A program made the position numbers and the translations under genes. A stretch of 64,000 bases of DNA from Bacteroidota bacterium (lineage in GTDB: Bacteria; Bacteroidota; Ignavibacteria; Kapaibacteriales; Kapaibacteriaceae): positions 1 to 64,000 of the forward strand of contig JAFDZT010000007.1 of the NCBI GenBank assembly GCA_018266735.1, given 5' to 3'. The notes under the pieces were generated by a model. It did no database searches. It worked only from the letters and a program-made list of their open reading frames with translations, and was not told the origin of the DNA. Shown here one piece after another: positions 1 to 64,000 of the stretch; the stretch's first letter is position 1, and the number at the start of each line of letters is the position of its first letter.

Positions 1-400
1 AACTAATTAGGGGGCTAGAATACTTGTACGGCTCAACTCCAAACCATACCACCACGAAGATCGGCTCGGGCACACGGCGCTCATGCTCCACCCATACATG
101 CGGCACGAAATCCCGTCGCGCCTGCATCTCCCGCATGCGCTCTCCTTCTTCTGCATCCACACGCTGCTGATGCTCTGTGGCGGAAAGGGCTGCATCGAAG
201 GAGGCAGCATACTCCTCGCCTGCGAGGACGGATGTTCGAAGGGCGGCAAGGAGGGAGGCATTGTCCATGCTGCCCCGCATCAGGGCGTCGAAGCGATGGA
301 GCATGGTGTTTGGGTTGGTGGCGTTGAGTAGACGTGGGATATCACGTCGACGTATTCCGAGCGCCGCCATGCGCTCGCAGAGGAAACGTTGGAGGTGCAT
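1..400 (-). CDS. Partial protein of unknown function, paralog of its upstream neighbour
   Basis: An open frame starts at the ATG at 398-400 and runs off the left edge of the window, so the C-terminus is missing. It begins one base after the stop of the upstream gene, so the two are probably co-translated. The N-terminus (MHLQRFLCERMAALGIRRRD...) and the segment RRDFVPHVWVEHERRVPEP align with the neighbour's MIAAYLQARLRTLGA... and GQNFAPSVWIEHDGVIPSA. The two are therefore tandem paralogs that differ by an internal deletion in this copy. The first 40 residues look helical with a helix-turn-helix-like rhythm (GIRRRDIPRLLNATNPNTMLHRFDALMRG). That resemblance is an impression, not a family match. 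Function unknown. Confidence 0.7.
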   Translation of the reverse strand, partial: MHLQRFLCERMAALGIRRRDIPRLLNATNPNTMLHRFDALMRGSMDNASLLAALRTSVLAGEEYAASFDAALSATEHQQRVDAEEGERMREMQARRDFVPHVWVEHERRVPEPIFVVVWFGVEPYKYSSPLIS

Positions 401-401
401 G

Positions 402-1466
402 TTACCCTACCTCCACCCGACCGCACATCGGCCCCGGAAGCCACGTCTGTTCTCCCGTCCACGCGCCCTTCTGCACATCGTACGTGCATGCCTGTGTGGG
501 CGATGTGCACAGATGCAGACGGGCGATCTGTCCGTGCGGACCGGTGCGCACGTGGGCATACTGCGCCGACGTGAGCACGGCATACACCACAGCATCCGCC
601 TCCCCCATTGGCATGGGCACGGAGCGTCCTTCGATCGTATCGCACCAGGCTGCAAGGTGGAATGCCGACGGGATCACACCATCGTGCTCGATCCACACAG
701 AGGGCGCAAAGTTCTGTCCGGGGCGCATCACATCCGGTCGTGGACTGCCGCTCTTTCGCACGCTCACCACCCGCTCCTGCAGAGCATGTGCGGCCGCAAG
801 CACATCGGCCCAGCCCACATCATCCGTCGGCACCGGACGTAATGGATCCGGCTCCATCACCCCATCGAAGATCGCGCGTGCAGAAAAGGCGTCAGGGGTC
901 GTGTCTTCGGTGGCCTCGCGTACATCGCGCACCATCTGATACGCATCCTGCAACCACGTGAACGGTCCCTCCGGTACACCATCCAGATCGCACCACACGC
1001 TCCATCCGCGTGGCGGGAGCACATCGGCGCTGTCATACGAGACCAGGTGGGACGGCATACCATACGGTCCGCTCCACATCACCCGTTCCACGTCCACCGG
1101 ACTCCCCTGCACCACCTCCACATCCGTAAAGAACCGCTTGCCCAGGGGCAAGATCACATCTTCGCGGGGCGGGAACACCAGCGGAACAGCGGCACGGGCG
1201 AACGGTCGGAACGGCACCTGTCCGCGCCGCGCATTATGTAGCGCGCGATGCAACGTGGCATCGGCCACATCGCGGAACAAGGGTCCGGCAAGGAGCGGGG
1301 TGGCACGGATCCGGTCGATCAACGCCAGATCCGTCACCTCCCCTCGGAGCACAGCCCGAAGGCGATCAACAACATGGGGCACATCCGTCAATCCCGTCTT
1401 GGCGGGCACGGATGCAAGTGGAGCACCAAGGGTGCGAAGGCGGGCCTGCAGATAGGCAGCGATCAT
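402..1466 (-). CDS. Protein of unknown function (354 aa) with HTH-like N-terminus
   Basis: The frame is open further upstream to 1532, but the ATG at 1464-1466 has GAGG six bases ahead (GAGGTTTCCCATG) and gives an N-terminus matching the paralog downstream. The protein is soluble, with no signal peptide. Residues 1-45 (MIAAYLQARLRTLGAPLASVP...VVDRLRAVLRG) resemble the helical N-terminus of the next gene. The middle is rich in Asp, Pro and Trp. The C-terminal third carries the shared APSVWIEHDGVIPS motif. The stop lies one base before the next start. I do not recognise the family; a DNA-binding or immunity-type role would be a guess. The 5' flank from 1467 to 1602 holds nothing I can name. Confidence 0.75.
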   Translation of the reverse strand: MIAAYLQARLRTLGAPLASVPAKTGLTDVPHVVDRLRAVLRGEVTDLALIDRIRATPLLAGPLFRDVADATLHRALHNARRGQVPFRPFARAAVPLVFPPREDVILPLGKRFFTDVEVVQGSPVDVERVMWSGPYGMPSHLVSYDSADVLPPRGWSVWCDLDGVPEGPFTWLQDAYQMVRDVREATEDTTPDAFSARAIFDGVMEPDPLRPVPTDDVGWADVLAAAHALQERVVSVRKSGSPRPDVMRPGQNFAPSVWIEHDGVIPSAFHLAAWCDTIEGRSVPMPMGEADAVVYAVLTSAQYAHVRTGPHGQIARLHLCTSPTQACTYDVQKGAWTGEQTWLPGPMCGRVEVG

Positions 1467-1602
1467 GGGAAACCTCATCGATCGTGGCAGTACCACCGAC
1501 TCGAAGCCGGTTGGTGGTCGTCGTAGGGCCACGTCCCTCGGACCGTCTGGATGAGAATGTCAAGGATGAGCGGGTGGTACGGGAACTGACCTGTCCGGTT
1601 GC

Positions 1603-1652
1603 AAAAAAAATCTCCCCAGCAGAACCGTATTACCGGTTCTTACTGAGGAGAT
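1603..1652 (-). terminator. Rho-independent terminator of the peptide cluster
   Basis: On the minus strand a hairpin with arms at 1643-1651/1611-1619 and 1634-1640/1621-1627, a small internal loop and a 6-base apical loop is followed by eight T residues (A tract at 1603-1610 on the plus strand). It lies downstream of the last 119-aa gene and ends leftward transcription of the block from 3995 to 1758. Confidence 0.8.
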
Positions 1653-1706
1653 GAAAGGTGAGCGTCCAGTCAGTTGCTTCAAACTGAGCTAGACACGGGA
1701 GTACAC

Positions 1707-1759
1707 GAATTCGAGGCGCTGAGTGTGAAAGGGTTGTGAAGCACTCAGGGGGCGAATTC
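1707..1759. repeat. Long inverted repeat at the 3' end of the 119-aa gene
   Basis: The left arm 1707-1725 (GAATTCG...CTGAGTG) pairs with the right arm 1742-1759 (CACTCAG...CGAATTC) around a 16-base loop, with a small unpaired bulge. It overlaps the stop codon at 1758-1760. It has no T tract, so it may be an mRNA 3'-stabilising hairpin or part of a bipartite terminator with 1603-1652. Confidence 0.5.
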
Positions 1760-2117
1760 AAACAGCATGGGCATAGGCTGGTTCAGGGGTGGCGGTAAAG
1801 CCACAGCTTCGTTGGAGGAGGGTGACGACGTCACGCCGACGTGGTGTCTCGGCGTTCGGCATCAGGAACACATCAAATCGCAGGTTGTCGAGTCCACCTG
1901 CAGCGGCCATCCAGGCGCCAAGTCGCGGATCAGCGGAAAGCGCGTTCAGATCCGGAACCTGTTCAACATCAAAGGCATCGATCACATTATACTGTCCGCT
2001 GGCGGCGTCCTTTGCAAGAACACCCATTACTCCTGGGACATCACAGCCACGCCACATATGCATGGGCGTGGGCACCATGAAGTGGAAGCAGTTTTGGACG
2101 GTGAGCGTGTTCAACAT
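1758..2117 (-). CDS. 119-aa protein of unknown function, cassette copy 2
   Basis: The frame is open to 2195, but the ATG at 2115-2117 has CAGG nine bases upstream and gives exactly 119 residues, the same length as its paralog at 2637-2996. The two share an ungapped-looking core: F.F..P....W...DVPGVMG(V/I)L......Y.VIDAF...., then D.R.G.W.A.AG.LD.LR.D.F.MP, then VVTLL.R.CGF, and both end in YA(H/Y)AV. There is no signal peptide or membrane segment and no recognisable catalytic motif. It follows a 58-codon small ORF by 46 bases and precedes the terminator. I do not recognise the family. Its consistent place after small peptide ORFs suggests a processing, binding or immunity role (inference). Confidence 0.75.
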   Translation of the reverse strand: MLNTLTVQNCFHFMVPTPMHMWRGCDVPGVMGVLAKDAASGQYNVIDAFDVEQVPDLNALSADPRLGAWMAAAGGLDNLRFDVFLMPNAETPRRRDVVTLLQRSCGFTATPEPAYAHAV

Positions 2118-2163
2118 AGCGGTATACCTGAAAGGTTGGTAGTTGCATTCATTTGGAAAAAGA

Positions 2164-2340
2164 TCAATCCTCGCGGCGATCGACGATTCGAACAAGTCGA
2201 TACAGGGCGTCAGGATTGTTCTGATAGTACTGGATCATTTGTGGGTTCAGCGAGATCGAGGGATCGATCGACTGCTGAGTAGATGCGTTTGGATTCGTGT
2301 AGAGACCGAAGTACATCAGGATCGCGATGAGCATGTGCAT
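2164..2340 (-). CDS. Small peptide of 58 aa, 'long' IDRxED family, copy C
   Basis: The ATG at 2338-2340 is preceded by AGAGG eight bases upstream. The product begins MHMLIAILMYFGLYTNP, a short hydrophobic N-terminus that matches the two other long peptides (3226-3411, 3822-3995), and ends in LVRIVDRRED. The centre is polar and variable (QQSIDPSISLNPQMIQYYQNNPDALYR). The hydrophobic stretch is only about 12 residues, too short for a standard transmembrane helix but enough for membrane association. It lies just upstream of the 119-aa copy 2. Coding status rests on the conserved ends in three copies and on the RBS. Function unknown. Confidence 0.75.
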   Translation of the reverse strand: MHMLIAILMYFGLYTNPNASTQQSIDPSISLNPQMIQYYQNNPDALYRLVRIVDRRED

Positions 2341-2636
2341 GGTGTCGCCTCTTGAAAACTGACAGTCGAAGATTCGATGTCGAAGTGGCCGGCAGTTAGT
2401 CCCGCGCTCAACTTCTGATACAAAGTTCGGGCGAATTGGGGGTGGATATCGTTACATCTAGGGGCCTTTTGTTACAGGCCATTTTATGGGGTGGGCACTA
2501 ACTGACTACGTTAAGAATGGCTTATTTGCTTGCTTTACAGTAATTGTACGTCATCTTTAGAGGCACAGCAGACGTCATATTGTTACTTGGTAAAATCCAC
2601 ACCATTTCAGGGAAAACAGCACAAGTCAAGTGGATT
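2341..2636. other. Intergenic region between the two peptide cassettes
   Basis: No gene seen. It separates the 58-aa peptide from the upstream 119-aa gene and is AT-rich. It holds an 11-bp perfect inverted repeat, GTAAAATCCAC at 2590-2600 and GTGGATTTTAC at 2630-2640, whose right arm covers the stop of the 2637-2996 gene. That hairpin may attenuate transcription between the cassettes. I found no clear TAnnTTTG box on the minus strand here. Confidence 0.4.
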
Positions 2637-2996
2637 TTACACGGCGTAGGCATAATTCTGATCGTTCGAAGAGGCAAATCCGCAAGTACGGGACAGCAAC
2701 GTCACCACGTTTTCGCGCTGGGACACGTTCGAGACGGGCATGGAAAAAGCATCGATCCGAAGTTGATCGAGGGATCCTGCCATAGCATACCAATATCCGA
2801 AGCGGACATCGGACATTATTTCTATGGAGCTTGGAAGCGCGGCAACGGCAAATGCGTCGATCACCTCATACTCCCCGTCTTGGGTCTTGCGAAGGATTCC
2901 CATAACACCGGGCACGTCGAAGGACTGCCATTCTTCCACCGCCTTTGGCTGGAGGAAATAGAAGGTGTTCTTTACCGGTAGTGCATAGTTCATCAT
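2637..2996 (-). CDS. 119-aa protein of unknown function, cassette copy 1
   Basis: It starts at the ATG at 2994-2996 (an in-frame ATG follows directly), eight bases after the stop of a 17-codon peptide ORF, with GCGAGGAT as ribosome binding site; translation is probably coupled. The product aligns along its length with the 1758-2117 protein: DVPGVMGIL, YEVIDAFAV, DVRFGYWYAMAGSLDQLRIDAF, ENVVTLLSRTCGF and a YAYAV C-terminus. It is soluble, with no signal peptide. Aromatic and glycine residues in the core (GYW..AG.LD) are the most conserved. I considered a degenerate GIY-YIG-like fold but see no catalytic residues. Function unknown; the position invites a role in handling the peptides upstream. 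Confidence 0.8.
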   Translation of the reverse strand: MMNYALPVKNTFYFLQPKAVEEWQSFDVPGVMGILRKTQDGEYEVIDAFAVAALPSSIEIMSDVRFGYWYAMAGSLDQLRIDAFSMPVSNVSQRENVVTLLSRTCGFASSNDQNYAYAV

Positions 2997-3004
2997 ATCC
3001 TCGC

Positions 3005-3058
3005 TTAGTTCTCTTCGCCGCGGTCGATGATGTACGGGAGGGTGCGTTGGTTTTTCAT
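3005..3058 (-). CDS. 17-aa peptide MKNQRTLPYIIDRGEEN, copy 1
   Basis: A 17-codon ORF with start ATG at 3056-3058 and stop TAA at 3005-3007. It is one of four copies of MKxxRTLPYIIDRGEEN in the block. AAAGAG lies about seven bases before the start. The stop is eight bases before the start of the 119-aa protein. Arg is CGC, Thr ACC and Leu CTC here, different synonymous choices from other copies, which favours selection on the peptide. Residues 3-4 vary (Asn-Gln). No processing enzyme is recognisable nearby. Confidence 0.8.
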   Translation of the reverse strand: MKNQRTLPYIIDRGEEN

Positions 3059-3121
3059 CTGTGGGCTCTTTCTGTTCAAAGGTTTACAAAGTTTAGTCTG
3101 GGATGATCATCACGTCGAGGC

Positions 3122-3175
3122 TTAGTTCTCTTCGCCGCGGTCGATGATGTACGGAAGTGTTCTGGTGGACTTCAT
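3122..3175 (-). CDS. 17-aa peptide MKSTRTLPYIIDRGEEN, copy 2
   Basis: A 17-codon ORF with start ATG at 3173-3175 and stop TAA at 3122-3124. GGAAAG lies about eight bases upstream of the start. It shares 15 of 17 residues with copy 1, differing at positions 3-4 (Ser-Thr). Arg5 is AGA and Leu7 CTT, both synonymous with other copies. It lies between the 61-aa peptide and copy 1 in transcription order. Confidence 0.8.
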   Translation of the reverse strand: MKSTRTLPYIIDRGEEN

Positions 3176-3225
3176 GTTGGTTCTTTCCAAGGTTGATGTC
3201 AAAAAGGTGGTTCGTCAGGTCAGGA

Positions 3226-3411
3226 TCAGTCTTCTGTACGGTCGATCGTGCGGATCATGATGGAAGGATCGTACGTTGGATCGGTTTGAAGCATCTGATA
3301 GTACGTTGCGGCCGTTGGGTCCGACATGAGAGCCTTTTGCATGTCAACAGTTGTCATGTCTGGGCTGGTGGAGAGACCGAAGTACACGAGCATTGCGAGA
3401 AGGATGTCCAT
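3226..3411 (-). CDS. Small peptide of 61 aa, 'long' IDRxED family, copy B
   Basis: Start ATG at 3409-3411 with AAGG seven bases upstream. The product begins MDILLAMLVYFGLSTSPD, close to copy A (MDLITALLIFFGMASPD) and copy C (MHMLIAILMYFGLYTNP). It has a variable acidic/polar middle with YYQMLQTDPTYDP and ends in IRTIDRTED. The C-terminal IDRxED recalls the IIDRGEEN end of the 17-mers, linking the two size classes. A (GTT)n microsatellite lies just upstream at about 3431-3446. No signal peptidase site is evident, and the hydrophobic N-terminus is short. Function unknown. Confidence 0.8.
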   Translation of the reverse strand: MDILLAMLVYFGLSTSPDMTTVDMQKALMSDPTAATYYQMLQTDPTYDPSIMIRTIDRTED

Positions 3412-3509
3412 TGTGTTGCCTTGTAGGGGAAGTTGTTGTTGTTGTTGAAGTTGGTCGAATGATGTCTGTCAGCTTGTCAGGTGAAGAGTCAGAAAACCGG
3501 TGATCCGGA

Positions 3510-3563
3510 TCAGTTCTCTTCGCCGCGGTCGATGATGTACGGGAGTGTGCGTGCGCTTTTCAT
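3510..3563 (-). CDS. 17-aa peptide MKSARTLPYIIDRGEEN, copy 3
   Basis: Stop TGA at 3510-3512, unlike the TAA of the other copies. Two in-frame ATGs exist, at 3567-3569 and 3561-3563. AAGGA lies seven bases before the inner ATG and only one base before the outer one, so the inner start, giving the same 17-residue length as the other copies, is chosen. Residues 3-4 are Ser-Ala; the rest is invariant. Confidence 0.8.
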   Translation of the reverse strand: MKSARTLPYIIDRGEEN

Positions 3564-3624
3564 CGTCATGTCCTTGAAATTGTTGGGGTTAGTGATTCAT
3601 TTTTTGGGACCAAGGTCTTGAACC

Positions 3625-3678
3625 TTAGTTCTCTTCGCCGCGATCAATGATGTACGGCAGTGTGCGTGTGGTTTTCAT
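3625..3678 (-). CDS. 17-aa peptide MKTTRTLPYIIDRGEEN, copy 4
   Basis: Start ATG at 3676-3678, stop TAA at 3625-3627. A strong ribosome binding site AAGGAG lies nine bases upstream. This copy carries synonymous changes inside the conserved core (Ile11 ATT, Asp12 GAT, Leu7 CTG) while the peptide is unchanged, the best single sign that the product is translated and selected. Residues 3-4 are Thr-Thr. Confidence 0.85.
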   Translation of the reverse strand: MKTTRTLPYIIDRGEEN

Positions 3679-3821
3679 GTCAAGATGCTCCTTGGAATTT
3701 TAACTCGGGATAAGCTCAGCGAACTTTACATGGGAATGGTCCGAAATCTCGGTAGGACAAGTGACGTTTTGCGCTTAAAGGAGCAAAGCCATATCCTATC
3801 CGCGCGCTGCCATACCTCTGT

Positions 3822-3995
3822 TCAATCCTCTCTTCGGTCAATCTGACGCATGAGATCCAATTGGGTAGGATCTTGATAAATCGCTGCTATCACATCTTGA
3901 TTGTTGGCAATCAGCGAGTTGTATAGAGTAGGGTCGCAACTGGAATCTGGGCTCGCCATACCAAAGAAAATCAGAAGTGCTGTGATCAAGTCCAT
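3822..3995 (-). CDS. Small peptide of 57 aa, 'long' IDRxED family, copy A
   Basis: It is the first gene of the leftward block: start ATG at 3993-3995 with AAGG nine bases upstream, stop TGA at 3822-3824. The N-terminus MDLITALLIFFGMASPD matches copies B and C, and the C-terminus is LMRQIDRRED. A single Cys is at residue 20. The middle (PTLYNSLIANNQDVIAAIYQDPTQ) is predicted helical and polar. It is followed by two 17-mers at 3625 and 3510. Between 3679 and 3821 I see no further ORF. Confidence 0.78.
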   Translation of the reverse strand: MDLITALLIFFGMASPDSSCDPTLYNSLIANNQDVIAAIYQDPTQLDLMRQIDRRED

Positions 3996-4165
3996 TTCGG
4001 GGGCCTTTGAGTTGAGTTACACATTTTGTAGCCTTAAGTACACTCTCGTGTCATCTCGGGAGTGTCGCCTTAGGCAAACCAACGTGGCGATTCGAAATTC
4101 TGCTTATCCTGATCATAAATCATTGCAATGAGTCGGGATTTGTTACATGGCATTTAATCTCTTAC

Positions 4166-4173
4166 TACATTTG
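4166..4173 (+). promoter_or_regulatory. Bacteroidetes-type -7 box TACATTTG
   Basis: TACATTTG fits the TAnnTTTG -7 consensus, with a TTG about 23 bases upstream at 4140-4142, slightly far. It lies 83 bases before the 505-aa gene start. The divergent peptide block must also be expressed from 3996-4240, but I could not find an equally good box on that strand. Confidence 0.4.
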
Positions 4174-4255
4174 CATTCAAATCGTCGACTGGCTTGATGC
4201 GTCTTCAGAAGGCGCTTTTAGGCCGACTTCATCCGGTTTCATGTTGGAGGGCTGC

Positions 4256-5773
4256 ATGGAATTCATTAGAGAAATCCTACGTGTTGTTACATCTAAGTCA
4301 GACAGTCGAAAAACATTGCCTGAGCTTCACGAGGAGGGTGAAGATCAGCTTTCGGGTAGGTTCCTAAGAGGCGTCCTTGACAATAGGTATTCAAACGATG
4401 ATGAGATCGCTTTAGACTTGTACGGCACTAACAAGTCAGATCAGCGATTTCGAACATTAAAATCAAGATTATCCGATCGACTGTTACACGCACTTCTCTT
4501 TCTACAAATCAAACAACCAGAACACTCAGAGTATCTCACTTACTACTACAAATGCACAAGAAACTTGATTTGCAGTCAAACACTTATGCGATTCGCTTCA
4601 CGTAAAGCAGGGACACAACTTGCAGAGCGAACTTTGACGACCGCTAGAAAGTACCAGTTCACAGATGTGAGTCTGTCGCTTGTGTCTCTTTTGAGGGAAT
4701 CCGCTGGAATAAGTATGCAGAGAAGGAACTTTATCTACTATAACAACCTACTCAAGAAACTAGTTGATCTACTAGCAGCAGAATACCGTTGTGATGAACT
4801 GTACGATTCCTTAAACATGGATCTGGTTTACTCGAGGAAGAAGAAATCTGCATTTCTTAAGCAAACAGCCGAGTACAAACTTGAAATCTATAACTTGATG
4901 CAAACTTTTCAGAGTCATGCTTTGATTTTGGGATATCATCGAATATCTCTTTTTGAAGCGGATGTCACTGGCGACTTTGAACAGTCAATTACGCGGTGTG
5001 ATTTAGCACTCAAGTATCTGAATGCCAACCCGCATCTGTCGCAAAAAGCTAGAATTGGAGAGTTCAGCCTGACGCAGATGCTGAGTTGCCTGTTTCTCAG
5101 AAGGTATCGAGATGCGTTGTCGATGTCAGAGAATTGCATTTCGAGCTTTATTGAGGCCGGTCATAACTGGTACTTAGCGGTAGATGTGTCATTTGCATCT
5201 GCTTTGCTGTGTGGCGAATATGGACAGGCGGAGACATTCATTAATCTTGCCACCTCCCACAAGCGGTTCCCGCAACAGAACGAGATCACGAAGGAGCGTT
5301 GGTTCCTGTACAATGCCTATCTGAATCTGGCGGAAATGCTGGGGTTGAAGGAGCGGACGGACGAGAAGCGGAAGATCGCATTCCGCCTTTCCACCTTCCT
5401 GAATTCCGTGCCGGAGTTCGCCAAGGAGAAGAAGATCTATAACGTGCACATCCTGATCCTGCATGCGGCATTCCTGATCGCCGAGGGGAATTACGACCTG
5501 GCAGAGAAGCGGATCGAGTATCTGCGGGTGTATACGACGCGGTATCTGAAGGAGAAGGACTTCAACCGGACGCGTGCGTTCCTGCGGTTGTTGAGCTCGT
5601 TCCCCCGCCTTGGATTCAATGCACAACTGCTGCGTCGGGATAACACAAAGCTGTTGGAAGAACTCCATGCCACGGCCAACGATCCGATGCCGGCGGAGAC
5701 GAATGAGTTCATTCCGTACGACGTGATCTATGAGGCGCTGTTGAATGTAGTGGCGAAGATTGATGTCGAGTAG
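4256..5773 (+). CDS. Helical TPR-like protein of 505 aa, unknown function
   Basis: An upstream in-frame ATG exists at 4241, but GGAGG five bases before the ATG at 4256 fixes the start (MEFIREILRVV). The product is soluble, almost wholly alpha-helical, and rich in Leu, Arg and Glu, with repeated helical-pair patterns typical of TPR or related superhelices (for example HILILHAAFLIAEGNYDLAEKRIEYLRVYTTRYL). No catalytic motif or DNA-binding domain is seen. It is transcribed away from the small-peptide block. Composition is mosaic: a 60-base line at 4861 has 38% GC while one at 5341 has 60%, the switch lying near 5230-5280. The 5' two thirds thus look replaced or acquired together with the peptide block. 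A peptide-sensing role, by analogy with TPR regulators, is speculation. Confidence 0.75.
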   Translation: MEFIREILRVVTSKSDSRKTLPELHEEGEDQLSGRFLRGVLDNRYSNDDEIALDLYGTNKSDQRFRTLKSRLSDRLLHALLFLQIKQPEHSEYLTYYYKCTRNLICSQTLMRFASRKAGTQLAERTLTTARKYQFTDVSLSLVSLLRESAGISMQRRNFIYYNNLLKKLVDLLAAEYRCDELYDSLNMDLVYSRKKKSAFLKQTAEYKLEIYNLMQTFQSHALILGYHRISLFEADVTGDFEQSITRCDLALKYLNANPHLSQKARIGEFSLTQMLSCLFLRRYRDALSMSENCISSFIEAGHNWYLAVDVSFASALLCGEYGQAETFINLATSHKRFPQQNEITKERWFLYNAYLNLAEMLGLKERTDEKRKIAFRLSTFLNSVPEFAKEKKIYNVHILILHAAFLIAEGNYDLAEKRIEYLRVYTTRYLKEKDFNRTRAFLRLLSSFPRLGFNAQLLRRDNTKLLEELHATANDPMPAETNEFIPYDVIYEALLNVVAKIDVE

Positions 5774-5775
5774 GG

Positions 5776-7659
5776 CTATCCCCTGCGGTCTTCGAGCCAG
5801 TAGGTGTTCATGGGGCCTTTGCCTTTGATATCGAATGAACCGCGTAGTTGAGTGACAAGTGACAAGTGACGAGTGACAAGTGCCTCTTCCAGTTGTACGG
5901 CAAATGCCTCGGAGACGTGCACGCGTCCGGCCTCACCTGTGCTCTCCATACGCGATGCAACGTTCACGGTATCGCCCCACACATCGTACTGCATACGTTC
6001 CTTGCCGATCACGCCGGCTGTGACGGGGCCGCAGTGAATTCCGATACGGAATTCAACTACGTGCGACACTGCGTGGGACACTTCGTGGGAGATGCTGATG
6101 CGAGACATATCCAAGGCACAGTGTGCGGCGGGGATGACGCTGTCGAACGACACACACATGTAGCTGTCGCCGATGGTCTTGATCTTGACGACGTTGTGCT
6201 GCTTGCAGATGGCGTCGCACTGGGTGAAGACGTCGTCGAGGAGGGTGATGACCTCCTGTGATGACATCGTTGACGAGAGTTCCGTGAAGCCTACGATGTC
6301 CAGGAAGATCACCGTTGCATTGTCGAAGTGATCGTTCACCACCTCGCCCCTTGCCACCCTCTCGGCCACATGCTTTGGCAGGGTGGAATGGAGGACGGCC
6401 AAGTGTTTTTGGTGCTCGCGCTGAACGGCATCGATCTCGCGCTGCTGTTCCTGCATGGTCACCTTCAGCGTGGCTTCCTTCCCGTTGACCTCTTCGAGGA
6501 TGCGTGTGAACTCGTTGTTATGTTCGACGTATCCGGCGAGATCATTGCGTTTCAATGCCAGATCGCGTAATGATCGGTGGATCCCCGCTTGCTCTAACGC
6601 AAGTGAGTGCTCTTGCGCGATCCTGAGTGCGGCACCGAGCGTTGCTCTTGCGCCATCGATGTTGCCATGATGCTCTTGGAGCGATGCTCGACTCTCTTCT
6701 CGTGACACGATATCAAGTGGGTCGTCGATCTGCATGGCATCCATCGCATGCAGCTGCACTTCCGCCTCGACGTGCTCCCCCGCCAGGATCAACGTAGAAA
6801 CAATGATGCCGGCGGCGACGGCCACACCTGCACGGTTGCCGAGTTCTTCATAGATGGTGTGTGCACGACGATAGTGCTCCAATGCCAAGGCGTAATTGCC
6901 GGTGTTGCGGTGCAGGCCGCCAATGTTGTTGGTCATGTGTGCCACGCCATTGCGGACGTCGAGCTCGTTGTAGAGAGCCAGCGCACGTTCGTAGTTCTCC
7001 AAGGCCAAGGCAGTGTTGCCCGTTCGATAGTGCACGTTGCCGATCCCGCCGATGGCGTCGGCCATGCCCACGCGTTCACCGAGGTCTTCAAACAATGCAA
7101 GTGCGCGGTGATAGCACTCCAACGCCAACGGCGAGTTGCCGGTGCGAAAATGCACGCCGCCGATATTGCTGGATGCGCCGGCAACGCCGCTGCGGTTGCC
7201 CAGACGTTCGTATTGCTCCAGCGCTCGATGATAGTGCTCCAGCGCCAAGGCGTACCCGCCAGATTCAACATGTACATTGCCAATGTTGATCGTGGTGCGA
7301 ACCACGCCTACAGGGTCACCGAGCTCTTCATAGAGAGCCAGCGCTCGATGACAGTACTCCAATGCTGATGCGATGTTGCCCATTTTCAGATGTTCGCCGC
7401 CGATACTGGCCGTCACGTCGGCCGCGCCAATGATGTCTCCCGATGCATCATACAAGGCCAGCGCTCGAAGGAAGTGTTCCAACGCTGTCGCGTAGTCCTC
7501 ATGAAACCGACATGCCACCCCACGTGCATTGGCTGCTAGTGCGTCGGCCTCAGGCATTCCCAACGCCTCAAGTTCCTCGGCACACTGCTGAAGAGCCGCG
7601 ACATCGCCGATGGATCTTGCATGCTTTGTTGCTGCGTTGAGCTCTTCGAAGGATCTCAT
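5776..7659 (-). CDS. TPR-domain class III adenylate cyclase (copy 1)
   Basis: The start is the ATG at 7657-7659, which forms an ATGA overlap with the upstream cyclase stop. Residues about 45-330 are tandem TPR units (repeated ALALEHYHRAL..YE.LG...G.A....NIG). They are followed by a coiled coil near 385-430 and a class III cyclase domain near 440-620. Metal-binding aspartates are in FLDIVGFT and IGDSYM, KIKTIGD suggests adenylate specificity, and the catalytic Asn/Arg are in DTVNVASRM. Compared with the upstream paralog it has a seven-residue insertion (RHLSLVT) caused by extra copies of a 7-bp repeat at 5849-5882, in frame because three units add 21 bases. It probably makes cAMP in response to a TPR-bound partner. 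Confidence 0.93.
   Translation of the reverse strand: MRSFEELNAATKHARSIGDVAALQQCAEELEALGMPEADALAANARGVACRFHEDYATALEHFLRALALYDASGDIIGAADVTASIGGEHLKMGNIASALEYCHRALALYEELGDPVGVVRTTINIGNVHVESGGYALALEHYHRALEQYERLGNRSGVAGASSNIGGVHFRTGNSPLALECYHRALALFEDLGERVGMADAIGGIGNVHYRTGNTALALENYERALALYNELDVRNGVAHMTNNIGGLHRNTGNYALALEHYRRAHTIYEELGNRAGVAVAAGIIVSTLILAGEHVEAEVQLHAMDAMQIDDPLDIVSREESRASLQEHHGNIDGARATLGAALRIAQEHSLALEQAGIHRSLRDLALKRNDLAGYVEHNNEFTRILEEVNGKEATLKVTMQEQQREIDAVQREHQKHLAVLHSTLPKHVAERVARGEVVNDHFDNATVIFLDIVGFTELSSTMSSQEVITLLDDVFTQCDAICKQHNVVKIKTIGDSYMCVSFDSVIPAAHCALDMSRISISHEVSHAVSHVVEFRIGIHCGPVTAGVIGKERMQYDVWGDTVNVASRMESTGEAGRVHVSEAFAVQLEEALVTRHLSLVTQLRGSFDIKGKGPMNTYWLEDRRG
5849..5882. repeat. 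Heptamer repeat (GTGACAA)n inside a coding region
   Basis: Four consecutive copies of a GTGACAA/GTGACGA heptamer. The paralogous cyclase at 7730 has the single-copy ancestor (AGTGACAAGTG). The extra three units encode RHLSLVT in the cyclase and keep the frame. Confidence 0.85.
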
Positions 7660-9293
7660 GGAGTGCTGTGCTCCAACCAATATGTCTTCATGAGTCCCTT
7701 GCCCTTGATATCGATCGATCCTCGATCGATAGTGACAAGTGCCTCTTCAACATTCAACGCAAACGCTTCGGACACATGCACACGTCCGGCCTCACCCGTG
7801 CTTTCCATCCTCGATGCTACGTTCACCGTGTCTCCCCACACATCATACTGCATGCGTTGGGTGCCGATAACGCCGGCAGTGAGAGGTCCACAGTGCATTC
7901 CGAGGCGGAAGAGCACTGCGTGCGACACGGGGAGAACGCCTTCGGAGTGCGACACTTCGTGGCGTACTTTGATACGCGACATGGCGAGGGCGCAGTGTGC
8001 GGCGTTGATGACGCTGTCGAAGGACACGCACATGTAGCTGTCACCGATGGTCTTGATCTTCGTGACGTTGTGCTCTTCACAGATCGCATCGCATTGCGTA
8101 AAGATGGTGTCGAGCAGCGAGATCACTTCTTGCGACGACATCGCTGACGAGAGCTCCGTGAAGCCGACGATGTCCAAGAAGATGACCGTTGCGTTCTCAT
8201 AGTGATCGTTGACCACCTCGCCACGTGCCACCCTCTCGGCCACATGCTTTGGCAGGGTGGAATGGAGGACGGCGAGATGCTTCTGCACCTCTTTCTCGCG
8301 CTCATCGATCTCGCGCTGCTTGGCCTGCATGGCCATCCTCAGCGTGGCCTCTTTCCCGTTGATCACTTCGGTGATGCGCGTATACTCGTTGTTGTGCTCG
8401 ATGTAGCCGGCGAAGTCGTTCGCTGTTTGACAGAGATCGCGGAGTTCCTTTTGTACCTCGGCTTGCGTCGGGAGGAGCGTGTGTTGCTGAGCGACCGACA
8501 ATGCGTTGACGAGCGTTGCTCTCGCTGCAACGATGTCGCCCTGATGTCGCTGTAACCTGGCGCGACCGAACTCTCGTTGGATCAGGATCTCCGGAGTATC
8601 CATCTGAATGTCATCTAACTTCTGCAACAACGATGCGGCGTCTATATGTTGACCGATCGTCGAGAACACCTCGATCAGATTGCCGATAACAAGTGCTGCA
8701 CTCACACGGTCACCGAGCTCTTCAAAAAGAACGAGCGCTCGCTGAAAGTGCTGTAACGCTGCTTCGTGGTCACCGGTATTGAAATGCACAATGGCGATGT
8801 TGCCATACATGCGGGCAAGTCCACGGGTCGTGCCCAGTTCTCGATAGATCTCCAGGGCCTGATGGTGGTGTGTTAACGCGGCCGCATGATCGCCGATGCG
8901 ATTGTACACGAGACCGATGTTGCCGGTGACCGTCGCCACGCTGTCTTGGTCGTTGAGTTCTGCAAGCATGGCAAGTGCGCGGAGGTAGTACTCCAGTGCC
9001 GCAGGATAGTCGCCGCTACGCATTCGAACGGTGCCAAGTGCGTCTGTGGTCCACGCTACACCCCCTTTGTCACCGAGCTCTTCAAACATTGCGAGCGCGC
9101 GGTGGAGGTGATCAAGCGCCAACGGGTATTCGCCACGGAGACGGCATGCATGCCCTCGTGCATAGCTCGCCAATGCCCTGGCTTCAGGCGTGGACAGGCC
9201 GTCGAGATCGTCGGAGGCTCGGAGAAGCCCCTCGATGTCATTTCTCCGGAGCGCCTCATTGAAACTCGCCTGGATCTCTTCAAAGGTTCGCAT
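7656..9293 (-). CDS. TPR-domain class III adenylate cyclase (copy 2)
   Basis: The start is ATG at 9291-9293 ([19 protein letters not shown]), matching the [19 protein letters not shown] start of its downstream paralog. Residues about 35-225 hold TPR units, fewer than in copy 1. Next come a linker with a coiled coil ([25 protein letters not shown]) and a cyclase domain near 355-540 with [21 protein letters not shown] and [15 protein letters not shown]. All expected metal, adenine and transition-state residues are present. The cyclase halves of the two copies are far more alike than the TPR halves, as expected if the sensor part diverges. It shares an ATGA overlap with copy 1. Probably a cytosolic cAMP synthase. 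Confidence 0.93.
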
Positions 9294-9803
9294 GAATACG
9301 TGGTCCCCGTTGCAATTGATTTCGTGACAAGTTACGAGTTGAGTGACAAGTGACGAGTGACGAGTGACACGTGACGAGGGGCACTTCGTGGGACACTGAG
9401 TGCGACATTTCGTGGGTTTCTGTTTTGCCCTTCAGATTCAACGTGAAAGCTTCGGATATATGAATCCGTCCGGCTTCTCCTGAACTTTCCATCCGTGACG
9501 CAACGTTGACGGTGTCTCCCCACACATCGCACTACACACGTACGCGAGGTTGGCCAAGGTATCGGCCATGCCCTGTCGATCGCCCAGTCTCCCGAACATT
9601 TTGAGCGAATGCGCGTGATGCACAAAGGCCACGGTACGTTCAATATGGGAGTCGGCGATCAGCCCCAACACTCGCTCCCGTGCTGCAATCGCCTCCGGAG
9701 AGCCGATCTCGGCAAGCTCAACGGCATACTGCGGCAGCACGGCCACGTTGTTCACGGTAAGGGCGGCCGAGATGAGATCGTTGAGTTCGAAGATTGACTG
9801 CAT
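9280..9803 (-). pseudogene. Remnant of a third TPR-adenylate cyclase with a large internal deletion
   Basis: The ATG at 9801-9803 gives MQSIFELNDLISAALTVNNVAVLPQYAVELAEIGSP..., equivalent to the first ~90 residues of the intact cyclases, ending after one TPR (GRLGDRQGMADTLANLAYV). The sequence then joins directly to the cyclase C-terminus at about 9525 ([26 protein letters not shown]), but in another frame. Everything between, some 300-400 codons including the catalytic aspartates, is gone. The 3' end dissolves into heptamer repeats at 9323-9378 and runs over the start of copy 2. It sits upstream of the two intact copies in the same orientation, so the locus was a tandem triplicate. Confidence 0.85.
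9323..9378. repeat. Heptamer repeat array, degenerate
   Basis: Array of GTGACAA, GTTACGA, GTGACGA and GTGACAC units between the cyclase pseudogene and copy 2, just upstream of the copy 2 start. Next to it, 9379-9420 carries a second simple pattern (CTTCGTGGGACAC...), also found inside the cyclase genes as SHEVSHAVSH codons. Confidence 0.7.
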
Positions 9804-9971
9804 GTTCAAAAGATCACTGCTGTTGACCTCGGCCCAATTGGTCGACACCAGCAACAAACATATATCAATCACCACTTCAGTGTGATGAAGAATTGCCACG
9901 CATCTCGACTTCTCATCACCTGCTAATGTGGCTAGACCACCAAGTCGATACAAGGTGTGTCTCAACGGAGA

Positions 9972-10025
9972 TCACTCTTCCTTCAAGAACCCCGGTTCGT
10001 TGTGCAATTCCGGAATTCTGATCAT
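9972..10025 (-). CDS. Possible 17-aa peptide downstream of the exoprotease
   Basis: A 17-codon ORF, MIRIPELHNEPGFLKEE, with stop TGA at 9972-9974. AAGGAG lies six bases before its ATG, and that RBS is formed by the last codons and stop of the protease gene. There is no second copy and only weak likeness to the RTLPYIIDRGEEN peptides, so it may be chance. The rest of 9804-10028 shows nothing else. Confidence 0.25.
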   Translation of the reverse strand: MIRIPELHNEPGFLKEE

Positions 10026-10028
10026 GAC

Positions 10029-13000
10029 TCACTCCTTGAATAGGATGGAAGTACTGGTTGGCTTGCCATCCCTTCTTACCACCATCCAGTAGTATCCCAC
10101 GGCGAGATGGGGATCGATTCTCACAGTCCATGCCGCTGAGCTATGCAGTACGGAACACGGAACCAATGCACCGGTTGCATCGAACACTTGTACGGATGTA
10201 TGATCCTTCGACCACTCATCTGCTGACAAGATCTCCCATTCTCCTGTGCCACGAGGAACAACTTCCAGCTTCGCAGTTACATGAACAGCAGCAGAAGACG
10301 TCACACGATCATCTTGTTCAATCATAATAGGAGGTTGCTCGATTCCAAGATCACAAGCCTCAAAGAATTGTCCGTCCAATCTGCAGATCACGGCTCCGTT
10401 CTGACCACGAAGCGTAATAGTCCCAGCAATTGGTGCGGTTGCGTTCAATAGACCGCAAATGGTAACCAAACCCGATGTTTGATTGGGTGAGATCGAGGTC
10501 GTTACTCCTCCGATCTGAATACTGCCTCCACTAGGGAAGTACATGTTGCACATGTTGAATGCGATGTCGATACAACATTGCGGAGGTGTATATGAGCCGT
10601 CAGGAAGGACGCCGCCCGGAGTAGTTCTCGTAGAAGAGGAAAAGGTAGGCGCAGCACAGGTCATGCATACCGGCAAATCAATGACCTTCTGACAAACGAT
10701 CCTTGGATTAGCTCCGGATTGGTCTGAGAACTTAATGTACAATTGTTTGGGAGGGACGCTAGGTTCAAAACATAGCACATCTGGACTCGTTTGCAGAACA
10801 AACTGCTCCTCGCCATCGTTGATAGACGTCCACGTTACCGGTACTTCGTTCACCAATGTTGTCCCGTTAACCCCATCGATGACGCTCATCGAACTCATGA
10901 CAATGCATCCCTTCTTTCTCTTAAATGTCAGTTCATAGCAGCATTTATCGCTACCGCATTGTTCCTGTGCAATTGTCCGCACACTAACTTGAACTTCGTT
11001 GCAACATCTATTACAGTACTTACTCTGTATCGGCAATTCGCGTTGACATGTGGTGAAGGTAGTCCCATCAGGATTCGCGAATGTCAACTCCCACGTCATA
11101 GTGAATGCGTCAATGGATGGCTGCTGTGGATCTATACACATCGTTGCCACACTGACACTCTTGCCGGGACCAACGTCGTAACTCACCTTTGCTCCCGTGG
11201 ACAGATCAGAACCGGTGCTACTCGATAGAGTGAGGTTTGGATTAAGTGACGATAGAAGTTTGATGCTTACGAGTCTTATGTAGCAGTTCGGACTCTGCGC
11301 CGTGTTGTTAAGCAATATGTTATAACAGCAAGTTGCCGCATCAAATGAGGTCGACATCGTAATCGATGGATTCTCACACGATGTTGAGCAACGCGTAGTC
11401 GTGCCGCAGTCAACAACTTCAATTTCAAAATCCTTGCTGATTGCTGAGCACAACTGCTTCGGCGCGTCGATGACCAGTCGATACTTCTGCTTTCCGACGT
11501 TAGCTGTGCTGATGACAGTTCCCGGAAGTTTCCACTCACGTCCAACTTCTTGGAGACTTTCCTGGTTGTTTGATCCAGTATAGACGCGATACCAGCGAAT
11601 CGGCTCATACTTAGGTATCGTCAAGTCAGGATTCATCGGGTCCTCGCCAGGTGGCCTTGGATCATCGCGCAATTCGTTCGGTCCACCGGGTTGAAATCCA
11701 TCCCCAAAAGTGAGATCTGGCACCGCCGTACCCTGGCAGACCGTCATATTTCCAGGTAACTGAAAAATGACTTGTGTTGGTACTATTCGAATCTCATCAA
11801 ACTCAACTGCAACTATACTCTGAGGTGCATCTGGCACAAGCATCAAATGTGAATAATCAGCTGCAGGTGTAAACAAGATCGTCTTCTTTGGAGGTACAGC
11901 ATTCAATCCATTGTACTCAATTCCAAACCACCTGCGAACTTGGTCGAGTAGACTGAACTGTTGTCCTGATGGCTTTGGGGCAATCATTTGATGCCATGCA
12001 TTGTCCGCGCCGGTTGGAAGTGTTCCTTCGCCGTTCAAGCGATGAGAAACTGATTGGGCGTTGTAATACGATTTAGCCACAACAGGTCCATTCACGGCTA
12101 ACAACCTGTAGCTCATCTGATGCTCTGTAGCAACTGTGTAGTCAGGATCATTGCCATTCGAAGCAGCAGTAAGAACACCATTGCGAACTCGAACTGCATA
12201 GCAAACTTCGTATGTAACTCCCTTCCTGAACTCAAATGGGACCAGTATTGCTTGAGAGCCTCGAAACAACCCCCAACTGCTACTTGCAGGTTTATTGTCC
12301 AGTGAATTTTCCTGGACTGCAGCGATAACATTGTTATGTATTAATCTGACAAAATGTTCTCTCTTATAGGGCATATCAGTTTGACCTTGAGCATCCTGAT
12401 CAGTCTTAATTGAAGCGCTTCCATAGGCCCTATCCCATTTTTCCGTTGTTGCAGCAACACTCTCCTGTGAACGTTGGGTCTCCTGCCGAATAGAAGCATT
12501 TGCGGCAGTCGGTTGTTGAGTAAACGTACCAACATGCCGGTGTTCAAATGTACCATTCTGCAATAGAGTCGGTTTCAGATCTCGACTTACGACAACGATT
12601 GACGTAGACGATACCTTTCTGCTTCGACTGTTAGGCGTACAAATACTAATTGAAAACGTATAGACCCCAGGAAGTGTCGGTATGAATGTAAATTCTTTTG
12701 CTGCTTCGCTTGCCGAACCATACATGTACGGCGCACCACCAATAACTGTAGGGGTAAAACTCTTGTTATCGCACGAGACATATGCTGTTATGCTACAACT
12801 ATTCTTATTGTTATTGTAGTACGTTGAATTGTCTTTAATGGTGATAACATCATTTATCAATGCTTGGCTGTTCTGAGTGTAGACCACTCTATTCGCATTC
12901 AGCAGATCTACTTTTGGAGTTGCGGCTCGCGGTTGAGGATCGGTAAAGTCAGCCATTTTCTCACGTACATACAATAATGACCGGTATGCGTTCACACGAC

Positions 13001-14555
13001 CGAATCCTAGAGTTCCGTCTCCAATGTCGAGGCCTTGCGTTGCAGTGAGTTCGTCATCTGCGTTGAAAACACCAGATGCGACATTCTTTTTGTGTGAGTT
13101 AACGTTAGCGGCATCATAGTTGGCAGCATAGACTGATGCATACTCTGCGCCATTTTGCAAGGCACTTTCAACCATTTCCTGATCAAGATTGGGGTTGATC
13201 ATCAGCATTCTGGCAACAACGCCTGCCACTATGGGTGCAGACATCGATGTACCGTTGGCAACGAAGTAGCGATTGTTCACGGTACTTAATGTACGATCTG
13301 CTTCAATCCTGCCAAGGTCAGTTTGAACAGCCGTAAGCACTCTATTGCCGGGCGCTAGAATGTTCACTTTGCCCAAAGTATTGATATTGCCAAGTCCGCC
13401 GTTTGCTGTTGGACTATACTTCTGACCGTCACCGAACATGGATTGAGATGCAAGATGATCACCTTGCATAGTGTTCCCAACACTCAAGACCCCTTCGTAA
13501 TTCGCAGGATATGCAGCATATTGCTGCTTAACGGCCGTTATGTCAGTACCATTTACATTGCCGGCAGCAGCAATAAGTATGGGCTTTTGATGAAATCCAC
13601 TGTTTCGATAGGTGCTAGCTGCAGGGGATTCTTCGAAGAACTTTCGAAGTCCAGCAACGAACAATTGGATCTCAGCTGATGTGTTCCTGCTGAGATCCAC
13701 TCCAAATGACATAGAAATCACATCAGCATGCAAACTATACGCCTTGGCAAGGCCTGCTACAACTGCAGAAATGGGCGCTTTCCCATCTTTCATGACGTCG
13801 ATAGCTATCAAACGAGCACCATGTCCTGTTCCAATAACACCTTTGCCGTTGTTTGCCTTTGCTACAGCAAGCGCAGCAACTGCAGTGCCATGCGAACCTC
13901 TATCTGATTTGGCATCCATTTCCTGATGCAAGTCCATTTCATATTGCCCATACTCGTTTAACGCAGGGAGAACTACGTCTGTATTATCATGTGCATTGTA
14001 TGTCTGAATCTCAACGCCGGCAAGGTCTTCATGATTTAGCGTAAATGCATCATCAAGCACCGCAATGGAGACGTACCCCTCCTCGCCACTTACGGGATTG
14101 CATTTGCAACTTTGACCTGGTGGAATACTGGAAATATCAAACGCACGGAAGGCATCGATTGTCTGCAAATGCCACAAACTGCCAACGCTTCCATCATTAA
14201 ACGCTCCATAGGATGTTGCATAGGGCATTGTCCCGGCAAGCTCGACGAATGAAAGCGTCTTGAGCGTATCGATTAGTGCACTTGCCGTCGAGCTATCACA
14301 AACAATTGTGTACCAATTGGAGAGATGCAGAGTGTCCGTTGGTTTCAAGCTCACGGTATTTGCGGTAAGCAGTGCGGATTTTAAAGTAGTGAACAAAGTA
14401 TCTTGATTAATTGTCAGATCTTGATAGTTCGTGAACACAACACCGGAACTTGCGGAGACCACGACGACGACCTCTGCGGTAGGCGTACTCGTTGTAGCGA
14501 ATGAAACTTCGATCACCAGCATCATGGCGAGAATGCACAAAACAGAACTCTTCAC
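10029..14555 (-). CDS. Secreted subtilisin-like (S8) serine peptidase, 1508 aa
   Basis: The frame is open to 14642, but a GTG at 14553-14555 preceded by GAGGGG opens a signal peptide (MKSSVLCILAMMLVIEVSFA). The S8 domain spans roughly residues 115-520: Asp168 in VSIAVLDDAF, His222 in DRGSHGTAVAA, oxyanion Asn333 in AAAGNVNG and Ser437 in NGTSMSAPIVAG. After it come a carbohydrate-binding-like segment (about 730-990), then several Cys-rich repeats with CCY/CCI patterns (about 1080-1420), and a C-terminal beta domain ending in VGYYWMVVRRDGKPTSTSILFKE, typical of type IX-secreted cargo. Cysteine abundance fits an extracellular protein. The middle of the gene is notably AT-rich compared with neighbours. 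Probably a surface or released protease. Confidence 0.92.
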   Translation of the reverse strand: MKSSVLCILAMMLVIEVSFATTSTPTAEVVVVVSASSGVVFTNYQDLTINQDTLFTTLKSALLTANTVSLKPTDTLHLSNWYTIVCDSSTASALIDTLKTLSFVELAGTMPYATSYGAFNDGSVGSLWHLQTIDAFRAFDISSIPPGQSCKCNPVSGEEGYVSIAVLDDAFTLNHEDLAGVEIQTYNAHDNTDVVLPALNEYGQYEMDLHQEMDAKSDRGSHGTAVAALAVAKANNGKGVIGTGHGARLIAIDVMKDGKAPISAVVAGLAKAYSLHADVISMSFGVDLSRNTSAEIQLFVAGLRKFFEESPAASTYRNSGFHQKPILIAAAGNVNGTDITAVKQQYAAYPANYEGVLSVGNTMQGDHLASQSMFGDGQKYSPTANGGLGNINTLGKVNILAPGNRVLTAVQTDLGRIEADRTLSTVNNRYFVANGTSMSAPIVAGVVARMLMINPNLDQEMVESALQNGAEYASVYAANYDAANVNSHKKNVASGVFNADDELTATQGLDIGDGTLGFGRVNAYRSLLYVREKMADFTDPQPRAATPKVDLLNANRVVYTQNSQALINDVITIKDNSTYYNNNKNSCSITAYVSCDNKSFTPTVIGGAPYMYGSASEAAKEFTFIPTLPGVYTFSISICTPNSRSRKVSSTSIVVVSRDLKPTLLQNGTFEHRHVGTFTQQPTAANASIRQETQRSQESVAATTEKWDRAYGSASIKTDQDAQGQTDMPYKREHFVRLIHNNVIAAVQENSLDNKPASSSWGLFRGSQAILVPFEFRKGVTYEVCYAVRVRNGVLTAASNGNDPDYTVATEHQMSYRLLAVNGPVVAKSYYNAQSVSHRLNGEGTLPTGADNAWHQMIAPKPSGQQFSLLDQVRRWFGIEYNGLNAVPPKKTILFTPAADYSHLMLVPDAPQSIVAVEFDEIRIVPTQVIFQLPGNMTVCQGTAVPDLTFGDGFQPGGPNELRDDPRPPGEDPMNPDLTIPKYEPIRWYRVYTGSNNQESLQEVGREWKLPGTVISTANVGKQKYRLVIDAPKQLCSAISKDFEIEVVDCGTTTRCSTSCENPSITMSTSFDAATCCYNILLNNTAQSPNCYIRLVSIKLLSSLNPNLTLSSSTGSDLSTGAKVSYDVGPGKSVSVATMCIDPQQPSIDAFTMTWELTFANPDGTTFTTCQRELPIQSKYCNRCCNEVQVSVRTIAQEQCGSDKCCYELTFKRKKGCIVMSSMSVIDGVNGTTLVNEVPVTWTSINDGEEQFVLQTSPDVLCFEPSVPPKQLYIKFSDQSGANPRIVCQKVIDLPVCMTCAAPTFSSSTRTTPGGVLPDGSYTPPQCCIDIAFNMCNMYFPSGGSIQIGGVTTSISPNQTSGLVTICGLLNATAPIAGTITLRGQNGAVICRLDGQFFEACDLGIEQPPIMIEQDDRVTSSAAVHVTAKLEVVPRGTGEWEILSADEWSKDHTSVQVFDATGALVPCSVLHSSAAWTVRIDPHLAVGYYWMVVRRDGKPTSTSILFKE

Positions 14556-14674
14556 AGGAAACCCCTCAAAGTTGATTCTAAAAGCACAGTTCACATAGTT
14601 ACGTAAAATTACATTCGTGAACAAACCGAACGCACGTTGCAACTTTTCCGAATTGAAGCGTCACCTATCCCTTC

Positions 14675-15238
14675 GTGCGCACAACACCCGATACGGCCAC
14701 CCGGTTCTTGCATCATCTCGAGCCGCAGCGAGACGCCTTATGGCGTTTTGTGCGGAGCATGGTGTGGGACCGACATGTGGCGGAAGATCTGATGAGCGAG
14801 ACGGTGCTGCAGGCCTATGAGGCCTTCCCCCGACTCCGAGACGAGGCGGCCTTTGCGTCGTTCTTGCTGACCATTGCCCACCGCGTGGTGAAACGTCATC
14901 GCTGGCGGCGGCGGTTGTTCGGTGAGTACAACGAAGAGGCGGCCCTGAATCAACCGCATTCCGATCCGCTGCCCGACGAACAGACGGATGCTGCGCTCCT
15001 GCGCGACGCCCTTACCCGATTGCCCGCGTCCCAACGCGAGGCCGTGGTGCTGGCCGATGTGCTCGACATGCCGTACGAAGAGATCCGACGTATCCAGGGC
15101 GGAACCCTGTCGGGCGTGAAGACCCGCGTCCGCCGCGGTCGTGCCGCCCTTGCCCGTCTGCTGACGGACGACGTGGCCCCGGCCCTGGAGGAAGATGTTG
15201 CCGAACTTGTTTCAAACTCCCCTATTGTACTACCATGA
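14675..15238 (+). CDS. ECF-family RNA polymerase sigma factor, 187 aa
   Basis: Region 2 lies near residues 12-80 (LWRFVRSMVWDRHVAEDLMSETVLQAYEAF, then FASFLLTIAHRVVKRHRWRRR). Region 4 lies near 110-165 (LTRLPASQREAVVLADVLDMPYEEIRRIQGGTLSGVKTRVRRGRAAL), where a G-x-S-G-x-V-K-x-R recognition helix is clear. Length fits an ECF sigma factor. It is divergent from the exoprotease across 119 bases. Its TGA overlaps the next ATG (ATGA), so the next gene is probably its membrane partner and regulator. Confidence 0.93.
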   Translation: MRTTPDTATRFLHHLEPQRDALWRFVRSMVWDRHVAEDLMSETVLQAYEAFPRLRDEAAFASFLLTIAHRVVKRHRWRRRLFGEYNEEAALNQPHSDPLPDEQTDAALLRDALTRLPASQREAVVLADVLDMPYEEIRRIQGGTLSGVKTRVRRGRAALARLLTDDVAPALEEDVAELVSNSPIVLP

Positions 15239-16599
15239 ACCGATCCCCAAAGCCCCTGCACGAACTGATCGAGGCCGCCCGCGCGGAAGCGTCGCCAATG
15301 TCGACGCAGGACGTGTCCGAGCTCGTCCGCTCCGCACCGGCCCCAGGATCCTCATTGTTTGGAGGCCATACCATGACGCCGATCCTTGTTGCTGCGACCA
15401 CTGCCCTTGCCGCCCTTGCCGGCACCTATGTCATCCTTCAGTCCCCTCCCAAACCCTCCACCGACCCGGTGAAGCCGCAAACGGCGAGTATGGTGGCAAG
15501 GTCGGAAGGTCCATCAACGGTGGACCCTTCAACGGCTCCATCACAACCGGCTCTCGTTTCGATCGTCTCCGAGGCAGACCCGGCCGGGTTGTGTACCGGT
15601 GACCTTTCGCTGGATTATCTGACGTCGCTGGCGGAGTTGGATATTGAGAAAGCCGACCAGATCGACATGTGCCGTAGTAATGACAGTATGCATATCACCG
15701 TGGTCGTGAACGGGAAGACACGCAGGACCATGGTGCCGATCGACGATGCACCACTTCCGATGATGGTGACGGATGCGTTCGGAAAAGGCAGATGTATGGG
15801 ACGTGTCGATGCCGAGGCCGACCTGAATCGACTGATCCCTGTCGAGTCCGGCTCAGGCCCGGAGAAGATCATCATGTGGTTCTCTCCGACGCAAGCGTTC
15901 ATGCAGGCTCTCCCCGATTCGCTGGAACAGCAGATGGAAGGCGTAATGGACATGAACGTCGATGTGCAGATGAAGGACGGCAATGTTCGCATCCGCACAC
16001 AACGGAAGAATTCCGATGGTACTCGATCCGAGGATGTACGTGAGATGCAGATACCGGATCTGACGAACCTTCGCGATCTGCCCGACATGAAGGATATCAA
16101 TGCCAAACTGCGCATCGTGATGGATTCCACCAATGTGATGCTCAAGCAGCTTTCGACACAGATGAAAGACGTCAACTTCAATATCGACTCGATGATGCGC
16201 GAACTTCGGGTTTGCGACACTTCTGTCAAGAAGATCCGCAAGCAATCCATCCGGATCCGCACGATGCTCATGTCGGATCGGTGCAATAGCATCAAGGCCG
16301 GTATCCAAGAACTCACGCGGCCATCGAACGGCGCCTTGAGCGATGCAACGGTCTTTCCAAATCCTGCCACGAACGGAGCAGCTACACTGTCGTTCTCATT
16401 GCGGGACGACCGTACCGTGAGCGTTGCACTGGTCGATCTCTCCGGTACGACGGTTGCAGAGCTCGCTCGCTCACAACGTCTGAGCTCCGGTGAACGTCAG
16501 ATCCCGCTGACCCTGAATGGCGTGGCTGCTGGGATGTATGTGGTACGCGTGCAGACGGAAAAGGGTGAGGTGTTGGCGAAGAGAATCATCGTTGAGTGA
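15235..16599 (+). CDS. Membrane-anchored partner of the sigma factor with sorting-like C-terminus
   Basis: Translation is coupled to the sigma gene by ATGA. Residues 1-45 are a short cytosolic segment (MNRSPKPLHELIEAARAEASPMSTQDVSELVRSAP). A single membrane helix follows near 47-68 (MTPILVAATTALAALAGTYVIL), so topology and position fit an anti-sigma factor. A large periplasmic region with Met-rich helices comes next. The last ~85 residues form a beta domain (VFPNPATNGAATLSFSLRDD...LNGVAAGMYVVRVQTEKGEVLAKRIIVE) that looks exactly like a type IX sorting domain. That is odd for an anchored anti-sigma factor, since such domains normally mark secreted cargo. No zinc-binding anti-sigma motif is seen. 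Confidence 0.75.
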   Translation: MNRSPKPLHELIEAARAEASPMSTQDVSELVRSAPAPGSSLFGGHTMTPILVAATTALAALAGTYVILQSPPKPSTDPVKPQTASMVARSEGPSTVDPSTAPSQPALVSIVSEADPAGLCTGDLSLDYLTSLAELDIEKADQIDMCRSNDSMHITVVVNGKTRRTMVPIDDAPLPMMVTDAFGKGRCMGRVDAEADLNRLIPVESGSGPEKIIMWFSPTQAFMQALPDSLEQQMEGVMDMNVDVQMKDGNVRIRTQRKNSDGTRSEDVREMQIPDLTNLRDLPDMKDINAKLRIVMDSTNVMLKQLSTQMKDVNFNIDSMMRELRVCDTSVKKIRKQSIRIRTMLMSDRCNSIKAGIQELTRPSNGALSDATVFPNPATNGAATLSFSLRDDRTVSVALVDLSGTTVAELARSQRLSSGERQIPLTLNGVAAGMYVVRVQTEKGEVLAKRIIVE

Positions 16600-16670
16600 C
16601 GAGTTACGAGTGACAAGTGACGAGTTGAGTTACGAGTTACGAGTGACAAGTGACGAGTTGAGTTAGCGAG
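16591..16670. repeat. Heptamer repeat block between convergent genes
   Basis: GTGACAA, GTGACGA, GTTACGA and GTTGA units containing a near-perfect ~30-bp direct duplication. It covers the last codons of the plus-strand gene ending at 16599 and the 3' end of the minus-strand gene ending at 16663. Confidence 0.8.
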
Positions 16671-17964
16671 TGATCGAGATCGGAGTGGTTTGACGATGGG
16701 TGCCCACGGTACACGTGCAGATGTATGCGCCGGATGGCAATGCAAGATGTTCCGTGATGGTGCCGGATTGGACCACTCCGAGCTCACGATCGACAAGAAG
16801 GCGACCGTCGATGGTCGCGATCGTGAGGCGAACGTTCTGCGGTTCTCGGAGGGTGATATGCACGTCGGCTTCGTGGTGCGAAGGATTGGGCGTGATGCTC
16901 CATACAAACGGCGGTGAACCATCGTCTGCCGATACCGACGTAGTCGTGTCCGGAAAACCGCCATTGGTGATGCGGATGATGCCATTCAAGGTGGCAGCAA
17001 AGATCGTGTTAGAGTCGGCGATGCACATTGCATTTGCTTCGTCGCCCGGATCGAACTTCGTGATGTGAAGGTTCTTCCCTCCGTCCTTCGAAGCGTAGAG
17101 TCTGTAATCCTGACCGAAACATATCCGATTTGTGTCCACGAACACCGCTGCGCTACAATACGTATCCAGTTTACTGATCAGATGCTTCGTCCAGGTTGCA
17201 CCACTATCCTTGGATACGTACCATTTGTACGAACTATAGCCGACAAGGATGGAATCGTTCAAGCTCCGAAACAAAAAAATAGGGGTACTTCTACGTTGTA
17301 AGAATGAAATCCCCCCATCGGTTGTCTCGACAAACCCACCGGAACCCGTCGCGATCCAGCCGTGCGTTGGACTTGCAAATGTCATCGATCGAGGACCTGC
17401 AGTATTGGTGTCTCTCGGAACCGGGATCTCCGACCATGATCGTCCTAGATCAGTGGAACGTAGAACACCGTTTTCGCCGACGTTAGCATAGACCAAGGAA
17501 TCACTGAATAGTTGGGGCGTGAAATACACACTGTTCTGATTATTTGCAAAAAGAAAACCGATGTAGGTGTACTCATCATACGGTAACACGTCCCACGTAC
17601 GGCCGAAGTCGCCGGTGGTATATGTCGCATACCTCGAGAACACCATTCCCGTCCCGGATCCATGAAGAACTACCTTCGAGTAGGAGTTTACAGACACCTC
17701 ATACTTCCATTTCCCAGGTCTTGGTGGAAGGATTGTCGTATCCCACGTTGTTCCGGAGTTCGTTGTGCGCAGGACAACAGCAAGATTTCTGTACGACGAA
17801 TCCACTCGGATTCTCACATTCCCGATGGCCATTCCCGTATCTCGATTCACAAAGGCAACATCCCAAAACTCTCCCTTGCCGTAGGGAAAGCAGTAGGTGT
17901 ACTGTGACCACACCTGTGTGGCGGCCATGACAAGGAGTGCACATGTAATGATGATGGTTTTCAC
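16663..17964 (-). CDS. Secreted YCF48/BNR-type beta-propeller protein, 433 aa
   Basis: Signal peptide MKTIIITCALLVMAATQVWSQ. The body has repeated propeller blades with S-x-D-x-G-x-T-W motifs (TTNSGTTWDTT, TTGDFGRTWDVL, STDLGRSWSEI, SKDSGATWTKH, SKDGGKNLHI), as in photosystem-assembly/sialidase-like repeats. The final ~85 residues (WSITPNPSHHEADVHITLREPQNVRLTIATIDGR...GAYICTCTVGTHRQTTPISITR) are a type IX sorting-like domain. The ATG overlaps the stop of the outer-membrane protein gene upstream (ATGA), so the two are co-expressed. Export through the outer membrane is inferred. Confidence 0.85.
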   Translation of the reverse strand: MKTIIITCALLVMAATQVWSQYTYCFPYGKGEFWDVAFVNRDTGMAIGNVRIRVDSSYRNLAVVLRTTNSGTTWDTTILPPRPGKWKYEVSVNSYSKVVLHGSGTGMVFSRYATYTTGDFGRTWDVLPYDEYTYIGFLFANNQNSVYFTPQLFSDSLVYANVGENGVLRSTDLGRSWSEIPVPRDTNTAGPRSMTFASPTHGWIATGSGGFVETTDGGISFLQRRSTPIFLFRSLNDSILVGYSSYKWYVSKDSGATWTKHLISKLDTYCSAAVFVDTNRICFGQDYRLYASKDGGKNLHITKFDPGDEANAMCIADSNTIFAATLNGIIRITNGGFPDTTTSVSADDGSPPFVWSITPNPSHHEADVHITLREPQNVRLTIATIDGRLLVDRELGVVQSGTITEHLALPSGAYICTCTVGTHRQTTPISITR

Positions 17965-18596
17965 AGCTTCACATCCAAAGAGAGCACAAAGTACCGATTC
18001 TCGGCATCGCCGGGCTCGAAGGCATGGAGGCGGAGTTCGGAGTTGAGGCCGACGAAGCCGATGAACGGACCTGCTACGAATTCATCATTGGTGCGGATGA
18101 CGCGCGTACGCTGCGATACCACACCTGCCTCCAACCACGGCAGCACCGTGGCGGTGAGTTCCGTCCAGTAGTACATGAAGGAGTTGTCGCGTACGCCGAG
18201 GTCGAAGAAGTACTGGCCTTCTGTGTAGAACTCGAACATGTTCCATTGCAGGCCGACCTCGAGTCCGGGAGAGATGCCCGTGGTGCTACCGAAGACCACA
18301 CCCACCATGGGCGTCACAAACCCTTCCACCTTGCCATCCCATGCGAAGATCGAGCCCGCCCAAAGCGAGGCCGTTCGAAAGTCTTCGTAGTTGTAGCGCG
18401 CCTCCAGATGAAGCATGTCGTACTCTGCCGTGACCACGGGCACGAAGTAGTTTCCCTCGCTCTTTGTGATGTAGCCATAGCCAAGGGCATGGACCTCCCA
18501 TCCGGTGGAATCGGTGGTGTTCTCTGCACTCCGGCATACCACCCCGGAGAAGATGGGAACAAGAACGGCGAGAAGGATCTTCGTGAACGGACGCAT
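17961..18596 (-). CDS. Outer-membrane beta-barrel protein, 211 aa
   Basis: Signal peptide MRPFTKILLAVLVPIFSGVVCRSAE. The mature part consists of alternating hydrophobic/polar strands rich in Tyr, Phe, Trp and Gly (YGYITKSEGNYFVPVVTAEYDMLHLEARYNYEDF...) and ends in a strand with terminal Leu (YFVLSLDVKL), as in small porin-like barrels. Family not recognised beyond that. It is first in a two-gene unit with the propeller protein. Confidence 0.75.
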   Translation of the reverse strand: MRPFTKILLAVLVPIFSGVVCRSAENTTDSTGWEVHALGYGYITKSEGNYFVPVVTAEYDMLHLEARYNYEDFRTASLWAGSIFAWDGKVEGFVTPMVGVVFGSTTGISPGLEVGLQWNMFEFYTEGQYFFDLGVRDNSFMYYWTELTATVLPWLEAGVVSQRTRVIRTNDEFVAGPFIGFVGLNSELRLHAFEPGDAENRYFVLSLDVKL

Positions 18597-18734
18597 GGCA
18601 TCAACCTCCCATCACAATGGCAACAAGGACGAGCACAACGCCAAGGGTTCTCCAAAACACTGCCATTGCTCTCCTTTCTGCACGTCGTACCCACAAACGT
18701 ATCGAATAACGGGCACTGCAGAACAGTGTGGAAC

Positions 18735-18800
18735 GATCGTCTTCGGAGGGCGACCATTTGCAGGACGTCACGAAAATGGTGGCCTAGTGGCAAGTTCCTA
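18735..18800 (-). pseudogene. Short remnant of a dinD-like gene
   Basis: On the minus strand this segment reads HHFRDVLQMVALRR, matching DHFRDVTKMVPLGS of the adjacent dinD. It keeps 25 of 28 bases of the palindrome present there (18753-18780). No longer ORF surrounds it and a stop precedes it. The rest of 18597-18878 shows no gene. Confidence 0.45.
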
Positions 18801-18878
18801 TTGTTTCAAGTACTTACGCCATTGAGTGAATGCCAGATCTCGCCTGATTTCCAAAAAACGCGAGGATAGGATCGGAGA

Positions 18879-19733
18879 TCATGGGTCCGGCAGTTTCCCC
18901 GAGCGCTTGCCAAGTTCCCTCTCGTCCGAACGAACACGACGTTCGATCTTGCGGATATCGTCCTCTGCAGGGAGGTCCTCCGGTTTGATGCCGCGTTGCC
19001 CCAGCATCGTCCGTACGCTGTTGTTGTTCTGCACGTGCTCTGCCGAGATCCTTTCTTCGCCGGCGATGTCCGACTGCTGGATGTTATGCGTTGTCATTTC
19101 CGTTGCCAGGTGCTTTGCGGCAATGGTGAGCGTCGGTAAGAAATCTGCTAAGGGTCGACTCTGTACAATGCCGAACCTCGCCTTCAAGCGTTGTGTACTG
19201 AGTCCACCGAACAATGCAGCGTCTCCGCGAGAGCGGATCCTTCCGAATCCTGCGTCGTCGACTCCCCGCTCGTAGACAAGTTCTGAAAGCACCTTCTCCG
19301 ATTCCTTGAGTTTGTTCCGAGCGGCCAGTCTGCTCACGTTGAGCATCCGCTCTTCGATGATCTCTTGTTTCCTGGTCTGCAATGCGAAGTAGCTTTGCGC
19401 AAAGGCGATCGGTTCCTTACGGGGATCCCCGTTCTGGGCGATCAGATAGCACGCATATCTCGTGCACATGAAGTCTGAGATCTCGCGTTGAGAACCGCTT
19501 CCGAGGGGTACCATTTTCGTGACGTCACGAAAATGGTCTGAGGGGTTGTAACCCGTTGTTTTACAAGAGTCTACGGCCCGTTGTATAACCTCGCAAAAGT
19601 TCTCCCAGCGCGAATATCCTAGGGGTTCCTGAAGGTCGCGGGCAAACCAGAATTCCACGGCTGTTTGCCCCGGTATCGTTTGCGCGAGCGCATCGAAGAT
19701 GCGCTGGTGTTCGATGATCGATTCCCGTTTCAT
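18879..19733 (-). CDS. dinD: DNA-damage-inducible protein D family, 284 aa
   Basis: The frame extends to 19844, but the ATG at 19731-19733 has AGGAG six bases upstream and gives the family N-terminus (MKRESIIEHQRIFDALAQTIPGQTAVEFWFARDLQEPLGYSRWENF). Length is close to the usual ~275 residues. The BRO-like N-terminal part (WFARDLQEPLGYSRWENF) and the middle EPIAFAQSYFALQTRKQE...RL..R.KL..SE.....YERGVD..GF..IRS.GD.ALFGG are diagnostic. In Escherichia coli DinD is SOS-controlled and inhibits RecA-mediated strand exchange; the same role here is inference. The gene contains a perfect 28-bp palindrome at 19510-19537 and lies near a remnant copy, signs of an accessory, mobile-prone locus. Confidence 0.9.
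   Translation of the reverse strand: MKRESIIEHQRIFDALAQTIPGQTAVEFWFARDLQEPLGYSRWENFCEVIQRAVDSCKTTGYNPSDHFRDVTKMVPLGSGSQREISDFMCTRYACYLIAQNGDPRKEPIAFAQSYFALQTRKQEIIEERMLNVSRLAARNKLKESEKVLSELVYERGVDDAGFGRIRSRGDAALFGGLSTQRLKARFGIVQSRPLADFLPTLTIAAKHLATEMTTHNIQQSDIAGEERISAEHVQNNNSVRTMLGQRGIKPEDLPAEDDIRKIERRVRSDERELGKRSGKLPDP
19510..19537. repeat. Perfect 28-bp palindrome inside dinD
   Basis: Half-sites ACCATTTTCGTGAC and GTCACGAAAATGGT are exact reverse complements with no spacer. It encodes DHFRDVTKMV, a conserved part of the protein. A degenerate copy lies at 18753-18780. Confidence 0.85.
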
Positions 19734-19827
19734 GACGGACTCCTGTGATGAGGTGATACAACAGCGTTGCTGCACCTCGGGAGGGACATGGAAGGGTTCG
19801 AACGTGACGGAACGAAGGGTCTGTTCC

Positions 19828-22257
19828 CTAGAAGGTTGCCACACTTAGCGTGAGGAAGAACTGGGGCTGGAGGCGCTGGGAGACGCGTGCGGTGACGTCG
19901 ACGCGGAGGAAGAGGAGGATGCGGTTGATGCCGAGGCCGAGTTCGTAGTAGACCTGTTCACGCGTTTGTTGTGTGGTCTGATACGGGTACCCGTTCGTGG
20001 GGGGTGTGCGGAAGGCCGTCCAACCGACGGATCCCGTGAGGATGAACTCGATGCCGAACGAGGCGATATCGGGGATGCGGAGCAGACCCGGGATCACTTC
20101 TCCGAAGTTGTGGGCAATGGAGAGCGCCGCGTATCGGTCGCCATAGAATTCCTTGACGCCCGTGCCGCGGAAGGCGCCCTGCGCAGCAAGACCGCTCACA
20201 CTGGACTCGAGTGAGAAGTACTTCTGCGGCGGCACATCTCCCCTGGTGTAGCCACCCGATGCCGTAAGGTCGAGCACCCACAAGGGCAGCGTGCGGATGC
20301 GTAGCGACATGGCCGCTTGCGCACGGAAGAAGGTGAAGTCGCTCGCCAGCACCGTCGGGTCCGACAGTTCCGTGCTGAGGCGGAATCCCGTGCGCGAGAT
20401 CATGCGCCATGGATTGTACTGGACGTTGAGGTCGAACCCTGCAGACCGAAGTTGTCCGGGTGTGATGGGCGGAAGGTCTCTGCGAGGGAGGCGAGGCGAG
20501 AAGAGCGACCATGTGTCGTGGAAGACGGCACTGCGATGTTGCTCGGATCGAACGAAGAGGCGTACCGTGGTCGGACGTTCCCACTCGTCGTTCATGATCA
20601 TGCGCAGTTGCCCCATTCCCACCTTGATCCCTGCCTCCCATCCATCGGCATAGTAGTAGTCACCATAGTCGTTGCCGAACATGGCCGTGGTGAACGTGAT
20701 GAGTCCGGTGCGCACAGCATACGGATCGTCGCGTCGCTTGAGGGCAGAGTAGGCCGAAGCATCGATGCTCCACGTTTGATGCGGCCCGAAGAAGTAGGTG
20801 CCGCCGATGGTGCCATAGGGATGTTGATCGGTGAAGCCGTAGCCCGCCGTTCCGCGCAACTCCACGGCGGTGTCCACACGGTGACGGATTCCGAGACCGA
20901 GATAGAGACCATGCACACGGTTGTAGCGAACGATGTCGTCGAAGCCCGTGAACGGCCTTCGCGCCAGCATGGCAAGCGTGCGAGTGACGGGTGCGATGTA
21001 GCGGTCGATCACCGATGTGGTCATCACCGAATCGGGGCTTTCAATGGTCTTGCGGATCTCGTCGTAGGCTTGCAGTTCCTCGGGTCGTAGCGGCATCTTC
21101 TCGTAGGTCTTCCAGAACGTGGAGTCGAACTGCAATGCGCGCTCGGTGATCTCCACGCGACGTTGATCGAACACATCGCCGGAGAAGGAAGCGTTGATGT
21201 CGTAATCAAAGCAGAACGTTTCGATGGAGATGTCGAGTCGCGGCGAGAACACATAGAGAATGTCCACCTGCATCGAACTTGAAAGCGAGAGTGCCTGCGG
21301 CACCACGGCACCATCGTCGATGGCAAAGGTCTGTCGGTAGGTAAGCGATGCGTCGAATGGAATGTTGACGTTCTTGTTGGGCGTGAGTCGCACGTCCACG
21401 GGAGCATGCGTGCGCTGATCGATGAAGAGCGTGCCCTCGAAGGTCTTGCGGGCAATGCCGCGCGGACGGACGTCGATGCGAACGATGTCGTCGTCCTCAC
21501 TGCTCTTCAAGACCATGTCGTAGAAGTCCAGGGCATCGGGATGGAACGGCGTCTGGATCTCTTCGCCGAGGATCGTGACCACGTCGTCGTAGGCATTGAG
21601 ATTCGTCCCGAACGACACGAAGTTGGCCTGCGACGGGATGTTCAAGGTCTGTCGACGTTGAATGATCTCGTTGAAGAATTTGTCGGGTCGCTTCACATAC
21701 CCCTTGGAGAACGTCTCCATGATGGAGAACACCGTCGAGTCTCCCCTGCCTGAACTCCTGCTTGCCGTGGCCGTATCGGTGATCACCGTGAGCTTCGAAT
21801 ACAGCATGTAGGTGTAGCGATCCAGCGTGTCGTTCTGCGCCTTCTTGCGCGCCAGCACCTTGCGCATGATCCGCACAGCAGGGTCTTCTGCAGAGATCAC
21901 CACTTCGGCCGCACGAAACGGCTGCTCGACAAGAACAATGGCAATGGTCGTATCGGCCGCACTCACACGCACCGTCGTGGAGGCATACCCCACCAAGGAA
22001 CAGCGTAACGTCACACTATCTTGAACGCCCGAAAGCTTGAGCAGGAATCGGCCATCCTTGGTGGTGACCGCAGACTTCTTCGTTCCCACGGCCTGCACCG
22101 TGACGAATCGTAACGGCTCTGCCGATGCAGAATCGGTGATGATACCTGTTATGGTTTGCGACGGAAGGAGGGATACGGAACAACAGAAGGTGGCAAGGAA
22201 GAAGCACACTGTACGAAATGCTGTCAAGGTGGCCTTCTGGTTCACGTTCTGGTACAC
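19828..22257 (-). CDS. DUF5686-type outer-membrane protein with carboxypeptidase-regulatory-like domain
   Basis: The annotated start is a GTG at 22255-22257 with no clear RBS, next to heptamer repeats; a start a few codons inside is possible. A signal peptide follows (FRTVCFFLATFCCSVSLLPSQT). Residues about 35-115 form a CarboxypepD_reg-like beta-sandwich (ITGIITDSASAEPLRFVTVQAVGTKKSAVTTKDGRF...). The remaining ~690 residues are the DUF5686 region (FNEIIQRRQTLNIPSQANFVSFGTNLN...) ending in barrel-like strands and a terminal Phe (FFLTLSVATF). The family is common in Bacteroidota and placed in the outer membrane. Role unknown. Confidence 0.85.
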   Translation of the reverse strand: MYQNVNQKATLTAFRTVCFFLATFCCSVSLLPSQTITGIITDSASAEPLRFVTVQAVGTKKSAVTTKDGRFLLKLSGVQDSVTLRCSLVGYASTTVRVSAADTTIAIVLVEQPFRAAEVVISAEDPAVRIMRKVLARKKAQNDTLDRYTYMLYSKLTVITDTATASRSSGRGDSTVFSIMETFSKGYVKRPDKFFNEIIQRRQTLNIPSQANFVSFGTNLNAYDDVVTILGEEIQTPFHPDALDFYDMVLKSSEDDDIVRIDVRPRGIARKTFEGTLFIDQRTHAPVDVRLTPNKNVNIPFDASLTYRQTFAIDDGAVVPQALSLSSSMQVDILYVFSPRLDISIETFCFDYDINASFSGDVFDQRRVEITERALQFDSTFWKTYEKMPLRPEELQAYDEIRKTIESPDSVMTTSVIDRYIAPVTRTLAMLARRPFTGFDDIVRYNRVHGLYLGLGIRHRVDTAVELRGTAGYGFTDQHPYGTIGGTYFFGPHQTWSIDASAYSALKRRDDPYAVRTGLITFTTAMFGNDYGDYYYADGWEAGIKVGMGQLRMIMNDEWERPTTVRLFVRSEQHRSAVFHDTWSLFSPRLPRRDLPPITPGQLRSAGFDLNVQYNPWRMISRTGFRLSTELSDPTVLASDFTFFRAQAAMSLRIRTLPLWVLDLTASGGYTRGDVPPQKYFSLESSVSGLAAQGAFRGTGVKEFYGDRYAALSIAHNFGEVIPGLLRIPDIASFGIEFILTGSVGWTAFRTPPTNGYPYQTTQQTREQVYYELGLGINRILLFLRVDVTARVSQRLQPQFFLTLSVATF

Positions 22258-22283
22258 ACGTCACTTGTCACTTGTCACTTCTA
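22255..22283. repeat. Heptamer repeat at the start of the DUF5686 gene
   Basis: CACTTGT/CACTTCT units, the reverse complement of the GTGACAA repeats found at 5849, 9323 and 16591. Another partial copy at 22344-22353 encodes the last residues (SDK) of the binding lipoprotein. Confidence 0.7.
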
Positions 22284-22286
22284 CTT

Positions 22287-22347
22287 TTCCTTCTCTTTTC
22301 CTTCTTTCTTACTTCTCTCTTCCTTCTCTTTTCCTTCTTTCTTACTT
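22287..22347. repeat. Polypyrimidine tandem duplication, 33-bp period
   Basis: Two adjacent copies (22287-22319 and 22320-22347) of a T/C-only unit, identical over 28 bases, between two minus-strand genes. The second copy reaches the stop codon of the upstream lipoprotein gene at 22342-22344. Confidence 0.85.
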
Positions 22348-23505
22348 GTCACTCTCTAGTAGTTTCTCCTCCACCATCCTCTCCAACTCCGCCTCGATCT
22401 CCAGCCATTGCGGATGCACGGGCGTCATGCGGGCATGACCGAGTTGTTGGGAGAACATGGCGCGATCTGCATCGGCCGTGAGGGCCTTGTTGTCGAAGAA
22501 TCGGGCATCGGCTGGAAATCCTGCTTCGTCCACCTTCGTACAGAAGCGGATGGCATTGGTCCCATCCGTCATCCAGCGCACGAAGTCGCGTGCGAGTTGC
22601 TTGCGTGACGAGCCGTTGGGTACGGCCAGATACTCACCACCGGCAAAGCTGATCCCAGGCTGTCCGTTCACGCCGGGCATAAGCATTGTTTGATAGTGCA
22701 CGGACGGATTATTGCGAAGCTTCTTCAAGATCCACTGTCCGCTGATCCAGAACGCCACCTTGCCTTGAATGAAGGAGGCGTCGAGCTGACGTTGTGTTTC
22801 GACAAAGCCGGTGCGGGCGAGATCGGCATACATCGCAATGGCGCGTTGCACAACGGGTGCATCGAGCGTGGCATTCCCTTGGGCGTCCACCACGTCGCCA
22901 CCCAACGTCCAGATAAAGGGAAGGATCTTCTTGTAGAGACGATGCGCATCGGCGCCATTGGCGGCGAAGCCTTGCCGCCCTTTATCCTGCACCTTCCGAC
23001 ATGCGGCCAGCAATTCATCCATCGTGGTGATGGGGAGCTTCACGCCGCATTGTGCAAGGATGTCGGTGTTCGCATAGAGGACGCGCGTGTCAAGCGTCCA
23101 CGGATAGGCGTAGACGCGACTGTTCCACATGCCCGGTGCAACACTGTAGGGCACGAAGCCGGCAATGCCGGCACTGTCGGACGGGAGTTGCATGAGCACG
23201 CCGGCGCTGGAGAACTGAGCGATCCAATCGCTACCGAGCTCGACCACGTCGGGCGGTGTGCCGGAGTTGAACGCAGCCTGCAGCTTCTGCTTTCCGTCGT
23301 TCCACGAGAGCTCCGTGAGCTCGACGGTGCACGAATGCGTGCGTTCGAAATCGGCAACAAGTGCCTTGAGGGCGGCCTTCTGTCCGGGCTCGGAATAGAA
23401 GTGCCAGAAATGGAGCGTTCGTGCGTCGGCAGACGGTTTGTCGTTCGACGAGCACGCGCTAAGAACGAGTGCCGTAGCGGCAACGGCGAGGAGAAGGCGA
23501 TGCAT
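22342..23505 (-). CDS. ABC-type sugar/solute-binding lipoprotein (family 1), 387 aa
   Basis: The start is taken at the ATG at 23503-23505, giving a lipoprotein signal ([20 protein letters not shown]) with lipobox LSAC. The body has the family-1 binding-protein pattern: [97 protein letters not shown]. Such proteins deliver sugars or similar solutes to an ABC importer. No permease or ATPase gene adjoins it, so the partner lies elsewhere. It is divergent from pyrG. Confidence 0.9.
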
Positions 23506-23518
23506 CTGCAAACTTACG

Positions 23519-23526
23519 TATCTTTG
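23519..23526 (+). promoter_or_regulatory. -7 box TATCTTTG upstream of pyrG
   Basis: Exact TAnnTTTG match 31 bases before the pyrG start, within the divergent region shared with the binding lipoprotein. Confidence 0.6.
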
Positions 23527-23556
23527 AGCCCGTGTTGTTGTCACACGGGGAATAAC

Positions 23557-25170
23557 GTGCCGAAATCGTCAAAATTCATCTTCATTACGGGCGGCGTCCT
23601 GTCGAGTCTCGGCAAAGGAATCGCCTCCGCATCCATCGGACTTCTCCTCAAGCAGCGAGGCTTCACCGTAACGGTGATGAAGTTCGATCCCTATATCAAC
23701 GTCGACCCCGGGACCATGAATCCCCTGCAGCACGGCGAGGTCTTTGTGACCGACGACGGCGCTGAGACCGATCTCGATCTTGGCCATTACGAACGCTATC
23801 TCGACGTGAGCATGAGTCGCCAGACCAATGCCACGGCCGGACAGGTGTACTTCGACGTGATCTCACGCGAACGTCGTGGCGAGTATCTGGGCAAGACGGT
23901 GCAGGTGATCCCGCACATCACGGACGAGATCAAGAAGCGGATGCGCACGTTCGACGGAAAGTTCGACGTGATCATCATCGAGATCGGCGGCACGGTGGGC
24001 GATATCGAATCGCTCCCCTTCCTCGAAGCGTCACGTCAGCTCACGTTGGAGGTGGGACGCGCCAATGCCCTGAACATCCACCTGACGTTCGTGCCCTTCA
24101 TTCGCTCGGCCGGTGAACTCAAGACAAAGCCCACGCAACACAGCGTGAAGGCCCTGATGGAGTTCGGTATCATGCCGGACATTCTGTTGTGTCGCAGCGA
24201 AACGAAACTGCCCAAGGACATTCGCGCCAAGATCGCGCTCTTTTGCAATGTGGAAGAGCAATCGGTGATCGAAGCGCTCGATGCCGAAACGATCTATGAA
24301 GTGCCGCAGCTCTTCGCCAAGCACAACCTCGACAGTATCATTGCCAAGAAGCTGCATCTGAAACGCAGCACACTGAACCTCGAAACATGGTCGCGCTTCA
24401 CACATCGCATCAAGGCACCGAAGCATCACGTCAACATTGCCCTTGTTGGCAAATACGTGAAGCTGCAAGACGCCTACAAGAGTATCACCGAGGCCTTCAT
24501 TCATGCGGGCGCCATCAATAACACGAAGGTGCAGGTGCATTGGATCGACAGTGAAGAGCTCACCGACGAGAATGCGGCCGAGGTCCTGAAGGACATGAAC
24601 GGCATCCTCGTGGCGCCCGGCTTTGGAAGTCGTGGCATCGAAGGCAAGCTGAGTGCGATCCGCTATGTGCGCGAACAGAACATTCCATTCTTCGGCATCT
24701 GCTTGGGCATGCAGTGCAGCGTGATCGAATTCGCACGTAACGTATGCAACATGCCAGAGGCGAACTCGGCAGAGTTCAAGAAGAACAAGTTCAACGTGAT
24801 CGACATGATGCCCGATCAGAAGAAGATCACCGACAAGGGCGGCACGATGCGCCTTGGCGCGTATCCGTGTACGATCAAGAAACGGTCGAAGGCCTTTGCC
24901 GCCTACAAGAACGAGCACATCAGCGAGCGCCATCGTCATCGCTATGAGTTGAACAACGACTTCCGCGATATCCTTGAACAACATGGCATGGTGCTCAGTG
25001 GCACGTCACCCGACGGAAAACTTGTCGAGATCGTCGAGCTGCCCAAGCATCGCTGGTTCGTTGGCGTGCAGTTCCATCCGGAGCTCAAGAGTCGCGCCGT
25101 AACCGGACATCCGCTCTTCATCGCCTTCATCAAGGCATCGCTGTCGCATGCCCTGGAGCAGTTCGCGTGA
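23557..25170 (+). CDS. pyrG: CTP synthase (glutamine-hydrolysing)
   Basis: Makes CTP from UTP, ATP and glutamine-derived ammonia. The start is the GTG at 23557 with GGGGAA upstream; the long upstream open frame is antisense to the lipoprotein gene. The 537 residues fit the family. The synthase domain starts [29 protein letters not shown] (P-loop, residues 7-35) with [13 protein letters not shown] and [10 protein letters not shown]. The glutamine amidotransferase domain is near 285-535, with the nucleophile Cys in [18 protein letters not shown] and the His/Glu in VQFHPE. The TGA overlaps the GTG of the next gene (GTGA). Confidence 0.98.
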
Positions 25171-26036
25171 GCACGTCCTTGTATCCGTTCACGCTCACGC
25201 ACGACGCCCTCGATGTGCGCACCGGACTTCGCACGGTCCGCGAACGCATGGAAGGCGGCGGGGCGGCACGGATGCTTGGACATTTGTGGGACGTGTTCGA
25301 TGTGTTGGCAGAAGATATTGCCATCGATGCCGCATGGGCTGCAGGTCTAGCAGACTTTGTGACCACGCAACCGAACGTCATCATTGCCACCACAGCCTCG
25401 GTACATCCGAGCGTCGTGCTCGATGCATCAGCCGGCCCGATCGTGATCGATCACGATGTGGTGATCGAACCCTTCGTGGTGATCAACGGACCGGTGGCCA
25501 TCGGTCGCGGTTCGATCATTCGCTCCTTTGCCACGCTGCGCGGCCTGGTCGTCATCGGTCCCGTCTGCAAAGTGGGCGGAGAGATCGAATGCAGCGTGAT
25601 CCACGGTTACAGCAACAAGCAGCACGAAGGCTTTCTCGGACATAGCTACATCGGTGAATGGTGCAATCTTGGAGCGGGTACGACAACGTCCGACCTGAAG
25701 AACACGTACGGTTCGATACGCATCACCATCGACGGAACATCCGTTGACACGGGACGGATGTTCCTTGGAACGCTCATGGGCGATCATACGAAGACGGCCA
25801 TCGGTACGACACTGTCGACGGGCACCGTGATCGGCGCCTGTTGCAACATTGCCGTGAGTGGCTTCCCTGCCACCTCGCTTCCCTCCTTTACCTGGCTCAC
25901 GGATCGTGGTGCCGAGGTGTATCAGGTCGACAAGGCCATCGACGTGGCGCGCACGGTGATGCAACGTCGCGGCATGGCGTTCACACCGGCACATGAAGCA
26001 CAGTTCCGACAGATCTTCGCACAGTTGCATGCCTAA
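25167..26036 (+). CDS. Shortened GlmU-like sugar nucleotidyltransferase/acyltransferase, 289 aa
   Basis: Starts at a GTG overlapping the pyrG stop. Residues 1-30 ([26 protein letters not shown]) match the start of the Bacteroidota 'putative sugar nucleotidyltransferase' family. About 100 residues of the nucleotidyltransferase-type domain seem missing before the left-handed beta-helix. The helix repeats begin near residue 75 ([42 protein letters not shown]) and include [24 protein letters not shown], the GlmU acetyltransferase signature. So acyl transfer may remain while sugar-1-phosphate uridylyl transfer is doubtful. An SDR gene follows with an 8-base overlap. Confidence 0.8.
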
Positions 26037-26688
26037 ACCACTCCATGTATGGGTCACCGGTGCCTCGCGTGGCATCGGCAAGGCCATTGCCGAGATGGGC
26101 GCGTCCACGGATAGTGTGGTGCTCAGTGCCACGACGCGTGCCGAATGCGACGTGACGCATGCGGCCTCGGTGGCGGCGGCGCATGCGCATCTGGTGGCGC
26201 AGCACGGTCCGGTGGACGTGCTGATCAACAATGCAGGCATCGGCGTCTTTCAAGATCTCTCGACGATGACGATCAGTGCCTTCGACGAGACCCTGGCCGC
26301 AAATCTTCGCGGACCGTTCCTCTGCATCCATCACGTCCTCCCGTCGATGATCGAACGCAAGCGCGGCATGATCCTCACCATCAACAGCGTGTCGGCCATC
26401 ACGGCCTTTACGGGGTGCACGGCCTATGGTGCATCGAAAGCCGGACTCCTGGCGCTTACCCGCTCACTACGCGAAGAAGTGCGCGGACATGGTATCAAGG
26501 TGACCGATCTGCTGGTCGGCGCTACGTCGACGGAGATCTGGGACGAAGCATCGCGCACACAGCATGCCGACCGAATGATGCTTTCGAGCGATATTGCGGG
26601 TCATGTCTGGCGGATCGTGAGCACATTCGACGATCCACGGTCGATGATCGAAGAGATCATCATCCGACCCCAGCATGGCGATCTGTAA
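26029..26688 (+). CDS. Short-chain dehydrogenase/reductase, 219 aa
   Basis: Start ATG at 26029-26031, overlapping the previous stop (26034-26036); the upstream in-frame ATG at 25993 would overlap more. Cofactor motif GASRGIGKA at residues 10-18, then NNAGIG near 67, the catalytic Ser in INSVSAITAF and Tyr-x-x-x-Lys in YGASKAG. Substrate cannot be read from sequence. The region between Rossmann strands 1 and 3 is compact, making the protein a little shorter than the usual 245-250 residues. Cytosolic oxidoreductase. Confidence 0.9.
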   Translation: MPKPLHVWVTGASRGIGKAIAEMGASTDSVVLSATTRAECDVTHAASVAAAHAHLVAQHGPVDVLINNAGIGVFQDLSTMTISAFDETLAANLRGPFLCIHHVLPSMIERKRGMILTINSVSAITAFTGCTAYGASKAGLLALTRSLREEVRGHGIKVTDLLVGATSTEIWDEASRTQHADRMMLSSDIAGHVWRIVSTFDDPRSMIEEIIIRPQHGDL

Positions 26689-26723
26689 GTACGTTCCGTT
26701 TTGATCCACGTCGAGGTTCCACG

Positions 26724-28505
26724 ATGAAGCACGTGTTGCTCCTTTCCTGCTTGTTCCTAAGCGCCATGGGCGCTATTGCACAAACACAGTACAGTCACGG
26801 AGATCCCACTCCCGACGAACAGTACATGCTCGAGCTGATCAACCGAGCTCGCGCCAATCCTGCCGAAGAGGGTGTGCGCGTGATCGATACGGACGATGCC
26901 GATGTGCAGAGCGCGTACCAATACTGGAACATCAACAAGTCGGCCACGAAGGCAGCCTTTGCCACGTATGCTGCGCGCCCACCGCTTGCCTTCAATGCAG
27001 AGTGCATTGCAGCTGCTCGACGTCACGGTGCCGATCAAGTGGCCAACAATTTCCAAGGGCACAACGGCACGGATGGAAGCACTCCGTTCACACGCATGAA
27101 CGAAGCGGGCTTCACAGGTTGGACCTATGCCGGTGAGAACGTGGCCGCCTACTCAAGCAGCGTGTGGTATGGTCACTGCGGACTCATCGTTGATTGGGGC
27201 ACGCAGAATCAGATCGACCTCGGTCACCGCACGAACATCCTGAACATCTCGAACTACGTGTACACAGAGATCGGCATCGATATCAAGAAGACGTCGGGCG
27301 GATTGCAAAGCGGGACCGTTGGACCGTATGTGATCACGCAAGACTTCGGTCTGCGTCCCGGCCGGCAGTTCATCGTTGGTGTGGTGTACTCTGACAAGAA
27401 CAACAACAAGTTCTACGACCAGGGCGAAGGCCTTGCCGGTGTGCGTGTACAACCGGCCAGCGGCTCAACGTATTATGCGATCACATCCACGTCGGGTGGG
27501 TACGCTATCCCCTACACCGGCTCCGGTACGATCACGGTGAATGCCACCGGAGGTCCGCTCGGTGCGCCCATGGTGATGAACGTCAGTGGTGGCGGCGGGA
27601 ATGTGAAAGCAGACTTCATCGTGGCACCACAACCACCGGCTTCGGCCACCCTTCTCTCTCCTTCGAATGCCGCCACAAAGGTGACACGTCCGGTCTCGAT
27701 GAAGTGGAAGTCGGCTGCAAGTGCCGACAGCTATGTGCTGCAGATCAGCACAACATCCGGTTTTGTAAAGGCCACAACGGTCGAAGTGAAGCTGACGGAC
27801 ACTACGCATACGGCAACGGATCTTGCATGCAACACCAAGTACTGGTGGCGGGTGAAGGCTGTGAACGGTGCGGGTGAATCATCGTGGTCCACGCCATGGA
27901 CGTTGACAACGCTGCAGGATATCCCGGCCGTCATCACCGGTTTGAAGCCCACCGGCGCTGTGACGGCTGACCTTGGATCGAAGATCAACATCAAGTGGAA
28001 AGCTTCGACCCTGGCAGATCCAACGTATCACTACCGCGTCTCCACGGTGGCCGATTTCAAGACGATCCTCGTGGAAGACTCTACGCTCACCGACACAACG
28101 GTGAAGTTCGAGATCACGATGCCGAGCTCTACGCTATACTGGGCCGTACGTGCAAAGAACGACTGCGGTTGGGGTCCATGGACAGCGGCAACAGCCGTAA
28201 CGCTCACCGTAACGGATGTTGCAGAAGAAGGCAGCATGGTGGCAGGGCTGATGGTCACGCCAAATCCTGTTTCCAACGGCAGCGTGGTACGGATCTCGGC
28301 AGATCGCGCCATGCGCGGAACGTTGCGCTGCACGGATGTGAGCGGACGTGTGGTGTTCGAGCAAACGATGGATGTTCAGGAAGGCACAACGTCACTGTCG
28401 GCCGGATCCCTTGCCGGTATGAACACCTTGCAAAGTGGGATGTATCTGCTGTCGTTCACGAGCGATCGCACGACGATCACCACAACGATGAGCGTGCTGC
28501 GATAA
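26724..28505 (+). CDS. Secreted CAP/SCP-domain protein with FN3-like repeats and sorting C-terminus
   Basis: The start ATG at 26724 gives a signal peptide (MKHVLLLSCLFLSAMGAIAQ); a longer upstream frame overlaps the SDR gene and is rejected. The CAP domain at about residues 30-215 includes LINRARANPAEE, RPPLAFNAECIAAARRHGADQVANN, the His motif AGENVAAYSS and GHRTNIL. A short SdrD/carboxypeptidase-like segment follows (DKNNNKFYDQGEGLAGVRV), then two fibronectin-III-like domains (about 310-500). The final ~85 residues (VTPNPVSNGSVVRISADRAMRG...LQSGMYLLSFTSDRTTITTTMSVLR) are a type IX sorting-like domain. Extracellular; function of CAP domains in bacteria is mostly unknown. Confidence 0.88.
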   Translation: MKHVLLLSCLFLSAMGAIAQTQYSHGDPTPDEQYMLELINRARANPAEEGVRVIDTDDADVQSAYQYWNINKSATKAAFATYAARPPLAFNAECIAAARRHGADQVANNFQGHNGTDGSTPFTRMNEAGFTGWTYAGENVAAYSSSVWYGHCGLIVDWGTQNQIDLGHRTNILNISNYVYTEIGIDIKKTSGGLQSGTVGPYVITQDFGLRPGRQFIVGVVYSDKNNNKFYDQGEGLAGVRVQPASGSTYYAITSTSGGYAIPYTGSGTITVNATGGPLGAPMVMNVSGGGGNVKADFIVAPQPPASATLLSPSNAATKVTRPVSMKWKSAASADSYVLQISTTSGFVKATTVEVKLTDTTHTATDLACNTKYWWRVKAVNGAGESSWSTPWTLTTLQDIPAVITGLKPTGAVTADLGSKINIKWKASTLADPTYHYRVSTVADFKTILVEDSTLTDTTVKFEITMPSSTLYWAVRAKNDCGWGPWTAATAVTLTVTDVAEEGSMVAGLMVTPNPVSNGSVVRISADRAMRGTLRCTDVSGRVVFEQTMDVQEGTTSLSAGSLAGMNTLQSGMYLLSFTSDRTTITTTMSVLR

Positions 28506-28526
28506 GCACGCCAACGAACGAACCGA

Positions 28527-29153
28527 TCAGACCAATGTGAAGTAGTCGTGCTCCATGTCATGATGGATATGGAGCACGCCTGCTCGTACGAGCTTCACAA
28601 GGATCTGCGAAGCACGTCGGTTCGAAATGTTCGTGAGCTTTGCGAAGTCCTTTACTGTTGCACGTTCGTAGCGCTCCAGGAACGTGAACAGGCGACGTTC
28701 CCGATCGCCAATACTGATCGTCATTCCCGGTGCCGTTGAATTCTGTCCGGCCAGGATGCGCTCCATCTCCCGACTCGCTTTCACACTGTTCTCCCCTTGC
28801 CGGATAAAGGCATTGGAGTCTTCCGTGATCAAACGATGCGGCTTTTTATCGCTCTTCGGGACATGCACGACGATCACGTCCTTGAACTCGATCTCCACCA
28901 CTTCCACGTCGAGATCAAGTGGCGGATCGATGTGATGGCGTGCTACTTCGAGCAACTCCATCTCTTCCTTTTCCGAGGCCACGCCACGCACGGTGCGATC
29001 GTCGTCAACGCCAATGATCAAGTACCCGCCGGAAGTGTTCGCAAAGGCAATGATCTCCTTTGCGATCTTCTCGGCGGACGTGAACTTGCGCTTGAACTCG
29101 ACCGTGTTGCTCTCACCACCAAGGATAAGATCACGGAGTTGTGAACGTCTCAT
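28527..29153 (-). CDS. AlbA_2 (Schlafen-type) ATP-binding domain protein, 208 aa
   Basis: Start ATG at 29151-29153, in ATGA overlap with the stop of the upstream binding lipoprotein. The AlbA_2 domain spans residues about 8-125: ESNTVEFKRKFTSAEKIAKEIIAFANTSGGYLIIGVDDDRTVRGV... and IDPPLDLDVEVVEIEFKDVIVVHVPKSDKKPHRL. A winged-helix C-terminus follows (LFTFLERYERATVKDFAKLTNISNRRASQILVKLVRAGVLHIHHD). Domain order is that of predicted transcriptional regulators of this class. Coupling to a peptide-binding protein is unusual and unexplained. Confidence 0.88.
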   Translation of the reverse strand: MRRSQLRDLILGGESNTVEFKRKFTSAEKIAKEIIAFANTSGGYLIIGVDDDRTVRGVASEKEEMELLEVARHHIDPPLDLDVEVVEIEFKDVIVVHVPKSDKKPHRLITEDSNAFIRQGENSVKASREMERILAGQNSTAPGMTISIGDRERRLFTFLERYERATVKDFAKLTNISNRRASQILVKLVRAGVLHIHHDMEHDYFTLV

Positions 29154-30922
29154 TGAGCAGGTGCATACTTCCACTGTGATGTAGGAACCCACCATTGCGT
29201 GGGATTGTAGCCCGGACGTACTTGCGAGAACTTCACGTTGTGCAGGCGCTTGTTGTACACACAAGGGAACTGCGGCATCCAGAGGAAGGTGTATGGTTGC
29301 TCGTCCACCACAATGCGTTGGAACTCCTTCATGTACTCCGCGCGTTTCGCTTCGTCGAACTCGATACGATTGAGCTCCATGAGCTCATCGGCGCGCTTGT
29401 TGCGGAAGCTTACATAATTCGATCCCTTATTGTCTGCCTGCGACGAGTGCCAGATCTGATACGGGTCGGACGGGATGGGATCGTTCACCCATGCACCGAT
29501 GTAGGCATCGAACTTGCGTGTGCGGAGATTCTCAAGGAAGACGGCCCACTCCAGTTTCTTCACGGTGGCATTGATGCCGATCTTCTTGCACTCGTCCACA
29601 ATAAGAAGGGCCACTTGTTCACGCGCTTCATTACCGGCATTGAGCAGGAACGTGAAGGCGCAATCGGTACGCTTTCCGTCGATCATCTTGTCGAGGATAC
29701 CATCGCCATTCGAATCCTTCCACCCTGCCTGCGCTAGTAGGGCTGCGGCCGCCTTCGGATCGTAGTTGATGTTGGGCAGTGTCTTGTCGTACTCGGGACG
29801 TTGCGGATAGATGGGCGAGTTCATCGGCACGGCAAGATCGTGCATCACTTGCTTGATCATGGCCGGGCGGTCCACCAGGTGCGACAGTGCACGACGCACG
29901 AGTTTGTCGGAAAGCACCGGACGTACCGTGTTCCAACCGATGTACGTGTAGTACTGTGCCTCGTACGGATGCTTGACGAGATACGGCAGACGTGTGGTGT
30001 CCACTTCCTCGGCGAACTTGGCCGGTGGGAGCGACTCCATGAAGTCGAGCTCTTGATTCTTCAGCGCCGTCACGGCAGCCGAGCGATCGTTCATCACACG
30101 ATAGATGATCTTGTCGACGTAGGCAGGATTATCCTTGTTCTTCCCTGCCGCCCAGTACTTCGGATTGCGCTTGATCGTGATGCTCTCTTGCGTCTTCCAC
30201 TCGTCGAAGATGTACGGTCCGGACCCAAGGTTCATCGACGGTTCGCGCTTCATCTCTGCGCGATTGTACCACGTGGCGAACTCGGCCATGGCCTTGTTGG
30301 CCTGTGCCTTTGCCATGTCGTTCGTTTCGGCAAAGGTGTACTGGTCGGTGAGGTTCTTCGGGTCTTGAATGTGCTTTGCACACACGCGGATATCGCCCAG
30401 CTGGAACTCGGCCATGAAGTACGGACGGTTCATCGTGACGACGATCGTATGCTCGTCCGGCGCCACAACATCCTTCAGATCTTCATAGTAGTTCCGCAAC
30501 GGTGCAGCATCGATGATCAACGGATTCTTCACCACCTTGAACGAGAAGAGCACATCGGCGGCCGTGAGCGGATGTCCGTCCGAAAACGTGATGCCCTGCT
30601 TGAGCTTGAAGGTGTACGTGAGGTGATCATCGCTGACCGTTGGACGTCCTTCTGCCAACGAGCCCACGAGGTCCGTTGTGGCGAAGTCCTGATCGAGCAG
30701 CTTCTCGTAGACGCGATCGAAGATGGCACGTGCCGATGCATCGTTCACCGTGATGGGATTGAGTCCCTCTGCATCGGAGAGCTCATGAACGATCACCCAC
30801 TCGCCGCGAACCGGCGACCCCTCGTCCTGCTCGGATACTTGTTCTTGATCGCCACCGCCGCATCCCGTAAGGAGCAAGGCGGCAAGGCCCATCGACATGC
30901 CGAATCGTGTGAACTTATTCAT
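29150..30922 (-). CDS. Peptide/nickel-type ABC solute-binding lipoprotein (SBP family 5), 590 aa
   Basis: Two ATGs lie in tandem at 30923-30925 and 30920-30922; the inner is used here, the choice is not decisive. The lipoprotein signal has lipobox LLTGC (MNKFTRFGMSMGLAALLLTGCGGG). Family-5 motifs: LTYTFKLKQGITFSDGHPLTAADVLFSFKVV near residue 100, GSGPYIFDEWKTQESITIKRNPKYW, and RALSHLVDRPAMIKQVM. It probably binds oligopeptides or similar ligands. The start overlaps the hprK stop, so it is co-transcribed with hprK, and no permease genes are present in the window. Periplasmic face of the inner membrane, or outer membrane, by lipidation. Confidence 0.9.
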   Translation of the reverse strand: MNKFTRFGMSMGLAALLLTGCGGGDQEQVSEQDEGSPVRGEWVIVHELSDAEGLNPITVNDASARAIFDRVYEKLLDQDFATTDLVGSLAEGRPTVSDDHLTYTFKLKQGITFSDGHPLTAADVLFSFKVVKNPLIIDAAPLRNYYEDLKDVVAPDEHTIVVTMNRPYFMAEFQLGDIRVCAKHIQDPKNLTDQYTFAETNDMAKAQANKAMAEFATWYNRAEMKREPSMNLGSGPYIFDEWKTQESITIKRNPKYWAAGKNKDNPAYVDKIIYRVMNDRSAAVTALKNQELDFMESLPPAKFAEEVDTTRLPYLVKHPYEAQYYTYIGWNTVRPVLSDKLVRRALSHLVDRPAMIKQVMHDLAVPMNSPIYPQRPEYDKTLPNINYDPKAAAALLAQAGWKDSNGDGILDKMIDGKRTDCAFTFLLNAGNEAREQVALLIVDECKKIGINATVKKLEWAVFLENLRTRKFDAYIGAWVNDPIPSDPYQIWHSSQADNKGSNYVSFRNKRADELMELNRIEFDEAKRAEYMKEFQRIVVDEQPYTFLWMPQFPCVYNKRLHNVKFSQVRPGYNPTQWWVPTSQWKYAPAQ

Positions 30923-31931
30923 CATCGCTTTGGAAATAGGTGACGTGACGTTGGTCATAACTGTCCTTGTTCATGGATCGACGCTGGATCTCTTCCTGCA
31001 ACCGTGCAGAGAACTCCTGCGAAGCATTGTAGCCGTATGTTTTCAAGAGGTAGTTCAGGGCGATCGTCTCGCTGATCACGGTGACGTTCTTACCGGGGAA
31101 GATCGGGAGCTTCACCGATTGGATCGGAACACCGATGAGATCGGCCGTGAACTCTTCAAGTCCGGTGCGATTGTATTCGTGACTCGGATCGTAGACCTCG
31201 AGCTCGACGATGATCTCGAGGCGCTTCTGGAATCGAATGGCGCGAATACCGAACATCTGTCGCACATCGATCACACCAAGTCCGCGGATCTCCATGAAAT
31301 GCTTCACGAGCGACGTGCCCGTGCCCATCAGAATGGATTCGCGTTTCTTTGTGAGGATGACGAGATCATCGGCCACGAGACGATGTCCGCGTTCGACGAG
31401 ATCAAGGGCGATCTCGCTTTTGCCGATACCGCTTCCGCCGGTGAAGAGAATACCCACACCGTACACGTCCACAAACGAGCCGTGCACACTGATGTGGGAG
31501 CTGAACTGGTCGTCGAGGAATTCGCTGAGCAGGAAGACGGTCTTCGTGGTGTCGAACGGCGTCACGAGCACGGCAATGCCATGCTCGATGGCCAGTTCGA
31601 TGATGTCGGGCGGCGGTTCGTGTCCGTTGGCGAACACCAGACACGGGATCTTGAACTGCATGATGCCTTCCACAGCCGAGCGTCGTTGTTCGGGCGTGAG
31701 ACTTTGCAGGTAGTAGAACTCCGTGTTGCCGAGCAACTGCACACGGTAATACGTGAAGAACTCCGTATAGCCGGCAAGGGCGAGTTGCGGTCGGTGCAGA
31801 CTCTTATCGGTGATCGTGTTGGTCATCCCAACGTCGCCGGTGCATGCCGTCAGATGCACGGGTCCGTTCAGGAGTTCCTGAACCGTGATCGAGTCCTTGA
31901 TGTGCGGGACGACGTTCCGTATGAAGCCCAT
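30915..31931 (-). CDS. hprK: HPr kinase/phosphorylase
   Basis: 338 residues. The N-terminal regulatory domain occupies about 1-130. The kinase domain contains HISVHGSFVDVYGVGILFTGGSGIGKSEIALDLVERGHRLVADD with Walker A at about 165-172, and the signature MEIRGLGVIDVRQMFGIRA. The family phosphorylates a serine of HPr or an HPr-like protein. In organisms outside Firmicutes it often sits next to hpf, as here (three bases after the hpf stop), and may regulate an incomplete PTS. No HPr gene is in the window. Confidence 0.95.
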   Translation of the reverse strand: MGFIRNVVPHIKDSITVQELLNGPVHLTACTGDVGMTNTITDKSLHRPQLALAGYTEFFTYYRVQLLGNTEFYYLQSLTPEQRRSAVEGIMQFKIPCLVFANGHEPPPDIIELAIEHGIAVLVTPFDTTKTVFLLSEFLDDQFSSHISVHGSFVDVYGVGILFTGGSGIGKSEIALDLVERGHRLVADDLVILTKKRESILMGTGTSLVKHFMEIRGLGVIDVRQMFGIRAIRFQKRLEIIVELEVYDPSHEYNRTGLEEFTADLIGVPIQSVKLPIFPGKNVTVISETIALNYLLKTYGYNASQEFSARLQEEIQRRSMNKDSYDQRHVTYFQSDDE

Positions 31932-31934
31932 GGG

Positions 31935-32237
31935 TTATCCGCGTTCTGATGAGCGGGCGGGAACCTTCTGTTCATGCAGACGCGAAAGCTGACGTTGCAT
32001 CTTGAGGGCGGCATCGTGAATGATCTTCGAGAAATGCTGTCCGCTTTCCTTCGCAACGAGTTTCTGTCCGGGAACCTTGACCGTGTATTCAACATGTTTC
32101 GTGGCGTTCTCGTCGCAGATCACGTCGACGCGGATGATGCCCTCGACAAACTTCTCGAATTGCTTGGCGGCGGCGATCGCCGCATCATTTTCTTCTTCGG
32201 TAAGGGTGCAGTGGCGTGTCGTTACATGAATGTCCAT
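31935..32237 (-). CDS. hpf: Ribosome hibernation promoting factor (short form), 100 aa
   Basis: It belongs to the YfiA/HPF family: MDIHVTTRHCTLTEEENDAAIAAAKQFEKFVEGIIRVDVICDE...KHVEYTVKVPGQKLVAKESGQHFSKIIHDAALKMQRQLSRLHE. The basic helices and size match the short HPF that binds the 30S subunit and inactivates ribosomes in stationary phase. It is the first gene of the hpf-hprK-lipoprotein-AlbA_2 unit. The 95-base gap upstream (32238-32332) separates it from an outer-membrane protein gene. Confidence 0.92.
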   Translation of the reverse strand: MDIHVTTRHCTLTEEENDAAIAAAKQFEKFVEGIIRVDVICDENATKHVEYTVKVPGQKLVAKESGQHFSKIIHDAALKMQRQLSRLHEQKVPARSSERG

Positions 32238-32332
32238 GGCGCTGTCCTCTCTGTGAATGTAAATGAACCACTACGGCGACGGCAACATTGCAAAAAGGAA
32301 TGTTCCGCGCAACAGGTAATCGTGAACGTTGC

Positions 32333-33103
32333 TCAGTTGACGATAACGCTCACGCCTACGTGTAATCCGAGGCCTCCGGCTTGAATATGATAGTCTCCCG
32401 TTGTCTCCGGACCGGCATTGGGCAACGATTCTGCCAAGCGCTTGAACAGTGGTGCGGACACGGTCATGAACGTGTATCGCACCTCAAAGGTCAATGCCCC
32501 TGCCACCTTCGTGGTTCGCTCTTTATCCCATCCCAAACTGATCCCGGCACGCAACAGTCCTGCAGGAACAATGTGCGTGTCGTTGTAGGGCGTGGTCTCT
32601 GAAGCACCGCCGTTACCGTAGACACCTTGCTTCCACACAATGGTGGAGATGCCGATGCCGAGGCCGGCGCCAACGTAGGTGGCGAACTGTCGATCGATGG
32701 GATAGTAATCGATGGTGGCGATGATGGGCGTTGCCGTGACGGACATGTCTTGGGCAATGGAGAGCAAGGTGTTCGCAGACGTATCGCCGAACGGATAGTA
32801 CTGTTTGTAGCTCTCGCGGACAACTGCCTTGTAGTAACTGGCGGTAAGGCCAACGCTGACGTTCTTCCAGAGATAGGAGGCAATACCGCCTTCGATGACG
32901 TAGGGCACGTCGAACGTGGACGACGGTCCGCCGAGATAGCGCTTATAACTTTGGAAGAAGTCGGTGCTGTGCACGCCGAACACACCACCGAAGGATGCCC
33001 ATGTGCGCATGGGACGGACCTTCTTGGTGACGACGGTCGTGTCGGCCGCCGTTGCGACGAACGCACTGCAGCAAAGCAGGCAACACGTGAACAGGCAACG
33101 CAC
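32333..33103 (-). CDS. Outer-membrane beta-barrel protein, 256 aa
   Basis: It starts at a GTG (33101-33103) sharing one base with the arginase stop (TAGTG). A signal peptide follows (MRCLFTCCLLCCSAFVATAAD). The mature region is made of amphipathic strands with Gly/Tyr/Trp (ASFGGVFGVHSTDFFQSYKRYLGG..., GIASYLWKNVSVGLTASYYKAVV, YVGAGLGIGISTIVWKQG) and ends AGGLGLHVGVSVIVN, an outer-membrane-like terminal strand. Specific family not recognised. Confidence 0.75.
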   Translation of the reverse strand: MRCLFTCCLLCCSAFVATAADTTVVTKKVRPMRTWASFGGVFGVHSTDFFQSYKRYLGGPSSTFDVPYVIEGGIASYLWKNVSVGLTASYYKAVVRESYKQYYPFGDTSANTLLSIAQDMSVTATPIIATIDYYPIDRQFATYVGAGLGIGISTIVWKQGVYGNGGASETTPYNDTHIVPAGLLRAGISLGWDKERTTKVAGALTFEVRYTFMTVSAPLFKRLAESLPNAGPETTGDYHIQAGGLGLHVGVSVIVN

Positions 33104-34020
33104 TAGAGGATCCTCTTCCCCATCGAACTGCTGACGACGTCGGAGGCGAACTCGGCCGTGCTGTTACGAACATCGAGGATGGGGTTCACTTCGGCGACCT
33201 CGAGCGAGGCATATGCTTCGACCTGCGAGATCATCTCCATGAAGAGATGCGTTTCACGGAAGCTGAGTCCACCCGGAACCGGCGTTCCAACACCGGGTGC
33301 GAAGGACGGATCCACGCCGTCGACGTCGAAGGAGATGTGCAAGTGGTCGACGCTGCGTGCCATGTCTTCCAACACGCGTGATGCGATCTCATACATGCCA
33401 AGCTTGTCGACATCGAACATCGTGTATGCGGCCACGCCAAGCTCCTTGATAAGCTCGCGTTCTCCGGGGTCGATGCTGCGAAGGCCAACGATGGCAAGGT
33501 TGCGAGGATCGAGCTTGGGGAAGTTGCCACCGATGGAAGTGAGCGACGGATGACCGATGCCAAGGGCAACGGAGACGGGCATGCCGTGAATGTTGCCACT
33601 GGGCGTTGTCTCGGCCGTGTTCATGTCGGCATGCGCATCGATCCAGATCACACCCAACGTTTTCTTGTGCTTCGCACAGTGCGCTCCGATACCGGCAAGC
33701 GAGCCGATGCTCATGGAGTGATCGCCACCAAGGATGAGCGGGAAATCTCCTTCGTCGAGCACACTCTCCACACGCGAGGCGAGCACAGCGCTCATCTCGG
33801 CGATCTCCGGCAAATACTTGAGCTTCACATCGGCCATTTCCTGGACTTCGATGTTGCGGACCGGAATATCGCCTTCGTCGATCACCGTATAGCCAAGTGC
33901 TTCGAGTTTCTTGTCGATGTCGGCAATGCGCAGTGCAGACGGACCCATGTCAACACCACGTCGGTCTGCACCAAGATCGATCGGAAAGCCGATCATGCGA
34001 ACACGCGTGGGCTTATGCAT
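33103..34020 (-). CDS. rocF: Arginase family ureohydrolase
   Basis: Start ATG at 34018-34020, overlapping the accD stop by eight bases. Manganese ligands are visible: LGGDHS, WIDAHADMN and SFDVDGVDPSFAPGVGTPVPGG. The 305 residues and the GIPV-like order match arginase (arginine to ornithine plus urea) better than agmatinase, with the extra SGNIHGMPVSVALG segment of arginases. It lies in an accD-rocF-OMP operon, a linkage without obvious metabolic logic. Cytosolic. Confidence 0.93.
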   Translation of the reverse strand: MHKPTRVRMIGFPIDLGADRRGVDMGPSALRIADIDKKLEALGYTVIDEGDIPVRNIEVQEMADVKLKYLPEIAEMSAVLASRVESVLDEGDFPLILGGDHSMSIGSLAGIGAHCAKHKKTLGVIWIDAHADMNTAETTPSGNIHGMPVSVALGIGHPSLTSIGGNFPKLDPRNLAIVGLRSIDPGERELIKELGVAAYTMFDVDKLGMYEIASRVLEDMARSVDHLHISFDVDGVDPSFAPGVGTPVPGGLSFRETHLFMEMISQVEAYASLEVAEVNPILDVRNSTAEFASDVVSSSMGKRIL

Positions 34021-34864
34021 TGGCTCCTCCACCGAGCATTCCGAGCACCTTGGAGAGCGACTTGCGAAGATCCTTGCGATGCACGACCATATCGAGGAAT
34101 CCATGCTCGAGCAGGAACTCGGAGCGTTGGAATCCTTCAGGAAGTTTCTTGCGAATGGTCTGCTCGATCACACGTGGACCTGCAAAGCCGATCAAGGCCT
34201 TGGGCTCACCGATGATGATGTCGCCCAACATGGCATACGATGCCGAAACACCACCTGTGGTGGGGTCGGTGAGGATGCTGATATAGGGAATACCATTCTC
34301 GGCGAGCTCGCTGAGAACGGCACTGGTCTTGGCCATTTGCATGAGGGAGAGCGCTGCTTCCTGCATCCGTGCGCCACCCGAGGCGCTGATGAAGACGAAG
34401 GGCACGCGCTGATCCAGCGAGCGCTTTGCCGCACGCAGGAACTTCTCGCCCACCACCGATCCCATCGAGCCACCGATGAAGCCGAAGTTCATGCAGCCGA
34501 AGCTGATGACCTTGCCATCGATCGTTCCCATGCCGGTGGTGACAGCATCGGGCAGACCCGACCTTGAATAGGCTTCCTTCAATCGCGCCTTATAGGGTCG
34601 CGTATCGGTGAACTCCAATGGGTCTGCCGATCGCACGGACTCGTCCATTTCGTGGAACGAACCGGGATCGAACAGAACATCGACGTACTTGTTGCTCCCG
34701 ATCCGGAAGTGGTGTTCGCACTTCGGACACGTGAAGGCATGCTCTTCGAGCTCTTTGCGATAGATGATCGTGGCGCAGGATGGACATTTCGTCCAGAGGC
34801 CGTCGGGCATCTCTCGTTGTGTGGTCTCGGAGATGTTCTTGGATTTACGAAGGAACCAGGCCAT
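34013..34864 (-). CDS. accD: Acetyl-CoA carboxylase carboxyltransferase beta subunit
   Basis: 283 residues. The N-terminal zinc ribbon has Cys27, Cys30, Cys46 and Cys49 (CPSC...CPKC). The carboxyltransferase core has SGLPDAVTTGMGTIDGK, NFGFIGGSMGSVVGEKFLRA, SASGGARMQEAALSLMQMAKT and PTTGGVSASYAMLGDIIIGEPKALIGFAGPRVIEQTIRKKLPEGFQ. It catalyses malonyl-CoA formation with AccA and biotinylated AccB; accC is found at 55191-56639. The 5' flank 34865-34940 includes TATCTTCG, a variant -7 box, on the minus strand. Confidence 0.97.
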   Translation of the reverse strand: MAWFLRKSKNISETTQREMPDGLWTKCPSCATIIYRKELEEHAFTCPKCEHHFRIGSNKYVDVLFDPGSFHEMDESVRSADPLEFTDTRPYKARLKEAYSRSGLPDAVTTGMGTIDGKVISFGCMNFGFIGGSMGSVVGEKFLRAAKRSLDQRVPFVFISASGGARMQEAALSLMQMAKTSAVLSELAENGIPYISILTDPTTGGVSASYAMLGDIIIGEPKALIGFAGPRVIEQTIRKKLPEGFQRSEFLLEHGFLDMVVHRKDLRKSLSKVLGMLGGGANA

Positions 34865-34940
34865 GATCAGTTCAATGTGGTACTACAAGGCCACCGTTCC
34901 CGAAGAAACGATGGCCTGCGAAGATACGGAGAATGAAGGG

Positions 34941-37232
34941 CTACGGGATAACGCAGACGAGACGTCCGTCGGCAACGTAGATGCCGGGGGCCAGTGAGGG
35001 AACGATGGACTCACCGCTCGACACCACCGATCCGTCGAGGGCGTACCAGAGGTGCGAGCCTTCCCATGGCAGGGGCTCACCGACATGGACGACCAGACCT
35101 GTTCTCGAGGCCGCAGCGGTGGCAGCATCGTCGGCCACGCTGCTCACGCCATCGACGGTCACGCGGAAGGTCATGGCGCCGATACCGTTCTGATTCTGGA
35201 TCCACGGTCCTTGGAAGACCACGGCCGTGTCGGCATAATACCGGTCCGGCACATAGGAGATGAAGGACGCAGAGCCCGGCGTTGCCAGCGTGAGGATCAC
35301 ATCGTTCCCGTCTGTGGTCACGTTGGTGACCTTGCCGACAGAGTCGTTGACGAGGAATCCTTCTGTTGGCGTACGGAGCTTTCCTGCATAATCGAAGCTC
35401 GGTGTGAACGAGATGCCGCGCTTCACGTTGCGGAAGGTGACGCGCACATCGGTGCGCGACTCGTTCGTGTACGTGGCGGATCGGACGTTCGGCGATTCGA
35501 CATCCTCTTCGTAGACCTTGGAGATCTGGTTGCGAAGCAACAGTCGATACACTTGATCTCCGAGTGCCTTATATCCATCCGTGGCGAAGTGGCACCCATC
35601 GTGCCCGGGAAGACCTGACGCGGCATGGACCTCTACATCGGGATACTTGTCCTTGAAGCGCCGCTGCATATCGCGCAGCAAGGCATGTCCCTCTCCCCCA
35701 CATCCCGTATGGATCTGGATCACGTAGATGTGCTTGAGATTCGGAAGGTCTTCGTGCCAGGCCTGATACATCTTGTCGAACTTATCGGCATATCCTTCAC
35801 CATTGTTCGACTCGCCCTGATACCAGAACAGATGCTCCAGCGTTGAGCGCATTCCGCTCTTCTCGACGCGATAGAGCCACGAACCATAGATCGTGTTCAC
35901 GTTCATGCGATCGTCGGGATCGGGATAATGTTGTTCAATGGTCGTACCGCCCACGCCGCCGTTGATGGTGAGCGTCGGATAACGATCGAACAAGGCAAGG
36001 TTACGTGCCAATTGCATGGGCCATGCACCGATGTTCGCATCTCCACCATTTCCGGTGCACATGGCGAGTTTGAAGGCCGTGTCCGCCCGAGAGTTCTGGA
36101 AGTTGCTGCCGATGGTGCGTGCATTGCCGATGCCATCGAGCGCACCGCCGAAGATCGAATTGGATTGACCGCACACAGCAATGCCGATGCCGGCCAGAAT
36201 GCTCGGCGCATTCAATACCTGCGTCCACGCACCACTACGCCGCACATAGATCTCGAAGTCCTGCTGGATGGTGTCGGCAACGAACTCATACTTGAACGTT
36301 GTGCCGCGACTTGGATTCAGCGGTCCGCCGAAGTAGTACGTCACCCCAAAGTAGTTCCGCTTGATCTTGATACTGTCGATCCCATCCACCAACGTCGTCC
36401 CGCTCAGATCGACCTTTCGCATTGCAGCCGGTGCCAACGGATAGATCTGAAACGCACGTGGCGGATTGTTGAGTTGGACAAGCGGCGGTTCCGGTGGCGG
36501 CGTCCGATAGATGCCATAACGCGTATGCAGATACTGATCGATGTTCGTGATCTCGTTGTCCGAAAGTGCCTTTGAGAAGACGAGGATCTCGCTGATATGT
36601 CCGCTGAAGAAATTGCTCGACGCATACGCGCCGATGAACATCGTTGGATCTGGATTGGCAGGGATCGGTCCTTCTTCACCCTTCGCATTGTTCACATGAA
36701 TGCTCACCGTTTTCGTGCCTTGCACATAGCGAACACGAATGATGCCCGTCCCGCTCGGCAACGTGACGCCACTTGCCACTTGATGAGCAAAGTCGCCATT
36801 GTGCAGGACGCGTGGCGACAGTGAGCTGTTCAGCCAAATGGTACGGGAAGCACCGCCGAGGATGTTGTTCGCACCGGCGACCGTGGTGTTGCGCACGACG
36901 GCGTAGACGGTATAGTCGGCGTTGACGGGAAAGACGGACGGGGCCGACATGAACGCTGACGTGCCATTGAAGATCAGTGCGGGCTTGCCGCCGATAGAGG
37001 AGCCTGCATAGATCGGACGTGCAGCACCGGATGCCACCGCCTCGCCGCCTCCCGACCCTAGATTCTTCCACGACTCCACAAAGCCGCTGTCGGTCTTCGT
37101 CACCAGCGTGTCGGCCCGAAACCAGACGATGGGTGTGGGGATCTGTGCTTGGACCAACGGAGTGAAGGTGGCAAGGCACAGAAGGGGCAGCGTGACGTGC
37201 GCGAGGATCCGACGGAGGAAATGAACATTCAT
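34941..37232 (-). CDS. Secreted LamG-like plus sialate O-acetylesterase-type protein, 763 aa
   Basis: The frame is open to 37607, but the ATG at 37230-37232 gives a signal peptide (MNVHFLRRILAHVTLPLLCLATFTPLVQAQ) and follows the previous gene's stop. Residues 30-245 form a concanavalin/LamG-like domain (PIVWFRADTLVTKTDSGFVESWKNLGSGGGE...FSGHISEILVFSKALSDNEITNIDQYL). Residues about 330-560 are a SASA/SGNH esterase domain: nucleophile in AVCGQSNSIFGG, then LFWYQGESNNGEGYADKF and the His in GHDGCHFATDGYKALGDQV. A beta-sandwich and a sorting-like tail (SLAPGIYVADGRLVCVIP) finish it. Probably an extracellular carbohydrate esterase. Confidence 0.87.
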   Translation of the reverse strand: MNVHFLRRILAHVTLPLLCLATFTPLVQAQIPTPIVWFRADTLVTKTDSGFVESWKNLGSGGGEAVASGAARPIYAGSSIGGKPALIFNGTSAFMSAPSVFPVNADYTVYAVVRNTTVAGANNILGGASRTIWLNSSLSPRVLHNGDFAHQVASGVTLPSGTGIIRVRYVQGTKTVSIHVNNAKGEEGPIPANPDPTMFIGAYASSNFFSGHISEILVFSKALSDNEITNIDQYLHTRYGIYRTPPPEPPLVQLNNPPRAFQIYPLAPAAMRKVDLSGTTLVDGIDSIKIKRNYFGVTYYFGGPLNPSRGTTFKYEFVADTIQQDFEIYVRRSGAWTQVLNAPSILAGIGIAVCGQSNSIFGGALDGIGNARTIGSNFQNSRADTAFKLAMCTGNGGDANIGAWPMQLARNLALFDRYPTLTINGGVGGTTIEQHYPDPDDRMNVNTIYGSWLYRVEKSGMRSTLEHLFWYQGESNNGEGYADKFDKMYQAWHEDLPNLKHIYVIQIHTGCGGEGHALLRDMQRRFKDKYPDVEVHAASGLPGHDGCHFATDGYKALGDQVYRLLLRNQISKVYEEDVESPNVRSATYTNESRTDVRVTFRNVKRGISFTPSFDYAGKLRTPTEGFLVNDSVGKVTNVTTDGNDVILTLATPGSASFISYVPDRYYADTAVVFQGPWIQNQNGIGAMTFRVTVDGVSSVADDAATAAASRTGLVVHVGEPLPWEGSHLWYALDGSVVSSGESIVPSLAPGIYVADGRLVCVIP

Positions 37233-37236
37233 GAGA

Positions 37237-37734
37237 TCACCGGTGAAGTGGAACAGTGATAGAGAGTCCGAACATATAGAGCCAACTGGCAAATCGCGTG
37301 CGGGACCGTTCGTCGAGCGAGTACATGAGATCGATGGCAACGTTGAGATCGTACGTCGGATCGTTGAGTTGATAGCCGATCCCCACCAGCGATTGTCCGT
37401 CGTTCTCGAGCGGAAGCCAATGATAGCCGATACCAAAGCGAACGATGTCCGTTGTGCCAAGCTCACCCCAACATACAACAGGAATTCCAAGCGTAGAAAG
37501 ATTGACGCCCGTGGGAACTCTACTGATGGCGGGTCCGAGATCGAGGGAAAGACCTCGCATGATCTGGATGTTCGCCGTGGCGGCGATCCCGCCCGGTGAG
37601 CGTCCACTGAAGGAGACGCCCACCGAACGAAGATAGAATGTCGACGGAAGTTTCCGTGGCGTCAGCGGATCCGAGGCACGACAAGGTACCACACCGAGGA
37701 TGCCGATCGCGATGACGGCCAGGAACCAATGCAT
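37237..37734 (-). CDS. Small outer-membrane-like protein, 165 aa
   Basis: Signal peptide MHWFLAVIAIGILGVVPCRASD. The mature part has beta-strand-rich text (STFYLRSVGVSFSGRSPGGIAATANIQIMRGLSLDLGPAI, FGIGYHWLPLENDGQSLVGIGYQLN, TRFASWLYMFGLSITVPLHR). The pattern suggests a PorT/outer-membrane barrel-like fold, with no clear family. It is just upstream of the esterase-like gene (four-base gap) and probably co-transcribed. Confidence 0.65.
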   Translation of the reverse strand: MHWFLAVIAIGILGVVPCRASDPLTPRKLPSTFYLRSVGVSFSGRSPGGIAATANIQIMRGLSLDLGPAISRVPTGVNLSTLGIPVVCWGELGTTDIVRFGIGYHWLPLENDGQSLVGIGYQLNDPTYDLNVAIDLMYSLDERSRTRFASWLYMFGLSITVPLHR

Positions 37735-37764
37735 GCAGAGCCTGGAACAAACGTACTAAAAAGG

Positions 37765-38241
37765 CTACTTGCTGATACCCAACACTTCGTATTGGATGAT
37801 GCCCACCGGGGCTTTGGTCTCGACGATGTCGCCAACGGCCTTACCCAACAGGGCCTTGCCCAGGGGCGAGGTCACCGACAGCTTGTTCTGCTCAACGTCG
37901 GCCTCTTCCGGACTGACAAGGAGATACTCGATCTCGCGATTCACCTTCTTGTTGATCAGACGCACGCGACTCAGGATGTAGATCTTATCGTCGGGGAAGT
38001 CCCCTGCCTCGATCACCTGTGCACGAGCGAGCATGGCCTCCAGTCGCGAGATGCGGATCTCGAGAAGCTCCTGCTCGTGCTTTGCGGCATCGTAGTCGGC
38101 GTTCTCGGACAGGTCTCCATGCGACCGTGCATCGGCGATCTTTTGTGCGATCTCCTTGCGGCCCTTCGTTTTGAGCTCGTGAACTTCTACCTGTGTCGAT
38201 TCCAAGAATTCACGGGTGACGTAGATGGCATCGGCTGACAT
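37765..38241 (-). CDS. greA: Transcription elongation factor GreA
   Basis: 158 residues. The N-terminal coiled coil (residues 1-75) contains the acidic tip ARSHGDLSENADYDAAKHEQELLEIRISRLE. The C-terminal FKBP-like domain contains VIEAGDFPDDKIYILSRVRL...VTSPLGKALLGKAVGDIVETKAPVG. GreA stimulates RNA cleavage by backtracked RNA polymerase. It is monocistronic in appearance: a terminator lies upstream (38255-38279). Confidence 0.96.
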   Translation of the reverse strand: MSADAIYVTREFLESTQVEVHELKTKGRKEIAQKIADARSHGDLSENADYDAAKHEQELLEIRISRLEAMLARAQVIEAGDFPDDKIYILSRVRLINKKVNREIEYLLVSPEEADVEQNKLSVTSPLGKALLGKAVGDIVETKAPVGIIQYEVLGISK

Positions 38242-38254
38242 GGGACTCTCCTCG

Positions 38255-38279
38255 AAAAAAAAACTGCGCCAGGGCGCAG
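38255..38279 (-). terminator. Rho-independent terminator after ribBA
   Basis: On the minus strand CTGCGCC-CT-GGCGCAG forms a 7-bp GC-rich stem followed by nine T residues (A tract 38255-38263). It is 10 bases after the ribBA stop. Confidence 0.9.
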
Positions 38280-38289
38280 AGGCGACAAT

Positions 38290-39489
38290 TTACAGATGGC
38301 GGAGCAAATGCCCCATCTTGTCGCGCTTCACTTCTAAATATCGCTGATTCTCCGTGGTGGCCTCGATCTCCAGCGGCACCAGCTCGGTGACCTCGAGTCC
38401 GTAGCTCTGCAATCCCACGCGCTTCTTGGGATTGTTCGTCATCAGCCGCATCTGGCGCACACCAAGGTCGTACAGGATCTGCGCACCAATGCCGTAATCA
38501 CGCGGGTCGGGCTGGAAGCCCAATTCCTCATTCGCTTCCACCGTGTCCATCCCCTGCTCTTGCAAGGCATAGGCCTTGATCTTGTTCACGAGACCGATAC
38601 CGCGACCTTCCTGGCGCATGTACAGCACCACACCACGACCTTCCTGTTCGATCATGGAGAGGGCGGCATGGAGTTGTGGTCCGCAGTCGCACCGACGGGA
38701 TCCGAACAGGTCGCCGGTGAGGCATTCGCTGTGAACGCGCACCAGCACGGGTTCGGGCGTGGTCACATCGCCCTTGACAACGGCGACATGTTCCTTCCCG
38801 TCCACCGTGTTCTGATAGACCTTGATGGTGAACTCGCCATAGTCGCTCGGAAGCTTGGCCTCGGCCACCATGGTCACGAGTCGTTCCTTGGAGCGGCGGT
38901 AGGCAATGAGGTCCTGCACGGAGATGATCTTCAGGTCGTGCTGGTTGGCAAAGGCCATGAGATCCGGCAGCCGGGCCATGGAACCATCGGCCTTGAGGAT
39001 CTCGCACAGGGCTCCGGACGGACGCAGTCCGGCGAGGACCATGAGGTCGACAACGGCCTCGGTATGTCCCGCCCTCCGCAACACGCCGCCTTCCATGGCG
39101 ATGAGGGGGAAGATATGGCCGGGGCGACCGAGATCGTCGGGTCGCGTGGCCGGGTCGGCCATGGCACGCACCGTGGCTGTCCGATCTGCCACGGAGATCC
39201 CCGACGCCGTGCCATGAATGTAGTCCACCGAGATGGTGAACCGTGTACCATGCAATGCGGAGTTGTCCTTGACCATGAGCGGGAGCTGCAGTTCGCGCGC
39301 ACGCTCTTCCGTCACGGACACGCAGATGAGTCCGCGTGCTTCCGTGGCCATGAAGTTGATCAGTTGCTCGGTACAGAGTTCCGAGGCACAGACAAGATCT
39401 CCCTCGTTCTCGCGGTCTTCATCGTCGACCACGATCACGCACTTTCCTTGTCGGATATCGTCGACGGCTTCTTCTATGCGATGCATCAT
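38290..39489 (-). CDS. ribBA: Bifunctional DHBP synthase / GTP cyclohydrolase II
   Basis: The start is taken at the ATG at 39487-39489 ([16 protein letters not shown]), close to the family N-terminus; an upstream ATG at 39510 would overlap yajC. The RibB part (residues 1-200) has [16 protein letters not shown] and [25 protein letters not shown]. The RibA part (about 205-399) has [24 protein letters not shown] with the zinc cysteines, then [27 protein letters not shown]. It supplies both precursors for riboflavin: dihydroxybutanone phosphate and the pyrimidine from GTP. Last gene of a tgt-yajC-ribBA unit. Confidence 0.97.
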
Positions 39490-39499
39490 GATCGGGTCG

Positions 39500-39820
39500 T
39501 TACTTGGCATCCACCGACGCGACCGAGGCCTTGTCGAACTTCACGCGCGTATTGTCGGCGATCTGGATCAAAATGGTGGTCTCGTCCACTTCGGAAACGG
39601 TACCGTGAATGCCGGACGTGGTCACGACCTTGTCGCCCTTCTTCACGGCATCGAGCAAGGCCTTGTGTTCCTTGGCGCGCTTCTGCTGCGGACGGATCAT
39701 CATGAAGTAGAAGATGAGGATCACGGAGCTGAACATGATAAGCAAACCAGGCAATTGATTTGCCCCGTCTGGCGAAGTACCACCGGATGGTGGTGGGAAC
39801 ATGAGGATCAAAGAGAGCAT
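39500..39820 (-). CDS. yajC: Preprotein translocase subunit YajC
   Basis: AGGA six bases before the ATG at 39818-39820 sets the start ([14 protein letters not shown]...); the open frame extends further up. One membrane helix is near residues 25-45 ([31 protein letters not shown]), the family hallmark. A small basic/beta domain follows ([44 protein letters not shown]). Accessory to SecDF in protein export; inner membrane. The tgt-yajC linkage is common in bacteria. Confidence 0.94.
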
Positions 39821-39855
39821 GAGCATTCCTAAAGAAAAATGTGCAAGATGATGCG

Positions 39856-40983
39856 TTAGAGACGTGGTGCGTTGAGTTGCGCGATGGTCTCGCCGGCCCA
39901 CTGACGAAACGTACCTTCCAAGATTTTCTCTCGAGCGGTGCGTGTGAGCCACAAATAGAGGGCAAGGTTCTGCATGGTGGCAAGTTGAAGGCCAAGGATC
40001 TCGCCGCTCACGAACAGGTGACGAAGATACGCCAGAGAGAAGTTCTGACTGGCATAGCAGTCGAGTCCGTCGTCGATCGGTTCTTCCGAGAGTTTATAGC
40101 GCGTGTTCTTGATGTTCACACGACCCTTTGTGGTGAACAGCGTTCCATTGCGCGCATTTCGCGTGGGCATCACGCAATCGAACATGTCAACACCGCGCTC
40201 AATGGCCGTGAGGATGTTCTCGGGTGTGCCCACGCCCATGAGGTATCGTGCCTTGTTGGCTGGCATCACCTCGGTGCTCACTTCGATCATCTCGAGCATC
40301 GATTCGGCCGGTTCACCTACGGCAAGACCACCAATGGCATAACCATCGAACTGCTTCTGAACAAGTTCCTCCATGCAGATCTTGCGCAGGTCTGCATACG
40401 TGCTTCCCTGTCCGATGCCGAAATGGAACTGTTGATGACCGTACAATGGTTGTGTGGTTCTGAATCGTTCAATGGCTCTGTCGGCCCACCGAAGGGTGAG
40501 CTCCATGCTGGAACGAGCCTGTTCATACGTGGCGGGATTGCCCGTGCATTCATCGAGGACCATCATGATATCGGACCCGATGGCGCGTTGCATGTCGACC
40601 ACACGCTCCGGTGTGAACAGATGCTTGGACCCGTCGAGATGCGAGCGGAATTCCACACCCGTGTCGCTCATCTTGCGGATCTCGCGCAACGAATACACTT
40701 GAAATCCACCACTGTCGGTGAGGATCGGTCGGTCCCAGTTCATGAACCGATGCAATCCACCCATGGTATTGAGCACTTCCGTGCCGGGTCGCAAGTACAA
40801 GTGATACGTGTTGCCAAGAATGATCTTGGCATCGAGCTCCACAAGCGATCGATGATCGATGGCCTTTACGGCACCTTGCGTTCCCACCGGCATGAAGATG
40901 GGTGTCGGGATGTCGCCGTGGTCGGTGTGTACAACACCTGCACGGGCCTTCGTTTGTTGGTCGGTATGATGGAGCGTGAACAT
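39856..40983 (-). CDS. tgt: tRNA-guanine transglycosylase (queuine tRNA-ribosyltransferase)
   Basis: The start is ATG at 40981-40983 with CAGG upstream. The 375 residues fit bacterial Tgt. Active-site and substrate motifs: TDSGGFQVYSL (Asp nucleophile region), GNTYHLYLRPG, GIGQGSTYADLR, GGLAVGEPAESM and VDMFDCVMPTRNARNGTLFT. The zinc site near the C-terminus departs from the usual CxCxxC spacing: DGLDCYASQNFSLAYLRHLF. It keeps Cys and His but lacks the expected first cysteines, which seems to be replaced (LDCYASQ). It exchanges guanine 34 for preQ1 in tRNAs. Confidence 0.95.
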   Translation of the reverse strand: MFTLHHTDQQTKARAGVVHTDHGDIPTPIFMPVGTQGAVKAIDHRSLVELDAKIILGNTYHLYLRPGTEVLNTMGGLHRFMNWDRPILTDSGGFQVYSLREIRKMSDTGVEFRSHLDGSKHLFTPERVVDMQRAIGSDIMMVLDECTGNPATYEQARSSMELTLRWADRAIERFRTTQPLYGHQQFHFGIGQGSTYADLRKICMEELVQKQFDGYAIGGLAVGEPAESMLEMIEVSTEVMPANKARYLMGVGTPENILTAIERGVDMFDCVMPTRNARNGTLFTTKGRVNIKNTRYKLSEEPIDDGLDCYASQNFSLAYLRHLFVSGEILGLQLATMQNLALYLWLTRTAREKILEGTFRQWAGETIAQLNAPRL

Positions 40984-41081
40984 AGAACCTGCAAAACTAC
41001 GGTTTGGCAATGGATGCATCGTATTTTCGTCTTCTCGCAACTTCATCGCATACAGTATCACACTCACACAGGAATCATCTC

Positions 41082-41714
41082 ATGGGCGTATTGGTCGGAA
41101 AGAAAGCACCTTCGTTCACGGCACAGGCCGTTATCAATGGCGAAGAGATCGTTGAGCATTTTTCGCTGGATCAGTATCTCGGCAAGAAGTATGTGGTGTT
41201 GTTCTTCTATCCGAAGGACTTCACCTTCGTCTGCCCGACGGAATTGCACGCCTTCCAGGCGCGCCTTGCTGAATTCGAAGCAAAGGACGTTGCCATTGTT
41301 GCCGCATCGACGGATACGGAACAATCGCACTGGGGATGGTTGCAAGTGCCGAAGGACAAGGGCGGAATTGCCGGCGTGACGTATCCGCTGGTCGCCGATA
41401 CGAACAAGACCATTTCACACAACTACGATGTGCTTGCAGGGTCGTACGAGTATAACGACGATGGAGAGCTGTCTGCCTCGGGTGAGCTCACAGCGTATCG
41501 TGGTCTGTTCCTGATCGACAAGAACGGTATCGTCAAGCATCAGACCGTGAACGTTAACGAGCTAGGACGCAGCGTTGACGAGGCAATGCGCATGGTCGAC
41601 GCACTGCAGTACTTTGAGAAGAACGGCGAAGTATGTCCGGCGAACTGGAAGGTCGGCGATGAAGGTCTGGTGGACACACACGCAGGCGTGGCATCCTACC
41701 TTTCCAAGCATTGA
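41082..41714 (+). CDS. 2-Cys peroxiredoxin (AhpC/Prx1 type), 210 aa
   Basis: The start is the ATG at 41082 with AGGA nine bases upstream. The peroxidatic Cys51 is in FYPKDFTFVCPTE and the resolving Cys185 in GEVCPANW, so a typical 2-Cys enzyme that reduces hydrogen and alkyl peroxides. The C-terminal tail after NW is extended (KVGDEGLVDTHAGVASYLSKH). It is convergent with a DUF6952-thioredoxin pair whose thioredoxin is a plausible reductant. Cytosolic. Confidence 0.95.
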   Translation: MGVLVGKKAPSFTAQAVINGEEIVEHFSLDQYLGKKYVVLFFYPKDFTFVCPTELHAFQARLAEFEAKDVAIVAASTDTEQSHWGWLQVPKDKGGIAGVTYPLVADTNKTISHNYDVLAGSYEYNDDGELSASGELTAYRGLFLIDKNGIVKHQTVNVNELGRSVDEAMRMVDALQYFEKNGEVCPANWKVGDEGLVDTHAGVASYLSKH

Positions 41715-41730
41715 TCTTGTTGCCGCGAGC

Positions 41731-41976
41731 CTACGAGATACTTGAACGCACGCGTTGCGTGTAGGCTCTGATCGACGTCATCACATCATCGTTGGTGGCG
41801 GCCATATGGTCTAACACCCATCTGGCCGCCATCACATGCGTGAGTTGCTCCCCTTCATCCTCGCCTTGCACGGCAATGGTCGGTTGCAGACCTTCAAGAA
41901 TGGCCTCTTCTGCCGAACGGAGTGCATCGGCGGAATGCTTCGCCTCGACAAGTGCGCGTACGGATGCAATGTTCAT
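41731..41976 (-). CDS. DUF6952-type small protein, 81 aa
   Basis: MNIASVRALVEAKHSADALRSAEEAILEG...IAVQGEDEGEQLTHVMAARWVLDHM...IRAYTQRVRSSIS. This pattern (GEDEGEQLTHV and RAYTQRVR.SI) is what I recall from a small conserved Bacteroidota family next to thioredoxin and peroxiredoxin genes; the DUF number is from memory. It is translationally coupled to the thioredoxin (ATGA). Probably an accessory of peroxide defence (inference from linkage). Predicted helical, cytosolic. Confidence 0.75.
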   Translation of the reverse strand: MNIASVRALVEAKHSADALRSAEEAILEGLQPTIAVQGEDEGEQLTHVMAARWVLDHMAATNDDVMTSIRAYTQRVRSSIS

Positions 41977-42293
41977 GCGACCACCTTTTCAAGCATTTCA
42001 ACAACACGTTCCTCTTTGGCCGTAGCGCCACCTTCGAGGAGTTGACCGTGTTTGAACACGGCAAAGAAGGGAAGATTGTCGACCCCTGCCGCCTTTCGTG
42101 CCTCGGGATCCGTCTCGGCATTGACCTCGAGGAAGGTGACGGACGTGAATCGCTCATCGGTGCTGAGGCGACGGAACTTGGGGGCGAAGAGCTTACACGA
42201 TCCACACCAGTCGGCAAAGTACTTCACGATCACGCGTTCGTTCGTGTCGAGCAGTGTGCGGAAGTCGGCATCGGTAGCATGTGTGACAGACAT
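41973..42293 (-). CDS. Thioredoxin family protein, 106 aa
   Basis: Start ATG at 42291-42293, giving thioredoxin length. The active site is WCGSC (Cys30, Cys33) instead of the classical WCGPC, within VIVKYFADWCGSCKLFAPKFRRLS. The cis-proline region is VDNLPFFAVFKHGQ. No signal peptide, so cytosolic. It is coupled to the DUF6952 gene and convergent with the peroxiredoxin, suggesting it recycles that enzyme. Confidence 0.92.
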   Translation of the reverse strand: MSVTHATDADFRTLLDTNERVIVKYFADWCGSCKLFAPKFRRLSTDERFTSVTFLEVNAETDPEARKAAGVDNLPFFAVFKHGQLLEGGATAKEERVVEMLEKVVA

Positions 42294-42360
42294 AGAAGAA
42301 TTCGAAGGATGTGTGAATGATCGGGGTGTAGACGAAGAACAACGCATTCAATTTACGAGT

Positions 42361-43095
42361 TCACCATCGCACGGAATCGTACTTCTTTTCCATCGATCGC
42401 TTGCCGCGGATGACGGTGCGATAGTCGACGTCGTTCTCGGCCATGGCATCAGTGCGAACCGCATCGGCCACTGCCTCCATACGTTTCGCAACCATGGTCG
42501 TGATGTCGCGGATCGACATGGACGCTCGCTCCTCTGCGTCGATGGGCGCCCCGAACCGCATCCACACCACAGCGCCTTGTTCGCGCAACAGTTCATAGCG
42601 GATGGCAACGGGGATCACGACCAGGTCCGGCACCATGCTGGCCACGATGGCCGCACCCGGTTCGCAGACGATGGGGCGCACCTCCTGGTGAACGAGCGTG
42701 CCCTGCGGGAACATCCACAGTGCTTGCGGCAAGCGTTGCAGTTCTGCGGCGGCATAGCGGAGCGAGGCAAGTGCTGATCGCGGATCCTCGCGCACCACGC
42801 TGAACATGCCGATGCGCGAGAAGAAGCGGTACTTCGACAGTTGCTTGAATTCCATCATGCCAATGGCCTCGCAGCGCAACACGCGTAGCGAGAGGACGAT
42901 CGTGAGTGCCGCATCCCACCACGATCCGTGCGTGCAGGCGAACAACACTGGAACATCCCGACGAACGTGTTCCAGGCCCGCCACGCGCACACTGTGGAAG
43001 GAGCGGCGTAGGCTTCGCTCGAAGTACCGACCCCAAAAGGCCTTTGCCAGGGCGGAAGGGCGGGCAGGGATGAAGGTGGATGACGTATTTTGCAT
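42361..43095 (-). CDS. Lysophospholipid (1-acylglycerol-3-phosphate) acyltransferase family, 244 aa
   Basis: PlsC-type motifs are present: FACTHGSWWDAAL (catalytic H-x4-D in a slightly altered form, THGSWWD), ALWMFPQGTLVHQEVRP (motif III, FPQGT where FPEGT is usual) and VIPVAIRYE. No strong membrane segment except a possible amphipathic start. Substrate unknown; acyl transfer to lysophosphatidate or to a lipid intermediate are both possible. Divergent from mnmA across only 18 bases. Confidence 0.85.
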   Translation of the reverse strand: MQNTSSTFIPARPSALAKAFWGRYFERSLRRSFHSVRVAGLEHVRRDVPVLFACTHGSWWDAALTIVLSLRVLRCEAIGMMEFKQLSKYRFFSRIGMFSVVREDPRSALASLRYAAAELQRLPQALWMFPQGTLVHQEVRPIVCEPGAAIVASMVPDLVVIPVAIRYELLREQGAVVWMRFGAPIDAEERASMSIRDITTMVAKRMEAVADAVRTDAMAENDVDYRTVIRGKRSMEKKYDSVRW

Positions 43096-43113
43096 GACTC
43101 ACAAAAGTATGCT

Positions 43114-44217
43114 ATGAACAGAGACCCAAAACGTGTTGTCGTTGGAATGTCCGGCGGTGTCGACTCGAGCGTGGCCACCGGCCTGCTCGTCGAACAAGGC
43201 TACGACGTGATCGGCATCACCATCAAGACCTATCGCTACGAAGATGTTGGCGGCAACGTTGGCAATGATTCGTCATGCTGTTCGCTGGACGGTATCAACG
43301 ATGCGCGTCGCATCGCCATGCAACTCGGCGTCCCCCACTACACCGTTGACTTCTCCGGTGTGTTCCGCGAGAACGTGATCGACTACTTCATCGAAGACTA
43401 CATGGCCGGCAATACGCCGAATCCTTGTGTGCGGTGCAACCGACAGATCAAGTGGGCAGAGATGTTGCGAAAGGCGGATTCACTTGGTGCAGAGTACATC
43501 GCCACCGGACATTATGCCAGCATCATGCATGATGCCTCAACGGGACGTCGGTGGATCCGTCGCAGTCCTGACCCGAAGAAAGATCAATCCTACATGCTGT
43601 GGAGCGTTCGTCAGGAACACCTGGCACGCACGCTCTTTCCGCTTGCGGGCTTCACCAAGCCCGAGTCGCGCGCCGAAGGCGCTCGTCTTGGTCTGTCACT
43701 CGAAAAGAAGAGCGAGTCGTACGAGATCTGTTTCATTCCCGACAACGACTACCGCCGTTTCCTTCGCGACAATGTGCCGAACATCGCATCGGACCTTGCC
43801 GGTGGGAAGATCATGATGCATGGAGAACAGATCGGCACACACGATGGCTATCCGTTCTACACGGTAGGTCAGCGCAAGGGATTGGGCATTGCGCATTCCG
43901 AACCACTCTTCGTGCTCAATGTTCTGCCCGAGAGCAACACGGTGGAAGTGGGAACCGAGAATGAACTGGACCACATCCGTCTTACTGCCACCGACGTGAA
44001 TCTCCAGCAGGTGGCATCCATCGATGAAAAGCGCGAGTTCACGGTGAAGATCCGCTATAAAGACGAAGGGGCACCGGCCATCTGTTGGACAGATGCGACC
44101 GGCACCCTTCATGTAGAATTTTTCGAACCGCGAAAGGCCATCACTCCCGGACAGAGCGTTGTGCTCTACGACGGAGATGATGTGATCGGCGGCGGTATCA
44201 TCGCCACGCGATCCTGA
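43114..44217 (+). CDS. mnmA: tRNA-specific 2-thiouridylase MnmA
   Basis: The start is the ATG at 43114; an earlier in-frame ATG at 43090 overlaps the divergent acyltransferase. PP-loop GMSGGVDSSVA at residues 11-21. Catalytic cysteines lie in NPCVRCNRQIKW (near 108) and YEICFIPDNDYRRFL (near 205). The domain order and 367-residue length match the family. The enzyme thiolates U34 of Lys, Glu and Gln tRNAs. Confidence 0.97.
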   Translation: MNRDPKRVVVGMSGGVDSSVATGLLVEQGYDVIGITIKTYRYEDVGGNVGNDSSCCSLDGINDARRIAMQLGVPHYTVDFSGVFRENVIDYFIEDYMAGNTPNPCVRCNRQIKWAEMLRKADSLGAEYIATGHYASIMHDASTGRRWIRRSPDPKKDQSYMLWSVRQEHLARTLFPLAGFTKPESRAEGARLGLSLEKKSESYEICFIPDNDYRRFLRDNVPNIASDLAGGKIMMHGEQIGTHDGYPFYTVGQRKGLGIAHSEPLFVLNVLPESNTVEVGTENELDHIRLTATDVNLQQVASIDEKREFTVKIRYKDEGAPAICWTDATGTLHVEFFEPRKAITPGQSVVLYDGDDVIGGGIIATRS

Positions 44218-44221
44218 TCCC

Positions 44222-47209
44222 CTATCGCTTCACGATCGGCGCGCTCCATACGGCGACGCCACTGCGCACGCGTACGATGTAGACACCGGATGCAAGATCC
44301 GTAAGCTCGACCGAGAGGACCGGTTCGTCGAATGGCATGCTCTTGATGAGAAGACCGCGCATATCGACGATCTCCAACGTTGCGAGATCGGCATGGTCGG
44401 GCTTTCGCACGTCGATGCGCTGCTCGAACGGATTCGGAGCGACGGCCAGCAATGTTGATCGACGCACATCTTCCGCAACATCGGAAATGACCGGTGTTAT
44501 GGGAACGGCATCGGAGATGCTCGTGCATTTATCGGAGTTCGTGACCTCGACGCTATACGAACCGGCCACCATTGCCTTGATGTCGCGCGTGGTCGCACCA
44601 TTGATCTTCGTTCCATCCACGAACCACTGATACCCTGTCACACCGATGCTCGTAGCACGAAGCGTGTCGTTCGAGCGCTTTGAGATCGTTGGCTTCACCG
44701 GTGTACGACGGATGACCACAGCGGTCGTGGTCGAGAGTCCGCGACATCCGTTATCGTCTTCGACGCTGACAGAGTAGTCACCGGACTGACTTTGTGCGAC
44801 GAGCGTGATGCGACGCGACGTGTCGCCATTGCTCCATGTATAGGAACGATAGCCGGCCGATGCCTCGAGTACCACGGAGTCGCCGCTGCATACGTTCGTT
44901 GGCGTGACCGCCGTTACCGTTGGCGTGGTGGCCTTGCACTGTACAGCATCGATCTCCCATACACCTCTGCCGTAGGTGGCAGCGCGCAGCTTGTTCGTTG
45001 TCGACACAATGGCCAGATCCGAGATCACCGTCATTGGCATCTCCTTACCGAACGGTTGCCACTCCTTCATTCCTTCATCCCGGAAGTACACGCCAAGGTC
45101 GGTGCCCAGATACAAGCGGTTCAAGACGCCGGGCTGGAAGACGATGGCATTGGCCGGAACGTTCGGCAGTGTATTGCCCGTGATGTTCGACACCACACCG
45201 TTGTTGATCTCGATCACCTTATTGCCGCCAACGAAGCCACCGTAGGTGACCCACACGCGGCGTGGATTGGTGGGATGGACCTTGATGTCGGTGATGAAAC
45301 CGCTCACGCCGTTCTGCTGCGACCACGACGTACCACCGTCGGTGGACACATACATCGACTGGGTATATGCCACATACAGGAACTTCGGATCCGACGGCGC
45401 GACGGCGATCACACGCAGGGTCGCTTGCACGTTCAACGGCGTGAGCTTCACAAAGGAAGCACCGTAGTTGTCGCTTCTCCACAAGTTCTGATAGCCAAGG
45501 TAGACCGTAGCGCTGTTCTTCGGATCGATGGCGATCGGCGTTACCCAACTGCCTTGTTCGCCGCGGCGACTCTGACTTGAGATGAACGTGAAGTTCGAAC
45601 CACCGTTATCGGAACGGAAGAAGGTACCGTTGGGATTGCTGGTGTACATCGTTTGCGCATTCGACCAATCGATGGCCGTCTTCATTCCGTCACCATCAAA
45701 GACATTGCGCGCCGTTCCGTTCTGGAATCGCGTGGTGCCATTGTCCTGCGCACCGCTCAAGATCAGGCTCGTGTTCAAGTTGGAAACGGCAAGACCATAG
45801 AACTGCTGGATGCGCAGACCACGGCTGATGTCGCGCCAGCTTTGACCATCGTTCTCACTTACAGCGATCCCTCCATCGTGACATGCATACAGCATACCAT
45901 TGTTGGGGTTATAGCGGAACAAGTGGTGATCGGCATGGACGAAGTCCGCACCGCCGTCGCCCGTCCAGTGCGCACTGAGTGCCCACGACGTGCCTGATGC
46001 ATTTGCCGTACGCCAGATGTTCACGCCACCAACGAAGATCTGCGTTGCGTCGATCGGCGAGATCTCCAGACTCAGATCGTAGAAGCCCTGTCCTTGTGTG
46101 TCGTTCCCGTTGGCACTCCATCCGAGCAGGTTCACGTTCGGATTCATGGCCACATAGGAGGCACCCTCATCGGTTGAGCGGAATACGTTGTCGAGTCCGT
46201 TCGTCGAGGCATTGGAAGAAAGCACGACGAGCAGCTTCGGATTGGCCTCGGTAACACCGAGACGGAGGCGGTTGGCCACAGGTCGCGAATACACCTTCGT
46301 CCAGGTCTTGCCCATGTCCACCGACTTGTACACGCTGGCGCCGCCCGTGATCGAGAACGTTGCACTGTAGAGGATGTTCGCATTCGTTGGATGACCGACA
46401 ACATCCTTGAAATAGCCGTTGGACGTGATGGAGAATGTCTTGCCCCCATCCGTTGAACGTTGCATACCACCCGATGTGGCCGCGACCACGACGTTCGGAT
46501 CGTTGGGATTCACCCAGAGCCTACAGACAACGTTGTTGGATTCGGGGCTGTAGGAGAGACCGGTGGACGACCACGTGAGGCCGCCGTCGACCGACTTGAT
46601 CACGCCATAACTGAAGACCGGAAAGCCGGTAAGGACGCCCGGCAATGCCGTTTCGGCATCTCCCGTGGCCACGTAGATGATCTTATCATCGCCCTTGGCG
46701 AGTTGAATATCGCTCACACCGAACATCGGATATCCGGCTACCGGAACGTAGGTCCAGTTGCCGCCGTTGTTCGTGCTCTTCCAGAGTCCGCCGGCTGCAG
46801 AGCCCGCCCACAGGAGGTTGTTGTTCTGATAGGAAAAGGCCATGCAGTTCACACGGCCGATACCGTTCCACTGACTTTGATCGATCGTCGCTGGAGCCTC
46901 CGGGCCGACTTCCTTCCATGTTGGAATGGCTTGCTGGTCCTCGGAAAGACGGCTTCGCTGCCGCTCTACGCCGAGTGCCTCGCTCATGTACTGTGCCGAC
47001 GTCGGGAAGTCTCCATTGGGCAGCAGTCGACGCTCCCAGAAGTACTCCCAACGACTGAATTGCTTCGCCACGCGAAGACTTCCGTCGGGGTTGACCGTGG
47101 TGTACACGGCCTTCATGTTGTCCCTGATCCGGTCGAATTCGCCGGCGTGCAGTGTCGTCCCAACAATGCACAATGCAAGGAGTTGAAGAAAGAACGAGCG
47201 AAGTTTCAT
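44222..47209 (-). CDS. Large secreted beta-propeller (sortilin/VPS10-like) protein with sorting domain, 995 aa
   Basis: Start ATG at 47207-47209 with signal peptide MKLRSFFLQLLALCIVGTTLHAG. About residues 85-690 contain many blades with S.DGG.TW or S.NGG.W motifs (WKSTNNGGNWTYVPV, KSVDGGLTWSSTG, QRSTDGGKTFSI, KSVDMGKTWTKV, RSTDEGASYVAM, VSENDGQSWRDI, RSDNGGSNFTFI, VSTDGGTSWSQQN), like VPS10/exo-sialidase propellers. An Ig-like segment follows (TNVCSGDSVVLEASAGYRSYTWSNGDTS), then a type IX sorting-like tail (VAPNPFEQRIDV...LASGVYIVRVRSGVAVWSAPIVKR). Extracellular or surface; role unknown. Confidence 0.88.
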   Translation of the reverse strand: MKLRSFFLQLLALCIVGTTLHAGEFDRIRDNMKAVYTTVNPDGSLRVAKQFSRWEYFWERRLLPNGDFPTSAQYMSEALGVERQRSRLSEDQQAIPTWKEVGPEAPATIDQSQWNGIGRVNCMAFSYQNNNLLWAGSAAGGLWKSTNNGGNWTYVPVAGYPMFGVSDIQLAKGDDKIIYVATGDAETALPGVLTGFPVFSYGVIKSVDGGLTWSSTGLSYSPESNNVVCRLWVNPNDPNVVVAATSGGMQRSTDGGKTFSITSNGYFKDVVGHPTNANILYSATFSITGGASVYKSVDMGKTWTKVYSRPVANRLRLGVTEANPKLLVVLSSNASTNGLDNVFRSTDEGASYVAMNPNVNLLGWSANGNDTQGQGFYDLSLEISPIDATQIFVGGVNIWRTANASGTSWALSAHWTGDGGADFVHADHHLFRYNPNNGMLYACHDGGIAVSENDGQSWRDISRGLRIQQFYGLAVSNLNTSLILSGAQDNGTTRFQNGTARNVFDGDGMKTAIDWSNAQTMYTSNPNGTFFRSDNGGSNFTFISSQSRRGEQGSWVTPIAIDPKNSATVYLGYQNLWRSDNYGASFVKLTPLNVQATLRVIAVAPSDPKFLYVAYTQSMYVSTDGGTSWSQQNGVSGFITDIKVHPTNPRRVWVTYGGFVGGNKVIEINNGVVSNITGNTLPNVPANAIVFQPGVLNRLYLGTDLGVYFRDEGMKEWQPFGKEMPMTVISDLAIVSTTNKLRAATYGRGVWEIDAVQCKATTPTVTAVTPTNVCSGDSVVLEASAGYRSYTWSNGDTSRRITLVAQSQSGDYSVSVEDDNGCRGLSTTTAVVIRRTPVKPTISKRSNDTLRATSIGVTGYQWFVDGTKINGATTRDIKAMVAGSYSVEVTNSDKCTSISDAVPITPVISDVAEDVRRSTLLAVAPNPFEQRIDVRKPDHADLATLEIVDMRGLLIKSMPFDEPVLSVELTDLASGVYIVRVRSGVAVWSAPIVKR

Positions 47210-47246
47210 GTGTTGTCCCATAAATGCAAGACCGTCCAATTCAGAT

Positions 47247-48191
47247 TTAGTTGCTCTTCGTGCGGCGAGCCCAGAGGCGTTTGAACGCGAACCGGTAATA
47301 CCGCCATGTGGTACCCCAAACATTCTCGCCCATGGTGACCATCTGGAGCTGGTCCCGCGTCAGCGTTTGCCGTTCCGCCCTCCAAGCCTTGAGTCCTACC
47401 GTGAGCATTCCCAGCACCCCCTCCAGATACGTCAGCGGCGGTGTGCGGTGCCAAATGCCGATCACCATCTGTGATGCCATGTGCACCATCGACCGACCGG
47501 TGGCCCGCCAGAACGGGAAATACCGGAAGTTGAACCGAATGGGCATGGTGCTCATCAACAGCCAACGAGAGGCGATCTGGGAAGGCTGGAAGGCGGTAAG
47601 GTGGCACACACGGAACCATGGCACGTAGCGCAAGACCATACCGGCGGCGATCATGCGTGCCGAGAGGTCCGATTCCTCGATGTAGAATGTGTCCCAAAAC
47701 CCTCCCACCTGGAGAAATGCCTTCCTCCGTATGAGAACACTTGCGCCGCAAAAGTGGTTCACGGGCAGACCATCTTCCGGGATGGTTGCCGTACGCTCGG
47801 GAAAGGGATACCAGTTGTAGGTCAGGCCGTTGTCGACAAAGTAGACCTCCCCTGCCACAAGATCGATCTCCGGATGTACCTCCATGAATCGAAGTCCGCG
47901 CTCCAGCATGTCGTCGGTCTCGGGCCAGGCATCATCATCGGTGCGGAAGATCACATCACCGGTGGCAAGCTCCACGGCAAGGTTCAAGGCGGCGGGGCCG
48001 ATATTGTCGGCAAGGCGCACCGTGCGCACGTGCGGGAACTCGCGCTCGAGCATGGCAGCGGTATGGTCCGTCGAACCATTGTCCACCACGATGATCTCCA
48101 CACCAGCAAGCGACCCGGTCGCATACCGCTGCAGACTCTCTCGAAGCACATCCTTCCGATCGCGTGTGGCGATCACCACTGTTAGGCGCAT
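47247..48191 (-). CDS. Family 2 glycosyltransferase, 314 aa
   Basis: The start at ATG 48189-48191 fits the GT-A N-terminus (MRLTVVIATRDRKDVLRESLQRY). The motifs are VVDNGSTDHTAAML, IFRTDDDAWPETDDML (DxD), and a C-terminal catalytic stretch with FWDTFYIEESDLSARMIAAG (ED motif). A C-terminal helical part with aromatic residues may touch the membrane (VIGIWHRTPPLTYLEGVLGMLTVGLKAW). Likely makes surface polysaccharide or glycoprotein glycan; acceptor unknown. Its -7 box is only four bases before the ATG, so its mRNA may be nearly leaderless. Confidence 0.92.
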   Translation of the reverse strand: MRLTVVIATRDRKDVLRESLQRYATGSLAGVEIIVVDNGSTDHTAAMLEREFPHVRTVRLADNIGPAALNLAVELATGDVIFRTDDDAWPETDDMLERGLRFMEVHPEIDLVAGEVYFVDNGLTYNWYPFPERTATIPEDGLPVNHFCGASVLIRRKAFLQVGGFWDTFYIEESDLSARMIAAGMVLRYVPWFRVCHLTAFQPSQIASRWLLMSTMPIRFNFRYFPFWRATGRSMVHMASQMVIGIWHRTPPLTYLEGVLGMLTVGLKAWRAERQTLTRDQLQMVTMGENVWGTTWRYYRFAFKRLWARRTKSN

Positions 48192-48195
48192 CCGA

Positions 48196-48203
48196 CAAAG
48201 ATA
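48196..48203 (-). promoter_or_regulatory. -7 box TATCTTTG upstream of the glycosyltransferase
   Basis: Exact TAnnTTTG on the minus strand, four bases before the ATG at 48191, implying a very short or absent leader. It lies in the 71-base divergent gap shared with kbl. Confidence 0.5.
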
Positions 48204-48262
48204 CCCACGAAGGATTTGCGATATTTGTGGTTTCTGCGACCATTTCACGAACGAGGCAGTGC

Positions 48263-49462
48263 ATGGACAGCAAGTTCCAACTCCATCTCCAGCAAGAACT
48301 TCAATCGATCCGCGAGAGCGGGCTCTATAAGAACGAACGCGTGATCGTCTCGCCACAAGGACCGGAGATCATGGTGGAAGGCCGTTCCCGTCCGGTCTTG
48401 AACTTCTGTGCCAACAACTACCTTGGTCTGAGCTCCCACCCTACGGTGATCCAGGCCGCCAAAGACGCGCTGGACACCCATGGCTTCGGCATGAGCAGTG
48501 TCCGCTTCATTTGCGGCACGCAGGACATTCACAAGGTGCTCGAGCAGAAGATCGCCGAGTTCTGTCAGACCGACGACACGATCCTCTACGCTGCCTGCTT
48601 CGATGCCAATGGTGGCGTCTTCGAACCGCTCTTTGGTGAAGAGGATGCCATTGTGAGCGATGCCCTGAACCATGCCTCCATCATCGATGGCGTGCGTCTC
48701 TGCAAGGCCAAGCGCTATCGCTATGAATCGTGCAACATGGCCGATCTCGAAGCACAACTCAAGCAGGCCCGCGCCGACGGTGCACGGCACATCGTGATCG
48801 CCACCGACGCCGTCTTCTCCATGGATGGCACGATCGCTCCCCTCGATAAGATCTGCGATCTGGCCGATGCCTACAGCGCCTTGGTGATGGTGGATGAATG
48901 TCACTCCATGGGCTTCATGGGCACGCACGGTCGCGGCGTGGTAGAACACTGCGGTGTGACCGGTCGCGTCGACATCATCACAGGTACACTGGGCAAGGCT
49001 CTCGGCGGCGGCATTGGCGGCTTCACGACGGGGCGTCAGGAGATCATCGACATGCTCCGTCAACGCTCACGTCCGTACCTCTTCTCCAATTCCCTGCCAC
49101 CTTCCGTGGTCGGCGCCTCCATTGCTGTGATGGATCTTCTCTCGAAGACCACGGAACTGCGCGACACCCTCGAATCGAACACGGCCTACTTCCGCGAGCA
49201 AATGTCGGCGCTTGGCTTCGACATCATTCCGAGCACACATCCGATCACACCCGTGATGTTGTACGATGCACCGCTTGCGCAACAGATGGCGAATGCATTG
49301 CTTGAAGAGGACATCTATGTGATCGGCTTCTTCTTCCCCGTCGTCCCCAAGGGCAAGGCGCGCATCCGCGTGCAAGTGTCGGCAGCACATACGCGTGAAC
49401 ACCTCGACCGTGCCGTGGCAGCCTTTGCCAAGGTGGGTCGTCAACTGGGAGTGATCAAGTGA
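48263..49462 (+). CDS. kbl: Glycine C-acetyltransferase (2-amino-3-ketobutyrate CoA ligase)
   Basis: Start ATG 48263 with GAGG upstream. The 399 residues fit the alpha-oxoamine synthase family. Motifs: VLNFCANNYLGLSSHP, GFGMSSVRFICGTQDIHKVLE, DALNHASIIDGVRLCKA, TDAVFSMDGTIAPL, VDECHSMGFMG and the PLP lysine in DIITGTLGKALGGGIGGFTTG. The SVRFICGTQDIHK pattern is specific for Kbl over BioF or HemA. With threonine dehydrogenase, absent here, it degrades threonine to glycine and acetyl-CoA. The stop overlaps the next gene's GTG. Confidence 0.95.
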   Translation: MDSKFQLHLQQELQSIRESGLYKNERVIVSPQGPEIMVEGRSRPVLNFCANNYLGLSSHPTVIQAAKDALDTHGFGMSSVRFICGTQDIHKVLEQKIAEFCQTDDTILYAACFDANGGVFEPLFGEEDAIVSDALNHASIIDGVRLCKAKRYRYESCNMADLEAQLKQARADGARHIVIATDAVFSMDGTIAPLDKICDLADAYSALVMVDECHSMGFMGTHGRGVVEHCGVTGRVDIITGTLGKALGGGIGGFTTGRQEIIDMLRQRSRPYLFSNSLPPSVVGASIAVMDLLSKTTELRDTLESNTAYFREQMSALGFDIIPSTHPITPVMLYDAPLAQQMANALLEEDIYVIGFFFPVVPKGKARIRVQVSAAHTREHLDRAVAAFAKVGRQLGVIK

Positions 49463-50304
49463 ACGTAGCCCTATGCGGTGCCGGTACCATGGGTCGAGGG
49501 ATCGCCCTGAATGCGCTGCGGTGTGGACATACCGTGGTGATCTTCGACATCAGCGCCGAGGCATGCGCAGCGGCCAACGTGTGGGTGCGCGATCAACTGA
49601 AGAAGGCCGTCGACAAAGGACTGCTCACGGCAGAAGCATCGGCGAAGGCAGAGCTGGTCTTCTCCACCACCACGTCGTTGGATGACTGTGCCTCGGCCGA
49701 TCTCGTGATCGAAGCCGTGGCCGAGCGTCTCGACATCAAGCACGACCTGTTCCGTGCACTCGAAGAGCGTTGTGCACCCACGACCATTCTGGCCAGCAAC
49801 ACATCATCGATCTCCATTGCCTCGCTCGCTCGTTGTTTGGTGCATCAGGACCGATTCGTTGGTCTGCACTTCTTCAATCCGGCGCACATCATGAAGTTGG
49901 TCGAGGTGATCAAAGGTCCACGAACATCACAACAGACCGTCGACGTGGCTGTGGCCTTCGCTCGCGAACTGGGCAAGACCACGGTGGTGGCGCGCGATGT
50001 GCCGGGCTTCATCGTGAACCGCGTTGCTCGCAACTACTACAACGAAGCACAGCGCATTGCCATGGAACAGGCTGCGCAGCCGGAGCAGATCGATCGGTGC
50101 ATGCGGGCCATCGGTTTCAAAATGGGTCCGTTCGAGTTGATGGACCTCATAGGCGTGGACGTGAATCTCGACGTGACGAAGTCGATGTATGCACAATACT
50201 TCAACGAGCCTCGCTTCACGCCATCGTTGATGCAGCAACAATACGTCGACGCCGGTCTGCATGGGAAGAAGACCAACGGTGGCTTCTATCCATATGAATC
50301 CTAG
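49459..50304 (+). CDS. 3-hydroxyacyl-CoA (3-hydroxybutyryl-CoA) dehydrogenase, 281 aa
   Basis: Starts with GTG in GTGA overlap with kbl. Dinucleotide-binding motif VALCGAGTMGRGIALNALRCGH at residues 3-24. Catalytic His in FVGLHFFNPAHIMKLVEVI; the C-terminal domain contains VVARDVPGFIVNRVARNYYNEA and FKMGPFELMDLIGVDVNLDVTKSMY. Size matches single-function Hbd/PaaH enzymes, which oxidise L-3-hydroxyacyl-CoA with NAD(P). Substrate range not readable. Confidence 0.94.
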   Translation: MNVALCGAGTMGRGIALNALRCGHTVVIFDISAEACAAANVWVRDQLKKAVDKGLLTAEASAKAELVFSTTTSLDDCASADLVIEAVAERLDIKHDLFRALEERCAPTTILASNTSSISIASLARCLVHQDRFVGLHFFNPAHIMKLVEVIKGPRTSQQTVDVAVAFARELGKTTVVARDVPGFIVNRVARNYYNEAQRIAMEQAAQPEQIDRCMRAIGFKMGPFELMDLIGVDVNLDVTKSMYAQYFNEPRFTPSLMQQQYVDAGLHGKKTNGGFYPYES

Positions 50305-51508
50305 CGCCTGGATCTCACGTCGGTTCTCACGCTCCTTGCGTCACGATCGATTTGCCCGTGCCACCACGATGGTCTCCATCGGATCGGTGGCCTTGGGATG
50401 TCTGGCCCTGATCCTTGCAATGTCCGTGTTACGTGGCTACGAAGACGCCATCGAAGACGCGGCCCTACGCTTCACGTCGCACATCGAGGTACGCTCTCGT
50501 TTCGGAACAGCGTTCACCAATGCGTCCGCCATCCAACGTCAGCTCGCCATCACGCCCGGCGTGGCGGCCACGGACGAGTTGCTGGTACGCGAAGGACTCG
50601 GTCGCACACGCAGCGGACTCGATGGGATCTTGTTGCAGGGCATGACATCGGTCCGCGCCACCGAACAGATCCAACCATTGCTCATAGCCGGCACGCTCCC
50701 CACGCACGATGCCGTACAGCCACGCGTGGTGGTCGGCGCCGAGCTTGCACGCAAACTTGCTCTCGATGTTGGCGATACGCTTGTTGTCTTCACCACGGAC
50801 GATGTGCAGGCATCGCATCCCACACCGCGCATCATTCCGGTACGTGTGAGCGGCATCGTTCGCAGTGGCATGCAGCAATACGACGAAACGTCGGTCTTTC
50901 TTGCCATCGACGATCTCCGAGCCGCCTTGCACCTTCCCTCCGACGCTGCTACGGCCATCGGTGTGCGGTGCACGAATGTGGCAGACGTGGATGAAGTCAC
51001 TGCGGCCATCACACGTACATTGCCCGAGCGCAATATTGCGCTCACATTCCGGCAACGGCACTATGCCATGTACTCCTGGATCGAAATGCAGAAGCGGCCC
51101 ATTCCCATTGTCCTCGGACTCATCAGCATCGTGGCCGTCTTCACGGTGATCGCTTCGTTGCTCATTGCTGTGGTCGAGAAAACGCGCTCGGTGGCCATTC
51201 TCATGTCACTTGGCATGCGCGCATCGCAGATCGCCCAGATCTTCGTGCTGCACGGACTTCGCATCGGCATCTATGGGTGTGCACTCGGATGCGGTCTGGC
51301 CGCCATTGCCATTACGGTGCAGCGCACGTTCCACGTCATCACGTTGAACGGCGCCATCTACTACGTCTCCGTCCTACCCGTTGCCTTCACGGCAGACCCC
51401 TTCATCCTCGTCACCACAACGTCCCTCACGTTGTGTCTCCTTGCCGCCCTCGTCCCTACCCTCTTAGCTTTGCGCGTTTCCCCCGTCCGTGTGCTCCGGT
51501 TTGAATAG
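50294..51508 (+). CDS. ABC transporter permease of the LolC/LolE (FtsX-like) type, 404 aa
   Basis: Start ATG 50294, overlapping the dehydrogenase end. N-terminal helix near 26-47 (MVSIGSVALGCLALILAMSVLRGY). A large periplasmic domain follows at about 50-255. Three helices come near 265-295, 315-345 and 370-395, with the FtsX cytosolic loop VEKTRSVAILMSLGMRASQIAQIF between them. This matches lipoprotein-releasing permeases. Its 3' end (RVSPVRVLRFE) lies inside the left copy of the duplicated 65-bp segment (51452-51516), so the stop codon is in the repeat. Confidence 0.9.
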   Translation: MNPSAWISRRFSRSLRHDRFARATTMVSIGSVALGCLALILAMSVLRGYEDAIEDAALRFTSHIEVRSRFGTAFTNASAIQRQLAITPGVAATDELLVREGLGRTRSGLDGILLQGMTSVRATEQIQPLLIAGTLPTHDAVQPRVVVGAELARKLALDVGDTLVVFTTDDVQASHPTPRIIPVRVSGIVRSGMQQYDETSVFLAIDDLRAALHLPSDAATAIGVRCTNVADVDEVTAAITRTLPERNIALTFRQRHYAMYSWIEMQKRPIPIVLGLISIVAVFTVIASLLIAVVEKTRSVAILMSLGMRASQIAQIFVLHGLRIGIYGCALGCGLAAIAITVQRTFHVITLNGAIYYVSVLPVAFTADPFILVTTTSLTLCLLAALVPTLLALRVSPVRVLRFE

Positions 51509-51516
51509 GTGGGCGT
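51452..51516. repeat. Left copy of a 65-bp direct repeat flanking an inserted gene
   Basis: 51476-51516 is identical over 41 bases to 52502-52542, and similarity extends left to 51452 with a few mismatches and one gap. It contains the 3' end of the LolC/E-type permease gene. Confidence 0.95.
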
Positions 51517-51559
51517 TTACTATTTGTGTGAAACGTCCTTCTCTAAATGGAGAACTCGA

Positions 51560-52471
51560 GTGAAAAACACAATTGTTGTGATCCTGACGCTACTCGCAAG
51601 CGTGCCTGGTCGTGTACTCGCCGACACAACAGACGCACGTGTCTTCGGTTTGCGCGTCGGGAATGTGATTCATTACTCGGGACCTACTGGTCAAGTATGG
51701 GAAAGCCGAGTTGTGAAGGATAGCACCGATGGCGAAGGGAACATTTACTTTTGGCGAACTGATTCTGATACGACGACACTAGGTCTTCCTGACTTCAAAG
51801 TCGGAGTAAATCATGTTGTGTATGATCGAGGAGTCGGTCTCACATCCGCCATGTTTAAACTTGATGCGGATGTTGGTGAGGGCTGGCTGACCGACTCAAG
51901 TAAGGGAGAACTGTCTAGATATATGGTTAGACAACCTGATCTGGACGCAGATCCTCAATGGGGAGCACACCCACGACGAGTCCTGTTCAGCTATAAGAAC
52001 AGGAGTTCGGTGGAAACGTCAGGTCCAGTGTCAGTGTTTATCTACGTTCCTCAGATCGGTCTTGTTCTGCAGCAGGATTATGTTTTCGGCACAACTTTCT
52101 TCAAGCTTATCGGAGCGAAGATTGATGACGTAGTGTATGGTGTCCTCATGTCCGCCCCATCCGATCCTCGAATTGACCGCAAGCCTCAAATCTCCGTGGT
52201 TCAAGTAGAATCTGGGCTTAACGTACAGATTAGCAACGGTGACGTCTCGACGTACGGTACAGTTGCGTCTATAGATGTCTTTGATGTGCTTGGGAATTCA
52301 TTAGCAACACACTGTGTCGACGTTAACACCGAGCACATGGACACCATCATTCGCTTCGATAAGAGGGTCATACCTGGGTCACGCGTTGTGATGGTTGTGT
52401 TCTATGATCATGAACACACACCACTTTTTTCAACGGCAGTTCTTTTGCGATCACTGCATGGTGATCGGTGA
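51560..52471 (+). CDS. Secreted protein of unknown function, 303 aa, in an inserted segment
   Basis: A GTG at 51560 preceded by GGAGA (spacing seven) opens a signal peptide (MKNTIVVILTLLASVPGRVLAD). The mature protein is beta-rich and polar, with a C-terminal half (QISVVQVESGLNVQISNGDVSTYGTVASIDVFDVLGNSLATHC...GSRVVMVVFYDHEHTPLFSTAVLLRS) resembling a degenerate type IX sorting domain. GC is lower than in neighbours (a sample line 48% against 63% in the permease). The gene is bracketed by direct repeats of the permease/DoxX junction and so was inserted there. No family recognised. Confidence 0.75.
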   Translation: MKNTIVVILTLLASVPGRVLADTTDARVFGLRVGNVIHYSGPTGQVWESRVVKDSTDGEGNIYFWRTDSDTTTLGLPDFKVGVNHVVYDRGVGLTSAMFKLDADVGEGWLTDSSKGELSRYMVRQPDLDADPQWGAHPRRVLFSYKNRSSVETSGPVSVFIYVPQIGLVLQQDYVFGTTFFKLIGAKIDDVVYGVLMSAPSDPRIDRKPQISVVQVESGLNVQISNGDVSTYGTVASIDVFDVLGNSLATHCVDVNTEHMDTIIRFDKRVIPGSRVVMVVFYDHEHTPLFSTAVLLRSLHGDR

Positions 52472-52476
52472 CCTTG

Positions 52477-52542
52477 GTCCCTACCACCTTTAGCCTTGCG
52501 TGTTTCCCCCGTCCGTGTGCTCCGGTTTGAATAGGTGGGCGT
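52477..52542. repeat. Right copy of the direct repeat, coding for the DoxX C-terminus
   Basis: Matches 51452-51516; 41 bases are identical. Read on the minus strand it encodes the last residues (HLFKPEHTDGGNTQG) of the DoxX-family gene. Read on the plus strand it also preserves the permease ending. Confidence 0.95.
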
Positions 52543-52945
52543 CGACGGAGAGTTTGCCGGGACCGAAGAGGAACAAGGCAATGGCCAGGACGAGGAAGAT
52601 GAGTGCCTTTTCCTTCTTCGCGAACACATCGTTCGCACTGAAGAGGAAGAAGATGATCATGAACTGTGTGATCACGGCAACGAGTACCGGACGTGTGAAC
52701 AATCCAACCATGAGCAGCACTCCGCCCGCAAACTCGATGTAGGTAGCGAGCATGGCCTGGAGACCAGGCAGCGGCCACCCACGTTGCGCTAGATCTGCCG
52801 TCATCTGATCGAAGCCTTCGAACACCTTCGATGTGCCATGATAGATGAGCAAGGCACCGAAGATGATGCGCAAGGCCACGATCACCGCATCGGTTCCCCA
52901 TGGCGTGAGGGCGGCACGCGAATACTTCTGCAGGTTGGAGTTCAT
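52490..52945 (-). CDS. DoxX-family membrane protein, 151 aa
   Basis: Four hydrophobic segments: about 20-40 (VIVALRIIFGALLIYHGTSKVFEG), 60-80 (AMLATYIEFAGGVLLMVGLFT), 85-104 (PVLVAVITQFMIIFFLFSAND) and 110-128 (KALIFLVLAIALFLFGPGKLSVDAHL). The H-G-x-x-K and F.GPG..S.D patterns are typical of DoxX/SURF4-like proteins. Some DoxX proteins take part in redox balance; the role here is unknown. It follows purL by 11 bases. Its 3' end lies within the duplicated segment. Confidence 0.9.
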   Translation of the reverse strand: MNSNLQKYSRAALTPWGTDAVIVALRIIFGALLIYHGTSKVFEGFDQMTADLAQRGWPLPGLQAMLATYIEFAGGVLLMVGLFTRPVLVAVITQFMIIFFLFSANDVFAKKEKALIFLVLAIALFLFGPGKLSVDAHLFKPEHTDGGNTQG

Positions 52946-52956
52946 AGTTGCCTTTG

Positions 52957-55194
52957 TTATGCGGGTTGATCATTGAGCAGTGACGGAAGCGTGCGCTCGA
53001 ACGCGGCTACAAGTGTGGCGACATCGACGTTCACCAGACCATCTACCGAAAGCGTTGTTCCACCGGTGGTGCCAAGCACCTGCATCGGCACGTTGGCAGC
53101 TTCGCAGGAAGCTTGCAAGGCAGCAAGGTTGGAAGGGTCGCAGGTGACGATGATACGACTTTGCGATTCGCCGAACACACTTCCCGGATGATGATCGAAG
53201 TCGAACGCACACGTTGCACCAATGCCGGTGCTCAGGCACATTTCGGCAAGGGCCACAAGGAGTCCACCTTCCGACGGATCGTGGGCCGCCGTGATGAGTC
53301 CGCTGCGAATAACGGCAAGCACCGTGCGCTGCAGACGGACCTCTTCGTCCAGATCGATGAAGGGTGCATCGCCGAGGATCTTGCCCTTCATCACCTTGAG
53401 ATATTCGCTGCCGCCAAGTTCTTCGCGCTGCCATCCGATGAGGACGACGGTCTGTCCACCAGCCACAAAGCCATTGCCAACGGTCTTCGACAGATCGTCG
53501 ATGAGACCGAGCATGCCGATCGTCGGCGTCGGGAACACAGCATGTTGTTGCGACTCGTTATGGAAGCTGACGTTGCCGCCGGTGACGGGCGTGTTGAGGG
53601 CGCGACATGCATCGCCCATACCCTTGATGGCCTGCGCGAATTGCCAATACACTTCCGGATCGTAGGGGTTGCCGAAGTTCAAGCAGTTCGTGATGGCCAC
53701 CGGTTCGGCACCAACACAAACGCAGTTGCGTGCGGCCTCTGCCACAGCGATCATGCCACCGCGCAACGGATTGAGATACGTGTATCGACTGTTGCAGTCC
53801 GTGGTGACGGCAATGGCCTTGCCGGGAAGTTCCTTGATACGAATGACGGCTGCATCACTGCCCGAGCGCTGCACGGTGTTCGTGCCCACTTGCGAATCGT
53901 ATTGCTCGTAGATCCAGCGCTTCGAGGCGATGGTTGGCGATGCCAACAACTTGAGCAATACATCGGTGCACTCCGCTTCGTGCAAGATGCCGCCGCGATC
54001 GAGTGGCTTCCGTGTGAACTGCAGGTATTCAGGTTCTTGTTGGTCGCGCACGTACACCGGTGCTTCACCGCCAAGCACGAGCGAGATGGCAGGAAGGTCG
54101 GCAACCTGCACGCCTTGACGGAAGATCTCGATACGTCCGGTGTCGGTCACTTCGCCGATCTGCACAAAGGGCACGTCCCACTTTTCGCAGACGGCGATCG
54201 CTGCGGCTTCCTTGCCTTTTTCGACGACGACGAGCATGCGCTCTTGTGATTCGGAGAGCATGATCTCGTAGGCCGACATGTCGGCCTCACGCAATGGCAC
54301 CTTGTCAAGATCGATGCGCATGCCCACACCATTCTTCGCGCTCATTTCGGAAGTGGAACATGAGATGCCGGCGGCACCCATGTCCTGCATGCCAACCACA
54401 ACGCCGGCGTCGATCAATTCCAGCGATGCTTCCAACAGAAGCTTCTCGGCAAACGGATCGCCCACTTGCACGGTCGGTCGCATGTTCTCCGTGAGTTCAT
54501 CGAACTCGCGTGAAGCGAGCAACGATGCGCCGTGGATCCCGTCACGTCCGGTACTGCTTCCCATGATGAACACCGGATTGCCCGGCCCCTTCGCACTGGC
54601 ACTGGCCATGCGATCGGCACGGAGCAGACCTACGGCCATGGCGTTGACGAGTGGATTGTCGGTATAGCACCGATCGAAGTAGACCTCCCCTGCCACCGTG
54701 GGTACGCCGAAGCAGTTGCCGTAGTGACCGATGCCGTGCACCACGCCCTTGATGAGATACTTGGTGCGTTCCGTGTCGGGCTCGCCAAAACGCAACGAGT
54801 TCAACGCAGCGATCGGACGTGCACCCATCGTGAAGATATCACGCAAGATCCCGCCCACGCCGGTGGCCGCCCCCTGAAAGGGTTCGACGGCAGATGGGTG
54901 ATTGTGTGATTCGATCTTGAAAGCAATGCCGAATCCATCACCGATGTCGATCACGCCGGCATTCTCTTCACCGGCTGCAACGAGCATGCGCTCGCCCGTG
55001 CGCGGAAGCGTCTTGAGTTGCAGGATGGAATTCTTGTACGAGCAGTGTTCGCTCCACATCACACTGTACACACCGAGCTCGGTGTAAGACGGCGTTCTGC
55101 CAAGCACGGAACAAATGCGTTCGAACTCTTCGGCCGTGAGGCCAAGTTCCTTGGCAACATCAACGGTAACAACGATCTCTTTGTGCTGTGTCAT
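52957..55194 (-). CDS. purL: Phosphoribosylformylglycinamidine synthase subunit PurL
   Basis: The start ATG at 55192-55194 overlaps the accC stop (ATGA). The 745 residues are the small-form PurL. Motifs: LGVYSVMWSEHCSYKNS, GIAFKIESHNHPSAVEPFQGAATGVGGILRDIFTMGA, MGSSTGRDGIHGASLLAS, MQDMGAAGISCSTSEM, NCLNFGNP, TPVTGGNVSFHNES and AHDPSEGGLLVALAEM. It performs the fourth step of purine synthesis with PurQ and PurS, which are not in the window. Cytosolic. Fourth gene in a yqeY-mutS2-accC-purL-doxX unit. Confidence 0.97.
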   Translation of the reverse strand: MTQHKEIVVTVDVAKELGLTAEEFERICSVLGRTPSYTELGVYSVMWSEHCSYKNSILQLKTLPRTGERMLVAAGEENAGVIDIGDGFGIAFKIESHNHPSAVEPFQGAATGVGGILRDIFTMGARPIAALNSLRFGEPDTERTKYLIKGVVHGIGHYGNCFGVPTVAGEVYFDRCYTDNPLVNAMAVGLLRADRMASASAKGPGNPVFIMGSSTGRDGIHGASLLASREFDELTENMRPTVQVGDPFAEKLLLEASLELIDAGVVVGMQDMGAAGISCSTSEMSAKNGVGMRIDLDKVPLREADMSAYEIMLSESQERMLVVVEKGKEAAAIAVCEKWDVPFVQIGEVTDTGRIEIFRQGVQVADLPAISLVLGGEAPVYVRDQQEPEYLQFTRKPLDRGGILHEAECTDVLLKLLASPTIASKRWIYEQYDSQVGTNTVQRSGSDAAVIRIKELPGKAIAVTTDCNSRYTYLNPLRGGMIAVAEAARNCVCVGAEPVAITNCLNFGNPYDPEVYWQFAQAIKGMGDACRALNTPVTGGNVSFHNESQQHAVFPTPTIGMLGLIDDLSKTVGNGFVAGGQTVVLIGWQREELGGSEYLKVMKGKILGDAPFIDLDEEVRLQRTVLAVIRSGLITAAHDPSEGGLLVALAEMCLSTGIGATCAFDFDHHPGSVFGESQSRIIVTCDPSNLAALQASCEAANVPMQVLGTTGGTTLSVDGLVNVDVATLVAAFERTLPSLLNDQPA

Positions 55195-56639
55195 GCGTTT
55201 GGTGGGAGCGTGTGAGTGGGAGTACGACGTTCTAGGTGATAGGTGTGACCGAGAGTTCCAAGGGCAGCAATGGTCTTCGTGATGAAGGGCGGCAAGGGCA
55301 AGGGCCAATGTTCCTTTACGAAGAAGGTGCTGTAGTTGCCACTGCGAAACGATGGCGAATCCAACGTGAGTCTGCAGAACGGAAGCGTTGTCTTGAATCC
55401 GGCAAGATGGTAGTTGTCGATGGCGGCAATGCTGCGCTCGATGGCCTCGTCGCGCGTGGGTGCCCACACGATAAGCTTTGCCACCATGGGATCGTAGTGC
55501 ACCGAAACCTCATAGCCTTCATAGAGCGCCGCATCGTTACGGATGCCTTCCCCTTCCGGCAGTTGCATGAAGCTCACGATGCCGGTGTCCGGAAGGAAGT
55601 CGTTGAAGACGTCTTCGGCACAGACGCGACACTCGATGGCATGTCCGTTCGGTGCGATCTCGTCCTGTCGGATCTCCAACCGTTCTCCACTGGCAATGCG
55701 CAGTTGTTGCTCGACGAAGTCGACGCCGGTGACCATTTCCGTGACAGGATGTTCCACCTGCAAGCGGGTGTTCACTTCCATGAAGTAGAACGAGCCCGAG
55801 GCATCGAGCAAGAATTCCAGCGTGCCGGCATTGGTGTAGTTCGCTGCCGTCACCAATCGTGCGGCCGCTTCACCCATGGCCTTGCGGATCTCCGGCGTGA
55901 CGGCCGTCGACGGTGATTCTTCGATCACCTTTTGATGTCGCCGTTGCACAGAACACTCGCGCTCGGGGAAGTACAACACGGTGCCGTGATGGTCGGCAAG
56001 GATCTGGATCTCGATGTGACGTGGACTGACGATGTAACGCTCGATGAAGACCCGTCCGTCGTTGAACGAGGTAAGTGCTTCGCCTTGCGCCATGCGGAAG
56101 GCCGCCTCGATCTCGGAGGCTTGCTCAACGATGCGCATGCCCTTGCCGCCTCCCCCTGCTGCCGCCTTGATGATCACGGGATAGCCGATGCGGTCCACCA
56201 CTTCCCGCGCCGCATCGAAATTTTCGACGGCGCCGTCGGAGCCGGGAGAGATGGGCACGTTGGCCTTGATGGCGAGATCGCGTGCTTCGGTCTTATCACC
56301 CAGCATGTGGATGGCTTGCGGCGATGGACCGATGAAGACCATGCCGGCATCGGCGACCGCTTGTGCAAAGGCAGCGTTCTCGCTCAGGAATCCATAGCCG
56401 GGATGGACGGCGTCAACGCCGGCCTGTGTGGCGGCCTGCATCACCTTCTCGATCACCAGATAGGATTCGCGTGGTGTGAACCCGCCAATGGCAATGGCCT
56501 CGTCGGCCTCCTGCACATGCAGCGCTCGTTCGTCCGCTTCGGAGTAGATGGCCACGGTGGCAATGCCCATGCGCTTGCATGTGTGGATCACGCGAAGGGC
56601 GATCTCTCCTCGATTGGCGATCAGTACTTTTTTGAACAT
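55191..56639 (-). CDS. accC: Biotin carboxylase (acetyl-CoA carboxylase type), 482 aa
   Basis: It begins MFKKVLIANRGEIALRVIHTCKRMGI. The biotin carboxylase/ATP-grasp motifs are GYGFLSENAAFAQAV, the Gly-rich loop IIKAAAGGGGKGMRIV, ECSVQRRHQKVIEESPS, FYFMEVNTRLQVEHPVTEMVTGVDFVEQQL, and the C-terminal ALYEGYEVSVHYDPMVAKLIVWAPTRDEAIER. It has no biotinyl domain, so it is the stand-alone subunit. It could serve acetyl- or propionyl-CoA carboxylase; accD is at 34013-34864 and no accB is adjacent. The last ~20 residues are divergent. Confidence 0.95.
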   Translation of the reverse strand: MFKKVLIANRGEIALRVIHTCKRMGIATVAIYSEADERALHVQEADEAIAIGGFTPRESYLVIEKVMQAATQAGVDAVHPGYGFLSENAAFAQAVADAGMVFIGPSPQAIHMLGDKTEARDLAIKANVPISPGSDGAVENFDAAREVVDRIGYPVIIKAAAGGGGKGMRIVEQASEIEAAFRMAQGEALTSFNDGRVFIERYIVSPRHIEIQILADHHGTVLYFPERECSVQRRHQKVIEESPSTAVTPEIRKAMGEAAARLVTAANYTNAGTLEFLLDASGSFYFMEVNTRLQVEHPVTEMVTGVDFVEQQLRIASGERLEIRQDEIAPNGHAIECRVCAEDVFNDFLPDTGIVSFMQLPEGEGIRNDAALYEGYEVSVHYDPMVAKLIVWAPTRDEAIERSIAAIDNYHLAGFKTTLPFCRLTLDSPSFRSGNYSTFFVKEHWPLPLPPFITKTIAALGTLGHTYHLERRTPTHTLPPNA

Positions 56640-56646
56640 GGATGTC

Positions 56647-59010
56647 CTACCGGAATTCTACGATCGTCACACCGTCGCCACCCTCTTGAATGGTGCCGAT
56701 GCGGAATGATGTGATCTGTGGATGCTCATGCAAATATTCGTGCACCACCTTGCGCAAGGCACCGGTGCCCTTGCCATGAATGATGGTGCCCGTGCTCAGT
56801 CCGGCAAGAATGCCGTCGTTGAGGAATCCTTCCAACGCCTTCAATCCTTCGTCGGCACGCATGCCTCGCAGATCGAGACTCGTATGCGCGTCCAACTTCA
56901 TGATCATGCTGTCGTCGCGCTTCGCCGTCGGACGTTGCGCCGAGAGGTCCAACTGTGCCAATGGGAAACGGAACTTGATGCCATTCACTTCCACAAGTGC
57001 CGATGCACCCTTGGCGTCGATCTCCATCACCGTGCCCGCTGTGCTCGTGCCGCGGAGGACGACGGTGGAGCCAACGACGACGGAACCTTGCGGCGTTCCC
57101 TTGGCCTGTGTTGGTTCGACCTCGCTCTTGGTGAGCACATCGCGTTCACGTTCAAAGTCCTTCTTCACATCCTGCGCTGCACGCTGTTGCTCGCGCACTT
57201 CACGCACACTGTTCTCGATCAGAGCTTGGGCCTTGCGAAGGATATCGCGCGCTTCGTCGCGTGCGCCTTCCATGAGTTCGCTGCGTTTCTTCTTGAATTG
57301 CGACAGACGTTCTTCGTAATCGGCCTTGATCCGTTCCGCCTTCGCCGCCTCTTCACGTGCCGTTGCATGATGCTGCTCGGCCTCGGTGCGGAATCGTTGC
57401 ATGGCAGCAATGCTTTGTTCGAGTTCGTCGTGTCGGTCGCCCAGATACGTGCGTGCACGAGAGAGCACCACGTCAGGCAGTCCTACGTTCTGCGCGAGCA
57501 CGAAGGCATAGGAATTTCCGGGGACGCCGCTCAGGAACTGGAACGTCGGCTGTAGCTTCACGTCGTCAAAGGCCAGCGACGCATTGCGAATGGATGGTCG
57601 TGTGAGCGCGTATTGCTTCAGCGAGCTTTGGTGCGTCGTCACCACGAAGAACGCCTTGCGTTCCACCAGCGAATCCAGGATGCCCGCCGCAAGGGCACCG
57701 CCCTCGGCAGGATCGGTGCCGGCGCAGATCTCGTCGATCATCACCAGGGCGTCCGGCCCGCAGTAGCTCAGGATATCGCGAAGGCGGATGATCTGCGACG
57801 AGAAGGTGGAAAGGTTACTGTCGATGCTTTGATGATCGCCAATGGCCGTGAACAACCGACACATGCCCGTGGTGACCATGCCGAGCGGGAATAGGCCGCT
57901 CAAGGCCATGGCAATGGAGCAGCCGATCGTCTTCATGGCAACGGTCTTTCCGCCAGCATTCGGTCCGGAGATCAGAATGCCACGCGTGGTCGCATCGAAG
58001 CTCACCGACAGCGGGATGACATCGATCTTCGACGTGGTTGCCTGTTGCTTGAGGATGGGATGATAGACCCGCGTGAGTTCGATCTCTTCGTCGTCGGAGA
58101 TCGTCGGACAGATCCCGCCATACTTGAGAGCATGTCGGGCCTTGGCCATACACACATCGAGCGATGTGAGCACGTCGACGGCCTCTTCGATGGAATGCGA
58201 TACGGCACCCACTTCTGCCGTCAGCACCGTAAGGATACGAGCGATCTCGCGCAGCTCTGCATTGTGCAAGAGCGAGAGCTCGTTGTTCATCTCATATGTT
58301 TCTGCGGGCTCCATGAAGACCGTCGATCCGGTCTGCGAGACACCATGAATGATGCCTTCCACCGAGCGTTTGTTCTCGACGCGCAAGGGCAGCACGAATC
58401 GACCGTCCCGTTGCGTGATGAAATCATCCGTCAGCAACTCTTCGTCGCCGAACTTCTTCAGGATCCGTTGCAGACGTGTGCGCAGTCGTGCAGAAAGTTC
58501 GTGGATCTCGCGGCGGATCGACTGTAACTCCCTGCTCGCATTATCGCGTACAGCGCCTGTATCGTCGATGGCATCCGTGATGTGTTTTTCGAGCACACGA
58601 TCGTCCACAAGGTTGCGGACGAAGGCGGCAAGGGCCGGGGTGCGTTCTGCACGTTCGGCAAAGAACCGACGGATGGCGCGCGACGTTTGCATGGCCTCGA
58701 GCACATTGAGCGTCTCGGGTGCCGAGAGGAAGGCGCCGGCAATGCGCGTCTTGCGCAGTAAGGACGAGACATCGGCAAGTCGATCGAAGGGGATCTCATC
58801 CCCTGCCGCCATCACATCCACCACTTCCTGTGTGCGTTGCAGTTCTTCGCGAAGGGCAGTGGCATTCGTGTACTGTTGCACCGTGCGCAGTCGCTCGGCA
58901 CCAAGGGAGGATTGGGCAAAGGTGGCGACATGCGCGCAGACCTTGGCCACATCCAGTTCGTCGAGCGCAGCGGTCAGGAGGTCGTCTTCCGTGACGGACC
59001 GATCGCTCAC
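56647..59010 (-). CDS. mutS2: MutS2 family endonuclease/ATPase
   Basis: It starts at a GTG (59008-59010) overlapping the yqeY stop. 787 residues. A MutS-like core/clamp region spans about 1-310. The ATPase is near 325-530, with ILISGPNAGGKTVAMKTIG (Walker A), DALVMIDEICAGTDPAEGGAL (Walker B) and TTHQSSLKQYA. A coiled coil follows at about 530-640 (KAERIKADYEERLSQFKKKRSELMEGARDEARDILRKAQ), then the Smr nuclease domain (LDLRGMRADEGLKALEGFLNDGILAG, IIHGKGTGALRKVVHEYL). MutS2 is linked to recombination control and ribosome rescue in different species. Confidence 0.97.
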   Translation of the reverse strand: MSDRSVTEDDLLTAALDELDVAKVCAHVATFAQSSLGAERLRTVQQYTNATALREELQRTQEVVDVMAAGDEIPFDRLADVSSLLRKTRIAGAFLSAPETLNVLEAMQTSRAIRRFFAERAERTPALAAFVRNLVDDRVLEKHITDAIDDTGAVRDNASRELQSIRREIHELSARLRTRLQRILKKFGDEELLTDDFITQRDGRFVLPLRVENKRSVEGIIHGVSQTGSTVFMEPAETYEMNNELSLLHNAELREIARILTVLTAEVGAVSHSIEEAVDVLTSLDVCMAKARHALKYGGICPTISDDEEIELTRVYHPILKQQATTSKIDVIPLSVSFDATTRGILISGPNAGGKTVAMKTIGCSIAMALSGLFPLGMVTTGMCRLFTAIGDHQSIDSNLSTFSSQIIRLRDILSYCGPDALVMIDEICAGTDPAEGGALAAGILDSLVERKAFFVVTTHQSSLKQYALTRPSIRNASLAFDDVKLQPTFQFLSGVPGNSYAFVLAQNVGLPDVVLSRARTYLGDRHDELEQSIAAMQRFRTEAEQHHATAREEAAKAERIKADYEERLSQFKKKRSELMEGARDEARDILRKAQALIENSVREVREQQRAAQDVKKDFERERDVLTKSEVEPTQAKGTPQGSVVVGSTVVLRGTSTAGTVMEIDAKGASALVEVNGIKFRFPLAQLDLSAQRPTAKRDDSMIMKLDAHTSLDLRGMRADEGLKALEGFLNDGILAGLSTGTIIHGKGTGALRKVVHEYLHEHPQITSFRIGTIQEGGDGVTIVEFR

Positions 59011-59459
59011 GCGCCACCTAGCAATTGCTTGGCGATACGCTGGATCATCGCTCCGTCGGCCTTGCCTTTCAGCGCCTTCGTGGCCGCGCCCATCACCTTG
59101 CCGAAGTCGGCCGATGTTGTGGCACCCACCGAGGCCATGATGGTGGTGATCTCGGCGCGCACTTCGTCTTCGCTCAATTGTGCGGGCAGATACGTCATGA
59201 TGATGGCCAACTCCTGACGCTCTTTCTCGGCAGCGTCCGTGCGGCCATTGGCCTCGAACAGCTCGATGGCGTCCTTGCGTTTCTTGGCGGCGGAATTCAG
59301 GATCTTGAATTCATCGTCGGGCGTCATGTCGCGCTCGGCACCGCTCTTCTCGAACTCGAGAATGCCGGCACGAAGGGAACGGAGGGTCTCAAGGCGGAGC
59401 TTATCGCCGGCCTTCATGGCCTCCTTGATGTGGTCGTTGATCGTCGTTGTGAGGTTCAT
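59007..59459 (-). CDS. yqeY: GatB/YqeY domain protein, 150 aa
   Basis: Start ATG 59457-59459. MNLTTTINDHIKEAMKAGDKLRLETLRSLRAGI, DDEFKILNSAAKKRKDAIELFEANGRTDAAEKERQELAIIMTYLPAQLSEDEVRAEI and FGKVMGAATKALKGKADGAMIQRIAKQLL are the family blocks, resembling the tRNA-binding tail of GatB. Cellular role not settled. First gene of the operon; a -7 box lies five bases upstream of the ATG. Confidence 0.95.
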   Translation of the reverse strand: MNLTTTINDHIKEAMKAGDKLRLETLRSLRAGILEFEKSGAERDMTPDDEFKILNSAAKKRKDAIELFEANGRTDAAEKERQELAIIMTYLPAQLSEDEVRAEITTIMASVGATTSADFGKVMGAATKALKGKADGAMIQRIAKQLLGGA

Positions 59460-59463
59460 GGTG

Positions 59464-59471
59464 CAAAAATA
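59464..59471 (-). promoter_or_regulatory. -7 box TATTTTTG upstream of yqeY
   Basis: Exact TAnnTTTG match on the minus strand, ending four bases before the yqeY ATG, again implying an almost leaderless mRNA for the yqeY-mutS2-accC-purL unit. Confidence 0.55.
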
Positions 59472-59517
59472 CGATAAGTGCATGATGTACTATGGCCTTC
59501 AAGGCCGTCCCGTTCCG

Positions 59518-59525
59518 TAACTTTG
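59518..59525 (+). promoter_or_regulatory. -7 box TAACTTTG upstream of the HAD gene
   Basis: Exact TAnnTTTG match 24 bases before the ATG at 59550; the RBS AAGGGA lies between them. Confidence 0.6.
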
Positions 59526-59549
59526 TGAAGAATTCTTCAAGGGACACCC

Positions 59550-60227
59550 ATGAGCGCCATCAAGGCCGTGATTTTCGATCTGGACAATACTCTCGTGGAC
59601 TTCATGGCCATGAAACGTCAGGCCGTGGATGCGGCCATCGGGGCCATGATGGATGCCGGGTTGAACCTCACCTTCGACCAGATGAAGACGCATATCGACG
59701 CCATCTACAAAGAACAGGGCATCGAGTATCAGCAGGTGTTCGACCAGTTGTTGCAGGAATTGTTGGGCAAGGTGGACATGCGCATCCTGTCGGCCGGCAT
59801 CATCGCCTACCGTCGTGCCCGCGAGGCCGCCCTCAAGCCCTACCCCCATGTGACGGCCACCCTCATCGAACTCAATCGCAAACAGATCAAGCTGGCCATC
59901 GTGTCGGACGCCCCGGCGCGCGAGGCCTGGCTTCGCCTCTGCTTCGTGAACTACCACCACTTCTTCAATCATGTGGTCACGTACGACGACTCGGGTGAGC
60001 GCAAGCCAAGTCCGAAGCCCTTCCTGATGGCGCTGGACATGCTGGGTGTGCAGCCAAGCGAGGCCATCATGGTGGGAGACTGGGCGGACCGCGACATGGT
60101 GGGCGCCCGCAACGTGGGCATGAAGACAGCCTTTGCCGCGTATGGCGACTCCTTTGGCAACCAGACCGTCAATGCAGATTACACCCTTACCGACATCACG
60201 CAACTGCTGGATATCGTATCTCCATGA
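59550..60227 (+). CDS. HAD-superfamily phosphatase, 225 aa
   Basis: The nucleophile motif VIFDLDNTLVDF has Asp10 and Asp12. Motif II is AIVSDAP, motif III the Lys in GERKPSPKPF, and motif IV MVGDWADRDMVGARNVGM. The cap is a helical C1 type (residues 17-90). Length and motif IV fit pyrophosphatase/phosphoglycolate-phosphatase-like HADs; substrate not deducible. It overlaps the deformylase start (ATGA), an unusual but conserved-looking coupling. Confidence 0.92.
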   Translation: MSAIKAVIFDLDNTLVDFMAMKRQAVDAAIGAMMDAGLNLTFDQMKTHIDAIYKEQGIEYQQVFDQLLQELLGKVDMRILSAGIIAYRRAREAALKPYPHVTATLIELNRKQIKLAIVSDAPAREAWLRLCFVNYHHFFNHVVTYDDSGERKPSPKPFLMALDMLGVQPSEAIMVGDWADRDMVGARNVGMKTAFAAYGDSFGNQTVNADYTLTDITQLLDIVSP

Positions 60228-60772
60228 TCCTTCCCGTCTATACCTACAATCATCCCGTGTTGCGGCAGAAGGCCCAGCCCATTGCCGATCTCAGCGACGA
60301 GATCAATGCCTTTGTGGAAAACATGTTCGAGACCATGTACAATGCCAACGGCATCGGACTTGCGGCCAATCAGGTTGGCAGTACGCTGGCGATGACCGTG
60401 ATCGATGTAGCGGACTCCGACGATGAAGACGCCACGGAAGGTCCGCTCGTACTGATCAACCCCGTGATCGAAGCCTATAGCGACGAAGAAGAGGAATTCG
60501 AAGAAGGATGTCTGTCGCTCCCCGATCTCCGTGATGTGGTGGTGCGTCCGGAGGCCATCCAGGTCCGCTACCTCGACCGACACATGAAGGAAGTGGTGCG
60601 CGAGGCAGACGGATTGCTCGCCCGCGTGATCCAGCATGAGGTGGACCACTTGAACGGCATCTATTTCTTTGAACGACTTTCAGCGATCCGTCGAACATTG
60701 TCGCAGAGCAAACTCAAACGTATCGCCCGAGGCGAGATCGAAACAGAGTATCCGTTGTTCCCGAACGTATAG
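60224..60772 (+). CDS. def: Peptide deformylase
   Basis: 182 residues. All three active-site motifs are intact: GIGLAANQVG (residues 43-52), EGCLSLP with Cys96, and QHEVDHL with His138, Glu139 and His142 as metal ligands and base. An acidic insertion precedes motif II (DSDDEDATEGP). It removes the formyl group from nascent N-terminal methionine. Translationally coupled to the HAD gene. Confidence 0.97.
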   Translation: MILPVYTYNHPVLRQKAQPIADLSDEINAFVENMFETMYNANGIGLAANQVGSTLAMTVIDVADSDDEDATEGPLVLINPVIEAYSDEEEEFEEGCLSLPDLRDVVVRPEAIQVRYLDRHMKEVVREADGLLARVIQHEVDHLNGIYFFERLSAIRRTLSQSKLKRIARGEIETEYPLFPNV

Positions 60773-60795
60773 CATACATCATCGTGGGGTGTGCC

Positions 60796-62127
60796 ATGAT
60801 CGTCGTCCTTCGACTTGGGGTTTTTCTCGTCCTGCTGAGCGTTTGTGCGCATGCTCAGAAGTTCTCGCGGTATAACGACTCGTCATTCTGTCAGAACGGA
60901 GGCTTTTCCATGGTCCTTCGTTCTCCCGACGGACCGCAGTTCTACGGCTACGCGCAGTACAGCCTTGCCACCATGCCGCCCTTCCAGTCGTTCGTTCGAA
61001 CACCGCAATCGATCACATGCGATTCGATCGATGGTCCTGGAGCGATCCCTCCATCGAATAGATCCTCATTCGCACAGTACATCCTCCATAACGATACACT
61101 CACGATCGCAACGCCGGATGGGACGTTTCGTTCTGTCGATTGGGGGCCTTGGCAACGTGTGGCACTTGCAATGCCAAACCGAGAGATCGTGATCACCTCC
61201 TTGGCGCCGCTACCGGACGGTAGGTTACTCGCAGCAGCACACAGCTACGTTGTCGTGCGTCGCGACACCTCGGGTGGGGTTATCGGGAGCTACATTGATT
61301 CTTCGAGATTTCATGTTGGCTTTGTGAATGGACTTGCGTTTGAGGAGACCTCTTCCTTTCTGTACAACTCGCTAACGTTGCTTGGGAACACGGGTGCAAC
61401 GCTTCCGGATGGGACGACCTATTTCGGTTCCTATCTGAACAACAATGCCCAAGCGTATCTGCTTGAAGTGTCTCCGAATGGGAGTACAGCTCCTGTTGCA
61501 CCCCCTGCAGGAATGATCCATCGTTATCAATCGCCTGTTGTTGTACGAGTGGGTGATCATATCGTGTACACGTTCTATGGTCAAACAAGCGCCGAACGCG
61601 AAACGAGTCCGGCCTGCTACGTTCGGCTCGACACTCGCACGCGAGAGTCGTCACTGCACTACGTTGATGGACCATTCCCAACCGGCGGCTGGAGTGGTGA
61701 CTCGCTAGCGCTTGTCATGGCCGGCGGCAGTGTATGGGTGGTGCGAGAGAACAGTGTCAAACTCTACAACGTAGAAGATCAGATCTCAGGATTGCCGTGG
61801 ACGCCCACCTTCTATTCTGCGCATCGCACATCGTCGACGGAATGGCTCTTGAGTTCCAACAGTGGTGTGTACTTCTTCACGTTCGACGTGACCACTTCTG
61901 TCGATGATGATGCCACCCACGCAAGTTCAGATCGCATTGCAACGTCGAGCAAAACCATCGATCTCTCCGACCGCGATCCCGACCCGGCATCCGTGCAGTG
62001 GGAAGTGATCGATGCCATTGGCCACACGTGTGCGACCGGCACAGGTCCACATGTTTCCATTCCACCGTCCTCCGGTTTGTACGTGGTTCGATTCCGGAAC
62101 GCCCAAGTTGTGGTGATGGCCTTGTAA
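60796..62127 (+). CDS. Secreted protein of unknown function with sorting-like tail, 443 aa
   Basis: The start is taken at the ATG at 60796, after GTGGGG; a GTG at 60784 is possible. The signal peptide is MIVVLRLGVFLVLLSVCAHAQ. The body is beta-rich, resembling a propeller (PLPDGRLLAAAHSYVVVRRDTSGGVIGSY, LPDGTTYFGSYLNNNAQAYLLEVSPNG), without a family I can name. The last ~50 residues (VQWEVIDAIGHTCATGTGPHVSIPPSSGLYVVRFRNAQVVVMAL) look like a type IX sorting domain. Cell-surface or released. Confidence 0.8.
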   Translation: MIVVLRLGVFLVLLSVCAHAQKFSRYNDSSFCQNGGFSMVLRSPDGPQFYGYAQYSLATMPPFQSFVRTPQSITCDSIDGPGAIPPSNRSSFAQYILHNDTLTIATPDGTFRSVDWGPWQRVALAMPNREIVITSLAPLPDGRLLAAAHSYVVVRRDTSGGVIGSYIDSSRFHVGFVNGLAFEETSSFLYNSLTLLGNTGATLPDGTTYFGSYLNNNAQAYLLEVSPNGSTAPVAPPAGMIHRYQSPVVVRVGDHIVYTFYGQTSAERETSPACYVRLDTRTRESSLHYVDGPFPTGGWSGDSLALVMAGGSVWVVRENSVKLYNVEDQISGLPWTPTFYSAHRTSSTEWLLSSNSGVYFFTFDVTTSVDDDATHASSDRIATSSKTIDLSDRDPDPASVQWEVIDAIGHTCATGTGPHVSIPPSSGLYVVRFRNAQVVVMAL

Positions 62128-62141
62128 CGGCACTGCGCCGT

Positions 62142-62417
62142 TCACACAGCAAACGGATCGTTCCCGGTGATTCGAGCCCACAAGCCATCGGGTGCCAAGT
62201 CTACACCGCACGGCCATGCAACGGCACCACGTTCGACGTATACCTTCGCAAACTCTTCATCGTCGCGCAACGCGGTGAAGACGGTGCCTTCTGTCCCATA
62301 AATGGAGCTCGACAGATCCTCCACACCGGATGACCCGTCTGCAAACTCGATGTAGATAGTACGACCATCGATAGGTCGGACATTCACAACGCGCCAAGGA
62401 ATCAATGTTGCATTCAT
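62142..62417 (-). CDS. DUF2442 family protein, 91 aa
   Basis: MNATLIPWRVVNVRPIDGRTIYIEFADGSSGVEDLSSSIYG...FTALRDDEEFAKVYVERGAVAWPCGVDLAPDGLWARI matches the DUF2442 pattern (V.p..dy.L.v.F.dG....D...l.....f..L.d...F..v.vd.g.v.Wp.g.dl.pd.l). It follows a DUF4160 gene by six bases; such pairs are frequent and toxin-antitoxin-like, but function is unproven. Confidence 0.85.
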   Translation of the reverse strand: MNATLIPWRVVNVRPIDGRTIYIEFADGSSGVEDLSSSIYGTEGTVFTALRDDEEFAKVYVERGAVAWPCGVDLAPDGLWARITGNDPFAV

Positions 62418-62423
62418 GGATTT

Positions 62424-62684
62424 TTAAGGAAGTGGTGGAATGTTCAGCGGTGATTGACCGTACCGACAGCGATGCCAATTCAACCGTAACTCTTCACGAT
62501 GCAGTTCCGCCCATTCAGTCACTAACGCCATCACTCGCGCAGGTAGGTATCCGGATGCAAGATGAAGCTCATCTATCAAAATAACAGCTTCGTACTCTCC
62601 ATAGGTCGCATGGAAATGCGGATACCCATGCTCATTCCAATACATCGCAATCGTGATGCCGTAAAATACTGATATTGTTGGCAT
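62424..62684 (-). CDS. DUF4160 family protein, 86 aa
   Basis: MPTISVFYGITIAMYWNEHGYPHFHATYGEYEAVILIDELHLASGYLPARVMALVTEWAELHREELRLNWHRCRYGQSPLNIPPLP has the hallmarks of DUF4160: the start MPTI..F.GI.I.M....H..PHFHA.YGe..A and the end W...H..EL..NW. It pairs with the downstream DUF2442 gene. No promoter box was identified with confidence. Confidence 0.92.
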   Translation of the reverse strand: MPTISVFYGITIAMYWNEHGYPHFHATYGEYEAVILIDELHLASGYLPARVMALVTEWAELHREELRLNWHRCRYGQSPLNIPPLP

Positions 62685-62788
62685 AGGAGTTCCTGAAGAT
62701 GTGTATTTGAAGAGCGCACAGTGCGGCCCTTATCACGATCTTCGTGCACTCAACCCCTATGTTTGTGACACCTCAGCTTCACTACTTC

Positions 62789-63928
62789 ATGCGTCTCCCC
62801 CTTCTATCCCTCCTGTGTTTCTTGTGTGCGGCGACCACTTCACTTGTGTACGCCAACGACGGCGTGTTCTACGGATGCTCCGGTATTGACGAGCCACTGA
62901 AACCAACTCGGGTCCGCATTCACCACGAGTGGCTTTCGATTCGCTTTCTCCAACGTGATGCGAACGAATTCTACTCTGATTCGGAGGCCGAAGTGAACGT
63001 CAGATTTCATTTCTGGAATCCGGAGAAGAAGACGGTCACCTTGCCAGTGGGCTTTGTGGTCCCGAGAGGCGGTGGCGACTACGGATATGACGACTACAAC
63101 AGAACCGCTGTGTCGCTCTTCACTACACAAGTGAATGGAGCACTTCTGTCTCATCGATTGTATGAGCGCGCATGCGATACGTGCTCTCTTCGTGACACGG
63201 TCATCATCCCCGAGGGCGATGGTGGTATCGATCCAAACGGAGGTGGTCCGGAACATGTTTTCCTTTCGAAGATGTCGTTCAAGCCCGGATTGAATGTCGT
63301 TACGCATTCATATCGTCAGCGGTTGTCGATGGGCATGAGCGTGCTCTCAGAGTTTTACTACATACTGACGACTGCCAAACACTGGGCAGGCCAAGTGATC
63401 GATACGTTCGAATGCGATATCGCACCGACGCGAAACGTTGTTTGCTTCATCGACGGCATGGATGCACTCCCGCGCCCTACGCTTGTAGGCATCGGAGCAC
63501 TCGCACCTCATCTATTGGCATCTCACGCAAAGTCCGATTTCTCTGTTTTTGAAGACATGGGCGATCTTGCCATCAGGATCATAGATGCGACGATCCATTT
63601 TCGTGCTACCTCGTTCAAGCCTCGTTCAAACCTTGCTGTCAGATTGTTCGATCGAGTTCGATTTCAGTATCCCTCATCAGGCAATCCCTTCGATCCAGAT
63701 CGAAAGCACCCACACCTCTACGATATATACGCGGGGTATGGTTTTGTCTTCAAGGACGCCAAGGTTCAGCGTTGGTACGAACGCCAACCTTGGTACATCG
63801 CCGACCCAAACTGCACTCCCGAGAGCATGCAACTGACAGAGCAGGACCGAGAGAGTGTCAAAGATCTTCTCAACGATCACCGGGACGATCCAGCTATCTA
63901 CGGCAGACCGCCGTTGAAGCGTAAGTGA
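62789..63928 (+). CDS. Secreted YARHG-domain protein, 379 aa
   Basis: The start is uncertain: the ATG at 62789 gives a good signal peptide (MRLPLLSLLCFLCAATTSLVYAND) but has no clear RBS, and the frame extends upstream to 62744. The last ~70 residues hold a YARHG-type extracellular domain (DIYAGYGFVFKDAKVQRWYERQPWYIADPNC...LTEQDRESVKDLL), here with YAGYG for YARHG. The rest is beta-rich with a Cys pair in ACDTCSLRD. Family function unknown. The remaining 63929-64000 contains TATCTTCG at about 63969, a possible -7 box for a gene outside the window. Confidence 0.8.
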   Translation: MRLPLLSLLCFLCAATTSLVYANDGVFYGCSGIDEPLKPTRVRIHHEWLSIRFLQRDANEFYSDSEAEVNVRFHFWNPEKKTVTLPVGFVVPRGGGDYGYDDYNRTAVSLFTTQVNGALLSHRLYERACDTCSLRDTVIIPEGDGGIDPNGGGPEHVFLSKMSFKPGLNVVTHSYRQRLSMGMSVLSEFYYILTTAKHWAGQVIDTFECDIAPTRNVVCFIDGMDALPRPTLVGIGALAPHLLASHAKSDFSVFEDMGDLAIRIIDATIHFRATSFKPRSNLAVRLFDRVRFQYPSSGNPFDPDRKHPHLYDIYAGYGFVFKDAKVQRWYERQPWYIADPNCTPESMQLTEQDRESVKDLLNDHRDDPAIYGRPPLKRK

Positions 63929-64000
63929 CGGGAAACTCGAACCATCTCCATCACATCCGTTGACCGTATCTTCGCGTGCATAGCAGCCAACCCTCGATCA

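Follow-up and report, generated by a model that had tools for sequence, protein, structure and literature searches.

What are four nearly identical open reading frames (ORFs) of only 17 codons doing side by side in the genome of an uncultured Kapabacteria-type bacterium, and is the peptide their product? We examined them in the window (the whole 64,000-nt stretch of DNA analysed here) and in genomes of the same family, order and phylum.

Four 17-codon genes selected at the peptide level

The four ORFs, here called B1 to B4, lie on the minus strand where the initial annotation had placed them, and their peptides differ, as it had reported, at residues 3-4 alone (MKTT, MKSA, MKST and MKNQ, each followed by RTLPYIIDRGEEN).

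B1: 3625..3678, minus strand; 17-aa peptide MKTTRTLPYIIDRGEEN; ORF with AAGGAG upstream, peptide-level selection
B2: 3510..3563, minus strand; 17-aa peptide MKSARTLPYIIDRGEEN; ORF with AAGGA spaced for the inner ATG, selection
B3: 3122..3175, minus strand; 17-aa peptide MKSTRTLPYIIDRGEEN; ORF with a weak ribosome-binding site (RBS), selection
B4: 3005..3058, minus strand; 17-aa peptide MKNQRTLPYIIDRGEEN; ORF with a weak RBS, selection

Both stop types occur (TAA in three, TGA in one), and the copies carry synonymous changes at Arg5, Thr6, Leu7, Ile11 and Asp12. Over 13 codons the window's copies gave pS = 0.315 and pN = 0.017 (pN/pS ~0.05), and over the last 7 codons comparisons between genomes gave pS = 0.553 and pN = 0.054, in pairs that are not independent of one another. 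With pN far below pS, the earlier claim that the peptide, not the DNA alone, is under selection held, and the four B ORFs are real genes selected at the peptide level. An RBS of its own had been claimed for each ORF, which stood for two: AAGGA(G) is clear at 3625-3678 and at 3510-3563 (in the latter at a distance that suits the inner ATG, as proposed), whereas the copies at 3122-3175 and 3005-3058 have only weak purine stretches. The peptides are polar, acidic at the C-terminus and leaderless. The 64 kb contains 670 ATG-started ORFs of 10-40 aa, and IDRGEEN is the sole C-terminal 7-mer common to at least two of them.

Related peptides occur in relatives. A degenerate PYIIDRGEE pattern matched four times in the own genome and once each in a congeneric species and in a different genus of the family; with a looser pattern and reading of neighbourhoods added, B peptides were found in 10 of the 23 genomes of the family, in ORFs of 17-47 aa. 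They include MRTTRQHPYSIDRGEEN (two copies) and MKTNRQHPYSIDRGEEN in G016, MLTNRQNPYSIDRGEEN (three copies) and MLANRQNPYSIDRGEEN in G019, MNATQNSHFIDRGEEN in G004 and MKRSRKTPYIIDRGEEN in G012, and share a core unit of 13-14 residues, R..PY.IDRGE.N. One B frame in G015 holds two such units, and three in-frame units per ORF occur in G005 (MKTTRNLSPYLIDRGENNRSASPYLIDRGENNRSSTPYLIDRGENN), G011 (MTTNRQNPYIIDRGENNRQNPYIIDRGENNRQNPYIIDRGENN) and G009 (...STLIIDRGENNRESLFIIDRGEGNRNDGYIIDRGEEN). The repeat period in G005 and G011 begins at the Arg that starts the invariant part of the window's 17-mers, so that their variable residues 3-4 fall outside the unit. Threefold in-frame repetition of the unit within one ORF, in three genomes, indicates that the peptide is the product. 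Pattern matches outside the family (G107, G034, G041 and G025) were isolated short frames and not PY.IDRGE.N genes beside R, the receptor-like gene described below. The G011 locus (L130, G011:C137) belongs to a metagenome-assembled genome titled 'Bradyrhizobiaceae bacterium', whose module genes group with the Kapabacteria-type family; the record is probably mislabelled.

Four similar 57-nt DNA repeats could also be a repeated DNA or RNA element with no peptide product. This is already contradicted by the excess of pS over pN, and a degenerate DNA search, which put the earlier refuting condition to the test, returned intact peptides in other species, the three-unit in-frame ORFs among them. There was also no sign of a structured RNA: the four copies folded no better than shuffled sequences (z from -1.1 to +0.9), and Rfam gave no match at them. 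We regard a non-coding repeat as effectively ruled out.

Propeptide-like genes, a divergent TPR-like gene and shared DNA sites

The initial annotation had described an array of four coding ORFs. The ORFs are coding, but the array is not free-standing: it alternates with ~60-aa ORFs that carry an IDR motif at the C-terminus (A). The earlier reading had thus overlooked its context, a putative receptor-propeptide module with operator-like sites. The minus-strand order is A1 B1 B2 A2 B3 B4 C1, followed by A3 C2; R is transcribed divergently from the plus strand.

A1: 3822..3995, minus strand; 57-aa putative propeptide ending in QIDRRED; found by the A family HMM
A2: 3226..3411, minus strand; 61-aa putative propeptide ending in TIDRTED; A family HMM E 1.7e-3 (weak), or 1.6e-14 with a subfamily profile that includes A2
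A3: 2164..2340, minus strand; 58-aa putative propeptide ending in IVDRRED; found by the A family HMM
C1: 2637..2996, minus strand; 118/119-aa protein, likely output gene; conserved family found at these loci only
C2: 1758..2117, minus strand; second C copy of the same conserved family
R: 4256..5773, plus strand; 505-aa TPR-like putative peptide receptor/regulator; 73-member family, AlphaFold, VIA-align
Operator-like site TTTGTTACA: 4139..4147, plus strand; between R and A1; position-conserved in relatives and enriched
Operator-like site TTGTTACA: 4284..4291, plus strand; inside the R coding start; GTT ACA codon usage
Paired operator-like site GTTACA-N14-GTTACA: 2451..2476, plus strand; upstream of A3-C2; sole exact match in the 3.35-Mb genome

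B genes lie next to R and A in other genera too, and G019 reads A B B A B A B C. An iterative HMM search collected 63 A ORFs of 57-79 aa (57-73 aa in the window's subfamily), most of them adjoining R divergently, and 50 loci hold both R and A; no family in Pfam or PHROGs covers A or C. The conserved A N-terminus, M(E/D)xLLAILLYLGxIxSPG, is hydrophobic, and in 62 of the 63 ORFs its first 12 residues contain no K or R, unlike a classical Sec signal. The C-terminal end is mostly IDRxED in the window's subfamily and varies by system elsewhere (VVIDPISR, KVIIGLH, IVISEEPED, VIKNRPENY, IVDRGTGN and others). When short ORFs were ranked by C-terminal likeness to the neighbouring A, tandem A copies came first and B next. 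The last nine A residues are 88% identical between tandem copies of one locus versus 25% between loci, and loci with more similar R tend to have more similar A C-termini (Mantel p 0.0005), a correlation to which shared ancestry contributes. What follows A varies among loci, as expected if a regulatory module has different targets. Several paralogous modules (L135, L136, L137, L138, L140 and L141) have ORFs of ~740-850 aa with signal-like N-termini behind A, one of them cut by a contig end and usually preceded by an ORF of ~140-240 aa; these are candidates for an alternative module output.

The TTGTTACA sites are concentrated at R, A and C. Upstream of 15 family R genes we counted 26 sites, against 6 elsewhere in those loci (2.36 versus 0.056 per kb), typically ~80-115 nt before R and again within its coding start, where a Val-Thr pair is written GTT ACA in 11 of 11 R genes as against 10 of 103 other Val-Thr pairs. 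This positioning suggests that R may bind TTGTTACA. The tandem A copies and their short hydrophobic N-terminus would also suit a small membrane toxin of the toxin-antitoxin type, with B as a decoy or by-product; this we consider very unlikely, as it leaves the conserved C-termini, the B peptides and the DNA sites at C unexplained.

C (118 aa) was found in 7 of the 23 genomes, always near R where the contig permits checking, and at some loci it accompanies R yet A and B are missing; conversely, G005 and G012 have B and lack C, and some R genes of the clade have neither A nor B nearby. We regard C as the likely regulated output of the module. Its AlphaFold model, built from a shallow alignment of sequences from the window and related loci, was weak (pLDDT 69.5), and a GIY-YIG domain, the top match on that model (E 0.09), was discarded as unusable.

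C1 follows the last B directly, with a gap of 11 nt, and the repeated core units within one B ORF resemble multi-core precursors of ribosomally synthesized and modified peptides (RiPPs). B might then be such a precursor, its product modified and perhaps antimicrobial, with C as partner or immunity protein. A scan of ten proteins encoded nearby in L128 and L132 recognised no RiPP enzyme, C is missing from the B-bearing G005 and G012, the core motif reappears at the end of A, and the linkage to a TPR-like protein is fixed; together these differences from RiPPs make this reading improbable. The array places B immediately ahead of A or C, which would also fit leader peptides that attenuate translation of C or A, the act of translating mattering and not the peptide. 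The multi-unit ORFs keep an amino-acid unit and not a stalling site, and RNA folding is unremarkable, and we give attenuation extremely little weight.

Three further features accompany these loci. A SAM riboswitch (RF00162) was matched at 1472-1557 of the window, minus strand, upstream of the array's downstream end, at 45.4 bits, just above the gathering score. At 5776-9293, also on the minus strand, two tandem paralogous ORFs appear to combine TPR-like N-terminal repeats with a C-terminal nucleotide-cyclase-like stretch. Near the module in two genomes (L132:6392-7222 and L128 near 10650-12600) lie a LexA-like repressor (Peptidase_S24 with a helix-turn-helix, L132) and a likely Y-family-polymerase-type ORF.

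The putative receptor and known peptide-receptor systems

A search of the order and phylum yielded 73 full-length R proteins, with up to 15 matches per genome (15 in G029, 10 in G037 and 6 in G031). Paralogous R-A pairs are found throughout the order, and many of the expanded R genes in G029, G037 and G031 each have their own A with a distinct C-terminus. PYIIDRGEEN is identical in G012, though its R is only ~26% identical to that of the window; an unchanged peptide beside so divergent a receptor is unusual for a co-evolving pair. The start of R was placed at the conserved Met at 4256; an annotated-style start at 4241 is also possible.

Pfam, NCBIfam and PHROGs contain no family that covers R, and single members give almost no Pfam TPR match; a profile of 40 R sequences does match designed TPR chains in the PDB. 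The AlphaFold model of R (pLDDT 84.4), computed, like that of C, from a shallow alignment limited to the window and related loci (5 and 8 sequences in the two alignments), is an all-helical TPR-like superhelix. Foldseek returned TPR proteins, none of them strong, and VIA-align placed Rap-Phr* of pLS20 first (Z 18.6, rmsd 4.0 over 275 residues), followed by RapI (Z 17.7), other Rap proteins, NprR (16.9) and AimR (14.8), with LGN (Z 17.6) and KLC1 close behind Rap. LGN and KLC1 are TPR proteins that bind peptides. Since such TPR proteins score almost as high against R as Rap does, pheromone binding does not follow from the fold by itself; the modelled fold supports peptide binding without proving it. 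No library recognised a DNA-binding domain in R. Its N-terminus has three modelled helices (32-41, 48-56 and 63-81) and a conserved basic stretch, RYRTLKSR, which had raised the suspicion of a helix-turn-helix that no tool confirmed.

We compared the module with the RRNPP/RRNPPA systems of Bacillota (Rap-Phr, NprR-NprX, PlcR-PapR, Rgg-SHP, PrgX-PrgQ and AimR-AimP), whose published signature comprises propeptide size, receptor-propeptide adjacency and a TPR fold (PMC10075063). As applied here, this meant a propeptide of 10-100 aa, adjacent genes, a receptor of 250-500 aa with tetratricopeptide repeats, export by Sec, or by PptAB for SHP/PrgQ, and, on re-import, binding of the peptide to the receptor with a change in its activity. 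A (57-79 aa) and B (17-47 aa) both lie within the propeptide range, A stands divergently beside R in 50 loci, and R, at 505 aa, is slightly longer than the 250-500 aa of RRNPP receptors. RRNPP propeptides hold one to several repeated pheromones each (PMC11343458). As in these systems, a short putative propeptide gene directly adjoins a putative receptor gene, here TPR-like, the putative signal sits at the propeptide C-terminus in one to several repeats, C-termini are system-specific, and the R model comes closest to Rap, NprR and AimR. Unlike them, the module occurs in a diderm lineage outside Bacillota, R has no sequence match to known receptors (no RRNPP chain among its PDB sequence matches and no such NCBIfam or Pfam match), the A leader is acidic or neutral without K/R, leaderless B genes are added, and the DNA site is a different one. 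We do not class the module as an RRNPP member: we found no sequence relation between R and the known receptors, the lineage is not part of Bacillota, and A has an atypical leader.

LCP-RopB, in which a very short, unannotated, leaderless ORF adjoins a TPR receptor and targets are mostly divergent from the receptor (PMC10518010), offers a second parallel. Like LCP/SIP, B is very short, leaderless and unannotated and lies beside a TPR-like putative receptor gene; LCPs are mostly hydrophobic and 8-10 residues long, whereas B has 17 polar residues, is multi-copy and is accompanied by leader-bearing A genes. LCP-RopB pairs an ultrasmall hydrophobic ORF with a RopB-clan receptor; B is polar and 17 aa, and R gave no Rgg/RopB family match.

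A possible peptide-signalling module in a diderm lineage

The reading that we favour, with modest confidence, is that a diderm lineage has an RRNPP-like signalling module of propeptide and receptor, in which B supplies extra leaderless copies of the signal. A would be the propeptide: its uncharged, hydrophobic N-terminal segment would serve to cross the membrane, and a spacer would separate this from the signal at the C-terminus; B would comprise leaderless mini-genes for a short peptide signal with the core R..PY.IDRGE.N, adding further copies of a C-terminal signal related to that of A. R would act inside the cell as the receptor, binding the C-terminal peptide with its TPR superhelix and regulating transcription via TTGTTACA sites located at the R gene itself and in front of A/B and C, with C as an output under the module's regulation. 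In this scheme we infer the binding of peptide and of DNA by R, the export and re-import of the peptide and the role of C.

The linkage, the common C-terminal motif and the TPR model would be explained equally well if A and B were purely intracellular anti-regulators or co-factors that bind R in the producing cell, without signalling between cells; A could anchor R at the membrane and B could titrate it. The leaderless B and the atypical A leader favour this, but the multi-unit ORFs suggest cleavage into separate peptides and the system-specific C-termini of many paralogous pairs resemble private signals, and we hold a purely intracellular role to be rather unlikely. Returning to signalling, the broader proposal of an undescribed, lineage-wide family of intracellular-receptor peptide signalling in Bacteroidota-type diderms (Kapabacteria and relatives), independent of or very far from RRNPP, with as many as 15 receptor-like genes in one genome and a two-tier supply from leader-bearing A and leaderless or multi-unit B, is tentative, and we see it as about evenly balanced.

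In the literature searched, the linear-peptide signalling described with cytoplasmic TPR receptors is that of Gram-positive bacteria and of the phages and plasmids that they carry, and we found no description of peptide signalling in Kapabacteria or Bacteroidetes. If the proposal is right, a large, paralogue-rich family in a diderm and largely uncultured lineage raises the question of how linear peptides are exported and re-imported, the loci offer concrete receptor-peptide pairs for in vitro work, such as R with RTLPYIIDRGEEN, and 17-residue genes, expected to escape the usual gene callers, can be core to a regulatory module.

Oligopeptide-type binding proteins are present in 23 of 23 family genomes (5 in the own genome), which speaks to capacity only. 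At five loci of genus g3 (L047, L046, L048, L077 and L008) the gene for such a protein is syntenic with R, with one ORF between them. In another lineage of the phylum, the ORFs divergent from an R homologue combine a hydrophobic N-terminus with GGWGGD units, six per ORF in L184 (G477) and one in L183 (G276). GGWGGD matches outside G276 and G477 were unrelated frames without R. The GGWGGD ORFs beside R are candidates for a second multi-unit precursor type.
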